A stretch of 64,000 nucleotides of DNA, taken from NCBI GenBank assembly GCA_016286365.1, contig JAEESN010000005.1, positions 1-64,000 of the forward strand, read 5' to 3'. Every line of letters begins with the position of its first letter. The first letter of the stretch is position 1. The notes beneath the pieces were generated by a model. That model made no database searches, was not told the origin of the DNA, and saw only the letters and a program-made list of their open reading frames with translations. This document shows positions 1 to 64,000 of the stretch, piece by piece. The stretch is from Treponema sp. Lineage in GTDB: Bacteria > Spirochaetota > Spirochaetia > Treponematales > Treponemataceae. Position numbers and translations under genes: made by a program.

Positions 1-452
1 ACATTTACTCCAAACTCTTCGGCCCACTGAATAAGCTTCTGCTTTTTTTCGTACTTTCGTTCAAGATAACGTTCCATATCAAAAGCGCGGAACTGAATAT
101 AATCAAGATTGTATCGCTCGCATGCGTTATTCACAAAACCAACATCATTACTTACGGCAAAACCACCTATAAATCTGTTTCCTGTTGTAAAGAGCTTTTT
201 GATGTCTTTATAAAATGCCTCAAAATTCGGCTTAATCCTGAAGTAATCTTTTGAATATGCAAGCTGGCACTCACCCTTTCCGCTGAATAAATACCAGTCA
301 AAATCGCACTCAGGGTTCATAACAACATCTTCTGATTCAAGGATGTTTAATTCATCATCACAGACTACATATCCGAGTGAACAGATTTTTCCTATTCCTT
401 CAAAAGTATTTGCACATTCACAGTCAAAAAAGACAAAAGTTTTATGATTCAT
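1..452 (-). CDS. DnaQ/RNase T-like 3'-5' exonuclease family protein (partial, runs off window start)
   Basis: Translated by hand from ATG at 452 (minus): MNHKTFVFFDCECANTFEGIGKICSLGYVVCDDELN...; FFDCECAN resembles the DEDD exonuclease FxDxE motif. Open to window edge, so not in the ORF track. Confidence 0.65.
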   Translation of the reverse strand, partial: MNHKTFVFFDCECANTFEGIGKICSLGYVVCDDELNILESEDVVMNPECDFDWYLFSGKGECQLAYSKDYFRIKPNFEAFYKDIKKLFTTGNRFIGGFAVSNDVGFVNNACERYNLDYIQFRAFDMERYLERKYEKKQKLIQWAEEFGVN

Positions 453-540
453 AGATGCATTTTCAACAAAAAAAGAAAAGTTGTCAATCATGTTGCAAAA
501 TGGAGTTGTATGCACCCCGAATTTTCAGTATATTAGTATC

Positions 541-1278
541 ATGCTGTTAGATATACATAACTTAAACTCAGGTCTTGAAGATGGAAAACAGATTCTTAAT
601 GACCTTAATATACAGATTGATCAGGGTGAAATTCATGCACTGATGGGACCAAACGGAGCGGGAAAATCTTCGCTTGGAAACACAATCATGGGAAACCCTG
701 TATATAAAATTACCGGTGGAAAGATATTCTTCAAAGGAAACGATGTAACAGAAGAAAGTGCCGATAAGCGCGCAAAGCTTGGTATGTTCATGTCGTTCCA
801 GAGTCCTATTGAAGTTCCGGGCATAAGCCTTGAATCTTTTATACGCGCTGCTATCCAGCAGAGAACGGGAGAACACGTAAAGCTCTTTCAGTTCCAGAAG
901 GAATTACAGCGCTGTATGGAAATCCTGGATATGAATCCGGATTATGCAAAGCGTGATTTGAACGTAGGATTTTCGGGTGGTGAGCGTAAAAAAAGCGAAA
1001 TACTTCAACTTCTTATGCTAAAACCTGATTTTGCAATTCTTGATGAAACTGATTCAGGCCTCGACGTTGATGCAGTCCGCACAGTTGCAAAAGGAATCGA
1101 AGAATATAGAAAGCTTACAAACGGCTCACTTCTCATAATCTCTCATACAACTAAGCTTTTGGAAGGACTCAATGTAGATAAGACCCACGTAATCGTAAAA
1201 GGTCACATTGTAAAAACCGGAGACGGAAAGCTCTTCAAAGAGATTAACGAAAAAGGATTTGAAGAGTATACGGCTTAA
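541..1278 (+). CDS. sufC: Fe-S cluster assembly ATPase SufC
   Basis: GPNGAGKSSLGNTIMG Walker A, FSGGERKKSEILQ signature, LDETDSGLDVDA; followed by sufB and sufD. Start at 541 (MLLDIHNLNSG) preferred over ORF-track start at 481. Confidence 0.95.
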   Translation: MLLDIHNLNSGLEDGKQILNDLNIQIDQGEIHALMGPNGAGKSSLGNTIMGNPVYKITGGKIFFKGNDVTEESADKRAKLGMFMSFQSPIEVPGISLESFIRAAIQQRTGEHVKLFQFQKELQRCMEILDMNPDYAKRDLNVGFSGGERKKSEILQLLMLKPDFAILDETDSGLDVDAVRTVAKGIEEYRKLTNGSLLIISHTTKLLEGLNVDKTHVIVKGHIVKTGDGKLFKEINEKGFEEYTA

Positions 1279-1290
1279 TAAAGGAAAGAC

Positions 1291-2703
1291 ATGGACGAAA
1301 AGACTAAAATAGAAGATATAAACCGTGAGTTCTACGATTTCCGTTATGCCGAATCCGAAAAAGATTTCTACCGCATCGAAAGCGGACTCACACCCGATAT
1401 TGTAAAAAAAATCTCTGAAGAAAAAGAAGATCCCCAGTGGATGCGTGAATTCAGGCTTAAGTCACTCGAAACGTATAATCAGCTTAAAGTTCCAAAATGG
1501 GGACCTTCCATTGATGACCTTCATATAGAAAACATTGCAACCTATGTACGAGCTAAAACACAGATGAGCGGAAAGTGGGAAGATGTTCCGGATGACATAA
1601 AAGAAACCTTCGAAAAGCTTGGTATTCCCGAAGCTGAACGAAAGTCTTTAGCCGGCGTTGGTGCACAGTACGATTCAGAACTTGTATATCACAATGTACA
1701 GGAAGAGGTAGCAAAACAGGGAGTAATTTATCTTGGTTTTGAAGAAGCCTTGAAATCTGAAAAATGGGGCCCGATGGTAAAAGAATACTTTATGACCCTT
1801 ATTACACCACGCGACCATAAATTTGCTGCCCTTCACGGAGCGGTATGGTCTGGAGGTTCCTTTGTTTATGTTCCAAAAGGCGTTCATCTTTCCTTCCCCC
1901 TTCAGTCTTATTTCCGTTTGAATGCTCGCGGGGCCGGACAGTTTGAACACACACTGATTATCGTAGACGAAGGAGCAGACCTGCACTTTATAGAAGGATG
2001 TTCTGCTCCAAAATATAACGAAGCAAACCTTCATGCGGGAGCTGTTGAGCTCTTTGTAAAAAAAGGAGCACACCTTCGTTATTCTACAATCGAAAACTGG
2101 TCTAAAAACATGTATAACCTGAACACCAAGCGTGCAAAGGTCGAAGAAGGCGGTACGATTGAATGGGTTTCGGGTTCCTTTGGTTCACACATTTCTTACC
2201 TCTATCCCGAAAGCGATTTAGTCGGACGTGGTGCAAAATCAGAGTTTACGGGAATCACTTTTGCAGGCTCGGGACAGAGTCTTGATACAGGTGCAAAGAT
2301 GGTTCACCTTGCCCCGGATACAACAAGCCTTATTTCTACAAAATCTATTTCTAAAGGCGGTGGAGTAAGCATCTATCGTTCTGCAGTTTATATAGACAAA
2401 AATGCAACAGGAAGTAAAACAAGCGTTTCGTGTGAAAGCCTTATGCTCGATTCAGAAAGCCGCTCGGATACAATTCCTGCAATGGTTATTAAAACAGATG
2501 AATGTGATGTAGGACACGAAGCAAAAATCGGACGAATTTCCAGCGATGCGATTTTCTACCTCATGTCACGTGGTATAAGCGAAGACGATGCACGAAGTAT
2601 GATTGTAAGCGGATTTGCAAACCCGGTAAGTAAAGAGCTCCCTCTTGAATACGCCGTCGAGATGAATAATTTAATTAAGCTTGAAATGCGGGGTTCAATG
2701 TAA
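1291..2703 (+). CDS. sufB: Fe-S cluster assembly protein SufB
   Basis: 470 aa, SufB-type sequence (GAVWSGGSFVYVPKGVHLSFPLQSYFR, SDLVGRGAKSEFTGI); sits between sufC and sufD. Confidence 0.95.
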   Translation: MDEKTKIEDINREFYDFRYAESEKDFYRIESGLTPDIVKKISEEKEDPQWMREFRLKSLETYNQLKVPKWGPSIDDLHIENIATYVRAKTQMSGKWEDVPDDIKETFEKLGIPEAERKSLAGVGAQYDSELVYHNVQEEVAKQGVIYLGFEEALKSEKWGPMVKEYFMTLITPRDHKFAALHGAVWSGGSFVYVPKGVHLSFPLQSYFRLNARGAGQFEHTLIIVDEGADLHFIEGCSAPKYNEANLHAGAVELFVKKGAHLRYSTIENWSKNMYNLNTKRAKVEEGGTIEWVSGSFGSHISYLYPESDLVGRGAKSEFTGITFAGSGQSLDTGAKMVHLAPDTTSLISTKSISKGGGVSIYRSAVYIDKNATGSKTSVSCESLMLDSESRSDTIPAMVIKTDECDVGHEAKIGRISSDAIFYLMSRGISEDDARSMIVSGFANPVSKELPLEYAVEMNNLIKLEMRGSM

Positions 2704-2705
2704 TT

Positions 2706-3797
2706 ATGGAAAATACAACAAATATTAATCCAATCCCATACCTCACCTGGAGCTGGCTCAAGATAAACAGCGACGTGGCAAGTTATGATTTTACGCTTAA
2801 GGAAAACTCAGGCAAAGAAATCAATCTTACACCGAACATCCTTATTACAGAAGGAAAATCTATCAAAACTGATTTACCCGAACCGCTCTTTGCAACAGGC
2901 GACGCTGCCGCAAAACTTATTTCGGATGCTGCACCAAAGGGAAAAATCTATACATTCGAAAAATCAAATGAGGAAAAACCTCTTATCATAAGAATTAAAA
3001 GCGAAGATAACAGCGCCACACTCCAGATTCTCCATATAAAAAAAGGTGTATCTGCAAAAGTTATAATTGTGTACGAACCTTCAACCGCTTTGGCAGATTC
3101 AACTACCAAAGAATCCACAGAAGTTCCTGTTTTATCCGGCGTTATAACAAAAGTATATGCAGAAGATGATTCAAAACTTCATCTTTCTAAAGTACAGCTC
3201 TGCGATAAAAACGTTAATCAGATTGATGATACTGCAATTGTATGCGGCGAGCGTGCAAAAGTAGATTTTACACAGATCGAACTTGGAGGCTCTCACGTAG
3301 ATGCAGGCTTTAATGCAACACTCTACGGCTATCAGTCTGAATTTAATTCCGATACAGCATACATCCTAACCGGTAATCAGTATCTTGATATGAACCAGGT
3401 TGCCGTTCACAAGGGAAAGAAAACTGCCTGCGACATGAAGACTCATGGAACAGTAAAAGATGAATCGACTAAGACTTACCGCGGTACAATTGATCTTGTA
3501 AAAGGATGCTCCGGTTCAAACGGTAACGAAATTGAAACTACCCTGCTTCTTTCTCCAAAAGCAGTTGTAAAAGCAGCACCTATAATCCTTTGTGGAGAAG
3601 ATGATATTTCTGCAGAACACGGCTCAACAATCGGAAAGCTTTCTGATGATATGCTTTTTTATATGAACAGCCGCGGTATAGACGAAAAAACTGCCGAAGA
3701 CCTTCTTTCAAAAGCGAAGATTACATCGGCAGCTTCTTCAATAGAAGATGAATCTGTTACTGAAGAAATAAACAGCTGGATTAAAAATAATTTATAG
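2706..3797 (+). CDS. sufD: SufD-like Fe-S cluster assembly protein
   Basis: SufB/SufD C-terminal fold pattern (GCSGSNGNEIETTLLLSPKA, AEHGSTIGKLSDDMLFYMNSRGIDEKTAEDLL); directly after sufB. Confidence 0.85.
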   Translation: MENTTNINPIPYLTWSWLKINSDVASYDFTLKENSGKEINLTPNILITEGKSIKTDLPEPLFATGDAAAKLISDAAPKGKIYTFEKSNEEKPLIIRIKSEDNSATLQILHIKKGVSAKVIIVYEPSTALADSTTKESTEVPVLSGVITKVYAEDDSKLHLSKVQLCDKNVNQIDDTAIVCGERAKVDFTQIELGGSHVDAGFNATLYGYQSEFNSDTAYILTGNQYLDMNQVAVHKGKKTACDMKTHGTVKDESTKTYRGTIDLVKGCSGSNGNEIETTLLLSPKAVVKAAPIILCGEDDISAEHGSTIGKLSDDMLFYMNSRGIDEKTAEDLLSKAKITSAASSIEDESVTEEINSWIKNNL

Positions 3798-3807
3798 CTT
3801 TAAAACT

Positions 3808-4848
3808 CTATAAACTCTGTGCAAGGTTTACTGCACGTTCCATCTGTAAATCATTGCTAAGGCTTGTGTTTACAACGAGATTTGCTCCCTGTGGTACAAT
3901 ACCGGTTCCTTCTGGAATTGATCCATCTGGTCTGCACACTTTCTGAACAGAAACTGAATATCTCCATCCATTCACAAGGCATCTTTCAAGCGAAAGTGAA
4001 AATACTCCGCATGTGTGATTACCAACCTGGGTAACATGAGCTTGTGAACACATTGCCATAGTAAATTCTTCTCCAGCACTCATTGTCTGTGCATTTGTAA
4101 GAAGGAATACGGGTTTTGTATACTGCCAGCTTCCGTTCTTTTTAATTTCAAGTTCAACACCTTCATCATAGTCATTTGGTCCAGGACCGTTCTTTGTTCT
4201 TGAAATTGCATAAGTTTTATCATCGGCACAAAATCTTCCCGATATGCGGCTTACGTTTCCAGTAAGTCCACCACGGTTTCCGCGAACATCGAGGATGATG
4301 CATTTTGTATCCTTTAATTCTTCCAAAGCAAGGTCTATGTCACCAGCCCATTCCTGGTTCTGATTGATTCCTGTCTGACCGCTCGAAAATGCCGCTATGT
4401 GAATGTATCCTGTAGTGCTGTCTGTCTTTAATCTTCCGTATGTAATGATGTTATTTCCACATTTTTTCGGGTTTTGTACATACTTTGAACAAACTTCCTC
4501 TAAAGAAAAGATATCAGGTGTTACTGAATCTTCACCAGAATTAAAGCTTCCAGCCGGTGTCTTTAAGTATACGTGAGCATCATGTAATGGTGTAAGAAGA
4601 GTTTTTAATACCTCAAAGAATTCTTTATCTGTCATGTCTTCGTTTACCAATGGACGGCACGCATTATACTGAGCCTTCCAATCAACACCACGAACAGCAA
4701 ACAAAGCATAAGTTTCGTTATAATCATTCCAGAGAGCATCAAACATCTGTGTGTAAGATAAATCAACTCTCTTTCCATAAAAGAAAGTACACGAATTAAG
4801 ACCGATAAATCCCGCAATCAATAATAAAATCAAACGTATTTTTTTCAT
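3808..4848 (-). CDS. S41-family peptidase-like lipoprotein
   Basis: Signal peptide with lipobox-like LNSC; S41-like core (CIILDVRGNRGG, LLTNAQTMSAGEEFTMAM). Confidence 0.75.
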   Translation of the reverse strand: MKKIRLILLLIAGFIGLNSCTFFYGKRVDLSYTQMFDALWNDYNETYALFAVRGVDWKAQYNACRPLVNEDMTDKEFFEVLKTLLTPLHDAHVYLKTPAGSFNSGEDSVTPDIFSLEEVCSKYVQNPKKCGNNIITYGRLKTDSTTGYIHIAAFSSGQTGINQNQEWAGDIDLALEELKDTKCIILDVRGNRGGLTGNVSRISGRFCADDKTYAISRTKNGPGPNDYDEGVELEIKKNGSWQYTKPVFLLTNAQTMSAGEEFTMAMCSQAHVTQVGNHTCGVFSLSLERCLVNGWRYSVSVQKVCRPDGSIPEGTGIVPQGANLVVNTSLSNDLQMERAVNLAQSL

Positions 4849-4896
4849 AAGTTATCTCCTAAAAATATCTTTCACAATAATAATTCCCGGCTCTTT

Positions 4897-5748
4897 TTAG
4901 AACACATACGATGCGAATGCTTTAAAGTTTCCGTCAACATAATAAAGCGGACGCTCATCTGGAACTGCAATTCTTGAATATTCAAAATCACATCCAAGAC
5001 CGAACGAAAGATTGTTATTTGCCTTAAGCTTATATTCAAAATCAATATAAACAGACTGATAGTTATGAATGCTCAAAAAATCACCGAGTGTAAAAATCTT
5101 TAAAAAGTCTTCTTCGGCATATTTCATAAGGCGTGCATCACAACCTGCATAAGGAGGTCGAACACCGTATCCGAGTAAAGGAAGTCCGCACATAACAAAG
5201 AATGAGTTTTTTTCATCAATATTAAAATTCATGCTTGCAGAAGGACCGATCGATAAAAGTGCTGTAATAGAAGGATAATGCTCAAACTGCATGAATACGT
5301 TACAGGCAAAATTTCCACCCGCATAAATATCCATACGACTGTCGCTGTAAACCTTATATCCTAAATCATACTGTAATCTGATTTTTTGAAAGCTGAGCGA
5401 AGAAACAGATGCCTGCCAGTAATATTCGCCTGTTACAGGATCATAAGTTTTATAGACATTCGCATTGTCTGTAAGAGCTGATGATGGGCGCGTAATAAAA
5501 TAATCAGCAGTAATAATGTGAATAAAATCTCCTGAAAAGATTTTTGTTCCAAGTGAAAAACGGGGACAAGAAAGCGCTTCCGAAGTAAGACTGAAGGTTG
5601 TTTCCTTATAAGAGCCAAGATTCCAGCCAACAGAAAGCGTGATTTCTACAGAAGTTTTATCTTCCCCACCCTGATTTACTTTTTCCTCTGCAAAAATAAA
5701 AGCTGCCAGGCAGAAGAAAATCAATACAAAAGAAAAATGTTTTTTCAT
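4897..5748 (-). CDS. Putative outer-membrane/secreted protein
   Basis: Signal peptide MKKHFSFVLIFFCLAAFIFAEE; alternating aromatic/polar beta-strand pattern ending FKAFASYVF. Likely start 5748 rather than 5778. Confidence 0.55.
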   Translation of the reverse strand: MKKHFSFVLIFFCLAAFIFAEEKVNQGGEDKTSVEITLSVGWNLGSYKETTFSLTSEALSCPRFSLGTKIFSGDFIHIITADYFITRPSSALTDNANVYKTYDPVTGEYYWQASVSSLSFQKIRLQYDLGYKVYSDSRMDIYAGGNFACNVFMQFEHYPSITALLSIGPSASMNFNIDEKNSFFVMCGLPLLGYGVRPPYAGCDARLMKYAEEDFLKIFTLGDFLSIHNYQSVYIDFEYKLKANNNLSFGLGCDFEYSRIAVPDERPLYYVDGNFKAFASYVF

Positions 5749-5884
5749 AATTCCTCCAGAAAAGTTTAAGGATTCCAAAGTGATTTAATCTTCAAAATCC
5801 TCTAAAACTATACTCTCTGGAAGGACAGAATGATATTAGGGATAGTACCAAATTTTTTGAGTTTTTAAAATTCAGGGTAAACCC

Positions 5885-6715
5885 TTAGTTTTTAAGGCGG
5901 GCAAAAAGCTCCAGTCTGTTTTTTACACCGGTTTTACGGTAGATGCTTGCAAGATGAGATTCAATTGTTTTTTCGCTTACAAAAAGAGTATCCGCAAGTT
6001 CTTTATTGGATTTTCCTTCGAGCAGAGCCAGAATGATTTCCTGTTCCCTTTTTGTGATGGAAAAATCTTTTATAAAATCAGGTTTAAGGATTTTTTCGTT
6101 CTTAGACATCGGAGACGAAAATGAATACTTATAAAAAATATGAAAAATTAAAATTGAAACCGAGATGATAAAAATATATGGAACGTTTTTAACAAAAAAA
6201 GCAAATATTAAGTTTAAGGCTGCGAGCACTGTGATTATCCATTTTTCCCTGCGGAATACACCCTTGTCTCCACGGCGGAAAAAAATAATCCCTATGAGAA
6301 CTGCAAAAATTGTCGGATTCCAGATGCCGAAGATATTAATTAAAGAAGAAGGATGTTCAATGCCCGGTATAAAAATCAGAATAACGGAAAAAGCAAAACT
6401 CAAAAGAGAATAGATAAGGATGATTTTTCTGATTACCGAAAACCTGCTTATCTGAATATAATCTAAAGCAAAACCCGTAATTCCATAAGAAAAGAAAAAC
6501 GAAAGGAAGGCTCCGAATACACAGAGGAAGATGCGCGAATCTATAATCTTATAAACCGAAACATAATAAGAATTAGTGCAGATCATAAAAAAAGCAATCA
6601 TGATTAAAAAGACATGAAAGAAAAATGATTTTTTGAATTTAAGAAAAAATAGAAGAGAGATTAATCCTGATGCAAAAGAAAAAAGACATGAAACAAATAA
6701 AATTAAATCTTCCAC
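5885..6715 (-). CDS. Membrane-anchored LuxR-family HTH regulator
   Basis: About six hydrophobic segments then ITKREQEIILALLEGKSNKELADTLFVSEKTIESHLASIYRKTGVKNRLEL. Confidence 0.8.
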   Translation of the reverse strand: MEDLILFVSCLFSFASGLISLLFFLKFKKSFFFHVFLIMIAFFMICTNSYYVSVYKIIDSRIFLCVFGAFLSFFFSYGITGFALDYIQISRFSVIRKIILIYSLLSFAFSVILIFIPGIEHPSSLINIFGIWNPTIFAVLIGIIFFRRGDKGVFRREKWIITVLAALNLIFAFFVKNVPYIFIISVSILIFHIFYKYSFSSPMSKNEKILKPDFIKDFSITKREQEIILALLEGKSNKELADTLFVSEKTIESHLASIYRKTGVKNRLELFARLKN

Positions 6716-6839
6716 TAAAAGCCTCGTTTTTAGATTATATCATAAGTTAGTGATTGTATAAATGATAATTGAATAAATCCGTTAAATCATCTAGAATGAT
6801 AAAAAGTTTTTACACACGTATTTACTAGGTAAAATTATT

Positions 6840-8084
6840 ATGGAAAACAAATACAGAAAAGATTTCCCTTTCTTTAAAGCTATAGATGAAAACTCTGCCG
6901 GAGAAAACAAAGGACTCATTTATTTTGATACAGCGGCAACAGCCCAGCGTCCGTTTATTGTACTCAACGCAATGACCCATTTTTATGCAACAGAAAATGC
7001 AAATCCTCTGCGCGGACTATATTCTTTAAGTGAAAGAGCTACACTCGCCTACGAAAATGCACGCGAAACTGTAGCAAAATTCATAAATGCAAAAGATGCT
7101 TCGGAAATTGTTTTTACACGTAATGCTTCTGAAAGTTTAAATCTTGTTGCATACAGCTGGGGATTAAACAATCTTAAAGCCGGTGACGAAATCTGTGTTT
7201 CCATAATGGAACATCATTCAAACATAGTTCCATGGCAGATGGTGTGCCAGAAAACCGGCGCAAAGCTTGTCTTTATGGAATGCGACAAAGAAACAGGTAT
7301 AATCAGTGACGAAGAGATCGCTTCCAAAATTAACGGTCATACTAAAATTGTATCTGTTGTTCATGTAAGTAACGTTCTCGGTGTAACAAATCCTGTAAAA
7401 AAGATAGGACAGGCAGCACACGCTAATGGTGCAATTTTTATAGTTGATGGAGCTCAGTCGGCACCACACATGCAGGTTGATGTTCAGGATATCGATGCAG
7501 ACTTTTTTGCAATGAGCGGACATAAACTCTGCGGACCAATGGGAATCGGTTCACTTTACGGAAAACGCGAACTTTTAGAAAAAACCGATCCGTTCCTCCG
7601 TGGCGGCGAAATGATTGAATACGTAACACGGGAAAATGCAACCTGGGCAGAAGTTCCACATAAATTCGAAGCGGGAACTGTAAGCGCAGGAGATGCTGTT
7701 GGAATGGCAGCGGCTATCAGATACATCACTTCTATAGGTCTTGAAAACATCGAAAAGCACGATGCAGAACTTGCATGCAGAATTATCGAAGGGATGAAAA
7801 ATATTCCTCACATAAACATCATAGGCCCGAGAGACGGAAATAAACGATGCGGAATCGTTACATTTACGGTGGACGGCGTTCACCCGCATGATGTTGCTAC
7901 CCTTCTTTCCGAAGAACACATTGCGATTAGGGCGGGTCATCACTGTGCACAGCCGCTCGGGCAGTATCTTGGGCAGACAGCAACGGCAAGAGCGAGCCTG
8001 TATTTTTACAATACAGAGGAAGAAGTTGATATATTCCTCGAAAAATTGAGCCACCTGCGCGAGTGGAGTGGGTTTAAAGATTAA
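6840..8084 (+). CDS. sufS: Cysteine desulfurase SufS
   Basis: SufS/CsdA class: YFDTAATAQRP, EHHSNIVPWQ, DGAQSAPHMQVDVQDIDADFFAMSGHKLCGPMGIG, RAGHHCAQPLG. Confidence 0.95.
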   Translation: MENKYRKDFPFFKAIDENSAGENKGLIYFDTAATAQRPFIVLNAMTHFYATENANPLRGLYSLSERATLAYENARETVAKFINAKDASEIVFTRNASESLNLVAYSWGLNNLKAGDEICVSIMEHHSNIVPWQMVCQKTGAKLVFMECDKETGIISDEEIASKINGHTKIVSVVHVSNVLGVTNPVKKIGQAAHANGAIFIVDGAQSAPHMQVDVQDIDADFFAMSGHKLCGPMGIGSLYGKRELLEKTDPFLRGGEMIEYVTRENATWAEVPHKFEAGTVSAGDAVGMAAAIRYITSIGLENIEKHDAELACRIIEGMKNIPHINIIGPRDGNKRCGIVTFTVDGVHPHDVATLLSEEHIAIRAGHHCAQPLGQYLGQTATARASLYFYNTEEEVDIFLEKLSHLREWSGFKD

Positions 8085-8087
8085 AAT

Positions 8088-8296
8088 AAATATTAAAAAT
8101 AGACTACGGGAACCCTGTTTTTCTCCGCTAATAAATGAATTAAAAATCTTAACATATGTGTAAAGAACCTTATTTTTCTCCGCAAATGAATTATTAAAAA
8201 AATTCTAAATATTAAAAATAGACTACGGGAACCCTGTTTTTCTCCGCTAGGGAATTATGACGCTCCGAAAAACAGGAACCCCTAGGCCTATTTTTA
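8088..8296. repeat. Intergenic repeat: 43-bp perfect direct repeat (8088-8130, 8207-8249), a partial related copy (8165-8183) and a large imperfect palindrome (8213-8296)
   Basis: aaatattaaaaatagactacgggaaccctgtttttctccgcta appears twice; the second copy pairs imperfectly with gctccgaaaaacaggaacccctaggcctattttta at 8262-8296. Confidence 0.9.
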
Positions 8297-8457
8297 TATC
8301 TATTTAAATTTTAAAACATTAATCCATAGAATCATTTTAATTCTTTTCCTCGTTCAAATTAATTATTTCCCAAAGCCTATTTTTATATTCTTTTATTCCT
8401 TCAATACAATCCCCTCCCTTAGTTGCTCATTGCTCGGTTTTTCAGTATATTTTATTT

Positions 8458-8602
8458 AGAGACGAATATGGACACGAAGGATGCCTACGATCGAAAATCC
8501 GTTAAAAAATAAACCGTCAGGTTTATTTTAGGATTATCGAAAAAATGGCACAGAGCGGGATTTATCCCGCGACAAAGAAGAGACGAATATGGACACGAAG
8601 GA
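8458..8602. repeat. 24-bp direct repeats (8458-8481 and 8579-8602) flanking a 97-bp insert
   Basis: agagacgaatatggacacgaagga is identical in both copies; the second contains the sufU ATG. Confidence 0.9.
8483..8570 (+). repeat. Structured intergenic element, copy A
   Basis: gcc-N3-gatcgaaaatcc...ggattatcgaaaaaatggc followed by hairpin gcgggatttatcccgc; related to reverse complement of 15526-15607. Confidence 0.65.
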
Positions 8603-9026
8603 ACTTTACCGCGAAATACTTAATGAACATAATATAAACCCTACGCACAAGGCACCGATGGAAAAGCCTACGTTTTGCCTCGAGGGGGTTAATCCAAGCT
8701 GTGGAGATCAGATTACGCTGCAGATGAAACTTGACGAAAACAACGTAATCACAGATGCTAGCTTTACAGGAAGCGGCTGTGCAATCAGCCAGGCATCTGT
8801 AGATATGATGGCAGATTTAGTAATCGGAAAAACAAAGGACGAAGCGCTTGCTTTAGCAGATATTTTTGACCGCATGATTAAAGACAAGGTAACAGACGAA
8901 GACCTTGAACGCCTTGACGAAGCGGCAGCCCTTCAGGATATATCACACATGCCCGCCCGCGTAAAATGTGCAATGCTCGGCTGGAGAACGATGAAAGAAA
9001 TGCTTGGTATAAAGAATTCCGAGTAG
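8589..9026 (+). CDS. sufU: SufU/IscU-like Fe-S cluster assembly protein
   Basis: Cysteines in NPSCGDQI, GSGCAISQAS, RVKCAMLGW; adjacent to sufS. Confidence 0.92.
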   Translation: MDTKELYREILNEHNINPTHKAPMEKPTFCLEGVNPSCGDQITLQMKLDENNVITDASFTGSGCAISQASVDMMADLVIGKTKDEALALADIFDRMIKDKVTDEDLERLDEAAALQDISHMPARVKCAMLGWRTMKEMLGIKNSE

Positions 9027-9106
9027 TCCCCATCGAAATCCGACTTACACGGGCAAAATTCACCTCTCTTGAAACTTATCCTTTTTTATGATATATTAAA
9101 TTTAAT

Positions 9107-9180
9107 GGTGCTTTAGCTCAGCTGGATAGAGCAGCTGCCTTCTAAGCAGCAGGTCGACAGTTCGATTCTGCCAAGCATCA
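9107..9180 (+). tRNA. tRNA-Arg (anticodon TCT)
   Basis: GGTGCTT/AAGCATC acceptor, TAGCTCAGCTGGATAGAGCA D-arm, GCTGC-CTTCTAA-GCAGC anticodon arm, GTTCGATTC T-loop; 3' CCA not encoded. Confidence 0.93.
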
Positions 9181-9182
9181 CT

Positions 9183-9213
9183 AGACCATTGAGTAATCAA
9201 TGGTCTTTTTTTT
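9183..9213 (+). terminator. Rho-independent terminator after tRNA-Arg
   Basis: agaccattga-gtaa-tcaatggtct perfect 10-bp stem followed by a T run. Confidence 0.9.
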
Positions 9214-9255
9214 GCAGAGATTTTCCCGATACATATAATCATTTATTGATTAAGC

Positions 9256-10026
9256 TTAATTCCCAGAAACGGCATTGCTGTCTATTGTTACAGTTCCAAG
9301 GTATAAAATTTTACTGTACTGAGGGCTGTAATACATATCTACACCTGTTCCAACAGCAAAAAGACAGACATAATAAATATTGGGTTTAGAAAAAGAGCCC
9401 GATGAAAAATCAGAATCAGAATCAGCCGGAATTTTATTATTGTCTCCGTCGCGGTCAAAATTAAAAGTACTCTCTGAATCCATATTTCTTAAAGGGCGTG
9501 AATGTTCATAATCAGAGTTTATGGGATTTCCATTTACTTGAATTTGTGCACAATAATTTGAATCATAATCAGTAAGCCTGATGTTTACTTTTATGGGACT
9601 GTTTGAAGGGCTTTTTGGAATAAGAAGATCTGTTTTCTGTTCGTTCGAAACTCTTAATTTTTTATATTTCGAAATCAAACTCTGTGTAGCCGAAACACTC
9701 GTAGAAGTTGATTCAGAAGCAGTGATTAATCCAGAGCGTTCATTATACATGGTCTGAAAATTATTATAGATTTTATAATAAACTTCTGTTCCAAGGAAAG
9801 TTATCTCTGAATAATTTCCGCTTTCGTTTGTAAAAAATTCAAACTCTTTATTTTCATAAGACTGGATTTCTTCTACATCATTATGTTCAGGCTTTTTAGT
9901 AGTCTGATACGGTGCCTCAATTACCTCAAAGGTATCAAGACCGCAGGAAAGGTTAAATAAAAAAAGACACATAAGAATAATATTAAAAAGAAAAAACTTA
10001 AACTTATTCGTACGTGTCTTTTTCAT
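9256..10026 (-). CDS. Hypothetical lipoprotein
   Basis: Signal peptide with lipobox FNLSCG; 256 aa, no family recognised. Confidence 0.6.
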   Translation of the reverse strand: MKKTRTNKFKFFLFNIILMCLFLFNLSCGLDTFEVIEAPYQTTKKPEHNDVEEIQSYENKEFEFFTNESGNYSEITFLGTEVYYKIYNNFQTMYNERSGLITASESTSTSVSATQSLISKYKKLRVSNEQKTDLLIPKSPSNSPIKVNIRLTDYDSNYCAQIQVNGNPINSDYEHSRPLRNMDSESTFNFDRDGDNNKIPADSDSDFSSGSFSKPNIYYVCLFAVGTGVDMYYSPQYSKILYLGTVTIDSNAVSGN

Positions 10027-10044
10027 AAATACTGATTATTTATT

Positions 10045-10755
10045 TTATTTTGCTTCCTTAATTTCGTATGAAAGAAGACGTGTTTTTGCAATCATAGCAT
10101 AAGCATTTGAAGAGTCTTCATCAACTAATTTCTGATAAGCTTCTTTTGCTGCTTCTACATTTCCCTGCTGTTCAAGAACACGTGCATAGTTCAACATAGC
10201 GTGATATCTTAATCTGTTATTCTTATCTTCCGAAGCTGCTTTGTAACAGTCTGCTGCTTTTGAAAAATCTTTCAACTGTTCGTAGCATACAGCCTGCTGT
10301 GTATTGGCTAAAGAATATGTATAAGAATTCTTGTTCTTATCTGCTGCAGCTTTGTAATAAGCTACTGCATCATTATACTGTTCAAGACTTGCAAAAATAT
10401 CACCAAGCATGAGGTTTGCTCTTACTCCAACAATTCCGCCTTTATCTGCATATGGAGCAAGTGCTTCCTTAGCCTTATCAAACTTTTTAATCCAGTCATC
10501 TTCAGATGGAGCTGTTGTATTATCGATTAATTCGAATTTGATTGCATCAAGTTCACCAAGTTTTTTTGCAACAGAATTTTCTGTTACTTTTGAAACAATT
10601 ACATAAGAAAGTAATCCAACGCTTATAACAAGTAAAAGGATTGAAACAATCTTTCCGCGTGACTCTAAAAACGCACCAAGTTTTGCACCTGCTGTCTTTT
10701 TTTCTGCCTGTTTTGAATTTGTCTTTGCTTTGATTTTTGTATCAGTTTTTTTCAT
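10045..10755 (-). CDS. TPR membrane protein (YfgM-like organisation)
   Basis: N-terminal TM (IVSILLLVISVGLLSYVIV) then TPR repeats (LEQYNDAVAYYKAAADKNK, LKDFSKAADCYKAASED). Confidence 0.7.
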   Translation of the reverse strand: MKKTDTKIKAKTNSKQAEKKTAGAKLGAFLESRGKIVSILLLVISVGLLSYVIVSKVTENSVAKKLGELDAIKFELIDNTTAPSEDDWIKKFDKAKEALAPYADKGGIVGVRANLMLGDIFASLEQYNDAVAYYKAAADKNKNSYTYSLANTQQAVCYEQLKDFSKAADCYKAASEDKNNRLRYHAMLNYARVLEQQGNVEAAKEAYQKLVDEDSSNAYAMIAKTRLLSYEIKEAK

Positions 10756-10769
10756 TTTTTTCCTCAAAA

Positions 10770-11732
10770 CTACTCTTTATTTTTTATATTAAAATCATTT
10801 ATCAATTTTACCACATAAGTGCGTTGTATTCCAAGTACCTCTGCGGTTTTAGTTTGATTCCAGCCGTTTTCACGAAGCACCTTTAGAAGATATTTTTTCT
10901 TAAAGGCATCTGTTACGGCTTTAAGGCTCTTATCGTTTTCATCTGTGAATGATTCAATCGTATCATCCTGAATACTTTCCTGCCTTTGTAAGCCCTCAAG
11001 TCCAAGATCAGAAAAAGAAATCATTCCTTCGTTACCGACAATAAAGGCTCTCTGGATTGCATTAATGAGTTCATCACAATTTGCCTTCCATAAGTAATCC
11101 TGCATTTTTTTAATACACGAATCACTAAAGCCTTCGAATTTTAAGCCCGAATCCCTTCTGAATTTTTTAAGATAAAACTGAGCAATCGGAAGGATATCTT
11201 CCTGTCTCTGCCTTAAAGGTAAAAAATTCAATTTAACAACACTCAAACGAAAGTATAAATCTGAATTGAACTGCACTCCTGCAAATTTACTCAGCATTCC
11301 GGCTGATTGTTCAATTTCTGTTTCGCTCGAAGTGATTATCTTAACTTTTTTTGCTAAAAGCTCATCAAGATATGTCTCTTTTAAAAGGGTCTGCATATCC
11401 TGTGACAAAAGGTTTACATTATTTATAAATAAGGTTGCTCTTTCATCCGCCGCTTCTTTTATTTTTCCAAAAAGCTTTTTAATTCCTTCATCCTCAAAAA
11501 CCCGGCAATTTACTTCGTAGAAATTTTTAAAATCGGGTGAAGACGCAAGATGAACATGCTGAGAAAAAAGTCTTTTACCAGTGCCCCGCTCTCCACAAAG
11601 AAAAACAGGAACCGGACTTTCTGAAATTGATTTTACAATTCCTTTGAGGTTTTTTGTAAACTTACTGTTACCAGTTAACTCCGGAATTACCGACACTTTT
11701 TTCCCTGATTCAACCTTCAAAACAAAACGCAT
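10770..11732 (-). CDS. Degenerate sigma54-activator-like AAA+ protein with Fis-type HTH
   Basis: Walker A-like GERGTGKR and C-terminal LKVLRENGWNQTKTAEVLGIQRTYVVKLI (Fis HTH); several activator motifs absent. Confidence 0.8.
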   Translation of the reverse strand: MRFVLKVESGKKVSVIPELTGNSKFTKNLKGIVKSISESPVPVFLCGERGTGKRLFSQHVHLASSPDFKNFYEVNCRVFEDEGIKKLFGKIKEAADERATLFINNVNLLSQDMQTLLKETYLDELLAKKVKIITSSETEIEQSAGMLSKFAGVQFNSDLYFRLSVVKLNFLPLRQRQEDILPIAQFYLKKFRRDSGLKFEGFSDSCIKKMQDYLWKANCDELINAIQRAFIVGNEGMISFSDLGLEGLQRQESIQDDTIESFTDENDKSLKAVTDAFKKKYLLKVLRENGWNQTKTAEVLGIQRTYVVKLINDFNIKNKE

Positions 11733-11799
11733 TGCAGCTTAAAAAAGACATACAATGCGTTCGGTTTTAGAATATTAATCAATATGATTATAAATCATA

Positions 11800-13515
11800 T
11801 TAGTCATTCTGCTGTGATTTAATCATATCTCCAAGAGTATATGCTCCGTCATCATTGTTGCCGGAATCCATATACTGAGAAATTTCATCACGCTGCTGCT
11901 TTCTCTTATATTCACGTACAGAGAATGCAACCTTTTCCTTTTCGGTGTTTACATCAACTACATAAACATTGATTTTATCACCTGGCTTATATTTTGCTAC
12001 TGCTTCTTCGTAAGGAACGTCTTTGTCTTCGCTTAAGTTAGCTTTGTTTACAAGACCTTCGATTCCATTAGGAGCTTTTACGAATACACCGAAATCTGTA
12101 ATAGAAGTGATTTCTCCTTCTACTGTAGAACCAGCTTTGTATTCTTCTGCAAATGCCTTCCAAGGATTATCTGTAAGCTGTTTAATACCAACTTTAATTT
12201 TACGTGCTTCTGGATCGCATTCAATAACAACTGCATCAATTTCTTTATCAACTGTTAATTCGCTTCCAGGATGTTTAACTTTCTTTGTCCATGAAATATC
12301 ATCTGCATGAAGGAATGCATCGATTCCATCTTCAAGAGCCATGAAAGCACCGATGTTTGTAATCTTAACGATTTTACCGTGTACTTTTGTTCCTACAGGA
12401 TATTTATCTGCGATTGTTTCCCATGGATTAGCCTGTGTCTGTTTAAGACCGAGTGAAACACGACCAGCCTGGATATCGTATCCAAGAATCATTGCTTCTA
12501 CTTCATCGCCAACATTTACCATGTCGCCAGGTTTATTAACTTTCTTTGTCCAAGAGAATTCAGATATATGAACAAGACCTTCGATTCCTTTTTCGAGTTC
12601 TACAAAGGCACCGAATTCTGTAAGTTTTGTTACCTTACCTTTTACAACATCATTAACATGATATTTTTCTTCGAAGTGTACCCATGGATCTTCTGTAAAG
12701 TGTTTGAGGGAAAGATTGATTCTCTTTTCTTCCTGATCAAGGCGGATAACCTTAAGTTCGATTTCCTGACCTTTCTTTACGAAATCCTTAGGACGAGCTA
12801 CATGCCCCCATGACATATCATTGATGTGGAGAAGACCATCAAAGCCTCCCAAATCGATGAATGCACCAAAGCTTGTAAAGCTCTTTACTGTACCCTTAAC
12901 TGTGTCACCAATACTTGTTGAAGCAAAGAATGCATCGCGCTTTTCGTTGATAGCTTCTTCGAGATACTTTCTGCGTGTTACAACAGGATTTAAGTGAGAT
13001 TCTGAATACAGACGTTCTATATAGAATTTTGATTTTACACCAATTAAATCTTCTGGTTTTTCAACTTTATCTACAGAGGCCTGACTTGTTGGCAGGAATG
13101 CCAGTCTTTCAACACCAAGATCAACTTCGTATCCGCTTTTTACAACTTTTACGATCTTACCGTCTACCGGTGTCTTGTCTTTGTAAGCCTGCTGAATTTC
13201 TTTCAAATAACGTTTTGAATCAGCTCTTTTTTTAGATAGAACAGGACCATTTGAATTATGACCTGTTAACATTGCCTGAACTCTATCCCCTTCTTTCGGC
13301 AGCTCTTCGTCTGCGAACTCCGCAACAGGGATTAAACCCTCTGATTTGTCTCCAATATCAACATAGACATAGTCATTGGTAACCTGTACAACAACACCTT
13401 CTACCATCTGACCAGACTGTGGTGCATCAAAGTTTTTCAGAGATTCCTCTAATTGTGTCTGGAAATCGCTCTTGGAGTTCTGAGCTTCTTCCTTTTCCAC
13501 TTCCATTTCTTCCAT
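11800..13515 (-). CDS. rpsA: 30S ribosomal protein S1
   Basis: Six tandem S1 domains (e.g. VKGTVKSFTSFGAFIDLGGFDGLLHINDMSW); follows cmk. Confidence 0.95.
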   Translation of the reverse strand: MEEMEVEKEEAQNSKSDFQTQLEESLKNFDAPQSGQMVEGVVVQVTNDYVYVDIGDKSEGLIPVAEFADEELPKEGDRVQAMLTGHNSNGPVLSKKRADSKRYLKEIQQAYKDKTPVDGKIVKVVKSGYEVDLGVERLAFLPTSQASVDKVEKPEDLIGVKSKFYIERLYSESHLNPVVTRRKYLEEAINEKRDAFFASTSIGDTVKGTVKSFTSFGAFIDLGGFDGLLHINDMSWGHVARPKDFVKKGQEIELKVIRLDQEEKRINLSLKHFTEDPWVHFEEKYHVNDVVKGKVTKLTEFGAFVELEKGIEGLVHISEFSWTKKVNKPGDMVNVGDEVEAMILGYDIQAGRVSLGLKQTQANPWETIADKYPVGTKVHGKIVKITNIGAFMALEDGIDAFLHADDISWTKKVKHPGSELTVDKEIDAVVIECDPEARKIKVGIKQLTDNPWKAFAEEYKAGSTVEGEITSITDFGVFVKAPNGIEGLVNKANLSEDKDVPYEEAVAKYKPGDKINVYVVDVNTEKEKVAFSVREYKRKQQRDEISQYMDSGNNDDGAYTLGDMIKSQQND

Positions 13516-13531
13516 TTTTGACCCTTAATTT

Positions 13532-14164
13532 TTATGAAATTTGTTTTAATATTATCGCACAAACATTATCTATCGTCAAGGTGGAAGTATCGATATATAA
13601 AGCATCCGGTGCGATTTTTAAAGCCCCTTCTTTTTTATTTCTGTCGATTTCGTCACGCTTTTCGATAGATTCTTTTATCTCTTCGAGCGTCATATCACTT
13701 ACACCCTGATCAAAACGTCTTTTTGCGCGAACCTCTGCACTTGCATCAAGGAATACCTTAACATCAGCATTCGGAAATACAACTGTAGTCATATCGCGGC
13801 CTTCGCAGACTATATCGAGTGATTTTGTGATTGTACGCATCAAATCATTTACAAGATGACGGAGAGGAACGATTGCACTCACCTGCGCAACATTTTTTGC
13901 AACACGGTCGTCGTGAAGGTGCGCAGTAACATCTGTTTCGTTTAAGATAAAATGACTTTCTTTTGTGTATTCAAGATTCTGCTTTTTACAAAACTCTACG
14001 GTCTTTTCTTCGTCGGAATAATCGATACCAGCATCCAAAATAGCAATTGTGAATGCACGGTAAAATCCGCCAGAATTTAAAAATGTGATGTTGAGCTTTT
14101 CTGCAAGCATCGAAGCGATTGTACTTTTTCCAGTTCCGGCTGGTCCGTCAATAGCAATAATCAT
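13532..14164 (-). CDS. cmk: Cytidylate kinase
   Basis: MIIAIDGPAGTGKSTIASMLAEKL, CEGRDMTTVVFPNADVKVFLDASAEVRAKRR. Confidence 0.95.
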   Translation of the reverse strand: MIIAIDGPAGTGKSTIASMLAEKLNITFLNSGGFYRAFTIAILDAGIDYSDEEKTVEFCKKQNLEYTKESHFILNETDVTAHLHDDRVAKNVAQVSAIVPLRHLVNDLMRTITKSLDIVCEGRDMTTVVFPNADVKVFLDASAEVRAKRRFDQGVSDMTLEEIKESIEKRDEIDRNKKEGALKIAPDALYIDTSTLTIDNVCAIILKQIS

Positions 14165-14185
14165 ATTATCTCCTGAAAATCGATT

Positions 14186-14983
14186 TTAATTTTTACAAAG
14201 TTTTAGAAGCCCCTTTACTTCGGCTGCCGTCAGATCGCGGGAATCGCCCGGGCGAAGATCATCAAGATTGATATTTCCGATTCTTACACGCACAAGCGAT
14301 TTTGTGCCGATGTTCACGCTTTCGAGCATACGTCTGATTTCGCGGTTTTTGCCTTCTATAAGGACTATCTTTAATTTTCTTTCTTTTAATTTTACCACAC
14401 GAACGCTCTTATAAAAAACCCCTTCAACCCTGATTCCGTGCTCAAGTTTAGAAGGAAGCTCGTCCGGGATATCCTGACTTGTCTCTACAATATATTCTTT
14501 TTCTACCTGACTCGACGGATGAGAAAGTTTTGCCGCAAAGTCCCCGTCGTTTGTAAAGAGGATCATACCCTTGGAATACATGTCCAGGCGGCCGACGTTG
14601 TACAGGCGTTCTGAATATTTTGATTTAAGGAGGTCGGCCGCCACTTCGCGGCCTTTTTCGTCAGAAGACGAGCATACAAAACCTGCAGGCTTATTAAGTA
14701 AGACGTAACGTTTAACTGCTTCCAGTCTGATTTTTTTTCCGTCGACTAAAACTTCATCTGTGGGTTTTACCTTTGTTCCAAGCTCCTTTACGACACTGCC
14801 GTTTACGCTTACCCTTCCGTCCAGAATAATCTGTTCAGAAGCACGTCTGCTTGCAACACCACAATGTGCCAGAAAAACCTGAAGTCTGAGCTCCTCGCCG
14901 GATGCCGCATTTGCAGATGAATCCGCCGGAATCTTTGAAATTTCAGATGCAGTTGAATCTGCGCGTTCTTTACTATCTTGCAA
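14186..14983 (-). CDS. rluB: RluB-type pseudouridine synthase
   Basis: N-terminal S4 domain (LQVFLAHCGVASRRASEQII), VGRLDMYSKGMILFTNDGDFAAKLSHP. Confidence 0.88.
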   Translation of the reverse strand: MQDSKERADSTASEISKIPADSSANAASGEELRLQVFLAHCGVASRRASEQIILDGRVSVNGSVVKELGTKVKPTDEVLVDGKKIRLEAVKRYVLLNKPAGFVCSSSDEKGREVAADLLKSKYSERLYNVGRLDMYSKGMILFTNDGDFAAKLSHPSSQVEKEYIVETSQDIPDELPSKLEHGIRVEGVFYKSVRVVKLKERKLKIVLIEGKNREIRRMLESVNIGTKSLVRVRIGNINLDDLRPGDSRDLTAAEVKGLLKLCKN

Positions 14984-15512
14984 GTTCGAATCTCTCCTGC
15001 TCGTCTTCGTCGAGTTTTGGCAGTTCCGAAATGCTGTTTAATCTGAATAATCTTAAGAATTCTTTTGTAGTTCCGAATAAGGTTGGGCGCCCTGGAACTT
15101 CTTTTTTACCCACTTCTTTAATCAGGTTTCTTTCTATAAGCAGACGGATCATATTGTCTACGCTTACACCACGGATCGCTTCGATTTCTGCACGGGTAAT
15201 CGGCTGTGAATATGCAATGATTGCTAAAGTTTCCATTGCAGAACGTGAAAGACGACCTTCCCTCTTAGAACCGTAAAATTCTTTTAAAACTTCCCAGTAT
15301 TCTTTTTTAGGAGCAAGACACCATCCGCCTGTAATCATTACAAGTTCAATACCTGAGTCTTCTGCGTTATATTTTTCCTTTAATCTTTCAAGACATTTTT
15401 CAACAACTTCTTCCGAAAGCTGTGCCTTGTTCGAAAGAACTTTTACAGTTAAAGGTTCGCTTTCTAAGAATAGAATTGTTTCAACGAGTGCTGTTTCTTT
15501 ATTAAAATCCAT
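14973..15512 (-). CDS. scpB: Segregation and condensation protein B
   Basis: LSRSAMETLAIIAYSQPITRAEIEAIRGVSVDNMIRLLIERNLI, GRPTLFGTTKEFL. Confidence 0.95.
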   Translation of the reverse strand: MDFNKETALVETILFLESEPLTVKVLSNKAQLSEEVVEKCLERLKEKYNAEDSGIELVMITGGWCLAPKKEYWEVLKEFYGSKREGRLSRSAMETLAIIAYSQPITRAEIEAIRGVSVDNMIRLLIERNLIKEVGKKEVPGRPTLFGTTKEFLRLFRLNSISELPKLDEDEQERFELAR

Positions 15513-15525
15513 ATCATCCTTTGGC

Positions 15526-15607
15526 GGTAGAAATTCTACCTTAGAGCCGTTTTTCGATCATCCCAGACGGTTTAATGGCTCGCCAAAAAGGATTTTCGAT
15601 TGCCGGC
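15526..15607 (-). repeat. Structured intergenic element, copy B (between scpA and scpB)
   Basis: Minus strand: gccggcaatcgaaaatcc...gggatgatcgaaaaacggctctaa-ggtagaatttctacc; same layout as 8483-8570. Confidence 0.65.
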
Positions 15608-16420
15608 TTAGTTAGAAGTTAATTCTTCTTCTGTAGGAACGTATCCTGAATTATCTTCTCTTACGCATATCTTTATATCACCAAAAAGCTTATTTTGGAA
15701 GATGGTAATCATCTTAAATTTTACTGCTTCGAGGATTGCCATAAATGCGCAGATAATATCCATTTCGTTACCCGGGCGTGTGAGTAGATCCGTAAACATA
15801 CATTCTTTTTTATCTTCAAGAAGCTCGTTCATCAAAGTGATTTTTTCGTTTACGGAAATCTCTTCATACATATTCAAAATCTTTTCATTTGAATACTGAT
15901 GCATCATCGCTTTAAAGATGTCCTGCATCTGCTGAAGTAATTCCCAGGTATCAACTTCTTCCCACATCTCTTCTGATTCATCAAACGGAAGAACTCTCTG
16001 GATTTTCTTTCTTTCAAAGTTCCATTCAGAATCATCTTCCTGCTCTTCCATCAATGTAGAAAGCTTTTTAAATTTCTGATATTCGATTAATTTGTCTACA
16101 AGTTCCTGTCGTGGATCTTCTTCGTCTTCATCTTCATAACTGAATTCAACCGGAAGAAGCATTCGGCTTTTGATATAGATTAATTTTGCGGCCCAGCTGT
16201 AAAACTCAGAAAGGTCACCCAAATCTGTCTGAACTGCATAATCAAGATATTCAAGATACTGTTCTGTTATCTGTGCAATAGGGATGTCGTAAATATTAAT
16301 TTTACTTTCGCGGATAAGGCTCCACAATAAATCAAGAGGTCCTTCAAATTCCCCGGCCTTATACGCATGCTTTTCTTTTGTAGCAACTACTGTTTCTGAA
16401 TTATTTGTTTTCTGGTCCAT
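15608..16420 (-). CDS. scpA: Segregation and condensation protein A
   Basis: EFEGPLDLLWSLIRESKINIYDIPIAQITEQYLEYL; followed by scpB. Start 16420 or 16432. Confidence 0.94.
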   Translation of the reverse strand: MDQKTNNSETVVATKEKHAYKAGEFEGPLDLLWSLIRESKINIYDIPIAQITEQYLEYLDYAVQTDLGDLSEFYSWAAKLIYIKSRMLLPVEFSYEDEDEEDPRQELVDKLIEYQKFKKLSTLMEEQEDDSEWNFERKKIQRVLPFDESEEMWEEVDTWELLQQMQDIFKAMMHQYSNEKILNMYEEISVNEKITLMNELLEDKKECMFTDLLTRPGNEMDIICAFMAILEAVKFKMITIFQNKLFGDIKICVREDNSGYVPTEEELTSN

Positions 16421-16970
16421 TAAAACTACCACCTGTAAAAGGAATAAAATCTTTTGCAGAAAGAAACATTTCGATTCCCCCGCTCTTTCCCTGTTTTTCC
16501 AAAGCAGTAAGGGAATCCGTATATTTTTTCCTTATTTTACAATCGGCAACTTTTTCTAAAATCTCAAGTGCAGGAATCATTACAAAAGCCCTCTCCAAAA
16601 TCCTTATATGCGGAATCTGAAGTTCAGGCAGATTGATGATTTCGTCACCGAACAATTCTATATCTATATCTATGGAACGCGGGCCAAACCTTATTTCTTT
16701 AGTTCTGTCCCTTCCATATTTTGCCTCAATCTGGTGGATAGTTTTAAGAAGCTCTAAAGCATCAGCATTATCAGGCATAAAACCCAAAACCGCCATGTTA
16801 TAAAAATCATTCTGATCTTCAACATACATTGCTTTGGTTTTATACACTGATGAGAATTTTACATTCTCAAGAAGATGAGCCAGATCATGACAAGCGCATC
16901 CTAATAATTCAACGGATGACTTATCGTCAAAACTCTTATTAGAACCAAGCCCTAATAAAACTCTTTTCAT
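16401..16970 (-). CDS. folK: 2-amino-4-hydroxy-6-hydroxymethyldihydropteridine diphosphokinase
   Basis: VLLGLGSNKS..., RFGPRSIDIDIELFGDEIINLPELQIPHIRILERAFVMIPALE. Confidence 0.92.
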   Translation of the reverse strand: MKRVLLGLGSNKSFDDKSSVELLGCACHDLAHLLENVKFSSVYKTKAMYVEDQNDFYNMAVLGFMPDNADALELLKTIHQIEAKYGRDRTKEIRFGPRSIDIDIELFGDEIINLPELQIPHIRILERAFVMIPALEILEKVADCKIRKKYTDSLTALEKQGKSGGIEMFLSAKDFIPFTGGSFNGPENK

Positions 16971-18055
16971 TAATTCAAACCGTCAGTCTCTTTCGCTTTA
17001 GCTGCCGGTTCTCCTTCTTTAGGTTTAATAACCTGTCCCTGGAAAACTTCAGCACGAATTCTTGTCTCGATATTCTTTGCAAGGTCCGGATTCTGTTCGA
17101 TATACGAAACGGCATTTTCCTTGCCCTGGCCGATTTTTTCTTCGCCCATCGTATACCAGGCTCCCCTCTTATCAATAATTCCGTGTTTAACGGCAGAATC
17201 AAGAAGGCTCGCAGCAGCAGAAATTCCCTTACCAAAATAAATATCAATCTCACACTTTCTGAACGGTGGCGCAACCTTATTCTTTACAATCTTGACTCGG
17301 ACTCTGTTACCTAAAGCTTCTTCTTCGCCTTTGCCATCAATCGTCTCGATACGTCTTATTTCAAGTCGTACAGATGAATAAAACTTCAACGCCTGTCCAC
17401 CAGTTGTTGTTTCAGGATTACCAAACATAACCCCAATCTTCATACGTATCTGGTTAATAAACACAACAATACAGTTAGACTTTCCAATCACTGCAGTAAG
17501 TTTTCTCAATGCCTGGCTCATAAGTCTTGCCTGCATACCCATTACCGCATCACCCATCTCACCTTCGATTTCTTTCTCAGGTGTCAAAGCCGCAACAGAG
17601 TCAACAACTACAATATCAACAGCGCCGCTTCTTACTAAATTCTCAGTAATCTCAAGAGCCTGTTCACCGGTATCCGGCTGGGAAACCCATAACTCATCAA
17701 TGTTTACACCAAGATTCTTAGCATAAGTTGGATCAAGAGCATGTTCCGCATCAACAAACGCAGCAACACCTCCAAGTTTCTGTGCTTCAGCAATAGCATG
17801 TAAAGCAAGTGTTGTCTTACCCGAGCTCTCAGGACCGTACATTTCGATTACGCGTCCGCGAGGGTAACCACCAATGCCCAGAGCTTCATCAAGAAGGATA
17901 GATCCCGAAGGAATCACATCAATCCCGGAAACATTAGCTTTATCGCCAAGCTTCATCAGAGAACCCTGTCCAAACTGTTTTTCAATCTGAAGGCGTGCAG
18001 CCTCCAAAGCTTTCATTTTTTCCGAAAGATCCATATTAGAATTTTCGTTCGACAT
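16970..18055 (-). CDS. recA: Recombinase A
   Basis: [37 protein letters not shown], full-length 361 aa. Confidence 0.98.
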
Positions 18056-18229
18056 AACTAGCCACCTTCCTCCCTGTATATAATATGGCTTTTACTTTGA
18101 AAAAAAGACCATTTTCGGTGATTTTTTTTCAAAAAATTTTCATTTTCTTTATGATTATAGTGTATTTTAAACTAATTTGCTTGTTAAAAGAGGAATTTTT
18201 AAAAAATTTTAGAAGATTATGTTAAAAAA

Positions 18230-19333
18230 TTATTCGGCAAATCCGTCGTTAACGCTCTGATAAACAGCCTTACCTTCGAGGTAAACTTTTTTATCTTCGG
18301 TGCAGATTTTACCAAGAATCTTTACTGCCTGGTCTGTTACAATGCCAGGATCTCTGTCAAAGCGGACGTTTACAATACCGTTCAAAACAGTACCAGAATC
18401 ATATCCAACTAAAAGCCTGCACGAATATGCTCCGCTTTCGCTTATGACAACATCAGAAATTTTTCCGGCCCAGTCTACATAACAGTCAATATATAAGGCT
18501 GGATCTGCTTCTACTTCATCAAAGGTCGGGACATCAGTTATGGAATCAAAGGTTGGAGGCTCAAGATAAGACATCACAACCTGAACCTTTGCCTTAATCG
18601 AAAGAGCAGCATTTGAATTCAAGATTCTGTTTATTTCTACCTGGGCTGCATTATCGCGGCGGGACTGAAAATAAGAGAGAATGTTTGCGTAAGAATCCTT
18701 AATCTGATTGTTTGTAAGGATATATTTAAATGTCTGACCCGAAAGATCTTTTTCCTGAGGATTGATGCTTTCGTCCCTTGTTAAAACTAAATCAGAGAGG
18801 TCTTTACGGCTTCCTTCGTAATAATTGTTTCTTGGAATAAAAATGAATGCAGCAATACATCCGAGCACTAAGAAAATAAACGGAATGATTATGCTTGCGG
18901 CACGTTCCGGATTAACACCAAGAGGAGGATAAAACTGTTCGATTCTTCCTGTATCTACCCAGCGGCAGATTGTATCATAATCCCCTCGAGTTCTGATAAA
19001 CTCCATGGCATCTTTAGCAGTCTGATTATTTGGATCGTTATCGCGCACTTCCATGTAATACTGTAAAGCACGGTCAGTATCTCCGCGGCGTAAAAAGATG
19101 GCAGCCTGTCCAAGAAGAAGTCTTGTATCTGTAACGTTGAGTCTTCTTGCCATCTGAAAGCATGTTACAGAAGAACCAACGTCTCCTACATAAAGACATG
19201 CAATTCCAAGTGCAAGATAGTATTCAAAATTATCTTCATAAACTTCTGAACGGCCGTCTAACAGCTTTACTGCAGTCGCAAACTTTCGTCTGCGCATATA
19301 CTTCCATGCTAATGTTAATACATCCTGTGCCAT
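18230..19333 (-). CDS. TPR-containing membrane protein
   Basis: TPR-like N-terminus, central TM (ASIIIPFIFLVLGCIAAFIFI), C-terminal globular domain. Confidence 0.65.
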   Translation of the reverse strand: MAQDVLTLAWKYMRRRKFATAVKLLDGRSEVYEDNFEYYLALGIACLYVGDVGSSVTCFQMARRLNVTDTRLLLGQAAIFLRRGDTDRALQYYMEVRDNDPNNQTAKDAMEFIRTRGDYDTICRWVDTGRIEQFYPPLGVNPERAASIIIPFIFLVLGCIAAFIFIPRNNYYEGSRKDLSDLVLTRDESINPQEKDLSGQTFKYILTNNQIKDSYANILSYFQSRRDNAAQVEINRILNSNAALSIKAKVQVVMSYLEPPTFDSITDVPTFDEVEADPALYIDCYVDWAGKISDVVISESGAYSCRLLVGYDSGTVLNGIVNVRFDRDPGIVTDQAVKILGKICTEDKKVYLEGKAVYQSVNDGFAE

Positions 19334-19339
19334 AACTTT

Positions 19340-20605
19340 TTACTTCCGGTACGACTTAAGAATTTCATCTAACTGTTTATTCAATCTTTCAATTTCTGCC
19401 CTGTCTACGTTTTCTCCGTCATCTTCAAGTGCAGCAATTTTATCGAGGAGCTTCTGGATATCTTCTTTTGAGTATTCAGGCTTTTTCTGAGAGTAATCTG
19501 TTACAGTCTCCGAAGGTTTCTGAACGCTTGAGCTATCTTCTTTTGGCTCCTGAGGTTTATCAGTTTTTTCCTGAGGTTTTGCAGTGGTGTCCGGTTTTGA
19601 GGTTTTATCATTTAACTTTTCATCAGAAGACTTTGTGTTATCTGCTACATCCGGCGGATTATCCTTATCACCTTCACCAAAAATATATTTTCCCTGAGGT
19701 TCATCTTTTCCTAAAGCTGTACAGATATAAAATACATCATCAGCACTGTTTTCAGGAGCAATCTTCTTAGACTTCCAGATAACGCCAACGGCAGAATTGT
19801 TATATGCTAAAACTGTATCGAATGCACGGTAAGAAAGCATATCTGGTTCCCAGTATTTTGTATCGAGTGTTGAATAATTTGCCAAAGCAAGCATTTCTAC
19901 AGGACTTACACCCTTACCCGAGAAAACAAACTGCATCGAAGCATTTGCATTTTTAGAAGTAAACCAGAGTGAATCAGATTTTTTATTGTACTGAACTTCG
20001 TTTTTAACCGGAGCATCTTTTGAATCATAAAAATGATGTCTGTCTGTTTCGCCAAGGATTGTATCGAAAACTGCCTTGAGCTGAAAATCAGCTTTTTTAC
20101 TTCCCGTATTTTCCACATGTGCCGTAATCTTTACTGAATCAAAACCCTTATAAGAAGGATTAGGACAGACACACTGGAAAGTAATAAATACATCTGCAAG
20201 CTTTTCGATTGAATAAAGAACCTGCATTCCGTTTTCAATTTTTCTGCACGCTGTATCTACACATGAATCTTCGTTTAATTTTATGATTCTCTTTCCGGAT
20301 TTTAAATAAAACGAAGTTGTAATATATTCATTCGAAGTAGAAAAACATGGGATTGTCTTTCCAAACTCATCGATGATTGCAATATTAAAAGTTCCTATAT
20401 TCTTTTTTGCACGAAGTCTTATTGAGCCGAAAGTTGCATCAACATTTTTAGAACCTTTTTTAATCCAGTCTTTTCCATACTGAATTTTATTTGCATCTTT
20501 AGTCTCTTCTTCCAGAGGAATAACCTTGTTTTTAGAAGCGCATGAAACAGCAGAAACAAGCAGACATATTCCAAAAATAATTCCAATCTTCTTAATCAGT
20601 TTCAT
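19340..20605 (-). CDS. Hypothetical lipoprotein with acidic/proline-rich C-terminus
   Basis: Lipobox VSAVSC; low-complexity KPDTTAKPQEKTDKPQEPKEDSS linker. Confidence 0.6.
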   Translation of the reverse strand: MKLIKKIGIIFGICLLVSAVSCASKNKVIPLEEETKDANKIQYGKDWIKKGSKNVDATFGSIRLRAKKNIGTFNIAIIDEFGKTIPCFSTSNEYITTSFYLKSGKRIIKLNEDSCVDTACRKIENGMQVLYSIEKLADVFITFQCVCPNPSYKGFDSVKITAHVENTGSKKADFQLKAVFDTILGETDRHHFYDSKDAPVKNEVQYNKKSDSLWFTSKNANASMQFVFSGKGVSPVEMLALANYSTLDTKYWEPDMLSYRAFDTVLAYNNSAVGVIWKSKKIAPENSADDVFYICTALGKDEPQGKYIFGEGDKDNPPDVADNTKSSDEKLNDKTSKPDTTAKPQEKTDKPQEPKEDSSSVQKPSETVTDYSQKKPEYSKEDIQKLLDKIAALEDDGENVDRAEIERLNKQLDEILKSYRK

Positions 20606-20615
20606 AACTTCCCCC

Positions 20616-21545
20616 TTACTCATCTATAAGCTGCTGAACAACCTGAGCTTTCTGCTTAAGACGACGGATTTCTTCTTCCTTTCTTTCTTTTTCTGCCATA
20701 GCTGCCATTTCCTGAGCTTTAATTCTCTGCTCTTCTTCTGCCTGTTTCTGGGCAAGAGCGGCATCTGACTGAGCCTGAAGGATTTTTAATTCCGCAATCT
20801 GTCTTTCTAAATCAGCAATCTGTTCTTCGAGTTCCTTGTTCTTCTGCTGATAATCAACAAGTTTTTCCCTTGTGATTGAATCTGAATTGTAAAGCTTGAG
20901 CTGTTTTTCGTATTCTTCTTTTGCTGCAAGATATTCTTCGCCAGTCTGTTTTAATAAATAAAGAAGCTTTTCTTCGCGTGACCTTTGGGCAATGCTTTCG
21001 AGCCTGTACTGTGCGGCAGAAACTTTTTCGGAAGAAGGATACTGAGTCACAATCCTTTCGTAGATATCTTCTGCCTGATCAAACTTGTAGCCTGCGTATA
21101 ATGATTCTGCTATATAAAAAAGAGCCGAAGGATATAATTCGTGACCTTCGTTTTTATGACAGAAATCGCTTAAGGTAACAATTGCCTTTTCGTATTCGCC
21201 AAGGCTGTATAAGAGTTTTCCCTTTGTGTAAAGGATTCTCTGAGTATATAAAGATTTTGAAAAAGAATTCAAAAATGAATCACAATCGCTTAAAGCAGCC
21301 TTATTATTGCCTGCATAGATTTCTGCCATGATGAGCATGTAGTTTGTATCTGCCGTATCAAAAGCGGGATCTGTTACAGTCTGTCTTAATAAAAATACTG
21401 CAGTCTCCCATTCTCCCCTTGAAAAGGCAGAACATCCCTGCTGATAAGCTGTTGCTGTAGGATTCTGCTTCTTTGGAGCACCCGGTAAGGTAAAACAAAG
21501 AGAAGCAATCAATAAACACAATGAAAATCTAGAAATCTTTTTCAT
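20616..21545 (-). CDS. TPR protein with C-terminal coiled coil
   Basis: Signal peptide, TPR-like repeats and a long heptad region (LEEQIADLERQIAELKILQ). Confidence 0.65.
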   Translation of the reverse strand: MKKISRFSLCLLIASLCFTLPGAPKKQNPTATAYQQGCSAFSRGEWETAVFLLRQTVTDPAFDTADTNYMLIMAEIYAGNNKAALSDCDSFLNSFSKSLYTQRILYTKGKLLYSLGEYEKAIVTLSDFCHKNEGHELYPSALFYIAESLYAGYKFDQAEDIYERIVTQYPSSEKVSAAQYRLESIAQRSREEKLLYLLKQTGEEYLAAKEEYEKQLKLYNSDSITREKLVDYQQKNKELEEQIADLERQIAELKILQAQSDAALAQKQAEEEQRIKAQEMAAMAEKERKEEEIRRLKQKAQVVQQLIDE

Positions 21546-21559
21546 AAGACTCCCCTGTT

Positions 21560-22192
21560 TTAATAATTCCAGTTGAGTTCCCCGTTAAAGAACGAAGAGC
21601 CTGAAACTACGATATCTGTTCCTGCCTTTACAACAGTATCGAGGGTTTTAGAATTAACACCGCCGTCTACAGAAATCAGATATTTATATTTCTTTTCTTC
21701 CCTTATGTGCTTAAGTTCCGAAACTTTTTCTACGCAGGAAGGGATAATTGTCTGTCCACCCCAGCCGGGATTAACAGTCATTATTAATATAATATCGGCA
21801 CATTCTAAGATTTCCGATAACACAGAAACAGGTGTTGCGGGACAAATTGCTATTCCGGCCTTTTTCCCTGCCTGATGTATCTGTTGAATGATTCTGTGAG
21901 CGTGATTAGTTGCTTCGTAATGAAAAGTAATCCAGTCTGCACCGCTTTTTATAAATGATTCAATCTGAGTCTCCGGCTTTTGAACCATAAGGTGAACATC
22001 AAAAGGAAGCTTTGTTAAAGAACGTATAGAACGGATAACAGGCTGACCGTAAGTAATCTCCGGTACAAACTGACCATCCATTACATCGATGTGTACGGCT
22101 TTTCCGCCGCTTTTTTCTATTTTTGATATGGCAGCCCCAAGATTAGAGAAATCTGCTGAAAGTAAAGAAGGTGCTAATGTTAAACTACTCAT
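21560..22192 (-). CDS. rpe: Ribulose-phosphate 3-epimerase
   Basis: APSLLSADFSNLG, HIDVMDGQFVPEITYG, DIILIMTVNPGWGGQ, VDGGVN. Confidence 0.96.
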   Translation of the reverse strand: MSSLTLAPSLLSADFSNLGAAISKIEKSGGKAVHIDVMDGQFVPEITYGQPVIRSIRSLTKLPFDVHLMVQKPETQIESFIKSGADWITFHYEATNHAHRIIQQIHQAGKKAGIAICPATPVSVLSEILECADIILIMTVNPGWGGQTIIPSCVEKVSELKHIREEKKYKYLISVDGGVNSKTLDTVVKAGTDIVVSGSSFFNGELNWNY

Positions 22193-22359
22193 ATTGTTCT
22201 ATATTATCAAATATTATTCCAATTTACAACAAATTATTATTAAAAATATTACTTGACAGATTAAAATATTCGGTGTATATATTTTGCTCCAATTTTTCCA
22301 AATTTTCATAATCTTTATTGATTAAATCATCAATCTTTTATATAGTTAGATTAAGGATC

Positions 22360-23292
22360 ATGGAAATTCAGACAGAAACCGAATTAAGACAAGCTCTCAA
22401 ATTTCTTGAAGAAGGAAATCCTGTTCAGGCACACCAGACAATCGGAAAGCTTTTTGAACGAGACCTTGAATGCCGGGAACTGAGCTACGCAAACCGGTGC
22501 TGTGTTTTCTGGATTGATACCATAAAAAGATTAAAAGAAATTTCTGATCCCTTTGAACAGGGTGTAAAACTCATTCAGGAATGGAAATCCTTTCAATCTT
22601 TTTTGAGCCGTGAAAAAATTGTCTACGAGCCTGCCCTATACTCGGTGCAGAAGGGCTTTTTTACAATGACTCTAAGGCATTTTACAGCTCTGTTTGATGA
22701 AAAGGATCCTCAGAGAAAGGCAGAAATATATAAAAATGCCGGAATCTGTTACAAAAAAACAGGCGACTTTGAAAATGCCCGTGTCTGCCTTTCGGAAGCA
22801 AACAGCATCTGTCCTCAGATTGCTTCTGTAATTGCCGAACTTGCAGACTGCTACTCCCTCTGCGGAGAAGAAAGACCGGGTAAGGTACTGTTCCGCGAAG
22901 CTTTCTTTATTGATCCCGAAAAAATCGATATTGAAAACCTGGATTCAGAATTGATTAAGTGCCTGATTAAAAAAACCGCAGAAAAAGGTTTTACAGGAAA
23001 GATTCTTCAGCTGTGGATGCCTGTTTACGGAGTACTCACCGGTATTCTTAATGTAAGACGGGTTTTATCGGCTCAAGAGGTAGGCAGATTAAAACAGAAT
23101 ATTTATGCGATGGAAAATGAATACAAAGATCCTTCGTGCAATGCAGATGTTTTAACGCCGCGACTTTTGAATAATTATTTTTGGCTTATTGATCACTATG
23201 TGCTTACACACGAAAACGTACATAAAATCAATGAGATATTATTAAAGATAAAAATTCTGGATTCTAACATCTACGCTATATACGTAAAATAA
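22360..23292 (+). CDS. Hypothetical TPR-like protein upstream of greA
   Basis: Helical repeats (NAGICYKKTGDFENARVCLSEANSICPQ). Start 22360 (MEIQTETELRQ) preferred to 22318. Confidence 0.6.
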   Translation: MEIQTETELRQALKFLEEGNPVQAHQTIGKLFERDLECRELSYANRCCVFWIDTIKRLKEISDPFEQGVKLIQEWKSFQSFLSREKIVYEPALYSVQKGFFTMTLRHFTALFDEKDPQRKAEIYKNAGICYKKTGDFENARVCLSEANSICPQIASVIAELADCYSLCGEERPGKVLFREAFFIDPEKIDIENLDSELIKCLIKKTAEKGFTGKILQLWMPVYGVLTGILNVRRVLSAQEVGRLKQNIYAMENEYKDPSCNADVLTPRLLNNYFWLIDHYVLTHENVHKINEILLKIKILDSNIYAIYVK

Positions 23293-23338
23293 AATCCGGG
23301 TTTATAAACGGCAGGATAATAATTAACAGGAGATTTCT

Positions 23339-26035
23339 ATGTCAGAAAATTTAGTACAGTCAGTTCAGGATATGCTCAAGGAAGAAACCTGGACACGCGC
23401 AACAATCAGTAATTACACTCAGAACAACCTTAAGGAACTCACAGCTATTGTTGACGAAGCACGCAATCAGAATTGTGTAAATGAACTTTTAGATATCTGT
23501 AATGAGCATCTGGCACATTCAAAAGACAGTATCATTGCTCTTTATCTTTCGGGAATCTTCTCTCTCCAGAAGGGTGGAATCGATAACCAGTCTCTGGAAA
23601 TCCTTGTAGACATCTTCCAGAAAAACCACAAGGAATCAATTGTTAATTATCTTTGCGAAAACATCCTTGCCGACGATCCAAACAATAAGTTTGCTTTAAG
23701 AACACTCGCAGATTCTTATCTTGCAGACAACAACGAAAAAGTATGGGAATTATATACAACCCTCGTAAAGATTGATTTTACAGAAGCTGAACTTGCTAAA
23801 ACTCTTGCAGAACATTTTGATGCAGAAGGAAACAAGGAACAGGCAATCGAATATTACAAGAAGGCAATCTTACGCTTTATAAACAACGACAATTATGCTG
23901 CATGTAAAGATATCTGGACAAAACTCGTTCAGGAAATCCCTTCCGAAATCGAATTCTTCCAGCTTTTACGCAGAAAAATCTCTAAAAAATTCAGTGAATT
24001 AAAAACAACTACCCTCATGCAGGAACTTTACAACTGGTACAAGGACAATGCAAAATGGGATGTTGCAATCGATATTCTTAAACAGAACCTTGAAGTTGAA
24101 CCAAAAGACACATGGGCAAGAAAAGAACTTGCTGACTGTTACAAGGCAAAATATGCAGGACACAGTCACCTTGATGAATACATCAGTTCTTCAAACCTTA
24201 CACAGAATTTCCGTAACGTATTCGAAGCCATCAACGACTTTGAAAAACACATCGCTTTCGACAAGGGATGCTTTGTATTCCACAGAAACTGGGGTGTTGG
24301 TAAAATCGCCAAGCTCGAAAAAGATACCCTCAAAATCAACTTTGGAAAGAGAAACGGTATTCACGACATGTCATTAAAGATGGCAGTTACAGCTTTACAG
24401 CCACTTTCAAAAGATCACATCTGGGTACTCAAGGCTACAACTTCTAAAGACGAACTTGCTAAAAAAATCAAGGCAGATAAAAAATGGGCTTTACAGACAA
24501 TCATCAAGAGCTTTGACAACAACTGTGACTTTAAGCGCATTAAGGCAGAACTTGTTCCTGTAATCCTTACACCGGGTGAATGGACAAGCTGGAATACTGC
24601 TGCTAAAAAACTCCTGGAAACAGATGCAACTTTCGGAGTTAATCCAAACGACATCAACATCTACATGGTTCGCGAAAACGAAATCAGCCCTGAAGAAAAA
24701 CTCTCTAACGAATTTAAGGCACAGAAACAGTTCTTCGCAAGAATCGATATTTTGATGAAGTTCTTAAACAATGACCTTACAGATAAATCAAGTGAACTCT
24801 TTGCAGAAATGTATTCATACTTCACAAATTATCTTAAGACAATCACAAAGGTTAACGAACAGGTTATTGCTTCTTACCTCGTAGTTAAAAAGCTTTCTGC
24901 AATGGACAAACAGTTCAACTTCCCTATCAGAGAAACATTTGCAGAACTTTATTCTAAGATTGAAAATCCAAAAGCAATTTACAACGAATTAAAAGATACA
25001 AAAAATACAAGCCTCAAAAAGGACTTCCTTGATGCAATCAAGATGCTTCCGGACTGGAACGTTCAGTATGTAAAACTCTTCCCTACTGTTCTTGATGAAT
25101 CATTAATCGATGACCTTGTAAAAGGCGGCTTTACTTCCGATGTAGAAAAGCTTGTTAAGACAAGTTTTGAATCTTACAAAGATTACCGCGAAACTATCCT
25201 CTTCTTCTTTAAGAATTGTCAGAATAAAGAATGGTTCAAATCTGCTAAAGTTGATTTTGAAGATCAGCTTATTGCCCTCATCAATCTTATTGAACTTACA
25301 TTCCGCGAAATCAACAATCACGTTAATTCTACAGACAACAAGAAGATTAATAAAAACGCAACAGACCTTCTCTTTACAGACAAGGCATTGTTCAAATATC
25401 TTGCTGATCAGGACGAAAAGACTGTTAAAAAGCTTTACACACTCATCGACGATATTCCTGATATTGACCCTTCTTATAAGGCACAGACACGTAACAAGAT
25501 TCTCGAGAAATTCCCTGACTTCAAATTCCGTGTTTCAGAAGAAAAGAGTTCAAAACCAAAGGGAATGCTCGTTACAGCTGCAAAGCTTGCAGAAAAGAAA
25601 GCAGAACTCGAAAACATTCAGAACGTTCTTATTCCACAGAACGCAAAGGATGTTGCAGATGCACGTGCAAAGGGCGACTTGAAGGAAAACGCAGAATACA
25701 AAGCAGCAAAGGAAGAACAGCACATGCTCAACCTTTCACTTACAAAGCTCCAGGAAGAACTCAACCGCGCTACAGTATTCGATCCTACAACAAGTACAAC
25801 AGCAATCGTTTCTTTTGCTACAATCGTTACACTCGAAGATACAGAAACAAAAAATACTGTTACTTACACAGTTCTTGGTCCTTGGGAATCTGATCCTGAA
25901 AACAACATCATTTCTTACATGTCACCAATCGGAAATGCAATCATGGATAAAAAGGTTGATGACACATGTTCATTCACAGTTAATGAGCACAAATATAATT
26001 ATGTTGTAAAGGAAATCAAAAAGGCTAAGATTTAG
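23339..26035 (+). CDS. greA: GreA-type transcription elongation factor with long N-terminal helical-repeat extension
   Basis: C-terminal GreA coiled coil and domain (NVLIPQNAKDVADARAKGDLKENAEYKAAKEEQHMLNLSLTKLQEEL ... VTYTVLGPWESDPENNIISYMSPIGNAIMDKKV) after ~700 aa. Confidence 0.88.
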   Translation: MSENLVQSVQDMLKEETWTRATISNYTQNNLKELTAIVDEARNQNCVNELLDICNEHLAHSKDSIIALYLSGIFSLQKGGIDNQSLEILVDIFQKNHKESIVNYLCENILADDPNNKFALRTLADSYLADNNEKVWELYTTLVKIDFTEAELAKTLAEHFDAEGNKEQAIEYYKKAILRFINNDNYAACKDIWTKLVQEIPSEIEFFQLLRRKISKKFSELKTTTLMQELYNWYKDNAKWDVAIDILKQNLEVEPKDTWARKELADCYKAKYAGHSHLDEYISSSNLTQNFRNVFEAINDFEKHIAFDKGCFVFHRNWGVGKIAKLEKDTLKINFGKRNGIHDMSLKMAVTALQPLSKDHIWVLKATTSKDELAKKIKADKKWALQTIIKSFDNNCDFKRIKAELVPVILTPGEWTSWNTAAKKLLETDATFGVNPNDINIYMVRENEISPEEKLSNEFKAQKQFFARIDILMKFLNNDLTDKSSELFAEMYSYFTNYLKTITKVNEQVIASYLVVKKLSAMDKQFNFPIRETFAELYSKIENPKAIYNELKDTKNTSLKKDFLDAIKMLPDWNVQYVKLFPTVLDESLIDDLVKGGFTSDVEKLVKTSFESYKDYRETILFFFKNCQNKEWFKSAKVDFEDQLIALINLIELTFREINNHVNSTDNKKINKNATDLLFTDKALFKYLADQDEKTVKKLYTLIDDIPDIDPSYKAQTRNKILEKFPDFKFRVSEEKSSKPKGMLVTAAKLAEKKAELENIQNVLIPQNAKDVADARAKGDLKENAEYKAAKEEQHMLNLSLTKLQEELNRATVFDPTTSTTAIVSFATIVTLEDTETKNTVTYTVLGPWESDPENNIISYMSPIGNAIMDKKVDDTCSFTVNEHKYNYVVKEIKKAKI

Positions 26036-26076
26036 TCAAAAAGGAGATTAAATCTCCTTACAGCTGAAAAAAAAGA

Positions 26077-26126
26077 GGCAGTCTTTTAAGTGTATTCAAA
26101 CTCGCTTTAAGACTGCCCTTTTATTT
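26077..26126 (+). terminator. Probable terminator after greA
   Basis: ggcagtctt ... taagactgcc stem followed by ttttattttat. Confidence 0.65.
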
Positions 26127-26166
26127 TATAAGCAATATGGTTAACAAATTTATTGCAACAACTCTC

Positions 26167-26889
26167 TTACAATAAATCTTCTTTCCAGTTTTCGATGATT
26201 CGAACTCCGCTCGAAGTTCCAAGTCTGTTTGCTCCGGCTTTAATCATTGTAGCTGCCATATTTGCAGTTCTTATACCACCAGAAGCTTTTACTCCCATAT
26301 CAGGACCTACAGTTTCCCTCATCAGCTTTACGTGATATTCGCTTGCTCCGTTTGGAAGCAATTTTCCGTCGATATCTTTTAAGGTTGCAAATCCGGTAGA
26401 AGTCTTAACAAAATCAGCTCCGGCTTTTTTTGCACAAAGACAGCAGTTTACGATTGTACTGTCGTCTAAAAGGCAGGTTTCTAATATTACCTTTACGATA
26501 ATATTCTTTCCATGTTTTTTACCTTCTTCGCGGCAGGTTTGTACAACTGTTGCAATATCGCTTCCGACAACAGAAAGGCGCCCGTCTCTGGCAGCACCAA
26601 TGTTTAATACCATGTCTATTTCGTCTGCACCGTTATCTATAGCGTCTTTTGCTTCAAGAGCTTTTGCACTTGTGGAATTAGCCCCAAGAGGAAAACCTAC
26701 GACTGTACAAACTTTAACTCCTGTATCTTTAAGAGCGCTTACAGCATAAGGCACGTAAACAGGATTAACGCATACAGAAGCAAAACTGTATTTAGCAGCT
26801 TCGTTACAAATCTGTTCTACATCCTTTACTCCGGCTTCGGGAAGTAAGATTGTGTGGTCTATATAAGATGCTATTTCTTTTTTTGTCAT
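26167..26889 (-). CDS. deoC: Deoxyribose-phosphate aldolase
   Basis: [70 protein letters not shown]. Confidence 0.96.
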
Positions 26890-26996
26890 ATAATCATTAT
26901 ATCAATCTGGTCCTTTTTTGTCTTGCGGAATTTACCTTTATACGTTAATATGTAGTCAATATTTTATTAGAGCAATATTTTATAGGAGACCAAAAC

Positions 26997-27167
26997 ATGG
27001 CATTTAAAATTACAGACCAGTGTGTAAACTGCGGAGCTTGTGAAGCAGATTGTCCTGTTTCTGCAATCGTAGAAGCTGACAATGCAAGAAAAATCGAAGC
27101 AGACAAATGTATCAGCTGCGGTTCTTGCGCTGCATCTTGCCCTGCAGAAGCTATTGTTGAAGAATAA
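26997..27167 (+). CDS. Small 2[4Fe-4S] ferredoxin (56 aa)
   Basis: MAFKITDQCVNCGACEADCPVSAIVEADNARKIEADKCISCGSCAASCPAEAIVEE; two CxxCxxCxxxC clusters. Too short for ORF track. Confidence 0.95.
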   Translation: MAFKITDQCVNCGACEADCPVSAIVEADNARKIEADKCISCGSCAASCPAEAIVEE

Positions 27168-27190
27168 TAAATACTTCGGGTTTGAAAAAA

Positions 27191-27226
27191 AGAGTCTGTC
27201 CCTAAAAAGATACGGCTCTTTTTTTT
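27191..27226 (+). terminator. Probable terminator after ferredoxin gene
   Basis: agagtc ... ggctct stem plus T run. Confidence 0.6.
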
Positions 27227-27247
27227 ATGCTGATTTAAGGTCCTTAA

Positions 27248-27484
27248 ATGAAAAATATTAATTCAAAACTGAAAAATCTTTTAATCATCCTCGTGGTTTT
27301 ATTCCTCTGCTTTCTTTGTTCCTTTGTGATTGTCTGGCCGCTTTGGAAATTCTCCACTTCCCTTCCAAAAGTTTATACCGCAGTTGTTTTAATCCTATTT
27401 TTTATCCTTGTGATATTTTTTATTGTACGAAAAATCCAGAAAAATAAAAAACTGAAGTCAAAAAAAACACTTAAAAATGAATGA
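27248..27484 (+). CDS. Small membrane protein, two predicted TM helices
   Basis: LLIILVVLFLCFLCSFVIVWPLW and VYTAVVLILFFILVIFFIV followed by a Lys-rich tail. Confidence 0.55.
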   Translation: MKNINSKLKNLLIILVVLFLCFLCSFVIVWPLWKFSTSLPKVYTAVVLILFFILVIFFIVRKIQKNKKLKSKKTLKNE

Positions 27485-27507
27485 TTAAATTCAGATAATA
27501 TAAAAAG

Positions 27508-28461
27508 ATGAAAAAATCAAAGTCCACAATCATATTGTTTTTATCTCTTTTTTTGATTCCGCTTCTGATGTCTCAGACAAAGTCATTTGTTATTTTCCGC
27601 GAGATTGAATTCCCGCTTGAACGAATGGCTAAAATCCCAAAATTAAATTCAAAAGATCAGATGTTCCGCGAATACAGTTATGCAGTAGAAGATAATTACA
27701 AAAACATTGTGAATAAAAAACCTGTGGACCTTTTCTTTTTTACATATACTGTTGAAGATGATTCAACTCTTTTAGAAATTGCTTCGCGCTGCAACATCAC
27801 TTACGATACAATTGCAACAATCAACAGGATGGAAAATATCACATCTTCGGTAAAAGGAAAAACATTAATTCTTCCAACAGCACCGGGGCTTTTTATAAAT
27901 AAAAATCAGACTGATAATGCTCTTGAAGTACTCCTCCACGAAGAATATTTTGATTCAATTACAGGGGGGACAACCCTTTATAACATCGGGAAAAATCAGT
28001 TCTTCTTTCTTTCAGATAAAAAATTTTCTCCTACAATACGCTCTTACTTCCTCGACGCAACTTTAAGCCTGCCAATCGAAAGAAAAAAGTTCTGGATATC
28101 TTCTGATTTTGGAAGAAGAAAGCAGCCTTTTACAGGTGAGTTCCAGAATCATAATGGAGTTGATTTAGCGGCCCCTACAGGAACACCGGTTCACGCAATA
28201 AAAGATGCAGTCGTAAAAAGCGCAGTAAAGGGAAACGCAACCTTTGGTAATTACATTGTACTTACACACGATAACGGCAAAATGACAAGCCTTTACGCAC
28301 ACCTTTCTAAAATTGATGTGGAGCCGGGACAGAGAGTAAGAAAAGGCGAAGTAATCGGAAAAGTCGGACAGACTGGAATGGCTACAGGACCACACCTTCA
28401 TTTTGAAATAAGACAGGGCGGAATTGCTCTAGACCCGGAAAGCAAATTAAGGTTAAAATAG
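27508..28461 (+). CDS. LysM/M23-family metallopeptidase
   Basis: LysM-like YTVEDDSTLLEIASRCNITYDTIATIN; M23 core NHNGVDLAAPTGTPVHAIKDAVV ... GQTGMATGPHLHFEIRQGG. Confidence 0.88.
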   Translation: MKKSKSTIILFLSLFLIPLLMSQTKSFVIFREIEFPLERMAKIPKLNSKDQMFREYSYAVEDNYKNIVNKKPVDLFFFTYTVEDDSTLLEIASRCNITYDTIATINRMENITSSVKGKTLILPTAPGLFINKNQTDNALEVLLHEEYFDSITGGTTLYNIGKNQFFFLSDKKFSPTIRSYFLDATLSLPIERKKFWISSDFGRRKQPFTGEFQNHNGVDLAAPTGTPVHAIKDAVVKSAVKGNATFGNYIVLTHDNGKMTSLYAHLSKIDVEPGQRVRKGEVIGKVGQTGMATGPHLHFEIRQGGIALDPESKLRLK

Positions 28462-28476
28462 ACCCATAGAGGTCTT

Positions 28477-29469
28477 ATGAACCACAAACTCAAAAAACTG
28501 ATTATTCTTTTTTTTGTTTTCCTCATCCCTTCATTTTCCTTATTTTCGGAAGATATAAGGATTAAAAATCTTCAGATAATCAATGTCGAACAGGATGCAA
28601 ACTTCGAAGCAACTGCAAAGCTTAATATAAACGACGCGCTTGTTATCTTTCTTCCCGAAACCCTGCAATACATAGACGGCCTTGAATTAAAATTCGAAAT
28701 CCCGGAAGAACTTGCAGTTCAGAAATCGGCATGTGAGTTTGCAATTTACGAAGGATTAAATCCCATTCCAAAATCAGGACAGATTGATTACTCGGGCGAA
28801 AAGATTTTCCGCGGAATCATTCCTTCTAAATTTTCGTGGATTGTACAGATTCCTTTTTCGAATCAGAATAATTTAAAGACTAATCAATATACGACAAAAA
28901 TCGGACAGGTTCCAAAACTCAAAGATCATTATATTTTTGTAAGACTCCATCAGCTTATTGCAAATCTTCCGCAGGCTGTAATGGAAGCAGACATCAGCAT
29001 AACAATAAGACCGATTCTTTCGCACAAGGGAAAATTTCTTTTGAACTTAAGCTGCCCCGACGAAAACATCGAAACCTGTACAATTTTCATAGACGATACC
29101 GCCTACAATATGGGCTCAATCAAAAACGGAATCTTTCTTGAATCAGGAATCCACAATGTTACAATAATTTCTGAATACTACAGAACCGAAGTTCGCACCA
29201 TAAGAATTGATATGGCAAAGCAGACGGAACTGAGCATCAGGATGAGGAGCATTGAACCAACACTGATTATAACGGCTCCGAACGGAATAAAGATTTATAT
29301 AGACGACGAAGTCTGCACAAGAATCGGGCAGGAATTTGTAATCCCCGAAGGTAAACATAAAATCCGCTTTAATATAGGGGACTATGAAGTTACAAGGACA
29401 ATCGCAATCGTAAAAGGTCGTACCTATAAGGCAAATATCTCGGTAGATTTACAGGTTTCCGAAGAATAA
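28477..29469 (+). CDS. Exported hypothetical protein, PEGA-like C-terminus
   Basis: Signal peptide; TLIITAPNGIKIYIDDEVCTRIGQEFVIPEGKHKIRFNIGDYEVTR resembles PEGA-type repeats. Confidence 0.55.
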   Translation: MNHKLKKLIILFFVFLIPSFSLFSEDIRIKNLQIINVEQDANFEATAKLNINDALVIFLPETLQYIDGLELKFEIPEELAVQKSACEFAIYEGLNPIPKSGQIDYSGEKIFRGIIPSKFSWIVQIPFSNQNNLKTNQYTTKIGQVPKLKDHYIFVRLHQLIANLPQAVMEADISITIRPILSHKGKFLLNLSCPDENIETCTIFIDDTAYNMGSIKNGIFLESGIHNVTIISEYYRTEVRTIRIDMAKQTELSIRMRSIEPTLIITAPNGIKIYIDDEVCTRIGQEFVIPEGKHKIRFNIGDYEVTRTIAIVKGRTYKANISVDLQVSEE

Positions 29470-29540
29470 AAGAATAAAAAGCGCAGAAACTCACAGGTTT
29501 TTCAAAAAAATATTCAAAAAAATAAATCAAGACGATTAAA

Positions 29541-29653
29541 GATTTCGGGGGGTACGGTCGATAATATATATATCGGGGGCATTTTCCCCTCCCACCCATG
29601 CTCCCGATTGCCTGATGGGCATGGCACGGTCTTAACCGTGCCTTTTTTTTTGT
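29541..29653 (+). ncRNA. Candidate structured small RNA or long leader ending in a terminator
   Basis: GC-rich patch in AT-rich intergenic DNA: cgata/tatcg and gggg/cccc hairpins, ccatg/catgg hairpin, then ggcacggt-ctta-accgtgcc and 11 T. Confidence 0.4.
29623..29653 (+). terminator. Strong rho-independent terminator
   Basis: ggcacggt-ctta-accgtgcc perfect 8-bp stem followed by an uninterrupted T run. Confidence 0.92.
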
Positions 29654-29729
29654 CCGAATCTTTTTTTCTTTTTTTATCATAATCTTCTATATATTGTATT
29701 TGTACATCAAAGATGATATAATTAATTTT

Positions 29730-32252
29730 ATGAAAAACGCTAAACTCAAAGTTAAAATACATTTAGGTTTTCTTTTCTTTTTTGCTATCTTTTTTGGAGC
29801 AGCCCTTGGGTTCCTCCTTTCAGAAACAACTAATATAGAAAATGTAGAATACTTTCAGGAAATAGATACAGCTCTTCCTTCAAAAATCGTAGACGTAAAC
29901 GGTGAATTAATCACTGAACTTACTGCCGAAGAAAAACGAGAAATCATCTCTTATGATGATTTACCTCAGCTTCTTATAGACGCCCTTATCACCCGTGAAG
30001 ACAGGGTTTTCTTTGCACACGACGGATTTACTTTTAAATCTATCATGCGTGCCGTAATTGGTGTACTTACAAGAAAACAGTTAGGTGGTGGTTCTACCCT
30101 TACACAGCAGATTGCAGGTTCCATTTATTGTGACCGTACAGATATGTCTGTAAAACGTAAGATTAAGGAATTGTGGTGGGCCGTACAGATGGAACGCCGT
30201 TATTCTAAAAACGAAATCCTGGAACTTTATTTAAATAAAATCTATCTTGGTGGCGGATGCTATGGAGTAAGTGCCGCATCTAAATATTATTTTGGTCACG
30301 ACGCTACACAGCTCACACCGGCCGAAGCAGCACTTCTTGTAATCCAGCTTTCGAGCCCTTCTAAATATAATCCTTTTGAACATCCTGATACTGCCATGGA
30401 AAGACAGCAGTACGTCCTTGAAGAAATGACTTCGGAAGGATACATCACAAAGGCAGAAGCAGAAGAATCATTCGAAGATTACTGGGGCAAATTTGACTTT
30501 ACAAGAACTTCAAACTCTTTCTATATGATGAGGGACGACAAAGCTCCATGGTTTAGTGAATACGTTCGCCGTGAACTTGGTAACCTTATCTACGGTTCGG
30601 ATGATATCTACTCAAGCGGATTTACTGTAAATACAACCCTCAATCTTGCACATCAGAAAGTTGCAGAAGAGGTAATGGCAAAATATATTGAAGAAGCCAA
30701 CAGAAGATATAAAAACGAATCAAGCATGAAGACTAATCAGGCTTATTACACATATATTCCTATGGCAGAACTTGTAGCAGAACTCTTTGGTATTCCAGGA
30801 TTAAACCTTGGTCATCAGAGAAGCTACATGAGGGCATGTTCAAGATACGTTTCGGAAGCAAACCCAATCCTGGATGTTGTTACAATGCTCAGCGGTGCAG
30901 ATGCAGTTAAACCTATTACTTATAAGGGTGTTGCACTTGCAAAAGAAGCAAACGAAAGAACAACTGTAGAAGGAACAATGATCAGTATTGATAACGAAAC
31001 CGGTTATATCAATGCCCTTGTTGGAGGAAGTAAGTACGGTCCAGATAACGAATACATCCGTGCAACTCAGGCTCCACTGCAGCCGGGTTCTACATTTAAA
31101 GCTATTTACTACTCTGCCGCAATTGATTCAAGACTTTACACACCGGCAACTATCATAAGCGATACTCCTGTTGTATTCGTTGCTGCAGACGGACAGAATT
31201 ATATTCCACAGAACTATGGTGGAAAGTGGAACGGAAACGTTTGTGTTTACTACGCTTTGATTCACTCCCTCAACGTTCCTTCTATCAAGATTCTTGATGC
31301 AATCGGATTTGATGCCGCAATCGACAGAGCCATTGCACTCCTTGGTATTCCCGAAAAAGAAGTTCCATACAGAAACTTTGAACCGGTTTATCCTTTGGGA
31401 CTTGGAAGTTGTGACGTAAAACCAATTGAACTTGCACGTGCCTTTGCAATCTATGCAAACGGCGGAAAGATTGTAACACCAATTGCAATCAGAAACGTTC
31501 TTGATAAAAACGGCGACATCTTTGACGATCCAGAACAGAGAATTAAAGATGAACATGCAGCAATGGGAGAAGCAGCACAGATTATCTCTCCACAGACTGC
31601 ATTCGTTATGACTAAGATGCTCGAAATGACAGTACACGGTGGTGGTACTCTTGCAAACGTAAAGAACGCTTTGAACTATACAAACTCTGAAGGAAGACAG
31701 TATTCTATTCCTTCTGCAGGTAAAACCGGTACTACACAGAACTGGGCCGATGCATGGGCATGTGGATTTACTCCTTATTACACCGCTGCCTTCTGGTTCG
31801 GATTCGACAGACGTGGTCAGTCTCTTGGTTTGAGTATTACAGGTTCTTCTCTTTGTGGACCTGCATGGGGTGAATTCTTCCACGAAATCCACGCAGACTT
31901 ACCTGTAAAACAGTTCCCTGTTCCGGAAGACGGAGTTTCTCAGGCTACTGTATGTCGTAAGAGTGGTTTACTTGCAACAAAAGACTGCGACGAAGGTACT
32001 GCTACTTTGTGGTTCCTCTCTGGTACCGTACCTGGAAGCTATTGTAATATTCATACTAATCACGAAGTTAAGAATGTATTGCTCGAAAGAATTGAACATG
32101 AACACCTTCTTTCGGGAATCGGATACGAAGAAGAGATAGATGATTCTCCTTTATCGTTCGACCTTGATGAAACAGAAACACCTGCTGTTCCAACAAACAA
32201 GAAGAAGGACGAGGAAGAAGAAGATTCATTCGATAACTTCCTTATTGACTAA
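29730..32252 (+). CDS. Penicillin-binding protein 1A
   Basis: Transglycosylase ITREDRVFFAHDGF, GGSTLTQQ; transpeptidase QPGSTFKAIYYSAA, SAGKTGTTQNWADAW. Confidence 0.93.
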   Translation: MKNAKLKVKIHLGFLFFFAIFFGAALGFLLSETTNIENVEYFQEIDTALPSKIVDVNGELITELTAEEKREIISYDDLPQLLIDALITREDRVFFAHDGFTFKSIMRAVIGVLTRKQLGGGSTLTQQIAGSIYCDRTDMSVKRKIKELWWAVQMERRYSKNEILELYLNKIYLGGGCYGVSAASKYYFGHDATQLTPAEAALLVIQLSSPSKYNPFEHPDTAMERQQYVLEEMTSEGYITKAEAEESFEDYWGKFDFTRTSNSFYMMRDDKAPWFSEYVRRELGNLIYGSDDIYSSGFTVNTTLNLAHQKVAEEVMAKYIEEANRRYKNESSMKTNQAYYTYIPMAELVAELFGIPGLNLGHQRSYMRACSRYVSEANPILDVVTMLSGADAVKPITYKGVALAKEANERTTVEGTMISIDNETGYINALVGGSKYGPDNEYIRATQAPLQPGSTFKAIYYSAAIDSRLYTPATIISDTPVVFVAADGQNYIPQNYGGKWNGNVCVYYALIHSLNVPSIKILDAIGFDAAIDRAIALLGIPEKEVPYRNFEPVYPLGLGSCDVKPIELARAFAIYANGGKIVTPIAIRNVLDKNGDIFDDPEQRIKDEHAAMGEAAQIISPQTAFVMTKMLEMTVHGGGTLANVKNALNYTNSEGRQYSIPSAGKTGTTQNWADAWACGFTPYYTAAFWFGFDRRGQSLGLSITGSSLCGPAWGEFFHEIHADLPVKQFPVPEDGVSQATVCRKSGLLATKDCDEGTATLWFLSGTVPGSYCNIHTNHEVKNVLLERIEHEHLLSGIGYEEEIDDSPLSFDLDETETPAVPTNKKKDEEEEDSFDNFLID

Positions 32253-32273
32253 AACTGATTAAAATGGAGAAAG

Positions 32274-32681
32274 ATGTTAATACCAATCAAAGATATTAAA
32301 ATAAGGAAAAGGGTTCGCAAAGATTTAGGTAATCTTGATGATTTAAAAGACAGCTTAAGAACATACGGTCTTTTAAATCCAATTACCATAAACCGTAAAT
32401 ATGAACTCATTGCAGGGGAGCGAAGGCTTCAGGCTGCAAAAGCGATTGGATGGACTAACATCAATGCAAACGTAGTAGATAACCTGACCGAAGTTGATGA
32501 ACTGGAAATGGAAATCGAAGAAAATAATCAGCGTAAAGAATTTACAGAACAGGAATTAATCGAAGGATATAAAAGACTCGAGCGCCTAAGAAACCCGGGC
32601 TTTTTCTACAGGATTTATCTTTTCTTCAAACATCTCTTCCAGAAAATCAGAGACTTTATTACAGGTCTTTACAAAAAATAA
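32274..32681 (+). CDS. Short ParB N-terminal-domain protein with amphipathic C-terminus
   Basis: IPIKDIKIRKRVRKDLGNLDDLKDSLRTYGLLNPITINRKYELIAGERRLQAAKAIGW; no HTH; C-terminal FFYRIYLFFKHLFQKIRDFITGLYKK. Confidence 0.8.
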   Translation: MLIPIKDIKIRKRVRKDLGNLDDLKDSLRTYGLLNPITINRKYELIAGERRLQAAKAIGWTNINANVVDNLTEVDELEMEIEENNQRKEFTEQELIEGYKRLERLRNPGFFYRIYLFFKHLFQKIRDFITGLYKK

Positions 32682-33554
32682 TCAGACTATAAAAGGTTTA
32701 ATATAATCAATAAAATTCTCTGTGGTTTCCTTAAGCTTCCACGGAGAATTAATAACAAGCATTCCGCTTCCATATAAACGGGGCGGATTATTTTTTTCTT
32801 CCTGATTTTCTTTAAGACTCATCTCTTTGTGAGAATCTTTATCTCTTACACAGAATGTAAGGTTTTCTATTTCCACATTAGGATTAACCTTCTTTGCAGA
32901 AAGAGTGATATTTTCGAGCATGGAAGAAATTTCTGTGTCGCGGTGAGCCAGAAGCGGGTACCAGAGCATGATTATGCCGTTAGACCATTTTTTATTTATC
33001 TCTTTGATTGTTTTTTCTGCCATTAAATAGTCTTGAGTCTCTTCGTAGCTTGGATCAATTAAAACAGCTCCCCTTTTTGTCTTTGGAGGAATTAGGGCGT
33101 TTATCATTTCCCAGCCGTCTCGCGCATGAATCTGAACCACGGGGCTTTTATCATTTTTATATTCTTTTACCATTGCTTTTAAGTTTTCAATCTCTGCAGG
33201 ATGAAGCTCGCTTAAAACTAATGTATCGGTTCTTCGCATAAGAGAAAGTTCGAATAAAGGTGAGCCAGGGTATAAATTTTTAGAAACAAAGCTTTTTACA
33301 AAATCAAAATAAAAGCAAAGCTCATCTGGAATCTTCTGATTATCTTTTAATAAAGTGAGGATTCCTTTTTGAGCTTCGCCTGTTTTAAGACTTCTGTTAT
33401 CGAGTAAATCGTATATACCGCTTCCTGAATGAGTGTCGTAAAAGGTATAGGGTTTATCCTTTTTGTTCAGAGAATTCAATGTAAAAGCAAGAACAAAATG
33501 CTTTAATAAATCGGCATGATTTCCTGCATGAAAAGCATGTTGATAAGACAGCAT
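32682..33554 (-). CDS. rlmJ: 23S rRNA (adenine2030-N6)-methyltransferase RlmJ-like
   Basis: MLSYQHAFHAGNHADLLKHFVLA, YDTHSGSGIYDL, RGAVLIDPSYE. Confidence 0.9.
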   Translation of the reverse strand: MLSYQHAFHAGNHADLLKHFVLAFTLNSLNKKDKPYTFYDTHSGSGIYDLLDNRSLKTGEAQKGILTLLKDNQKIPDELCFYFDFVKSFVSKNLYPGSPLFELSLMRRTDTLVLSELHPAEIENLKAMVKEYKNDKSPVVQIHARDGWEMINALIPPKTKRGAVLIDPSYEETQDYLMAEKTIKEINKKWSNGIIMLWYPLLAHRDTEISSMLENITLSAKKVNPNVEIENLTFCVRDKDSHKEMSLKENQEEKNNPPRLYGSGMLVINSPWKLKETTENFIDYIKPFIV

Positions 33555-33579
33555 ATTAAAATACTATCATAAAATCGCC

Positions 33580-36102
33580 TTATTGGAAATAAACTCCGTT
33601 AGCGTCTGCCTTACATTTTACAGTTGAATCTTCGTGAACATCTCCGTTTAATAGCGCCTTTGCAAGAGGGTTTTCTATATAAGTCTGAATTGCCCTCTTA
33701 ACAGGACGAGCGCCCATATCAGGATTATAACCTTTGTCGGCAAGGAAGTCGTATACGCTTTCGTCAAAATCAAGGACAATCTTTCTGTCGTCGAGCCTTT
33801 TTTGTACTCTTTCAAGCTGCAGTTTAATTATCTGACTGATGCATGACTTATCAAGGTGATCGAAAGTGACAATCTCGTCTATTCGGTTTATGAACTCAGG
33901 ACGGAATGTTTTCTGCACCATAGAAATTTCCAGGTTACTTGTCATGATGATGATTGTATTCTTAAAGTCTACAACCCTACCCTGACTGTCTGTAAGACGC
34001 CCGTCGTCGAGTACCTGAAGTAAAAGATTAAATACATCAGGATGTGCTTTTTCAATTTCATCAAAAAGAATTACGCTGTAAGGTCTTCTTCTTACCGCTT
34101 CTGTGAGCTGTCCGCCTTCGTCGTATCCAACGTATCCTGGTGGCGCTCCTATAAGACGGGTAACAGAAAACTTTTCCATGTACTCACTCATATCGATTCG
34201 GGTAAGAGCTTTTTCATCATTAAAGAGAAAATCTGCAAGAGTTTTTGCAAGCTCAGTTTTACCAACTCCCGTAGGACCTAAGAACATAAAGCTTCCAAGA
34301 GGTTTATTAGGATCGCTCAATCCACTTCTGTTTCTTCTTATTGCATCGCTTACAACCTGAACCGCCTGATTCTGTCCGATTACCCTCTTATGTAAAACAT
34401 TTTCGAGTTCCACATATTTCTGTTTTTCACCGGTCATCATCTTACTTACAGGAATACCGCTCCAGGCACTTACAACCTTTGCAATGTCTTCTTCTGTAAC
34501 AGACTGGCGTAAAAGCTTTTGTGCACCCTTTTCTTCTTTTTCTTTTTCCTGTTTAAGCGCTTCTTCCAGGTCTTTCTGTAACTGAGGAATTATGCTGTAT
34601 TTAATTTCTGCAGCCTTTTCCAGGTTAGATTCCCTTGTATATTTTTCTTCGTCGAATCTGGCCTGCTCAAGTTTTTCCTTAAGTTCACGGCTTTTATTTA
34701 TGCTGTTCTTTTCGTTCTGCCACTGAAGCTTCATTGCATCGCGTTTAGCTGTAATTTCCGAAAGCTCTTTTTCAAGGTTTGCAAGACGCTCTAAAGAAGT
34801 CTTATCATCTTCCTTACTGAGCGACTGCTTTTCTATCTGAAGCTGTAAAATCTTTCGTTCAACCTGATCAAGTTCCACAGGCTGACTTTCTATTTCCATC
34901 TTTAAACGGCTGGCAGCTTCGTCCACAAGGTCAATAGCCTTATCTGGTAAAAAGCGCGATGTAATATATCTGTTGGAAAGGGTCGCTGCTGCAACAAGTG
35001 CTTCGTCTTCTATACGTACTCCGTGATGAATCTCATATTTTTCGCGAAGGCCTCGAAGGATTGCAATTGTATCTTCGACCGTCGGCTCTGCACAGTAAAC
35101 CTGCTGGAATCGTCTTTCGAGCGCTGCATCCTTTTCGATATATTTTCTGTATTCATCAAGGGTTGTAGCACCGATTGCACGTAATTCTCCGCGGGCTAAA
35201 GCAGGCTTTAAAAGATTACTTGCATCCATTCCGCCTTCTACTGCTCCAGCTCCAACAAGAGTATGAAGTTCATCTATGAATAAAATTATACGGCCTTCCG
35301 ACTTCTGAATTTCTGTAATCAAAGCCTTTAATCTTTCTTCAAATTCTCCGCGGAATTTTGCACCTGCTACAAGGCTTCCAAGATCCAATGCTAAAAGTCT
35401 TTTATTCTTAAGGGAATCTGGTACATCGCCGCTTGCAATTCTTCTTGCAAGACCTTCTACGATTGCAGTTTTACCTACTCCCGGTTCCCCGATTATTACA
35501 GGATTATTCTTTGTCCTACGGCACAATACCTGCATTACTCGTCTTATTTCTTCGTCCCTTCCGATTACAGGGTCTATCTTATCCATCTTTGCAAGGGCTG
35601 TTAAATCTTTACAGAATTTTTCGAGTGAACCTGCTTTACTTTCGGGATCCTGATCGTTTACAGTCTGGTTTCCGCGTACAGATTTTAATGCTTCCATAAC
35701 AGTGTTGTGATTGATTCCATTCTGTTTTAATAAAGAAGCAGTCCTGTCGTCCATCTCTGTCATCGAAAGAAGGATATGCTCGGTAGAAAGAAAGGAATCG
35801 TGAAGATTGTTCATCTCTATTTCAGCTTTTGCTAAAACCTTCTGCATGGTTTGAGAAAAATATACGTTTGCTCCGCCTGAAACCTTTGGATTTTCTTTAA
35901 TAAGATTTAAACACTTGTTTATAAGGTCGAATGATGAAACACCAACCCTTTCTACAATAGGAGTTATAAAACCTTCCTGCTGCTGCAGTAAAGCCATGAG
36001 TACATGCTCTGTTCCTATTTCGGAATTATCATTTTTTAAGGCAATTGATGAAGCTTCCTGTAAGGCTTCCTGTGTCTTGATTGTAAAGTTTTCGTAATTC
36101 AT
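33580..36102 (-). CDS. clpB: ClpB-type AAA+ disaggregase
   Basis: N domain, two AAA modules ([30 protein letters not shown]), [11 protein letters not shown], middle coiled coil. Confidence 0.94.
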
Positions 36103-36228
36103 AAATCACCTCCAGAAAATAAAAGGATAAAAAAAATCCTGCCTATTTCAAAATTATTCAAAAATTTTAAAATCGGCAAGATTTTTATAAACTTTTTTTT
36201 ATTAAACAGGAGGAAATGTTTAATAAAA

Positions 36229-37404
36229 CTAATTGTTTGCTTCTTCTGTCTGACCAAACTCGCAGATTGCGTTAGAGATTCGTGCAAGTTCAATCTGTTC
36301 AAGGTCGTTTTTATTTTTTCTGTAAAGTTTGATTTCGCCAATTCCGGTTGCACTCTGAACAACATTCAAAACTTTACGCTGACCTTCAGGTAATTCAAGG
36401 ACCCTGTTATACAAAGCCTTAATCTTACAGTATAAATCAATATCGATTACCCAGAGTTTTGAGTTAAAGCTTGCAGACCAGTGAAGGCGTTTTTCTTCAT
36501 CTTCATCTAAATCAGGAGCTTCTACACAGTTCCACATAACTGAATAAAGTCTGTTTGGAGCATCTGCACAGAAAAGAATATCAGAGCCTTCAAAATCTCC
36601 TAAAAAAGAAATCTTATCTTCAAAAGCACCCTGTACTGTAAAACCTGAATTAAAAAGTGTTTTACCAGAAATTTCGCTTGTAAGATTTGAAGAAGAAATG
36701 TGGAACCATTTATCCGGGAAGGTTTTTGCCCAATAGCGGTCAATATATCCTGCTGATTTTTTTGGTTCAACAATGTAATCAATTCCATCAAAATTTATAG
36801 AGCCCGAAAAACATGAACGCATTCCAATCGGGAACCATTTGTCTGTCTGATTTTCATAGCCTTCAAGATAATCTTTAATAACGTCGTACTTTAAGTTCCA
36901 TTTTGCAAAGCCTGCATCACAAAGATATTCAGGATGAGCGGCATTTTCTTCGTTACTGATAATCATTTCGCCGCTCAATTCATTTTCTGTGAATATCTTG
37001 TTACCAGCGATGATTTCGAATGGCTTTGAATTAAATTTTACGTTTTTAATTGAAACATAAGAACAAAGCTGTTTAGGCTCTGAATCTATTTTACCTACTC
37101 TGATTGCAACATATGAGGGATTAAGAATTTTTTCCGGCTGGATTTCGTGTGCACTTTCTGTTCCTGCGAGTGCGTACTGAAGATCTTCTTCCTTGATTTT
37201 TACTCTTGGCTTGTATCCTAAAATTGGTTCAGTTGGAGAATACCATGGATTAAGCATCTCTAATTCGATAAAAAAAGTTCCTTCCTGTCCGGAACCAGTT
37301 GCCGTACCATTGAAAAAGAAGCGCCAGAAATTTATACCGATTTTTTTATGTGAACCGTTAAGTCCGAATTTGCTGTATTTTAAGCTTTTTTTAGAAACTG
37401 CCAT
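36229..37404 (-). CDS. Tocopherol cyclase-like family protein
   Basis: PWYSPTEPILGYKPRVKIK and KSAGYIDRYWAKTFPDKWFHISSSNL resemble the tocopherol-cyclase-like fold family; family-level recognition only. Confidence 0.5.
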   Translation of the reverse strand: MAVSKKSLKYSKFGLNGSHKKIGINFWRFFFNGTATGSGQEGTFFIELEMLNPWYSPTEPILGYKPRVKIKEEDLQYALAGTESAHEIQPEKILNPSYVAIRVGKIDSEPKQLCSYVSIKNVKFNSKPFEIIAGNKIFTENELSGEMIISNEENAAHPEYLCDAGFAKWNLKYDVIKDYLEGYENQTDKWFPIGMRSCFSGSINFDGIDYIVEPKKSAGYIDRYWAKTFPDKWFHISSSNLTSEISGKTLFNSGFTVQGAFEDKISFLGDFEGSDILFCADAPNRLYSVMWNCVEAPDLDEDEEKRLHWSASFNSKLWVIDIDLYCKIKALYNRVLELPEGQRKVLNVVQSATGIGEIKLYRKNKNDLEQIELARISNAICEFGQTEEANN

Positions 37405-37474
37405 AACTAAATACCACCTTTTAATCCCTATATGAATTTATCGGCAGAAAAAAAGGTAATACTTAGTAAAAAAA

Positions 37475-37705
37475 TTATTTTTCAAATAATCTGTCTATAG
37501 ATTTTCCTAATTCAGATTGTTCTTTTGGGAAGTTTGCATTTAAATATTCAAAACATTCAACTGCAGCCCTCTGTGTATGCTCATACCAGATTGAATATAA
37601 TTCAGATTCGATTCCGTCACCCGGGAAAGGCGCACCCTGTACATCCGAAACAAGGTCTCTGAGCATCTGTATACATTCTTTTGTTTTCTTATCCATGGTA
37701 TTCAC
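37475..37705 (-). CDS. Small hypothetical protein
   Basis: 76-aa ORF between two minus-strand genes; no recognised family. Confidence 0.5.
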   Translation of the reverse strand: MNTMDKKTKECIQMLRDLVSDVQGAPFPGDGIESELYSIWYEHTQRAAVECFEYLNANFPKEQSELGKSIDRLFEK

Positions 37706-37728
37706 TCCCTACAATTAGGATGTATCTA

Positions 37729-40700
37729 TTATAACGGTATTTTTATTATATTTCCACTGTTTTTGACAGATTTATCGCAAAAAATAACAGCATACCATTC
37801 TTTTTTTACAGCCTCTTCCAGCCTTAAAATTGCTGCTTTTACATCAGAAGGTTTTAGAGAAAGAAGCATTTCGAACTTTTTCTTTCGAAGATCTTCGGGC
37901 TCTGCATAAATTAAATCATTAAATCCCTGTTCTCCCCTTCCCTTTGGGCTTACAGGACAGATGATGCTTGCATATAAAGATAAAATCACTTTTTCCATTT
38001 CGTCTTTGGAAAAATCAAGGTCTTTAATTTCTGTAAAAATATTTTTGAATATATTGATTGAACCAAGAGGATTCGGGTCGCGGTAAGAATTAAAAGAAAA
38101 ACGATTGATTGGATTTTCAGAAAGACAGCCGGTTCCGTATGCACCGCCAGTTGTACGAATCTTATCCCACAAAACATGATTTTCCATCCAGGATGCAAGA
38201 ACAACTTCGCTCAAACCTTCTTTAGTACAATAATCAGAACTAAGGGTAGAAAAATTTGTGAACGAAGTCTGAATCGGAATCTTAATCATTTGAATCTGAT
38301 TTTTTGTAATAGACTTGGATGCATAGATTTCTTTTTTAAGTTCTTCCATAGTGAATTCTTTTTTTGGAAGAAGAGGTTTTATATCGGCCTTTCTGGCAAA
38401 ATCACTTAAAAGAGGATTTAATTTTTCGAGGGTTTCTTTGTCAGAGGTTATGTGTAAGATTGCCCCGGAAGAAGTACATTCCTTCCATATATATTCAAAA
38501 AGCTTTAATAATTTTTCGGGAGACTTTCTTTTATAAAACCTGACAGTCTTAAGCTGGGTGATTCCGTTCTGGATTTCTATAAGCGCTTCTTTTTTTCCGG
38601 CCAAAGCCCTGTTTCTTATGTGAGCATAATCAGGACCTTTTTGAACTATATTGCTCTTTTTTTCTGCTACAGTTTCTTTAATAAGATTTTTGAGCCTCTT
38701 TGTATCTTTAAAATCCATAGTAGTGATTATTTCGGAAAAAAGCTCAAGAGATTTTTCGGCTTCGCTTCTTAATGCCTGGAGCGTTATTCCAAGCCACTGC
38801 CTCTCTATAAAATTATAATCATTATATTTTTCTGCCTGCTTTTTACATTCAGCTGCATTATTTACAAACCCGTTTATGTAGCGGCCCCAGATATCGCCTG
38901 TTGTAACGGCAGCCTGCGAAATGCATTCATCCCATTTTTTACCGTTCCATCCCATATTAGAAATGATTGTGGCAAGGAAAGGAATATGTTTAAAATAACA
39001 AGGCGAAAGGCGGTCATAAGGAAAGCACACGTCAAGATAAAATATACCGTTGGTCTCTTCTTCGCTTATAGCAACTGGAATCTTTACATTATTGTTTCCT
39101 TCCACGGTGATAAGCTTTGTGTGCGGAACATTAAAATCTTTTTCGAGGGAAGAAATCTTTGTCCTTTGAATAACTTCTGAATTTTCCATATGCTGCTGGT
39201 ATTCGTGAAGCTTCTGTAAATCTTTTTTGAGTTTTTCTTTATCAAGATTTGCTTCGAGCTTTTGGATGAGCTTTGTTTCTTTTTCCCTTCGTTCTTCAAA
39301 ATATGAGCGGTCGGGATTACAGATATATTCAATTCTTACAGGACGTTCTGTAAAAAGCTTTTTAATCAGTTTTTGAGTATAATCTTTTTCTGTTTTTACC
39401 TTTTTCTTAAGTTCTTCGAACTTTGTAATCGGGAAAAGTCTTTTTGAACATTCCTGACCGTAGCACCAGCTTTTTAAAACCTTTTCCATAACAGGAATTG
39501 CATAAGGCCCACGGTAGCGGTTTACATCGCGTAAAGAAACATCAAGTCCCATTAAGGCACCGTCAATATCCTTCTGAGAAATCTCGCGGGTAGTAATGTC
39601 TTTTATTGCTTTATCAAAAACTTCGTAAACCTTTTCTTCGTTCCCGCTCTTTACTCCGTATACACCGATTATATAAAAATTTTCTATGAACTGACTAAAG
39701 TTAAAACATGTGATGTCGTCTCCAAGCCCAGACTGTTTTAATATTGATGATAGTGGAGAACTGTCGTTTCCGCACAAAACCTCTGAAACATAAATTTTTG
39801 AAATATCATCTTCGCCTGTGTACCAGCACAAGGCAACAAAGCTTCCGGTAGTTCCAGATACAGGGGCCGTTTCGACAAATCGTCCTGATTTTTCAAGCTT
39901 TTGGATTTTTAAAAGCTTTTTAATATCGCTGTCGATTAAAGGAAGAGGTGATGTAATTTTTCCCGGAACTGCCTTATATTCAAACTTTTTTTCAAGACGC
40001 TTTATGAATTTTTCAGAAAGAAAATCAAGCTGATCCTGTGTTGGAATATCGCCGTAAAGGAAAAGAAGACAGTTATCGGGATTATAAAATTTTTTATGAT
40101 AGTCTAAAAACTCTTCGTAAGTAAGCTCAGGGATTTCTACAGGATCTCCACCTGAATCATAAGCCGGGAAAGAAGACGGGAACATCGTGGAAATCAGTTT
40201 TGAAAAAGCAACAGAATAAAAAGAAGAATAATTTCCCTTCATCTCGTTATAAACTACACCCTGAATGCTTAAGTTATCGCTTTCGTCGAGTTCGAGTCTG
40301 TGTCCCTCCTGTAAAAAAGTTTCGTAATCAAGCTTTGGAAAAAAGACTGCATCTGCATAAACATCCATCATTGTAAAATAATCAGAACGGATTAAAGAAG
40401 AGCCCGGGTAGGCAGTTTTGTCCGGATAGGTAATCGCATTTAAAAATGTATAAAGGCTCTGACTTGCAAGAGTAGAAAAAGGCTCTTTTAAAGGATACTT
40501 TTCGGAGCCGCACAAAACCGAATGTTCAATAACGTGAGCCGAGCCTTTTGAATTATCTGTGATTGTACGGAATGCAAAAGAAAAAGTATTTTCCCTATCA
40601 TCTTTTAAAACATGATAGACTTCGAGCCCTGTTTTTTTATGGCGGAGGTAAACTGCTTTGGTTTTATAGTCGGGTAAATCATCAATTCGTAATAAAACAA

Positions 40701-40749
40701 AATCTTTATAATCTTTACCTATGTTTTTAGAATCAAGAAAGTTGAACAT
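37729..40749 (-). CDS. M16C (PreP/insulinase-like) metallopeptidase
   Basis: GSAHVIEHSVLCGSEKYPLKEPF (HxxEH), FLNAITYPDKTAYP, about 1000 aa. Confidence 0.93.
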   Translation of the reverse strand: MFNFLDSKNIGKDYKDFVLLRIDDLPDYKTKAVYLRHKKTGLEVYHVLKDDRENTFSFAFRTITDNSKGSAHVIEHSVLCGSEKYPLKEPFSTLASQSLYTFLNAITYPDKTAYPGSSLIRSDYFTMMDVYADAVFFPKLDYETFLQEGHRLELDESDNLSIQGVVYNEMKGNYSSFYSVAFSKLISTMFPSSFPAYDSGGDPVEIPELTYEEFLDYHKKFYNPDNCLLFLYGDIPTQDQLDFLSEKFIKRLEKKFEYKAVPGKITSPLPLIDSDIKKLLKIQKLEKSGRFVETAPVSGTTGSFVALCWYTGEDDISKIYVSEVLCGNDSSPLSSILKQSGLGDDITCFNFSQFIENFYIIGVYGVKSGNEEKVYEVFDKAIKDITTREISQKDIDGALMGLDVSLRDVNRYRGPYAIPVMEKVLKSWCYGQECSKRLFPITKFEELKKKVKTEKDYTQKLIKKLFTERPVRIEYICNPDRSYFEERREKETKLIQKLEANLDKEKLKKDLQKLHEYQQHMENSEVIQRTKISSLEKDFNVPHTKLITVEGNNNVKIPVAISEEETNGIFYLDVCFPYDRLSPCYFKHIPFLATIISNMGWNGKKWDECISQAAVTTGDIWGRYINGFVNNAAECKKQAEKYNDYNFIERQWLGITLQALRSEAEKSLELFSEIITTMDFKDTKRLKNLIKETVAEKKSNIVQKGPDYAHIRNRALAGKKEALIEIQNGITQLKTVRFYKRKSPEKLLKLFEYIWKECTSSGAILHITSDKETLEKLNPLLSDFARKADIKPLLPKKEFTMEELKKEIYASKSITKNQIQMIKIPIQTSFTNFSTLSSDYCTKEGLSEVVLASWMENHVLWDKIRTTGGAYGTGCLSENPINRFSFNSYRDPNPLGSINIFKNIFTEIKDLDFSKDEMEKVILSLYASIICPVSPKGRGEQGFNDLIYAEPEDLRKKKFEMLLSLKPSDVKAAILRLEEAVKKEWYAVIFCDKSVKNSGNIIKIPL

Positions 40750-40815
40750 TGTAAAAAAGACTCCGGCAAAAAATTAATTAACGCAAAAACTAATTGCAGA
40801 TACTAATTGTATCTA

Positions 40816-42006
40816 TTAAACGTAAACATCATCATCCCGACCCTGAATTATTAAATGACCTTCTTCGTATGCTCGGCGTAAAATGCTGAAGAAATATGCA
40901 GTGGTTTTATCTACGTCGGCACGTCTCATAGGTTTTAAAATTTCTTCCTGTGCAAGGATTTCGGCTCCCCTTGTCTGAGAGATGTTCTGTAAAATCTTAC
41001 CGCGGAATTCGTCGTTCTTTCCTGCAATAAGATAACAGATATCGCGGTCTTCGAACTTACGAAGGGTCTCTTCTATAAACCTGTCGTCTGATTTTATTAC
41101 ATCGTCGATTGTAAAAAGCCTGCTTCTTAAATCCTGTCCAAGATCCGGATCTTCGTCTGCAAGAACAGAAAGAATTTCGTTTTCTTTACCCGCATCCATC
41201 TTTTTAAGAATCTGTGCAAGGGCGTTTCTTCCGTCGATGTTCTCAGCTTTTTCGGCAGTATAATTCAATGCTTTTTCGTGCATGGAATGATCTATTCTTC
41301 GGACAACATCCGGTTCTACAGGCTGCATTTTTGCAAGGCGTAAAACTACATCTTTTTTTTCTGCAGCATTCATAAGGTTGATTACGGCAGCAGATTTTTT
41401 TGGTTCAAGATGGGAAAGAACAATAGACTGAACGCCTACACTTTCGTCGGTTATAAGTCGGTAGATTTTTTCGTTGTCTGCATCGGCAAGGTATTCAAAA
41501 GGAATTTTTCCTTCGAATGGAATTGCCTTATGAAGCATGCGTTCAGCTTTTTCTTTTCCATAAGCTTTTTCGAGCATGTCTTTTGCAGTTTCTATTCCAC
41601 CGCTCTTTCGTGACTCATTCAAAAGTCCTTTAAATTCTGCAAGGATTACTGCAGCTTCGTCGTTGCTTACCGTACGGATTGAAGCAATTTCTGGAACAAT
41701 TTTTTCTATCTGTTTTTCCGAAAGATGAGGTAAAACTTTTGCAGCTTCTTCTTCTCCAATCAATAAAAGAAATTTTGCAACACGGCGGTAAACAGAATCA
41801 TTTTCGGATTCGAGCGACTTTGGTACTTTTAAAATTCCAAGATTTGGATTTGTAAAATCGACGTTTGAATCTATTTCTGATTTTGAAAAGCCCTGATTCC
41901 TTATTGCGTTGATAACTCCGGAATCTTCTTTTGAAAGACCTTCGTTTTTATTTTCAGAATTATTCTGTGACTGATAAGCGTTTGCCCTTAAATTATTTAA
42001 ATTCAT
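40816..42006 (-). CDS. fliG: Flagellar motor switch protein FliG-like
   Basis: AKFLLLIGEEEAAKVLPHLSEKQIEKIVPEIA; FTIDDVIKSDDRFIEETLRKFEDRDICYLIAGKNDEFRGKILQNISQTRGAEIL. Confidence 0.9.
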   Translation of the reverse strand: MNLNNLRANAYQSQNNSENKNEGLSKEDSGVINAIRNQGFSKSEIDSNVDFTNPNLGILKVPKSLESENDSVYRRVAKFLLLIGEEEAAKVLPHLSEKQIEKIVPEIASIRTVSNDEAAVILAEFKGLLNESRKSGGIETAKDMLEKAYGKEKAERMLHKAIPFEGKIPFEYLADADNEKIYRLITDESVGVQSIVLSHLEPKKSAAVINLMNAAEKKDVVLRLAKMQPVEPDVVRRIDHSMHEKALNYTAEKAENIDGRNALAQILKKMDAGKENEILSVLADEDPDLGQDLRSRLFTIDDVIKSDDRFIEETLRKFEDRDICYLIAGKNDEFRGKILQNISQTRGAEILAQEEILKPMRRADVDKTTAYFFSILRRAYEEGHLIIQGRDDDVYV

Positions 42007-42057
42007 ATTGTTCCTGCTTACTATAAATATATCATAATATCCCGTTTAATTCAAAAA

Positions 42058-44835
42058 CTAAGAGACAACTTCTACGCTGCTTCCACCGTTTGTATTTTTA
42101 GTAACACGTATCTGCTTTCTGATTTTTTCTTTTAATACATCAACGTGCGAAATAATTCCAATAAGACGGTCTGTTTCTTCTGTTAAAGACATAAGCGATT
42201 TGAATGCTTTTTCGAGAGTATCTGTATCAAGAGTTCCAAATCCTTCGTCTATGAACATCGTATCTATTTTTATACCGCTTGCACTGTGACGAACAACATC
42301 AGAAAGCCCAAGGGCGAGTGAAAGAGATGCCTGGAATGATTCTCCACCCGAAAGAGATTTTACGCTTCTTATTCCACCGTTATAGTGGTCAATTACATCT
42401 ATATCAAGACCTGCAATGGATTTAAAATCAGCTGCTTCCTTTTTTCTTATGAGTTCATACTGACCGTCTGTCATAATCTTAAGCCGTTCATTTGCAAAAT
42501 GAATGACTCTGTCTAAATAAGCCATCTGAACATAAGTTTCGAGCTGGATTTTTACCCTGCCGCCTTTAAGATCCCCGCTTGCAGTCTTATAAAGATTACT
42601 TATCATATTGAATTTTTCTTCTTTTTTGATAAGCTCTTTATTTATTTCTTCCAGTTTTTTAAGCTGATTTTTATTGTTATCTATGCGGCTGAAGATTTTC
42701 TTTTCTGTTTCATTAAGTTCTTCTGATTGTTCTTCAAACTTATCGCGTTTTTCCTGAATATCAGAAATATCGATTTTTTCTTTTCCCTGAACCTGACCAG
42801 AAAGTGTTTTTATGGATGCTTCGTATCCGCTGATTTTTTTAGTGCTTTCGTCGTATTCTTTTTTTGCATCTTCTATAAGCTTTTTCTTTTTTTCTATTTC
42901 GCCTGTTATGCGTTCAACCTCGTTTTCTGCTTCTTCCTTTGAGTTATATTTTAAGTTCTTTTTTAATTCGCTGATTGAATCTTCTGTAGCTTTTGATTTT
43001 GTTTTTGCTTCTGTAAGCTGATTAATTTTTTGATTAAGCTGATTAGCTTTTTCTTCGATCTGTTTTAAAAGCTCCGGGATTTCTTTTTCGAGCTCTTCTT
43101 TCTTCTGTTTGTTATTCTTTTCGGTTTCGAGCTTTTGATTAAGTTCCTGGCCATCTTCATTGAGTTTTAATAGTTTTTCGTTTACGGTTTTTAGTAATTC
43201 TTCTGCCGTAAGCTCTTGATTAAGTTCCTTCTCTTTTAATTTTTTTGAAAGTGATTTTTCGAGCTCTTCGAGTTTTACATTTTCTTTATTCGAAAGTTCT
43301 GCTTTTTCCTGCATTACATCGCCGGCACATTTATATTCTTTTTCTGCTGCGTCAAGCTTTTCTTTAGATACATCTTCACTTGTAAGCTTACAGGGAGCAT
43401 CGTGATTTTTTGAACCGCAGACAGGACAAGGTTCTCCTTCCTTTAATTCCTTACTCAAAATACCGGCAAGGTTATTCATGAATGCATTTTTTATAGACTC
43501 GTAACTACCAGCCTTTTGATTATAAATTTCTTTTGCCTGGAGGAAGTCTTTTTGTAAAACCGTAAGATTATTTTTTACTATGACTTTTGATTCAAGATCT
43601 GTTTTAAGATTTTCATAATCAGACAGCTTGGAATCAAGTTCATTTTTCTGTGCCTGAAGTTTTAAGACATTTTCACAGCTTTCGGAAAGCTTGTTTAATT
43701 CATCTTTTGTCTTGTTCTCTTTTTCTTTAAGAAGGGAAAGTTTTTCTTCCAGCTCTTTTTGTTCTGATTCACAGTTTTCTATTTCATCACGAAGATTTTT
43801 CTTTACATTAAGTTTTTCTTCGAGCAGAGAATAAGTTTCCATCTGACTATTTATAACTGCCACTTCGCCCGAAAGAGTCTTTATCGTCTTTTCTTCTTTG
43901 TTAGCTTCTTCTAACTCCTGGTTTAATTTCTGATTACGCTCTTTTTCTTCTTTTAATAATTCATTGTTTTTTTCAAGATCATTAAAGGCTTTGTTATTCT
44001 GCTCGGCCTTTGCAATCTGTTTATCAATCTCAGAAATTTCATCCTGAAGTTTTTCGATTTCTTTCTTTTTCTTTCCGGAAAGCTCTTCATCTTCCTTTAT
44101 GATTTTTGTAAAAAGCTCGTATTTATCGCTAAAGCCTTCTGCTTTATGTCTTTCGTTTTCAAACTCAACGATTAATGGGCTTTCTGGATTACAGTTAAAA
44201 TTATCTAAAACTTCTTTAAAACTTTTACGAAGGTCTTCGCATTCCCTTGTTATTTCGGAATTCTTTTCGCCAAGTCGTTTTGTAAGCTCCTGAAACTTTT
44301 CTGTCTTAAAAAGATTACGGAAAACAGGAATTCTGTCCTTAGTTGAATCGAATAAAATCTTCTGAAAATTTCCCTGGGCAATCATCGCAATCTGACCAAA
44401 CTGCTCCTTTGTTATTCCAAGAAGACTTATTACAGACTGATTAACTTTTTCAAGGCCGGTAATCTCCTGCCCGTCTGCATCTTTAAAACATGCAGTGGCC
44501 GTTACAGTTTTAGTGTCTGTTCCCGATTTTTTCATTCCCGTATATTCAGGATTTCTTATTACGCTGTATTTTTTGCCCCGGAATTCAAAATCAAGTTCTA
44601 CATAAGTCGGAGTCTGGGGCCCTGCATAATTACAGCGGAGCATGGAATTACTTCTTGTTTCCCCGGAAGGATCTCCAAAAAGTGCATAAGAAATTGCATC
44701 GAATATGGTTGTTTTCCCGGCACCCGTATTTCCGGTAATCAAATAAAGCCCGTTATTTCCAAGCTTTTGTAAATCTATTTCTGTTTTTTTAAGGTAAGGG
44801 CCAAAGCCTTCCATCGTGATTTTTAAAGGCTTCAT
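42058..44835 (-). CDS. sbcC: SMC-like exonuclease subunit SbcC
   Basis: GNTGAGKTTIFDAISYALFG, zinc hook CPVCGSKNH, LSGGESFQASLSLALGLSDVV. Confidence 0.95.
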   Translation of the reverse strand: MKPLKITMEGFGPYLKKTEIDLQKLGNNGLYLITGNTGAGKTTIFDAISYALFGDPSGETRSNSMLRCNYAGPQTPTYVELDFEFRGKKYSVIRNPEYTGMKKSGTDTKTVTATACFKDADGQEITGLEKVNQSVISLLGITKEQFGQIAMIAQGNFQKILFDSTKDRIPVFRNLFKTEKFQELTKRLGEKNSEITRECEDLRKSFKEVLDNFNCNPESPLIVEFENERHKAEGFSDKYELFTKIIKEDEELSGKKKKEIEKLQDEISEIDKQIAKAEQNNKAFNDLEKNNELLKEEKERNQKLNQELEEANKEEKTIKTLSGEVAVINSQMETYSLLEEKLNVKKNLRDEIENCESEQKELEEKLSLLKEKENKTKDELNKLSESCENVLKLQAQKNELDSKLSDYENLKTDLESKVIVKNNLTVLQKDFLQAKEIYNQKAGSYESIKNAFMNNLAGILSKELKEGEPCPVCGSKNHDAPCKLTSEDVSKEKLDAAEKEYKCAGDVMQEKAELSNKENVKLEELEKSLSKKLKEKELNQELTAEELLKTVNEKLLKLNEDGQELNQKLETEKNNKQKKEELEKEIPELLKQIEEKANQLNQKINQLTEAKTKSKATEDSISELKKNLKYNSKEEAENEVERITGEIEKKKKLIEDAKKEYDESTKKISGYEASIKTLSGQVQGKEKIDISDIQEKRDKFEEQSEELNETEKKIFSRIDNNKNQLKKLEEINKELIKKEEKFNMISNLYKTASGDLKGGRVKIQLETYVQMAYLDRVIHFANERLKIMTDGQYELIRKKEAADFKSIAGLDIDVIDHYNGGIRSVKSLSGGESFQASLSLALGLSDVVRHSASGIKIDTMFIDEGFGTLDTDTLEKAFKSLMSLTEETDRLIGIISHVDVLKEKIRKQIRVTKNTNGGSSVEVVS

Positions 44836-45938
44836 TTTTCATCCCTCCAGACTTCCTTAATCAACTCTTTTACAAAATCAGTCTGTTCGTCTGTCATGCT
44901 CATGCTGTTCTGTATTTCGTAAAACTCTTTAAAAAGTTCAAGAGGATCAGTCACTTGTATTTTTTCTAAATCTTCTATTTTGGAAGAAGAACGGGTTCTT
45001 GTGTTGTCGTAATCAAGAAAAACAAGATTTTCGTAAATTGTCTGAAGGCGTGCAAATCCATCTTCAATATCGGTTTCGTCTGTCAAAATAATTTTTATAA
45101 AATCATCGCATTTCTGTTTTTCGTAAAAAGCCTTAGAAGTAATCTCTTTAAAACTTTCCTTAATCACACGTAAATCACGCATAGGCTCAAGTGGGACAGT
45201 TCGAATATCGATGTTATCTTTTTCTTTAAGCTCAACAACAGTAACGCTTTTTTTATGATTCACTTCCGAAAAAGAATATTTAAGGGGAGTTCCGCAGTAT
45301 CGTACGGTTTCCCTTCCGCATTTTTGAGGCTTATGGATATGTCCTAAAGCAACGTAATCAAAAGGATCAAAAACATCTAAATCTACGTTTTCTGCTCCGC
45401 CAATAAAAATATCTTCTGATTCACTTCGTTCAGCCCCTGTTACAAGCTGATGCGAAACAAGGATATTACGCTTTGACTCATCCACATTCATATTTTTGAC
45501 AGCAGTTCTTACCGCCTCTGTAAACGATTTATCAAAAGGATTTATAAAAGGAAGAAGATAGACAAAAACACTTCCCCACTCATCTTTTAATTCATAGGGA
45601 GTGATGTGTTCCTGGGGTGCTTTAGAAATATAGACCCTGCTTTCTTCCATGAGCTTTGAGCCAAAAGACATCCTTTCTACAGAATCATGATTTCCGCTTA
45701 TTACAAAAACAGGAATTTTTTTCTTTGCAAGCCTTGTTAAAAAATCATCAAAGAGACTTACTGCCTTTTCGGAAGGAATGCCCTTATCGTAAACATCCCC
45801 GGCGATTAAAACAGCATCAGGTTTTTCATCATCTATTACACCAAGTATTTTAAGAAAAATATATTTTTGATCTTCTATAAGAGAAAACTCACGCAGGCGC
45901 TTACCTATATGAAGGTCCGAAAGGTGTATAAACTTCAT
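44832..45938 (-). CDS. sbcD: Exonuclease subunit SbcD
   Basis: MKFIHLSDLHIGKRL, LIAGDVYDKGIPS, VISGNHDS; overlaps sbcC by 4 nt. Confidence 0.95.
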   Translation of the reverse strand: MKFIHLSDLHIGKRLREFSLIEDQKYIFLKILGVIDDEKPDAVLIAGDVYDKGIPSEKAVSLFDDFLTRLAKKKIPVFVISGNHDSVERMSFGSKLMEESRVYISKAPQEHITPYELKDEWGSVFVYLLPFINPFDKSFTEAVRTAVKNMNVDESKRNILVSHQLVTGAERSESEDIFIGGAENVDLDVFDPFDYVALGHIHKPQKCGRETVRYCGTPLKYSFSEVNHKKSVTVVELKEKDNIDIRTVPLEPMRDLRVIKESFKEITSKAFYEKQKCDDFIKIILTDETDIEDGFARLQTIYENLVFLDYDNTRTRSSSKIEDLEKIQVTDPLELFKEFYEIQNSMSMTDEQTDFVKELIKEVWRDEK

Positions 45939-45970
45939 CCAATTCCCACCCCGAGCCGGAAGCTTTCTGA

Positions 45971-47815
45971 TTATTTTTTATTTTTTTTCTTACCGGTCTC
46001 TTTAGAATATGATAACACCTTTGAGCATAATTTGTAATACTCGCCGCCCAAATTCATCAATTCTTTATGATTTCCCCTTTCCACAATTTCTCCGTGGTTT
46101 ACGACAAAGATGATGTCCGAATTACGGATGGTAGAAAGTCGGTGTGCAATGATAAACGATGTTCTTCCCTTTAAAAGCTTACTCAATCCCGCCTGAACAT
46201 GCTTTTCTGTCTGGGTATCTACGGAGGAGGTTGCTTCGTCCAGAATTAAGATTCTCGGATCAGAAAGAAGTACACGCGCAAAGCTTATAAGCTGCTTTTG
46301 TCCCTGGGAAAGTCCACCACCGTTTGCGCTTAAAACAGTGTTATAGCCGTCGGGGAAAGAAGTTATGAATTCGTGTGCGTGAACAGTTTTTGCTGCCTCT
46401 ATGCATTCTTCATCTGTAGCATCAAGTCGTCCGTATCGGATATTTTCGATGATAGGACCAGAGAATAAGAATGAATCCTGGAGCATTACACCAACCTGCT
46501 TTCTGATTGATTTAATCTTTAAATCCTGAAGGTCAATTCCGTCAATAAGAATCTTTCCTTCGTTCGGATTATAAAAGCGCGAAAGAAGGTTTACGATTGT
46601 TGTTTTTCCGGCTCCCGTAGGTCCGACAATAGCTACAGAAGTTCCCGGTGTTATATTAAAATCCACATCCTTTAAGATAGGATTTCCTTCTTCGTAAGAA
46701 AAGTTTACGTGATCAAAATGAACATGACCGCGGATTGGAGGAAGATCTTTAGCACCAGGCTTATCGCAGATGTCTTCGGGCTCATCAAGGAGTTCAAAAA
46801 TGCGTTCTACATAGGCACCGGTTGTTACCATAGAGTTATAAAAGTTTCCAAGGTTCTGAACAGGCATCCAGAATCTCCAGATATAACCTGCAAAAGCAAC
46901 AAGAGTTCCGACAGTTACAGTACCGGTAATCCCGTTTCCAAGCCAGCTTATACCAGCCATATAAACAAGAGAAACACCAAGAGTAGAAAGATTATCTACA
47001 ACAGGCCAGATGATGTTATTGATGTTTACAGCCCTTATCCAGACCTTTTTACATAAATCACAAAGCGAATTAAAAATTCCCTGGTTTACACTTTCGCGTG
47101 CAAAAGACTGGGTAACTTTGATTCCATTTACGCTTTCGGAAAGATAGGCCGTAAGATTTGATCTTTTATAGCTTTCCTGCTTCCACGCTTCGTGCTGTTT
47201 TTTCTTCATGGAGATGAGCACAAAAAGAAGGACAGGAAGAACAGCCATTGCAACAAGAGTAAGACGCGGGTCAATTGCAACCATAAAGCAGACAATTACT
47301 ACAAGAGTGAATAAATCGCTTATGAGCTGAATAATACCGTTACTCAAAAGATCCGAAAGTGAGTTTACATAATTTACAACGCGGATAAGAATCTTACCGT
47401 GAGGGCGTGTATCAAAATAAGTGAAAGGCAAAGCCTGAAGCTTTGTAAAAACATCCTTACGGATATTAACAATAATCTTCTGCGCAACGCGAGTCATAAG
47501 CTTAAGCTTTGCAGCCAGGAGGATTCTTACAACCAGAGTCGTCGCTAAAAGGAAGACAGAAATCTTAATCAAAAGTCCGTATTTATCCCATACACTTGCA
47601 GTTTCGGGGAGAGCCTGTGCCGCAGGAATCGCCTGGTCAATTGCCATACGGATAAGATAAGGGCTTACAAGAGAGATTGCAGATGCAAAAAGCATGATAA
47701 AGCAGGCAAGAACCATCCACCACTTATAAGGCTTAATCCATGTTACAAGGCGTGGAATTATTTTGAGGTTTAATTTCTGTTCAATCTGTTCGTCTTCGTC
47801 AAATTTATTTCTCAT
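45971..47815 (-). CDS. ABC exporter, permease-ATPase half-transporter
   Basis: TM domain plus GPTGAGKTTIVNLL, LSQGQKQLISFARVLLSDPRILILDEATSSVD. Confidence 0.93.
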   Translation of the reverse strand: MRNKFDEDEQIEQKLNLKIIPRLVTWIKPYKWWMVLACFIMLFASAISLVSPYLIRMAIDQAIPAAQALPETASVWDKYGLLIKISVFLLATTLVVRILLAAKLKLMTRVAQKIIVNIRKDVFTKLQALPFTYFDTRPHGKILIRVVNYVNSLSDLLSNGIIQLISDLFTLVVIVCFMVAIDPRLTLVAMAVLPVLLFVLISMKKKQHEAWKQESYKRSNLTAYLSESVNGIKVTQSFARESVNQGIFNSLCDLCKKVWIRAVNINNIIWPVVDNLSTLGVSLVYMAGISWLGNGITGTVTVGTLVAFAGYIWRFWMPVQNLGNFYNSMVTTGAYVERIFELLDEPEDICDKPGAKDLPPIRGHVHFDHVNFSYEEGNPILKDVDFNITPGTSVAIVGPTGAGKTTIVNLLSRFYNPNEGKILIDGIDLQDLKIKSIRKQVGVMLQDSFLFSGPIIENIRYGRLDATDEECIEAAKTVHAHEFITSFPDGYNTVLSANGGGLSQGQKQLISFARVLLSDPRILILDEATSSVDTQTEKHVQAGLSKLLKGRTSFIIAHRLSTIRNSDIIFVVNHGEIVERGNHKELMNLGGEYYKLCSKVLSYSKETGKKKNKK

Positions 47816-47829
47816 ATTAAACCTCCTCC

Positions 47830-49572
47830 TTACGCCTTAATTTTTTTATCTGTATCTATGCCGTTCTGTTCGGCCCATACTTCGTAATAATATCCGCGGT
47901 TCGAAACAAGCTTTTCGTGATTACCCGACTCAAAAATCTTTCCGTCTTTAATTACAAGAATCACATCACAGTTTTCAAAAGAAGAAACACGGTGACTGAT
48001 TATAAAGGTTGTATGTCCCTTACTCTGCTCCTTAATCGACATCCTGATTTTCTCTTCTGTTTCGATATCTACAGCACTTGTTGTATCGTCCAGAATCATA
48101 ACCTTTGGATTAGAGAGGAAAAGACGTGCAAGGGCAATTCGCTGCTTCTGTCCGCCGCTTAAACCAACCCCACGTTCGCCTACAACAGTATCATATCCGT
48201 CTGTAAGGTCTGGGATAAATTCTTTTACGCGTGCAAGCTCTGCTGCCTTTTCTACTTCTTCAAAAGAAGCATCATTATTTCCGAATGCAATATTTCCTTC
48301 GACCGTATCGCTAAAGAGGAAAACTTCCTGCATGGTGATACCGACATTCTGTCTTAGATTCTGAAGGTTATAATCGCGCACATCCACGTCATCAATAAGA
48401 ACACTTCCTTCTGTCGCGTCGTAGTATCGGCACAAAAGATTTGCGATTGTTGTCTTTCCGCTACCCGTAGGGCCAAGAATGCCCACAGTCTGACCAGGCT
48501 TAATCTTAAAAGAAACATTTTTTAAGACATAGGTTTCGTCAAACTTAAAGCTTACGTTTTTAAATTCAACCTTGCCTTTAAAATCTTCTCGTGCCTTTAC
48601 CACAGCATTTTCTTTAGTCTTGATTTTTGCCTTATTATTCCAAAGCTCATAAAGCCTGTCGCCCGAAGCATAAAAGTTCTGAGTATTATCAACTAAAAGA
48701 CCGAACATGCTTATAGGCTGTGTAAATGCCCACATAAGACCGTTGAATGTTACAAGCTGACCAATTGTCATTTCGTTATTGATTACAAGGTAGCCGCCAA
48801 AGATAATCAGGATAACAGGAAGAACACCGGTAAGGGCATCAATCCATGGAGTATATTTTACCTTTACGTCTGCATTGTCTACAGAAACCTGACGGAACTT
48901 TTCGTTATCCTCGTCAAAGCGGCTTATTTCGTGCTGCTCGCGTACAAAAGCTTTAACAACACGGTTACCTTCGATATTTTCTCCAACCCTTGTATTCAAA
49001 ACCGCAAACTGATCGCGAACTTTAAGATGTGCCGGGCGGATGTGCTTTTTAAATTTATGGATGAGGATTAAAACCGGAGGCGCAATGATTAAAAATGCGA
49101 GTGTAAGCTTCCAGTTGATTGAAGAAAGAGTGATGATTGAAAAAACATAAACAAGGACATTTTCCAGAATCTGATACATTACCCAGGCAACAAAGTGACG
49201 AACCTTATCAAGGTCGCTTGTTAAAAGAGTCATGATGTTACCCGATGGAGATTTATCATACCAGGAAAAATCCAGAGTCTGGATGTGGGCATATAAATCT
49301 TCCCTCATGTTTCTGATTATGTTCTGGGAACAATGCTCAAAAATTACCTGATAAAGATAACGGATTACAGACTTACCAAGTGTTGTACAAATCATTATGA
49401 GGATAAGTTTTAAGAGGATTGAATGTTCGCCTCCCCTGATTACCCTGTCTACGATTGTACCGGTAACAAGAGGATTTACCATATTTACTGCGGCTACGAC
49501 TACACTCAAAGATAAGCCGAGTGCCATTAAAAACCTGTACTTGCGGATATAACTCCAGATCCATTTAATCAT
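47830..49572 (-). CDS. ABC exporter, permease-ATPase half-transporter
   Basis: TM domain plus GPTGSGKTTIANLL, LSGGQKQRIALARLFLSNPKVMILDDTTSAVD. Confidence 0.93.
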   Translation of the reverse strand: MIKWIWSYIRKYRFLMALGLSLSVVVAAVNMVNPLVTGTIVDRVIRGGEHSILLKLILIMICTTLGKSVIRYLYQVIFEHCSQNIIRNMREDLYAHIQTLDFSWYDKSPSGNIMTLLTSDLDKVRHFVAWVMYQILENVLVYVFSIITLSSINWKLTLAFLIIAPPVLILIHKFKKHIRPAHLKVRDQFAVLNTRVGENIEGNRVVKAFVREQHEISRFDEDNEKFRQVSVDNADVKVKYTPWIDALTGVLPVILIIFGGYLVINNEMTIGQLVTFNGLMWAFTQPISMFGLLVDNTQNFYASGDRLYELWNNKAKIKTKENAVVKAREDFKGKVEFKNVSFKFDETYVLKNVSFKIKPGQTVGILGPTGSGKTTIANLLCRYYDATEGSVLIDDVDVRDYNLQNLRQNVGITMQEVFLFSDTVEGNIAFGNNDASFEEVEKAAELARVKEFIPDLTDGYDTVVGERGVGLSGGQKQRIALARLFLSNPKVMILDDTTSAVDIETEEKIRMSIKEQSKGHTTFIISHRVSSFENCDVILVIKDGKIFESGNHEKLVSNRGYYYEVWAEQNGIDTDKKIKA

Positions 49573-49660
49573 GTAATTACTCTAGCATTATTTATAATTC
49601 CGTGATATAAAGAAAAAAGAACAAAATTGTATAAATCTCTATGCAAAGGAGAAACGTTCA

Positions 49661-50530
49661 ATGGACGAATTATTTGAATCAAGTGATGTATTAAATGCAC
49701 CTTTTCAGGCATTCAGCGGTGACTGGATGGTTGTGAAACCTCACTGGCATTATTTTACAGAAATGGTATACGTTGTCCGGGGAACACTTTTTGCCGAAGT
49801 TGGAGATAAAAAAATTACAGTAAACGAAGGCGACCTGATTATCTTCCATCCGCGCCAGATTCATGCCTTCCTTGATTACCCTGTAAAAGATGCTCAGGAA
49901 GAAAAACCTTTTTTCTATGTCATTAAATTTGACGATATGATCCTTTCGAATACAACACCCGGCTCCCCAAAGCTTCCAAAGCTTTTGGAAAACGTAAACA
50001 ATTCAAACCGCGCTTCAAACCTCATCACAAAAGAAGAGCTTCAATATAATCCGGTCCAGCTCTTTTTTGAAAACTGCATCTGGGAAACAAAACACCGCGA
50101 GTTCGGATATGATATAAAAGTTGCTTCGATGATTTCACTCATCATCACAGAGCTCATGCGTATATGGCTCAGAAACGGATTTGAATTTTCTACAAAGACA
50201 ACCTTCGATCAGTTCTCTACAAAGGATTTTTCGGTTCTTGAATACATAGACAAGCATTCTTCTGAAAACATCAACATAGAAAAGCTCGCATCAAACTGCG
50301 GAATGTGCTATTCAAATTTTGCAAAACAGTTCAAATCCCAGTTCGGAAAAACCTGTAAGGAATACATCGAATTCGTAAGAATCTGTAAGGCAGACACACT
50401 TCTCCTCTACACGAACAAAACCCTCGATTACATCAGTCAGGAAACAGGATTTACAGATTCAAGCCACTTTATCCGAACCTACAAAAAGATAAAGGGAATC
50501 ACCCCTAAGCAGAGACGGCAGAAAAAATAA
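49661..50530 (+). CDS. AraC-family regulator with N-terminal cupin
   Basis: Cupin-like HWHYFTEMVYVVRGTLFAEVGDKK...; INIEKLASNCGMCYSNFAKQFKSQFGKTCKEYIEFVRI. Confidence 0.92.
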   Translation: MDELFESSDVLNAPFQAFSGDWMVVKPHWHYFTEMVYVVRGTLFAEVGDKKITVNEGDLIIFHPRQIHAFLDYPVKDAQEEKPFFYVIKFDDMILSNTTPGSPKLPKLLENVNNSNRASNLITKEELQYNPVQLFFENCIWETKHREFGYDIKVASMISLIITELMRIWLRNGFEFSTKTTFDQFSTKDFSVLEYIDKHSSENINIEKLASNCGMCYSNFAKQFKSQFGKTCKEYIEFVRICKADTLLLYTNKTLDYISQETGFTDSSHFIRTYKKIKGITPKQRRQKK

Positions 50531-50582
50531 AGCTGATTATATAATCACACTGATTACGATTCAGACTAATAAAGCCGCTGAC

Positions 50583-52514
50583 TCAGACTACAGAAAAAAT
50601 AACGTTTTGGGTTGTGATGTCTATAGAGCCTGCTTTAAGATTAACCTTATCATTTAAATTAAAATCTCCGGTGTTGCGCAGCGTTGTCTGCATATCAAGT
50701 GCTGGAATTAAAAAGAGTGCATCGTTTCCACGCCTGTCGATGCAAAAGCCTTCGTACACGTTTTCGGGATTCTGTAAAAGATAAACAAGTTTCCAGTGAG
50801 TTTCGCTTAAACGACTTGCCTTACGTGCCGCAAGACTCGCCGCATCCCCTGCCGCGATTCGCTCAAGCATTTCGTCTTTTCCAAGAACATGTTCACCATT
50901 TATAAAAGCCCTTAACTGTTCGTGAGCCACAAGGTCAGAATATCGTCTGAGCGGAGAAGTAACCTGGCTGTAAAAACTCAAGCCAAGCCCTGCATGAGGA
51001 GCCGGTGTAATTCCGACAGAACGCTTTCTCATACACTTTACGCGTGCAAACTGCTCTGCCCAGCCTCCATCAGGTAATTTTTCGGGGAACTCGGGCGCTT
51101 CCTGACTCACATATGGGAAAGGAATTTTATTTTTGAAAGCAAAACGTGCTGCCCCTTCTCCTGCCAAAAGCATCAGCTCCTGAACCATATCATTTGATTC
51201 GTAGCGCTCTTCTTCTTCAACAGTAACCTTTTTTGTTTCCTTATCCACCTTGATGTGAACTTCGGGCATGCGGATTGTGACAGCATTATTTTTATTACGT
51301 CGGGAAAGATTTTTTCTTGCAAGCTCAAAAAGTGGTTTTAATTCAGCGCTGTCTTTCTGTTTTTCTGCTTCTGCATAAGAAATCATCTTTACGTGAACCA
51401 GAACCTTTTTTACTTCACACTCTTCTATTTCGGAAAGTTCATTTACCAAAAGCCTGAACGCAAGTGCACTCGATTTTACCTTTGGATCATCTCCCGCTTC
51501 TTTTTCCTTAAGACCAAGAGCATAATCCTCGAGCGAACTTTCGCAAAGCATACGGCTGGCCCCTTCGGGAATATAAAGAGTAGTTCCCCGGTCGCGTGCC
51601 GCAATATCGATTGATGAATCAGGTTTTACAGAACTTGCTGGGTCAGCAATACAAATCCAATAATATTTTCCGTCATAGCCAACCGCATCATCAGGGTCAG
51701 CAGCATCAGGAGCATCCACCGCATAGCATACACATGGAACTTCTTCCCTTTCTTCTTCGGGCATTTTTCCAAGCTGTTCACGTGCAGAATCAAAACTGAA
51801 TCCAAAGCGCGTAGGATGAGGATTTTTTGTTATATCCCAAATCCCTGTTTCTATTAAGAGCTTATGAGCTTTTTCCTGCGAAAGAGGAAGCCCTGCTTCT
51901 GTAAGGATTTTTGATTTATCTGTTTTATTTAAGGCAAATGCTTCTACTTCGCCCATGAATTTTGCATCGGAAGGAAGATCAAGCTTACGTTCCTTTAAGC
52001 GGTTTATAAAAGCCTGCCTGATTTCTGCCTCGTGTTCTTTTTCGTAATTTTTCTGATTAATCAGTTTGATTTCTTCTTCGCTTCTTGGAACAAAGATAAG
52101 ATTACCGTTTTTAAGTTCATCCTGTAAAAGTGCAAACTCTTCTGATTTATTAAAGGAATTAAAATAGGAAAAAGCCTTGTCTGCCTCGAATGCTGAAAAA
52201 GCAATTTCGCATAAATCTTTGAGTGAAATATTTTGTGATTTAGTCTCTTCGTCCGAGGCAAGAAGCTCGTAAGTTTCTTTTACAGCGGATGAATAATCTG
52301 AATCTGCGTTTTCCAGCACTTTTTCCAGAGAAGAAACCGGTCCTTCGTGAATTAAAGCGGCATCCTTTTCTCTGATTTTCTGCTCCTGATAAACGGCCTT
52401 TTTTCCAGTTGGAGTAGCAGGCTGAACGCAATATTTTATTATGAATTTGTCCTTATCGATATCGGTGACAACTGCAGGCTGATTTTTGTATAGGAGCAGA
52501 GAGAGCTTTTTCAT
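50583..52514 (-). CDS. RNase II/RNB-domain exoribonuclease-like protein
   Basis: DAPDAADPDDAVGYDGKYYWICIADPAS; HAGLGLSFYSQVTSPLRRYSDLVAHEQLRAFI. Confidence 0.9.
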   Translation of the reverse strand: MKKLSLLLYKNQPAVVTDIDKDKFIIKYCVQPATPTGKKAVYQEQKIREKDAALIHEGPVSSLEKVLENADSDYSSAVKETYELLASDEETKSQNISLKDLCEIAFSAFEADKAFSYFNSFNKSEEFALLQDELKNGNLIFVPRSEEEIKLINQKNYEKEHEAEIRQAFINRLKERKLDLPSDAKFMGEVEAFALNKTDKSKILTEAGLPLSQEKAHKLLIETGIWDITKNPHPTRFGFSFDSAREQLGKMPEEEREEVPCVCYAVDAPDAADPDDAVGYDGKYYWICIADPASSVKPDSSIDIAARDRGTTLYIPEGASRMLCESSLEDYALGLKEKEAGDDPKVKSSALAFRLLVNELSEIEECEVKKVLVHVKMISYAEAEKQKDSAELKPLFELARKNLSRRNKNNAVTIRMPEVHIKVDKETKKVTVEEEERYESNDMVQELMLLAGEGAARFAFKNKIPFPYVSQEAPEFPEKLPDGGWAEQFARVKCMRKRSVGITPAPHAGLGLSFYSQVTSPLRRYSDLVAHEQLRAFINGEHVLGKDEMLERIAAGDAASLAARKASRLSETHWKLVYLLQNPENVYEGFCIDRRGNDALFLIPALDMQTTLRNTGDFNLNDKVNLKAGSIDITTQNVIFSVV

Positions 52515-52572
52515 GAAGATAGTATATCATAAAAAAATACTTCCGCAAAGAATCATGTTTTCTTCTAATTTT

Positions 52573-52926
52573 CTATTCGTATTTATAATATTGCTTATAT
52601 ATACAATTATGTTCTATGCGTACTTATAAAAACTCTCACGCAAAGAACCACATTTTGCATGTGCTATTCGTACTTATAAAATCGCTCCCGCAGAGAACCA
52701 CATTTTGCTCCACTAAGATGACGTTCCGCAAAATGTGAACCTCTGCTCCGCGATTTTATAAAACGGATATTATGAGGGTTGAAAAAATTGTGAACCTTTG
52801 CTCCGAGTTTTTATAAAACATATATTATGAATAATGAAAAAAATATGAATCTCTGCTTCGCGATTTTATAAAACGGATATATAAAGAAAGATGATTTGCA
52901 GGCGGTTTTATAATACGGATATTTTG
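52573..52926. repeat. Intergenic array of inverted repeat arms: about three left arms then four right arms
   Basis: Left arms near 52573, 52615-52658, 52665-52708; right arms 52735-52775, 52790-52830, 52845-52882 and partial 52895-52923. Confidence 0.85.
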
Positions 52927-53026
52927 CCGGTAAAGGAAAAATAATTTTATGTGTTTTTATGATATACTATCTTCTTTTGCGCGGGGGGAATTTGGAAGAG
53001 AATTGTTAAATTACAAGATTTTTTTT

Positions 53027-53428
53027 TCATTTTTTTTCTATTTTCGAAATTATCTGGCCGTTGTTATCAATTTCTTGAAGTAAATAAATCTTATTATTTA
53101 ATACAATATACTGGCTGATACATTTTTCTGATATCGGGGAAATATCTGTATTAACGGTTTGCTCATATATGTCTGTATTTAATTTTAGGGAACAGTTTCC
53201 GTCTTCGAGCAGGTTGAACATCATAGAAAAATTTTTACTATCATCTTTGATTGAAAAAGATGTAATCTGTCTGTTTTCACCTAATCGCAAATCTACATCT
53301 ATGGAACTATTTTCCGGATGTATAAGATATGAATCGTTTTTATTTTTTATTGCCAGATCGTCTTTACAACTATTCAAGAGAAAAAGAATAATTAAAATAA
53401 TTAAACTGGTCCATGTTTTTTTTATCAT
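53027..53428 (-). CDS. Hypothetical lipoprotein
   Basis: Lipobox LLNSC; 133 aa. Confidence 0.55.
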   Translation of the reverse strand: MIKKTWTSLIILIILFLLNSCKDDLAIKNKNDSYLIHPENSSIDVDLRLGENRQITSFSIKDDSKNFSMMFNLLEDGNCSLKLNTDIYEQTVNTDISPISEKCISQYIVLNNKIYLLQEIDNNGQIISKIEKK

Positions 53429-53488
53429 ATCATCACCTCATAACCTTATTTATGATATTTCATTAGTCCACAAATCCTGACTTTATAA

Positions 53489-54034
53489 CTAAGAAAAAAT
53501 ACATTCCGTTATTACAAACCGGGCGGTGGGATTATTTTTCAGTAGGTTTGTTATAATTTCAATATGTGCAGGAGGAATAAAAAATTCTTCGTGATTAAGA
53601 ATGCGAAAATACCAGGATTTGATTTCTTTCTCTCCGTCGACTATTGAATATCTTATTGTGTCCGCATATTTATAATCATCACCGTAAATAAATAAGTCAA
53701 AAGTATCCGAAACTGAATACTTATACTCCGGAATAAAAAGCCCTACAGTAGCATTATCATCTTTGAGTTCTGCTTTGTAAATTTTATTTTTGCAGGTAAA
53801 TAAAATTCTTTCATCAGAAAAATCAATTCTTTGTTTTTTGATTTCTGGTTTGAATTCTTTATAGGCTTTTTTTAATTTTGAAGGAATGGTCCAGTAAGAA
53901 ATTTTTTCACCCGGCCAGATGCGAAAATACACATTCTTTTTATCCCTTCGAATTTCGAACGAAAACAAGAGATAAATTATTGCAAGAAAAATTAGTATCC
54001 TTTTTGTATAAATCTTCCAACACGATTTTTTCAT
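53489..54034 (-). CDS. Hypothetical single-TM protein
   Basis: N-terminal TM (ILIFLAIIYLLFSF); 181 aa. Confidence 0.5.
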   Translation of the reverse strand: MKKSCWKIYTKRILIFLAIIYLLFSFEIRRDKKNVYFRIWPGEKISYWTIPSKLKKAYKEFKPEIKKQRIDFSDERILFTCKNKIYKAELKDDNATVGLFIPEYKYSVSDTFDLFIYGDDYKYADTIRYSIVDGEKEIKSWYFRILNHEEFFIPPAHIEIITNLLKNNPTARFVITECIFS

Positions 54035-54062
54035 AAACTTTCCTTTTTATATAATTATATAT

Positions 54063-54404
54063 TTACTCCGTAAATGGATTACGTATTGCAGTAACAAAAG
54101 CTCCTAAGAATATAAGAATTATAAAAATACAAAAAATAAAATAGAATATCAAAAACCCAATTTTGGGCAGCTTGTTAGTTCCGTTTTCCTTATTTTGTTT
54201 TATTGACTTTACTGATATAATGCCCTTAATCATCATACCTAGTGCAAAAATAATAAATAGAAAAATAAAAACCAATGAAACTATGTGCATTGTTTTTGCG
54301 CTAAAATGCTTAGACCCAAACAAAAAAAATAAAAAAATAAAAATGGGAAATAATCGATATAATATATTAATAATCACTGTAAAATATATCGAATTCTTTT
54401 TCAC
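54063..54404 (-). CDS. Hypothetical membrane protein
   Basis: Three hydrophobic segments; overlaps upstream gene by 4 nt. Confidence 0.5.
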   Translation of the reverse strand: MKKNSIYFTVIINILYRLFPIFIFLFFLFGSKHFSAKTMHIVSLVFIFLFIIFALGMMIKGIISVKSIKQNKENGTNKLPKIGFLIFYFIFCIFIILIFLGAFVTAIRNPFTE

Positions 54405-54856
54405 TCTTTAATTCCTTCTTTAGAAATTTTAAAACTGTATTCTTTTCCATCAATTTGTTCAAAATGCTGGGCTTCTTTGTGATCATTATTATATTGAATT
54501 ACCGTTCTGAAATTTTTATCAGCTTTTAAATCTAAGAAAGTATCTGATTTGGTCATATTTATAGCACAGGTATCTTCTTCATCATTTATCGCTTCTAATG
54601 AATAAAAATCTTCAGAAATAATTCCATTACATTTTTTTTCAAAATTATCGATAGAAAATTGCATTTCATTTTGTTCAGGAAAAAAGACAATTACTTTGTT
54701 GTTTGGCTGAATTAACTCAAGGTTTATGACCTTATCACCTTCGACTGTATAATTAATTTTACAATCATCCGAAAGATTTATTGTTTTAAAATTATTCCGC
54801 GAGCATCCACTAATAATAAAGATTATAAATATGTAAATTAAACACGATTTTTTCAT
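54401..54856 (-). CDS. Hypothetical lipoprotein
   Basis: Lipobox IISGC; 151 aa. Confidence 0.55.
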   Translation of the reverse strand: MKKSCLIYIFIIFIISGCSRNNFKTINLSDDCKINYTVEGDKVINLELIQPNNKVIVFFPEQNEMQFSIDNFEKKCNGIISEDFYSLEAINDEEDTCAINMTKSDTFLDLKADKNFRTVIQYNNDHKEAQHFEQIDGKEYSFKISKEGIKE

Positions 54857-54897
54857 AGCACTACCTCCCTACTCCACAATTTCATTTTCTCTTCCCA

Positions 54898-55953
54898 TTA
54901 AAACTTAAAAACATTTACCCAGGTTGTATCGGTGTAAGAGTCGTAAATCAGTAACAGATATGAATCGGAAGTTACAGTGAAAGCTCCGAGAACAGATTTT
55001 TTTTCATCAGGGAAAAGAACATCCTGTAAAATTATGTTTCCTGCTTTGTCTGTTTTTAAAACGGTTGTTGTGTATTCTGCATCTCCATCCCAGATTGTGT
55101 AAAAGGCTGTTGTGTAATCAGGACCCTCGTTATAACAGAGACAATCGTAATTAAAATATTTATCATCAAGATGATTTTCTTTTAAAAATTCTGCCTTAAA
55201 CTTTTCTACATCATCCCAGATTATTTTTTTAATCACAGGATTATTTTCTGTAACTTCCTTATTTTTTTTGCATAGTTCATAATAGTTTGGTTTAATGTTT
55301 GTATTGTGATTCTTTGGAATCTTATAATTCCCAGGAATTGCTGTGGAACTGTTGCGTTTATCTTCTTTGTCGGTACTGGAAATAGAAACTCCTTGCGAAG
55401 AATAAGAAATCACAGTAGAAAATCCGGCACCCACCAAAAGTTTTTCATCTTCTGAGACATGAATTCCTTTAATATAACCTCTAAGATATAATCCTTCCTG
55501 TTCATATTTTATGATTTTTACATGATCAAAAAATTTCTCTCTGCCTTCTTTTCCATAAAAATACAATTGTTCTGAGCGTACAGAATTTAATATTTTTAAT
55601 TCTTTATTTTCTTCTTCAAAAAGAATTACTAAATTTTTAAGAAGCTCGTTATGAGTTATTTTCTGATTTACACGATTATATCTAGCCTTAAGCTCAATGT
55701 AATCACGAGGACCTGCTTCCAACTCTATTTTTTGATTGAACATATGATTCAAATCCAAAAGTGTTACACGTAAAGTAAAATCCACTTCTTCATCAGAGAT
55801 ATCATCATCTATAAATACGTATATCTTATTACTGTATTCAGGATTTTCACAAATATAAGAATATCTTGCTTTTGTGCACGAAAAAAAGATTAAAGAAAAA
55901 AAGATAATCAGAAGACTTTTTATTAAATTACTCTGTTTTTTTATAATATACAT
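54898..55953 (-). CDS. Hypothetical lipoprotein
   Basis: Lipobox IFFSC; 351 aa. Confidence 0.6.
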   Translation of the reverse strand: MYIIKKQSNLIKSLLIIFFSLIFFSCTKARYSYICENPEYSNKIYVFIDDDISDEEVDFTLRVTLLDLNHMFNQKIELEAGPRDYIELKARYNRVNQKITHNELLKNLVILFEEENKELKILNSVRSEQLYFYGKEGREKFFDHVKIIKYEQEGLYLRGYIKGIHVSEDEKLLVGAGFSTVISYSSQGVSISSTDKEDKRNSSTAIPGNYKIPKNHNTNIKPNYYELCKKNKEVTENNPVIKKIIWDDVEKFKAEFLKENHLDDKYFNYDCLCYNEGPDYTTAFYTIWDGDAEYTTTVLKTDKAGNIILQDVLFPDEKKSVLGAFTVTSDSYLLLIYDSYTDTTWVNVFKF

Positions 55954-56003
55954 TTTTTGTCCCTATATATTTAATTATAAAATAAGGTGGGCATCCTGTC
56001 CAA

Positions 56004-56570
56004 TTATCTTTTCTGCCTGATAAAACTTACCACACTATTAGCAGTTGGATATGAATCTATAGGAAAGAAAATGTCGAAAGTGCCCAGATGAATAAAATGT
56101 CCAAAGCCTGGTTCAGTTTGTATCTCTGGGTTTTTGATAATTTTTTGTAAATCTGCGAGACTTGTTTTTCCCTCTTCTATAACAGCAGAATTATATGTGA
56201 TTTTTTCATAAAAGACGGCATAGATTTTTTTAGTGTCCGGGGTGAATGAATGATCATCTGAAAATTGAAAAGCAATTTTTACATTTGTGTCGTCTATTTT
56301 GGAATTGTAATAAGGAAGAATTGTGCCAGAATCGCACATGATTAAACCGTCGCTAATTTTATTTACTAAATCTAGTTTCTTGGCAAAGTCATCATCGTCA
56401 TCTATAGGAACAAACACAACCCCGCGCTCTGCAACTTCTACGCTCTGTGTTATTTCATTTCTTTTTTCTTTATTTGAACAGCTGCAGAAAAAAAGACAAA
56501 GTCCCAGAGAAACGGTCATCAGTGAAATTAAAGAAATAAACTTTTTGTTTTTTAAAATACTGTTTTTCAT
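56004..56570 (-). CDS. Hypothetical lipoprotein
   Basis: Lipobox-like LCLFFCSC; 188 aa. Confidence 0.55.
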   Translation of the reverse strand: MKNSILKNKKFISLISLMTVSLGLCLFFCSCSNKEKRNEITQSVEVAERGVVFVPIDDDDDFAKKLDLVNKISDGLIMCDSGTILPYYNSKIDDTNVKIAFQFSDDHSFTPDTKKIYAVFYEKITYNSAVIEEGKTSLADLQKIIKNPEIQTEPGFGHFIHLGTFDIFFPIDSYPTANSVVSFIRQKR

Positions 56571-56606
56571 TTTTTTCTCTCCCTCCGATTTTCTTTTATA
56601 AACTGA

Positions 56607-58388
56607 TTATCTGTTTCTGACTTTTGCAGCTCTATTCAAAGGCCAGAATTTACAGATTGGTTTTCCTTCGATGAGTTTTTTGTTTATGTAAACTGGATCC
56701 ATATTAGAGTAATACATGATAGAAGAAGGATCCGAAGAAGTGATGTTCACAAGTTTATAACCTTTTCCGTGGCGTAAATCTTCTGAATTAAAGCGGTTAT
56801 CGCCCATCATAAAGTAACAGTTTTCCGGAATATAATCAGGCTCGCCGTTTTCTTTACATGCAGGGAATACAGGCATATTTCTCTGATCATTCTGGAGGAT
56901 GTAATTATTCAAGTTTTCAAAATCGGCCTGAACAGAAACAATATCAGGATGACCAATTACATCAGAGAAGAAATATCCTTTTGCAATCAATTTTGAATAT
57001 TCATAGAAGATTTTTGTCATGTCGTATTTGAACATAACGTTTAATCTGTAGTTAGCTTCGGCATACATATCTCTTGTCTGTTTTTTTGAAGCACACCATG
57101 AGGTTGCAAATTTTTCGAACCAGTTGAATCCATCTTTTGTTGTAAGAACATCCGAAGCAATTAAATCGATTGTTCTGTAAATGCCGTAAGAATTATACTC
57201 AGGAACTACGAACGCTGAATCTTCAAAAGTTGAATTCTTTTTAATCTGGGAAAGCATCTGTTCTATTTCTTTTTGAACTTCGTCAAGATTCAGGTTTCTT
57301 CTTGCTTCTTCTAAATCGAGCATTTTCTGATAAGGAAGATACATGATTTCTGTTCGTACGCTCTGCCCAGGCTTGAGGTTTGGAAGAATTGATTTTATAT
57401 CCCAGAGCGCATATTTTGAATCAATCTTCTGTGCCGTAAATTCCTGATTATCTTTTGTGCGCGCATACAAAGTTCCATCGAGCATTACAAGCTGTTCACC
57501 TTCTTCTCCACATATTCGTTTTACAAGAGGATCGTACTTCATATTTCCGTCTTCGTCGCGATTCAACTGAAGGCCGCTGAAAGAAAGCATGTATAGAAGA
57601 TGAGAAGTAACGCTCTGAATCTCTGATTTTCTGTCGATTGTATATTTTGGATTTCTTAAAACAACAACATCACCACGCTTATAATCTGTAAAATCCGGGA
57701 AGCCGATGTCTGTAAGAGGGAACTTTGGTCCGCAGTTGAATTTTGTAACGATTACCTTATCTCCAACCAAGAATTCTCCAACCATAGATTCTGAAGGAAT
57801 TACATAAAGCTGGAAAAAGAAAATCTGAAGAAGGAATACAAAGAAAACTGCCTGAACTAAAGCGTCTATCCATTCAAGAATTTCTATCACAACAAATCTT
57901 AAGCCCTTACCCTTTTCTGTTTTAACATAAGGAACAGCCCAATCTTTTGTGAGCGGAATAAATTTCTTTGGATTCATGTAATGACTGATGACGAGTGAAG
58001 AAATAAAAACTACAAGCCAGATTAAAACCGAAAGCGCATCAAACCATTTATAAGTTTCTGTCTTTCCTGCCCTTCTTAAAATAAACGAAAGAAGGAATAC
58101 ATAAGGAAGATACTGCGCAAGTCTTAAAAATACATTTGCGGGTTTTGCACTGTTGTTTTTAATCATCTTAAAAAATCCAAAATAAATGGATGCAACAGTG
58201 ATTGCAAGTGAAATCGGAAATGCTAAAAGCGAAATATCAGCATGAAAACTGATAGAAAAAATTGTAAAAAGAATTGCGCTTACAAATGCACAATAACAGC
58301 TGATTTTAAAGATTTTCTGTTCGTTCTGTGAAAAAAATAAAACGACTGGATTAGTTTTTTTGCTCTTCGAATTTTTTTTGTTACTCAT
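56607..58388 (-). CDS. lepB: Signal peptidase I, unusually large
   Basis: YVIPSESMVGEFLVGDKVIVTKF (Ser box), PLVKRICGEEGEQL (Lys box), YFMMGDNRFNSEDLRHGKGY. Confidence 0.88.
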   Translation of the reverse strand: MSNKKNSKSKKTNPVVLFFSQNEQKIFKISCYCAFVSAILFTIFSISFHADISLLAFPISLAITVASIYFGFFKMIKNNSAKPANVFLRLAQYLPYVFLLSFILRRAGKTETYKWFDALSVLIWLVVFISSLVISHYMNPKKFIPLTKDWAVPYVKTEKGKGLRFVVIEILEWIDALVQAVFFVFLLQIFFFQLYVIPSESMVGEFLVGDKVIVTKFNCGPKFPLTDIGFPDFTDYKRGDVVVLRNPKYTIDRKSEIQSVTSHLLYMLSFSGLQLNRDEDGNMKYDPLVKRICGEEGEQLVMLDGTLYARTKDNQEFTAQKIDSKYALWDIKSILPNLKPGQSVRTEIMYLPYQKMLDLEEARRNLNLDEVQKEIEQMLSQIKKNSTFEDSAFVVPEYNSYGIYRTIDLIASDVLTTKDGFNWFEKFATSWCASKKQTRDMYAEANYRLNVMFKYDMTKIFYEYSKLIAKGYFFSDVIGHPDIVSVQADFENLNNYILQNDQRNMPVFPACKENGEPDYIPENCYFMMGDNRFNSEDLRHGKGYKLVNITSSDPSSIMYYSNMDPVYINKKLIEGKPICKFWPLNRAAKVRNR

Positions 58389-58409
58389 GATATTAATATA
58401 ACAAATTTT

Positions 58410-59186
58410 TTAATCTTTTGTAACATGGTCTAAAAACATTCTTGTAAAATTAAGTTCCATTGCGCTGTAAAAATTTTCATCGGCCTGGCGGATATTTCGG
58501 GCACTTTCGTATATGCATTTTATATCTTCGAGCTTTGTATATCGTTCACCCCGGAGTGTCTGGAATGGAGCGTCGGTTTCTAAAAGGAGATTTTGTTCGG
58601 GAAGATTTTTTACACAGTCAATCACTTTTTTGTTATTGTTCATCATCTGTTTTCCAAAGCTGAAAAAGCAGTTTATATTTCTGGATATAAGTGAGTTTGC
58701 TTCTATTAAAGTTCCCATAAAAGAGTGAAACAAAACAGACGGGAGTTTTTTTAATTTCCCCGAATATTCAAAAAGCTTGTGATTAGCTTTCCGGCAGTGT
58801 ACGACAAGAGGTTTATTATAAAAAAGGGCAAGTTCCAGTTGTATGTTAAACATCTCTTCCTGTTTTACAGCCTGGGCCTTAAACTCCTCTGTAAAATAAT
58901 CAAAGCCTGCTTCGCCTATTGCTTTTATACCAGATGCCGGATCTTTTAAAAGGTGTTCAAGATAATCAGCATTTTCTTTTATATCTATATATTCTGCGCT
59001 CTGGGGATGAAGACCAAACGAAAGAACTCCGCAAGTTTTATCTTTAAAAAATTCTTTCTGGGTTTCCCACTCTTTTATTGAATGCGCACAGGTACATCCC
59101 ATCCACTTTTCCGGCACAGAAGGGAAATCCAGCAGGTGAAAATGCGCATCGCAGAAAGTAAAATTTTTTAAAGATTTTTCTAACAT
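58410..59186 (-). CDS. TatD-family hydrolase
   Basis: FCDAHFHLLDFPS, AIGEAGFDYF, LVVHCRKANHKLFEY, LLLETDAPF. Confidence 0.9.
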   Translation of the reverse strand: MLEKSLKNFTFCDAHFHLLDFPSVPEKWMGCTCAHSIKEWETQKEFFKDKTCGVLSFGLHPQSAEYIDIKENADYLEHLLKDPASGIKAIGEAGFDYFTEEFKAQAVKQEEMFNIQLELALFYNKPLVVHCRKANHKLFEYSGKLKKLPSVLFHSFMGTLIEANSLISRNINCFFSFGKQMMNNNKKVIDCVKNLPEQNLLLETDAPFQTLRGERYTKLEDIKCIYESARNIRQADENFYSAMELNFTRMFLDHVTKD

Positions 59187-59276
59187 ATTTTTTATTATAT
59201 CCGAAAATAAAGTAATTGCCAGGAAGTAATCCGACATAAAATATAGAAATAAATCATTTTTAGAAGGGGAAAAAAA

Positions 59277-59489
59277 ATGAAAAGCTATACACTTAAAAGC
59301 ATTGGAAAAAACACTGATTATATGACTATCGTCCGCGAAATGGAAGATGGATTTGTTGTAAAAATTGTCCGCGATATGGACGGCTACGAAGATGTAAAAA
59401 CTGATTACATCTCTAAAGAACTCTTCGACAGCTGCCTTAGAACAGGCTATCTTACAGAAATAAAAGAAAAAGTTGCAGTTAACGCTTAA
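59277..59489 (+). CDS. Small hypothetical protein
   Basis: 70-aa ORF with an upstream purine-rich RBS (agaaggggaaaaaa) and a terminator downstream. Confidence 0.65.
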   Translation: MKSYTLKSIGKNTDYMTIVREMEDGFVVKIVRDMDGYEDVKTDYISKELFDSCLRTGYLTEIKEKVAVNA

Positions 59490-59523
59490 TTGCGAAAACT
59501 GAAAAAGCCTCCTTTTTTTGATA

Positions 59524-59573
59524 AAACCGTGCAGTTTTTCTGATATGGATTTTCTGCACGGTTTCTTTTTTTA
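59524..59573 (+). terminator. Rho-independent terminator between convergent genes
   Basis: aaaccgtgcag ... ctgcacggttt 11-bp stem, then cttttttt. Confidence 0.85.
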
Positions 59574-60506
59574 AACTCTTTTCTGTCCGCTGATTAATTT
59601 AAGCGCTTCTTCTATGCGCTCTTTTTTGTCAGGCACCGGTTTAAGCCAGTTGATTGTAACACCTTTTTTTTCCATCATGCGAAACCAGGTTTCCTGCCGC
59701 TTTGCAAACTGTCTTATGGCAATAAAAAGTTTTTCTGTCATCTCTTCCTGGCTTTTGTATTTTCCTTCAAGGTATTCGGAGCAGAAGCGGTATTCAAGAC
59801 CGAGTTTTTCCAGGCGCTCAAAACTGATTCCGCTTTCGTGTATTTCTTTTACTTCGTCTATCATCCCTTCGGCAATTCTTTCTTCCAGACGGCGGCGGAT
59901 ATTTTCCCACATAAGGGGACGAGGAAGTGTTGTTCCTATTATGAATGGTTTTATGTCTGGGCGCGAAGAAGAAGTTGTGTCATATCCTGCTTTTTTTGCT
60001 TCGATGATTTCTATTGCCTTAATAAGCCTTTCTCTTTCCTGTAAGTCTGCCATAACATGTAAGACAGGCTGATCTTTTAAAACCCTTTTTCCAAGTTCTT
60101 CCAGGCTTAAACCTTCAAGCTCCTTACGAAGCTCTTTATTTTCGGGGATGTTTACAAGTTCATAATTTCGGACAATGGAATCTAAATACATCCCTGTTCC
60201 GCCAACTATTACCGGAAGCCTTCCCCTCTCCTGTATTTCTTTAAATGCCTTATAAAAATCTTTCTGGTAGTCGTAAACTGTGTATTCTGCAGGAAGGTCA
60301 ATTATGTCTATTAAATGATATGGAATTATTTTACCGTCGACCTCGTATTCATCAAGATCTTTTCCGGAGCCTATGTTGAGTTTTCTGTATGTCTGGCGTG
60401 AATCTGCCGAGATGATTTCTCCGTCTAAAGCGTCCGCAACGGCAACTCCGATCGAAGTCTTTCCCACAGCAGTCGGTCCAAGAACTATTATGCAGTTATA
60501 TTCCAT
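59571..60506 (-). CDS. miaA: tRNA dimethylallyltransferase
   Basis: IIVLGPTAVGKTSIGVAVADALDGEIISADSRQTYRKLNIGSGK; VIVGGTGMYLDSIVRNY. Confidence 0.96.
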   Translation of the reverse strand: MEYNCIIVLGPTAVGKTSIGVAVADALDGEIISADSRQTYRKLNIGSGKDLDEYEVDGKIIPYHLIDIIDLPAEYTVYDYQKDFYKAFKEIQERGRLPVIVGGTGMYLDSIVRNYELVNIPENKELRKELEGLSLEELGKRVLKDQPVLHVMADLQERERLIKAIEIIEAKKAGYDTTSSSRPDIKPFIIGTTLPRPLMWENIRRRLEERIAEGMIDEVKEIHESGISFERLEKLGLEYRFCSEYLEGKYKSQEEMTEKLFIAIRQFAKRQETWFRMMEKKGVTINWLKPVPDKKERIEEALKLISGQKRV

Positions 60507-60574
60507 ACACTATATTCCAAACAAAATCCCGTGAATTAATTCAAACATTTTCGTCATGCATTCACACAAGGAGT

Positions 60575-61873
60575 TTAATCCACACGGGCGATTATGCACT
60601 TAAGATATTCTGACTTAGGATAACCAAGTAAAACAGGATGATCAGGCCCAGCCCCACGTTTTTCGAGTATCTGAACTCTTTTGTGACTGTCCATTGCCGC
60701 ATGCATGAGCATATCGCAGAACATATTTGTTTCCATAAAGTATGAGCACGAACAGGTAACTAAAATACCGCCCGCATTTAAAAGCCTCATAGCACGAAGG
60801 TTGATTTCCTTATATCCGCCGTACGCTTTTTCAATATTTTTTGCAGACTTTGTAAAAGCCGGTGGGTCTAAGATGATTACATCAAACTTTTCGCCATTTG
60901 CTTCGTATTCTTTAAGAAGGTCAAATACATCGGCACAGACTCCTTTCATAACACTTCCCGCTTCGTTCATCTTTATGTTCTGCTTTACCATGTCTACTGC
61001 TTCGGGAGAAATATCTACAGAAATAACTTCTTTTGCCCCTTCTCTTACGGCGTTTAATCCAAAAGCACCAGTGTGTGTAAATGTATCTAAAACACGCTTT
61101 CCACGGCAGTATTTTGCAATCTGAGCGCGGTTGAACTTCTGATCAAGAAAGTATCCGGTCTTCTGTCCGTTTACAATGTCTACACCAAGCCTTATTCCGT
61201 TTTCTGTGATTATAAGGTTTTCCATCTCGATGTTTTTTTCGCCGGAAATTTTAAAATCAGGTGAAGATAAATCTACCCAGCCGGCAGTTAAAGGAAGGCC
61301 TTCTTTTTCTCGTACAGAGGCATCGCTTCTTTCGTAGATTCCATCAGGCTTACAGATTTTTTTAAGCGCAGTTAAGATTTCTTTTCTAAAAATGTCGCAG
61401 CTCATCGAAAGAAACTGAACTACTAAAACTGTCTTTTTGTGTTCATCGTAAAAACGCTCGCAGATGAGCCCCGGAATAAAATCAGCTTCGCCAAAAATCA
61501 GGCGGTAAGAATCATCTTCCTTAAAATGAAGGCGACGCATGTTATATGCATTTAAAACCTTCTGTTCAAAATAAGAATAGGTATCTTCCAGGATTTTATC
61601 TGCATGCTCAGGGCCAAGGATTCTCACAGTGATTTTTGAGTTTTTATTGAAAACACCGCTTCCTAAAAATCCGCCGGCTTTTGTGTAGATTTCTACAAGA
61701 GTTCCGTTTTCCACAGTGCATTCTTTTAAGCCTTCATTTTTCCATTCAGATTTTTCGTCTGCACGATGCTTAAGATGAGATATTTCGTTATCGAAAACCC
61801 ACGGATAGCCCTGCTGGATTTCTTTTTCTTCGTTTTTATTTAAAAATACCCTTACAAAATTATTTGAACTCAT
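60575..61873 (-). CDS. RlmI-like class I SAM-dependent rRNA methyltransferase
   Basis: PUA-like N-terminus (GYPWVFDNEI), VLDTFTHTGAFGLNAVREGAKEVISVDIS, VIILDPPAFTKS. Confidence 0.9.
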   Translation of the reverse strand: MSSNNFVRVFLNKNEEKEIQQGYPWVFDNEISHLKHRADEKSEWKNEGLKECTVENGTLVEIYTKAGGFLGSGVFNKNSKITVRILGPEHADKILEDTYSYFEQKVLNAYNMRRLHFKEDDSYRLIFGEADFIPGLICERFYDEHKKTVLVVQFLSMSCDIFRKEILTALKKICKPDGIYERSDASVREKEGLPLTAGWVDLSSPDFKISGEKNIEMENLIITENGIRLGVDIVNGQKTGYFLDQKFNRAQIAKYCRGKRVLDTFTHTGAFGLNAVREGAKEVISVDISPEAVDMVKQNIKMNEAGSVMKGVCADVFDLLKEYEANGEKFDVIILDPPAFTKSAKNIEKAYGGYKEINLRAMRLLNAGGILVTCSCSYFMETNMFCDMLMHAAMDSHKRVQILEKRGAGPDHPVLLGYPKSEYLKCIIARVD

Positions 61874-61891
61874 TTTTCTGTCCCAAAAAGG

Positions 61892-62485
61892 TTAAATGTA
61901 TTTTTTCCAGAGCTTAATCAAAGCCTTTGCCGTTGTAAACTGAACAGCATTTATTCCAAGCTTCTGTGCCGCTTCCACATTTTCTATTCTGTCGTCCGTA
62001 AAAAATGTATTTTCTGCATGGCCACCTTCTGCCTGTAAAATCATCTTATAAAAATCAGGGTCAGGTTTTGCAAGACCGATTTTATTAGAAGCATAAGTCT
62101 GGTCAAAAAGAGAATAATCTCCACGCTCAAGATGATTTTCCCAGTGACTCTGAATTGTATTTGTTCCGCAGATTACACGGTTTTTTTTTCTTAATTCTGT
62201 AATCAATGTGGCTGTATCTTCGTTCAAAACAGGATGAAAATAAAGTCTGAATAAATCCGATTTTACAGGTGGGATTTTTGTATCTTTGATACGTTCATTA
62301 AAAGCCTGCCAGAATTCATTTACAGAGATTTTTCCTGTCTGCAAAAGGTTCCAGATATCTTTTTCTGTGCTGTCAGACTTACAGATTTCAAAAAATTCTG
62401 TCTTATGAATGCCCAAAGATGAATAAAGAGAATCCATTTCGAAGGTGGTTGTAACTACACCACCCATATCAAATATAAACAACAT
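61892..62485 (-). CDS. HAD-family hydrolase
   Basis: MLFIFDMGGVV (second Asp replaced), CGTNTIQSHW, KIGLAKPDPDFYKMIL, TFFTDDRIENVEAAQKLGINAVQF. Confidence 0.85.
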   Translation of the reverse strand: MLFIFDMGGVVTTTFEMDSLYSSLGIHKTEFFEICKSDSTEKDIWNLLQTGKISVNEFWQAFNERIKDTKIPPVKSDLFRLYFHPVLNEDTATLITELRKKNRVICGTNTIQSHWENHLERGDYSLFDQTYASNKIGLAKPDPDFYKMILQAEGGHAENTFFTDDRIENVEAAQKLGINAVQFTTAKALIKLWKKYI

Positions 62486-62593
62486 TCTTATAATATATAG
62501 AAAAATCAAAGAAAAATCTATTTTTGTTTACGACTGGGGAAATTTGAAATATAATATAGTTATAATAAAGTAATACAAAGAATAAGGTGTTTT

Positions 62594-64000
62594 GTGAAAA
62601 AGTTTGAACCGGATAAAGAAAAATTAGGTCTCCTCTATTTTGTTGGAATTCTTGTAGCGCTTATACTTGTACTCGGATTCTTTGAATTGAACATAAGCGA
62701 TATCTTTTTAAAGTCCACAACAAAAAGCCTTATAGATAAATGCGAATTCAATGCTACAACCATAAACTCCAGAATCTTAGAAGAATCAAACGGAAAGCCT
62801 ATTCCTCCTTCTCCTTCATTTACATATAAGGATGGAGAAAGGCGCCTTTATCTTTCGGAAACTGATTACATAAGCGACAAGGAATTTAAAAACACCTTCT
62901 CTAAAAAATCATTTGATAATTCTGAATACATCTTTGTAGTAGATCACTTTGGAAACATCTTCTTTTCTTCCGACAGCGAAAATAAGCTCTGCTATTTTGA
63001 AAACCTCTATAACTTCTTTTCGCGCATTCAGCTGGAAAGCAATTCCACACTGGATGAGATACAGAAAAAAATTGTAAATAAAGAATCAGGTTCGTTCATA
63101 TATAAAATCGGTGGGCAGGAAAGACTCAGCAGTTATGTCCCTATTCCTTTGATTAACTGGTATGTTTTTTCGGTTATTCCAAGAAGCTATGTAAACTCTC
63201 AGGAACGCTCGATTTCTTCCATCTTCTTTTTAATCATCATTATAAATATCTTTGCCTTTGTAATTACATACATTGTTTTAAGACACAATCTTCAGAATCA
63301 GGATTATGTAACTGTATCAGATAAACACGGAACTTTAGTATACGGGCAGAATCAGTATCTTTTAATGGAGTTTGATTTTGGTAAAAACATAATCAACCTT
63401 ACAGGAGATTCGGAATTCATACTCGGGCAGAAGATGCATAAATTAAGCATTACCGAATTCATTCCTTATCTTGAATATATTCATCCTGATGACAGTTCAC
63501 TTGCGGAACAGGTAATGGATTTTATCAGGAACCAGGGATTTAATTACAGTGCAGAATTCAGATTTAAATGTGCAGACGGTGAATACTACTGGTTCCATTT
63601 AAACAGCTCGAATATTTTCGATAAGGAAGGCCACAACATAAAATACATAGTAAACCTTGTAAATGTCAATTCACGCACAGTGGTTTATAAAGATAAGGAA
63701 TATAACCTTCAGTTTGATGAGCTTACCGGCGTTCTTCATAATTCAATTTTCCAGGAAAAGATTCATTCATTCCTGCAGAAGACAAAAAATAAATCAACTT
63801 CTGCCCTCTTTGTAATCGACCTTGATGATCTTAAAAAGATTAACATCAGACTTGGTCATTCTTACGGCGATATTGCAATTCAGAATGCGGCAAAACACAT
63901 CTCGCTGGTATTCAGCCAGAAAGATATAATCGGAAGAATAAGTGGAAATAAATTTGGTGTTTTACTCTGCCTGAATAAAAATCTTACAGAAGAAAAGGCC
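62594..64000 (+). CDS. Membrane sensor with PAS-like and degenerate GGDEF domain (partial, runs off window end)
   Basis: Hand translation from GTG 62594: two TM segments flanking a sensor region, PAS-like FIPYLEYIHPDDSSLAEQV, FDELTGVLHNSIFQEKI, GRISGNKFGVLLCL. Confidence 0.85.
   Translation, partial: MKKFEPDKEKLGLLYFVGILVALILVLGFFELNISDIFLKSTTKSLIDKCEFNATTINSRILEESNGKPIPPSPSFTYKDGERRLYLSETDYISDKEFKNTFSKKSFDNSEYIFVVDHFGNIFFSSDSENKLCYFENLYNFFSRIQLESNSTLDEIQKKIVNKESGSFIYKIGGQERLSSYVPIPLINWYVFSVIPRSYVNSQERSISSIFFLIIIINIFAFVITYIVLRHNLQNQDYVTVSDKHGTLVYGQNQYLLMEFDFGKNIINLTGDSEFILGQKMHKLSITEFIPYLEYIHPDDSSLAEQVMDFIRNQGFNYSAEFRFKCADGEYYWFHLNSSNIFDKEGHNIKYIVNLVNVNSRTVVYKDKEYNLQFDELTGVLHNSIFQEKIHSFLQKTKNKSTSALFVIDLDDLKKINIRLGHSYGDIAIQNAAKHISLVFSQKDIIGRISGNKFGVLLCLNKNLTEEKA

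Follow-up and report, generated by a model that had tools for sequence, protein, structure and literature searches.

Results

Two hairpin loci in the window

At 52.5-53.0 kb of the window, which is the whole 64,000-nt stretch of Treponema sp. DNA that was analysed, a concentric palindromic element separates a minus-strand RNB-domain ribonuclease gene, which starts at 52514, from the 3' end of an ORF of 133 aa on the same strand. Its half-units are arranged in the order L3 L2 L1 apex R1 R2 R3, with L1-R1, L2-R2 and L3-R3 as best partners and a pairing that weakens outward. The match scores given below are those of covariance models, the first of which was obtained by a pattern search in the same genome followed by alignment of nine copies, and their E-values are rough.

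52515-52974, plus strand: whole concentric palindromic element, DNA fold z = -7.6
52515-52535, plus strand: outermost left arm, 21 nt, perfect complement of 52954-52974
52526-52561, plus strand: left half-unit L3, the oldest, decayed, with GAATC replacing GAACC
52624-52658, plus strand: left half-unit L2
52674-52761, plus strand: core hairpin L1-apex-R1, model match of 103.5 bits (E 1.3e-26 in the genome) for a sequence that is itself one of the nine used to build the model
52783-52816, plus strand: right half-unit R2, best pairing with L2
52838-52871, plus strand: right half-unit R3 (GAATC), best pairing with L3
52902-52931, plus strand: fragment of a further right outer arm
52954-52974, plus strand: outermost right arm, 21 nt

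Direct reading of the sequence at 52674-52761 gives the order TTATAAAATCGC-TCCC-GCAGAG-AAC-CACATTTTGC-TCC-AC-TAAGATGAC-GT-TCC-GCAAAATGTG-AAC-CTCTGC-TCC-GCGATTTTATAA, which is made up of the following parts.

52674-52685/52750-52761, plus strand: outer stem
52686-52689 (TCCC) facing 52747-52749 (TCC), plus strand: internal loop
52690-52695/52741-52746, plus strand: 6-bp stem
52696-52698 and 52738-52740, plus strand: AAC loop
52699-52708/52728-52737, plus strand: stem of about 10 bp
52709-52711 and 52725-52727, plus strand: second TCC loop
52712-52713/52723-52724, plus strand: AC/GT
52714-52722, plus strand: apical loop

The GAACC and CTCCG "motifs" pointed out in the first-pass annotation are internal loops of this fold, G[AAC]C standing opposite G[AAC]C and C[TCCC]G opposite C[TCC]G. 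The other locus, at 8.2 kb, begins 2 nt past the stop codon of a class-V aminotransferase gene (6840-8084) with the first of the features listed here.

8087-8130, plus strand: outer left half-unit, identical to 8206-8249, a second left half of the locus
8142-8185, plus strand: middle left half-unit
8213-8296, plus strand: core hairpin with apical loop CTAGGGAATTATGACG, model match of 68.9 bits (E 3.9e-16) for a sequence that is part of the seed alignment of the first covariance model, and 59 bits with a second covariance model
8367-8395, plus strand: decayed right arm, complementary to the outer left half-unit

At 8213-8296 the elements follow one another as in the 52.7-kb core with different stems, and the apical element CTAAGATGACG of the 52.7-kb core has its counterpart in CTAGGGAATTATGACG. 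The claim that both loci have a common architecture with differing stems was therefore confirmed by direct reading at both places, as were the isolated half-units at 8110, 8165 and 52792, beyond which further half-units were recognised at 52550 and 52640 (left) and 52847 (right). Folding of the single-strand DNA gave z values of -6 to -7 for the 52.7-kb core and of about -4.5 for the 8.2-kb core. In the window, GAACC-N(2..10)-CTCCG half-units occur 5 times against a mean of 0.31 and a maximum of 2 in 100 dinucleotide shuffles, while the paired architecture at 52695 had 0 occurrences in 100 such shuffles. The refuting outcome named in the first-pass annotation, counts on a par with shuffled sequence, is thus not seen within the window.

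Downstream of the 8.2-kb core, AGAGACGAATATGGACACGAAGGA forms a 24-nt exact direct repeat (window positions 8458-8481 and 8579-8602), the second copy of which overlaps the start of a NifU-like ORF.

A hairpin family confined to one genus

With the covariance model, 13 copies were found in the 2.68-Mb source genome. Of 200 genomes searched in this Treponema genus, 41 have hairpins, with 1-22 per genome and well over 100 copies in all. None of 23 genomes elsewhere in the order had a match and matches were restricted to one of the 20 genera of the taxonomic family, an absence that is soft since many genomes are incomplete assemblies. Named records matching the exact pattern are Treponema, mostly ruminant-derived, and no copy was found in viral contigs by exact-pattern scan. 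A Natrialba match to the DNA pattern (L102) was rejected, as its sequence has no such hairpin and the second covariance model finds none.

Family copies are laid out, from the outside in, as an A/T-rich outer stem, a TCCC/TCC loop, a 6-bp stem, a G[AAC]C/G[AAC]C loop, a stem of about 10 bp, a second TCC-type loop and a variable apex, for a total of 85-150 nt. Differences in the apex define subtypes of 85, 90 and 97-151 nt, with extra stems in those of greater length.

Rfam searches returned only tRNA on the window and nothing above gathering score on ten loci; weak mir-2013 and RefA9 matches fell below their gathering scores and were judged to be due to chance. In keeping with the earlier remark that the repeat belongs to no named family, a credible Rfam match is absent, and no description of the hairpin family was found in the open-access literature searched. 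The window's two loci are members of a single, hitherto undescribed family: large hairpin repeats, dispersed and restricted to one Treponema genus, with stems that differ almost entirely between copies yet remain perfectly paired. This confinement goes beyond the first reading, and so do the near-absence of G-U pairs, which hints at DNA, the concentric nesting and the position at gene 3' ends.

Covariation and scarcity of G-U pairs

In the nine-sequence alignment, 97.3% of cells are paired and two-sided change is seen in 20 of 30 pairs. When 108 distinct copies, drawn from many genomes, are considered, pairing holds in 95.3% of cells and all 28 modelled pairs vary on both sides, with 630 double-change cells and about 15 one-sided ones. 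Since these copies were aligned to the model, pairing is favoured, but double changes rather than G-U pairs cannot be produced in this way. The covariation score of the 108 copies was 0.585, compared to 0.161 when shuffled and at most 0.106 with partners slid by 1-3 columns. Covariation is thus overwhelming and lost upon a slide of 1-3 columns, which upholds the proposal of a structured repeat family. Between the orthologous copies L051 and L093, both bases of a pair have changed in three cases, one change restores a pair, and two changes fall in loops. The internal loops, for their part, are constant, with AAC/AAC in 79 and TCCC/TCC in 46 of the 108 copies, and in some copies the AAC loop is swapped for perfectly complementary bases.

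G-U pairs are nearly absent, with 16 of 2826 (0.6%) as compared to 22 of 347 (6.3%) in 16 tRNAs of related genomes (P = 1.6e-12). Such a depletion, about 11-fold relative to these tRNAs, is not needed by an RNA helix and argues against the possibility that the hairpins are structured 3' UTR RNA elements, an explanation to which the gene contexts below also relate. Together with the complementary replacements of the AAC loop, the near-absence of G-U fits a DNA-level fold or the copying of one arm by template switching, a process proposed as a hairpin maintenance mechanism (PMC8794818). The pair composition speaks for DNA as the level at which the hairpins fold or their arms are copied.

Position at gene 3' ends

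For left genes oriented toward the hairpin, the distance to the stop codon is at most 55 nt in 41 of 48, and for right-hand genes facing it the distance is at most 61 nt in 43 of 68; these contexts are simple longest-ORF calls, in which 22 "overlaps" and some distances are unreliable. In the same copies as above, at least 5 T in a row are held by the last 11 nt in 86 of 108, and a tract of at least 5 A by the first 10 nt in 82 of 108. Consequently, with an A-tract and a T-tract on the outer arms, a two-way terminator role is possible.

These tracts, the copies located just after stop codons and the very stable RNA folds are in line with 3' UTR RNA elements that would act as two-way intrinsic terminators or RNA stability elements, have their loops bound by protein and be spread and replaced through recombination, not transposition. 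On the other hand, a simple consensus terminator scan gave 1 hit against 1.0 expected at the 52.7-kb locus, hence no excess, and 3 against 1.2 expected at the 8.2-kb locus, where none corresponds to the whole core hairpin and the result is unconvincing. Some copies also lie between divergent genes, and the dispersal of similar copies within a genome would still demand a copying mechanism. Along with the depletion of G-U pairs, these observations make a family of RNA elements a possible but rather unlikely explanation.

Dispersal, empty sites and nesting

In G062, 13 copies have very similar cores and unrelated left flanks, several of them starting at or just after a stop codon, and in G208, which has 22 copies, the common part is more or less the 89-nt hairpin itself. 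Two G208 copies are absent from the syntenic positions of the sister species G026, which is 90-92% identical there; one of these empty sites is itself an inverted repeat (GGGATTTT...AAAATCCC), and clean target-site duplication was not seen at the two sites compared. At a third site, G208 has a family hairpin, G008 a hairpin with different stems and G026 a distant one (26.8 bits with the second covariance model), while G131, G019 and G130 have none. The empty sites and the variation at the third site thus indicate that the elements come and go. Right-side synteny of the 52.7-kb locus is lost in relatives, so that its empty site is unusable.

A distantly related hairpin type of about 150 nt was also observed at L257:2215-2363 (G026:C27), where it occupies the position that the family hairpin has in the sister species, and it has relatives in L147, L104 and L160.

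Inverted ends of about 18 bp around the hairpin are common to the G062 copies, and the window locus has 21-bp perfect ends at 52515/52974, as would be expected if the hairpins were the cargo of MITEs, that is, of non-autonomous DNA transposons with terminal inverted repeats moved by a DDE transposase. However, the terminal inverted repeats differ between genomes whereas the inner hairpin architecture is conserved, the common part in G208 is more or less the hairpin itself, and no clean target duplication could be read at the two empty sites compared. A MITE origin is regarded as improbable.

At 40 of 113 loci, with about 1 expected, the two flanks outside the core complement each other better than the 99th percentile of mismatched flanks, and copies are nested inside other hairpins in L098 and L057. 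The concentric palindromic flanks would be explained by insertion into existing inverted repeats, and at one empty site such a repeat is seen in the species that lacks the insertion. Simple nesting does not explain left-only arrays such as L009:1100-1450, a tandem array of five left half-units with a period of 50-55 nt and about one right half-unit, for which a further process is needed, for example tandem duplication.

In L057 and L098, the family copies are surrounded by short outer hairpins (CTCCCGTG.../...CACTCCG), which suggests a wider set of TCCC/TCC hairpins.

Candidate enzymes and integron attC sites

Association with enzymes was examined for two families. Y1_Tnp was found in 10 of 41 hairpin-bearing and 51 of 155 other genomes (P = 0.35, no association) and the presence of integron integrase was not associated with hairpins (P = 0.13), both tests being approximate as the 196 genomes of the enzyme search and the 200 of the hairpin search overlap without being identical. 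RAYT was rejected as mobiliser owing to this lack of association. No hairpin copy was found at the genome's own RAYT-like gene locus or at 29 of 30 other Y1 loci scanned, the single weak match falling between an IS200-type gene and the adjacent one. The RAYT-like gene in question (L116:1375-2220, G000:C29) occurs in one copy and resembles Y1 transposase genes; it is called RAYT-like for its size of 281 aa, and no family hairpin lies beside it.

Integron attC sites are recognised as folded single strands of DNA, through their structure and their unpaired bases, and their R''/R' boxes carry conserved AAC and GTT triplets. The hairpins described here are similar in style, with a folded hairpin, unpaired loops, a variable apex and a position after stop codons, and the source genome has an integrase. 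A locus of this genome (L283, G000:C31:270500-288500) holds the integron integrase and an attC-like repeat array (CATAAC...GTTATG) unrelated to the hairpins. Integrons are indeed known to occur in Treponema (PMC3607928). The resident integron repeats (...CATAAC... and ...GTTATG...) are, however, unmatched by the hairpin model, of which no match lies in the 18 kb around the integrase. Unlike in attC, both arms of the hairpins carry AAC and the pairing GTT is in neither, so that the AAC/GTT pair is missing, and the hairpins are not in cassette arrays as the resident attC repeats are. Since the latter look different and the integrase is not associated, identity with attC sites was rejected as highly improbable.

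Discussion

Taken together, the two loci are probably Treponema-specific miniature DNA hairpins with a REP/REPIN-like behaviour, dispersed, mobile and landing at gene 3' ends or inside inverted repeats. According to the mechanism proposed, the units would spread as short non-coding pieces of about 85-150 bp, the recognised form being a folded single strand or a cruciform, and the constant non-complementary loops (TCCC/TCC, AAC/AAC and TCC-type) would be putative contact points of a recombinase or another hairpin-binding protein. The stems would be free to drift as long as the arms stay complementary, through selection on the fold, template-switch copying of one arm, or both. Fresh insertions would occur directly downstream of stop codons and within inverted repeats that are already present, the apex of an older copy being one such place, and insertion at the apex would generate concentric arrays with decaying outer layers. 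As a side effect, hairpins with an A-tract on one outer arm and a T-tract on the other are candidate two-way transcription terminators.

On a more speculative level, and with a rather low likelihood, the hairpins could represent a new class of single-strand DNA mobile element, the constant internal loops of which would be recognised by a recombinase other than RAYT and IntI that prefers existing hairpin loops, including those of its own kind, with concentric palindromes as the outcome.

The family enlarges the set of known mobile DNA hairpins by a large and unusually structured group from rumen and gut Treponema, a lineage in which the literature searched describes no such elements. The insertion target and the enzyme can be sought by comparing sister species that have copies with those that lack them, and the ratio of about 630 double to 15 single changes makes the family a clean natural case in which to ask whether compensatory change arises via DNA template switching.

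As for known systems, CGTC-tagged palindromic repeats are short, lack a known transposase and are reported in Spirochaetes among other phyla (PMC3733652). Their layout, with a terminal CGTC, an 8-9 bp stem, a 4-5 nt loop and a CCA tail, is absent from the cores inspected against that description. The pneumococcal BOX, RUP and SPRITE repeats are structured and modular, occur between genes, insert into each other and are over-represented between convergent genes (PMC3049150); the hairpins resemble them in habit only, as they differ in sequence and architecture and have no A-B-C module order.

The likeness is closer with REP/REPIN elements of the GTAG type, the hairpins being dispersed, intergenic and near gene 3' ends, a placement also described for REPs, whose distance from both gene 3' ends in convergent pairs is about 20 bp or less (PMC3733652). 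Arms of REP/REPIN show compensatory changes (PMC3116915), and their internal mismatches or bulges matter for recognition (PMC8266576). In contrast to REPs, which are palindromes of 20-50 nt, the hairpins measure 85-150 nt and combine three fixed non-complementary internal loops with concentric arrays and no Y1/RAYT association; the GTAG/GGAG-type 5' tetranucleotide is not seen and the flanks outside the outer stem differ between copies. The hairpins therefore work like REP/REPIN elements but are not members of that group as defined.
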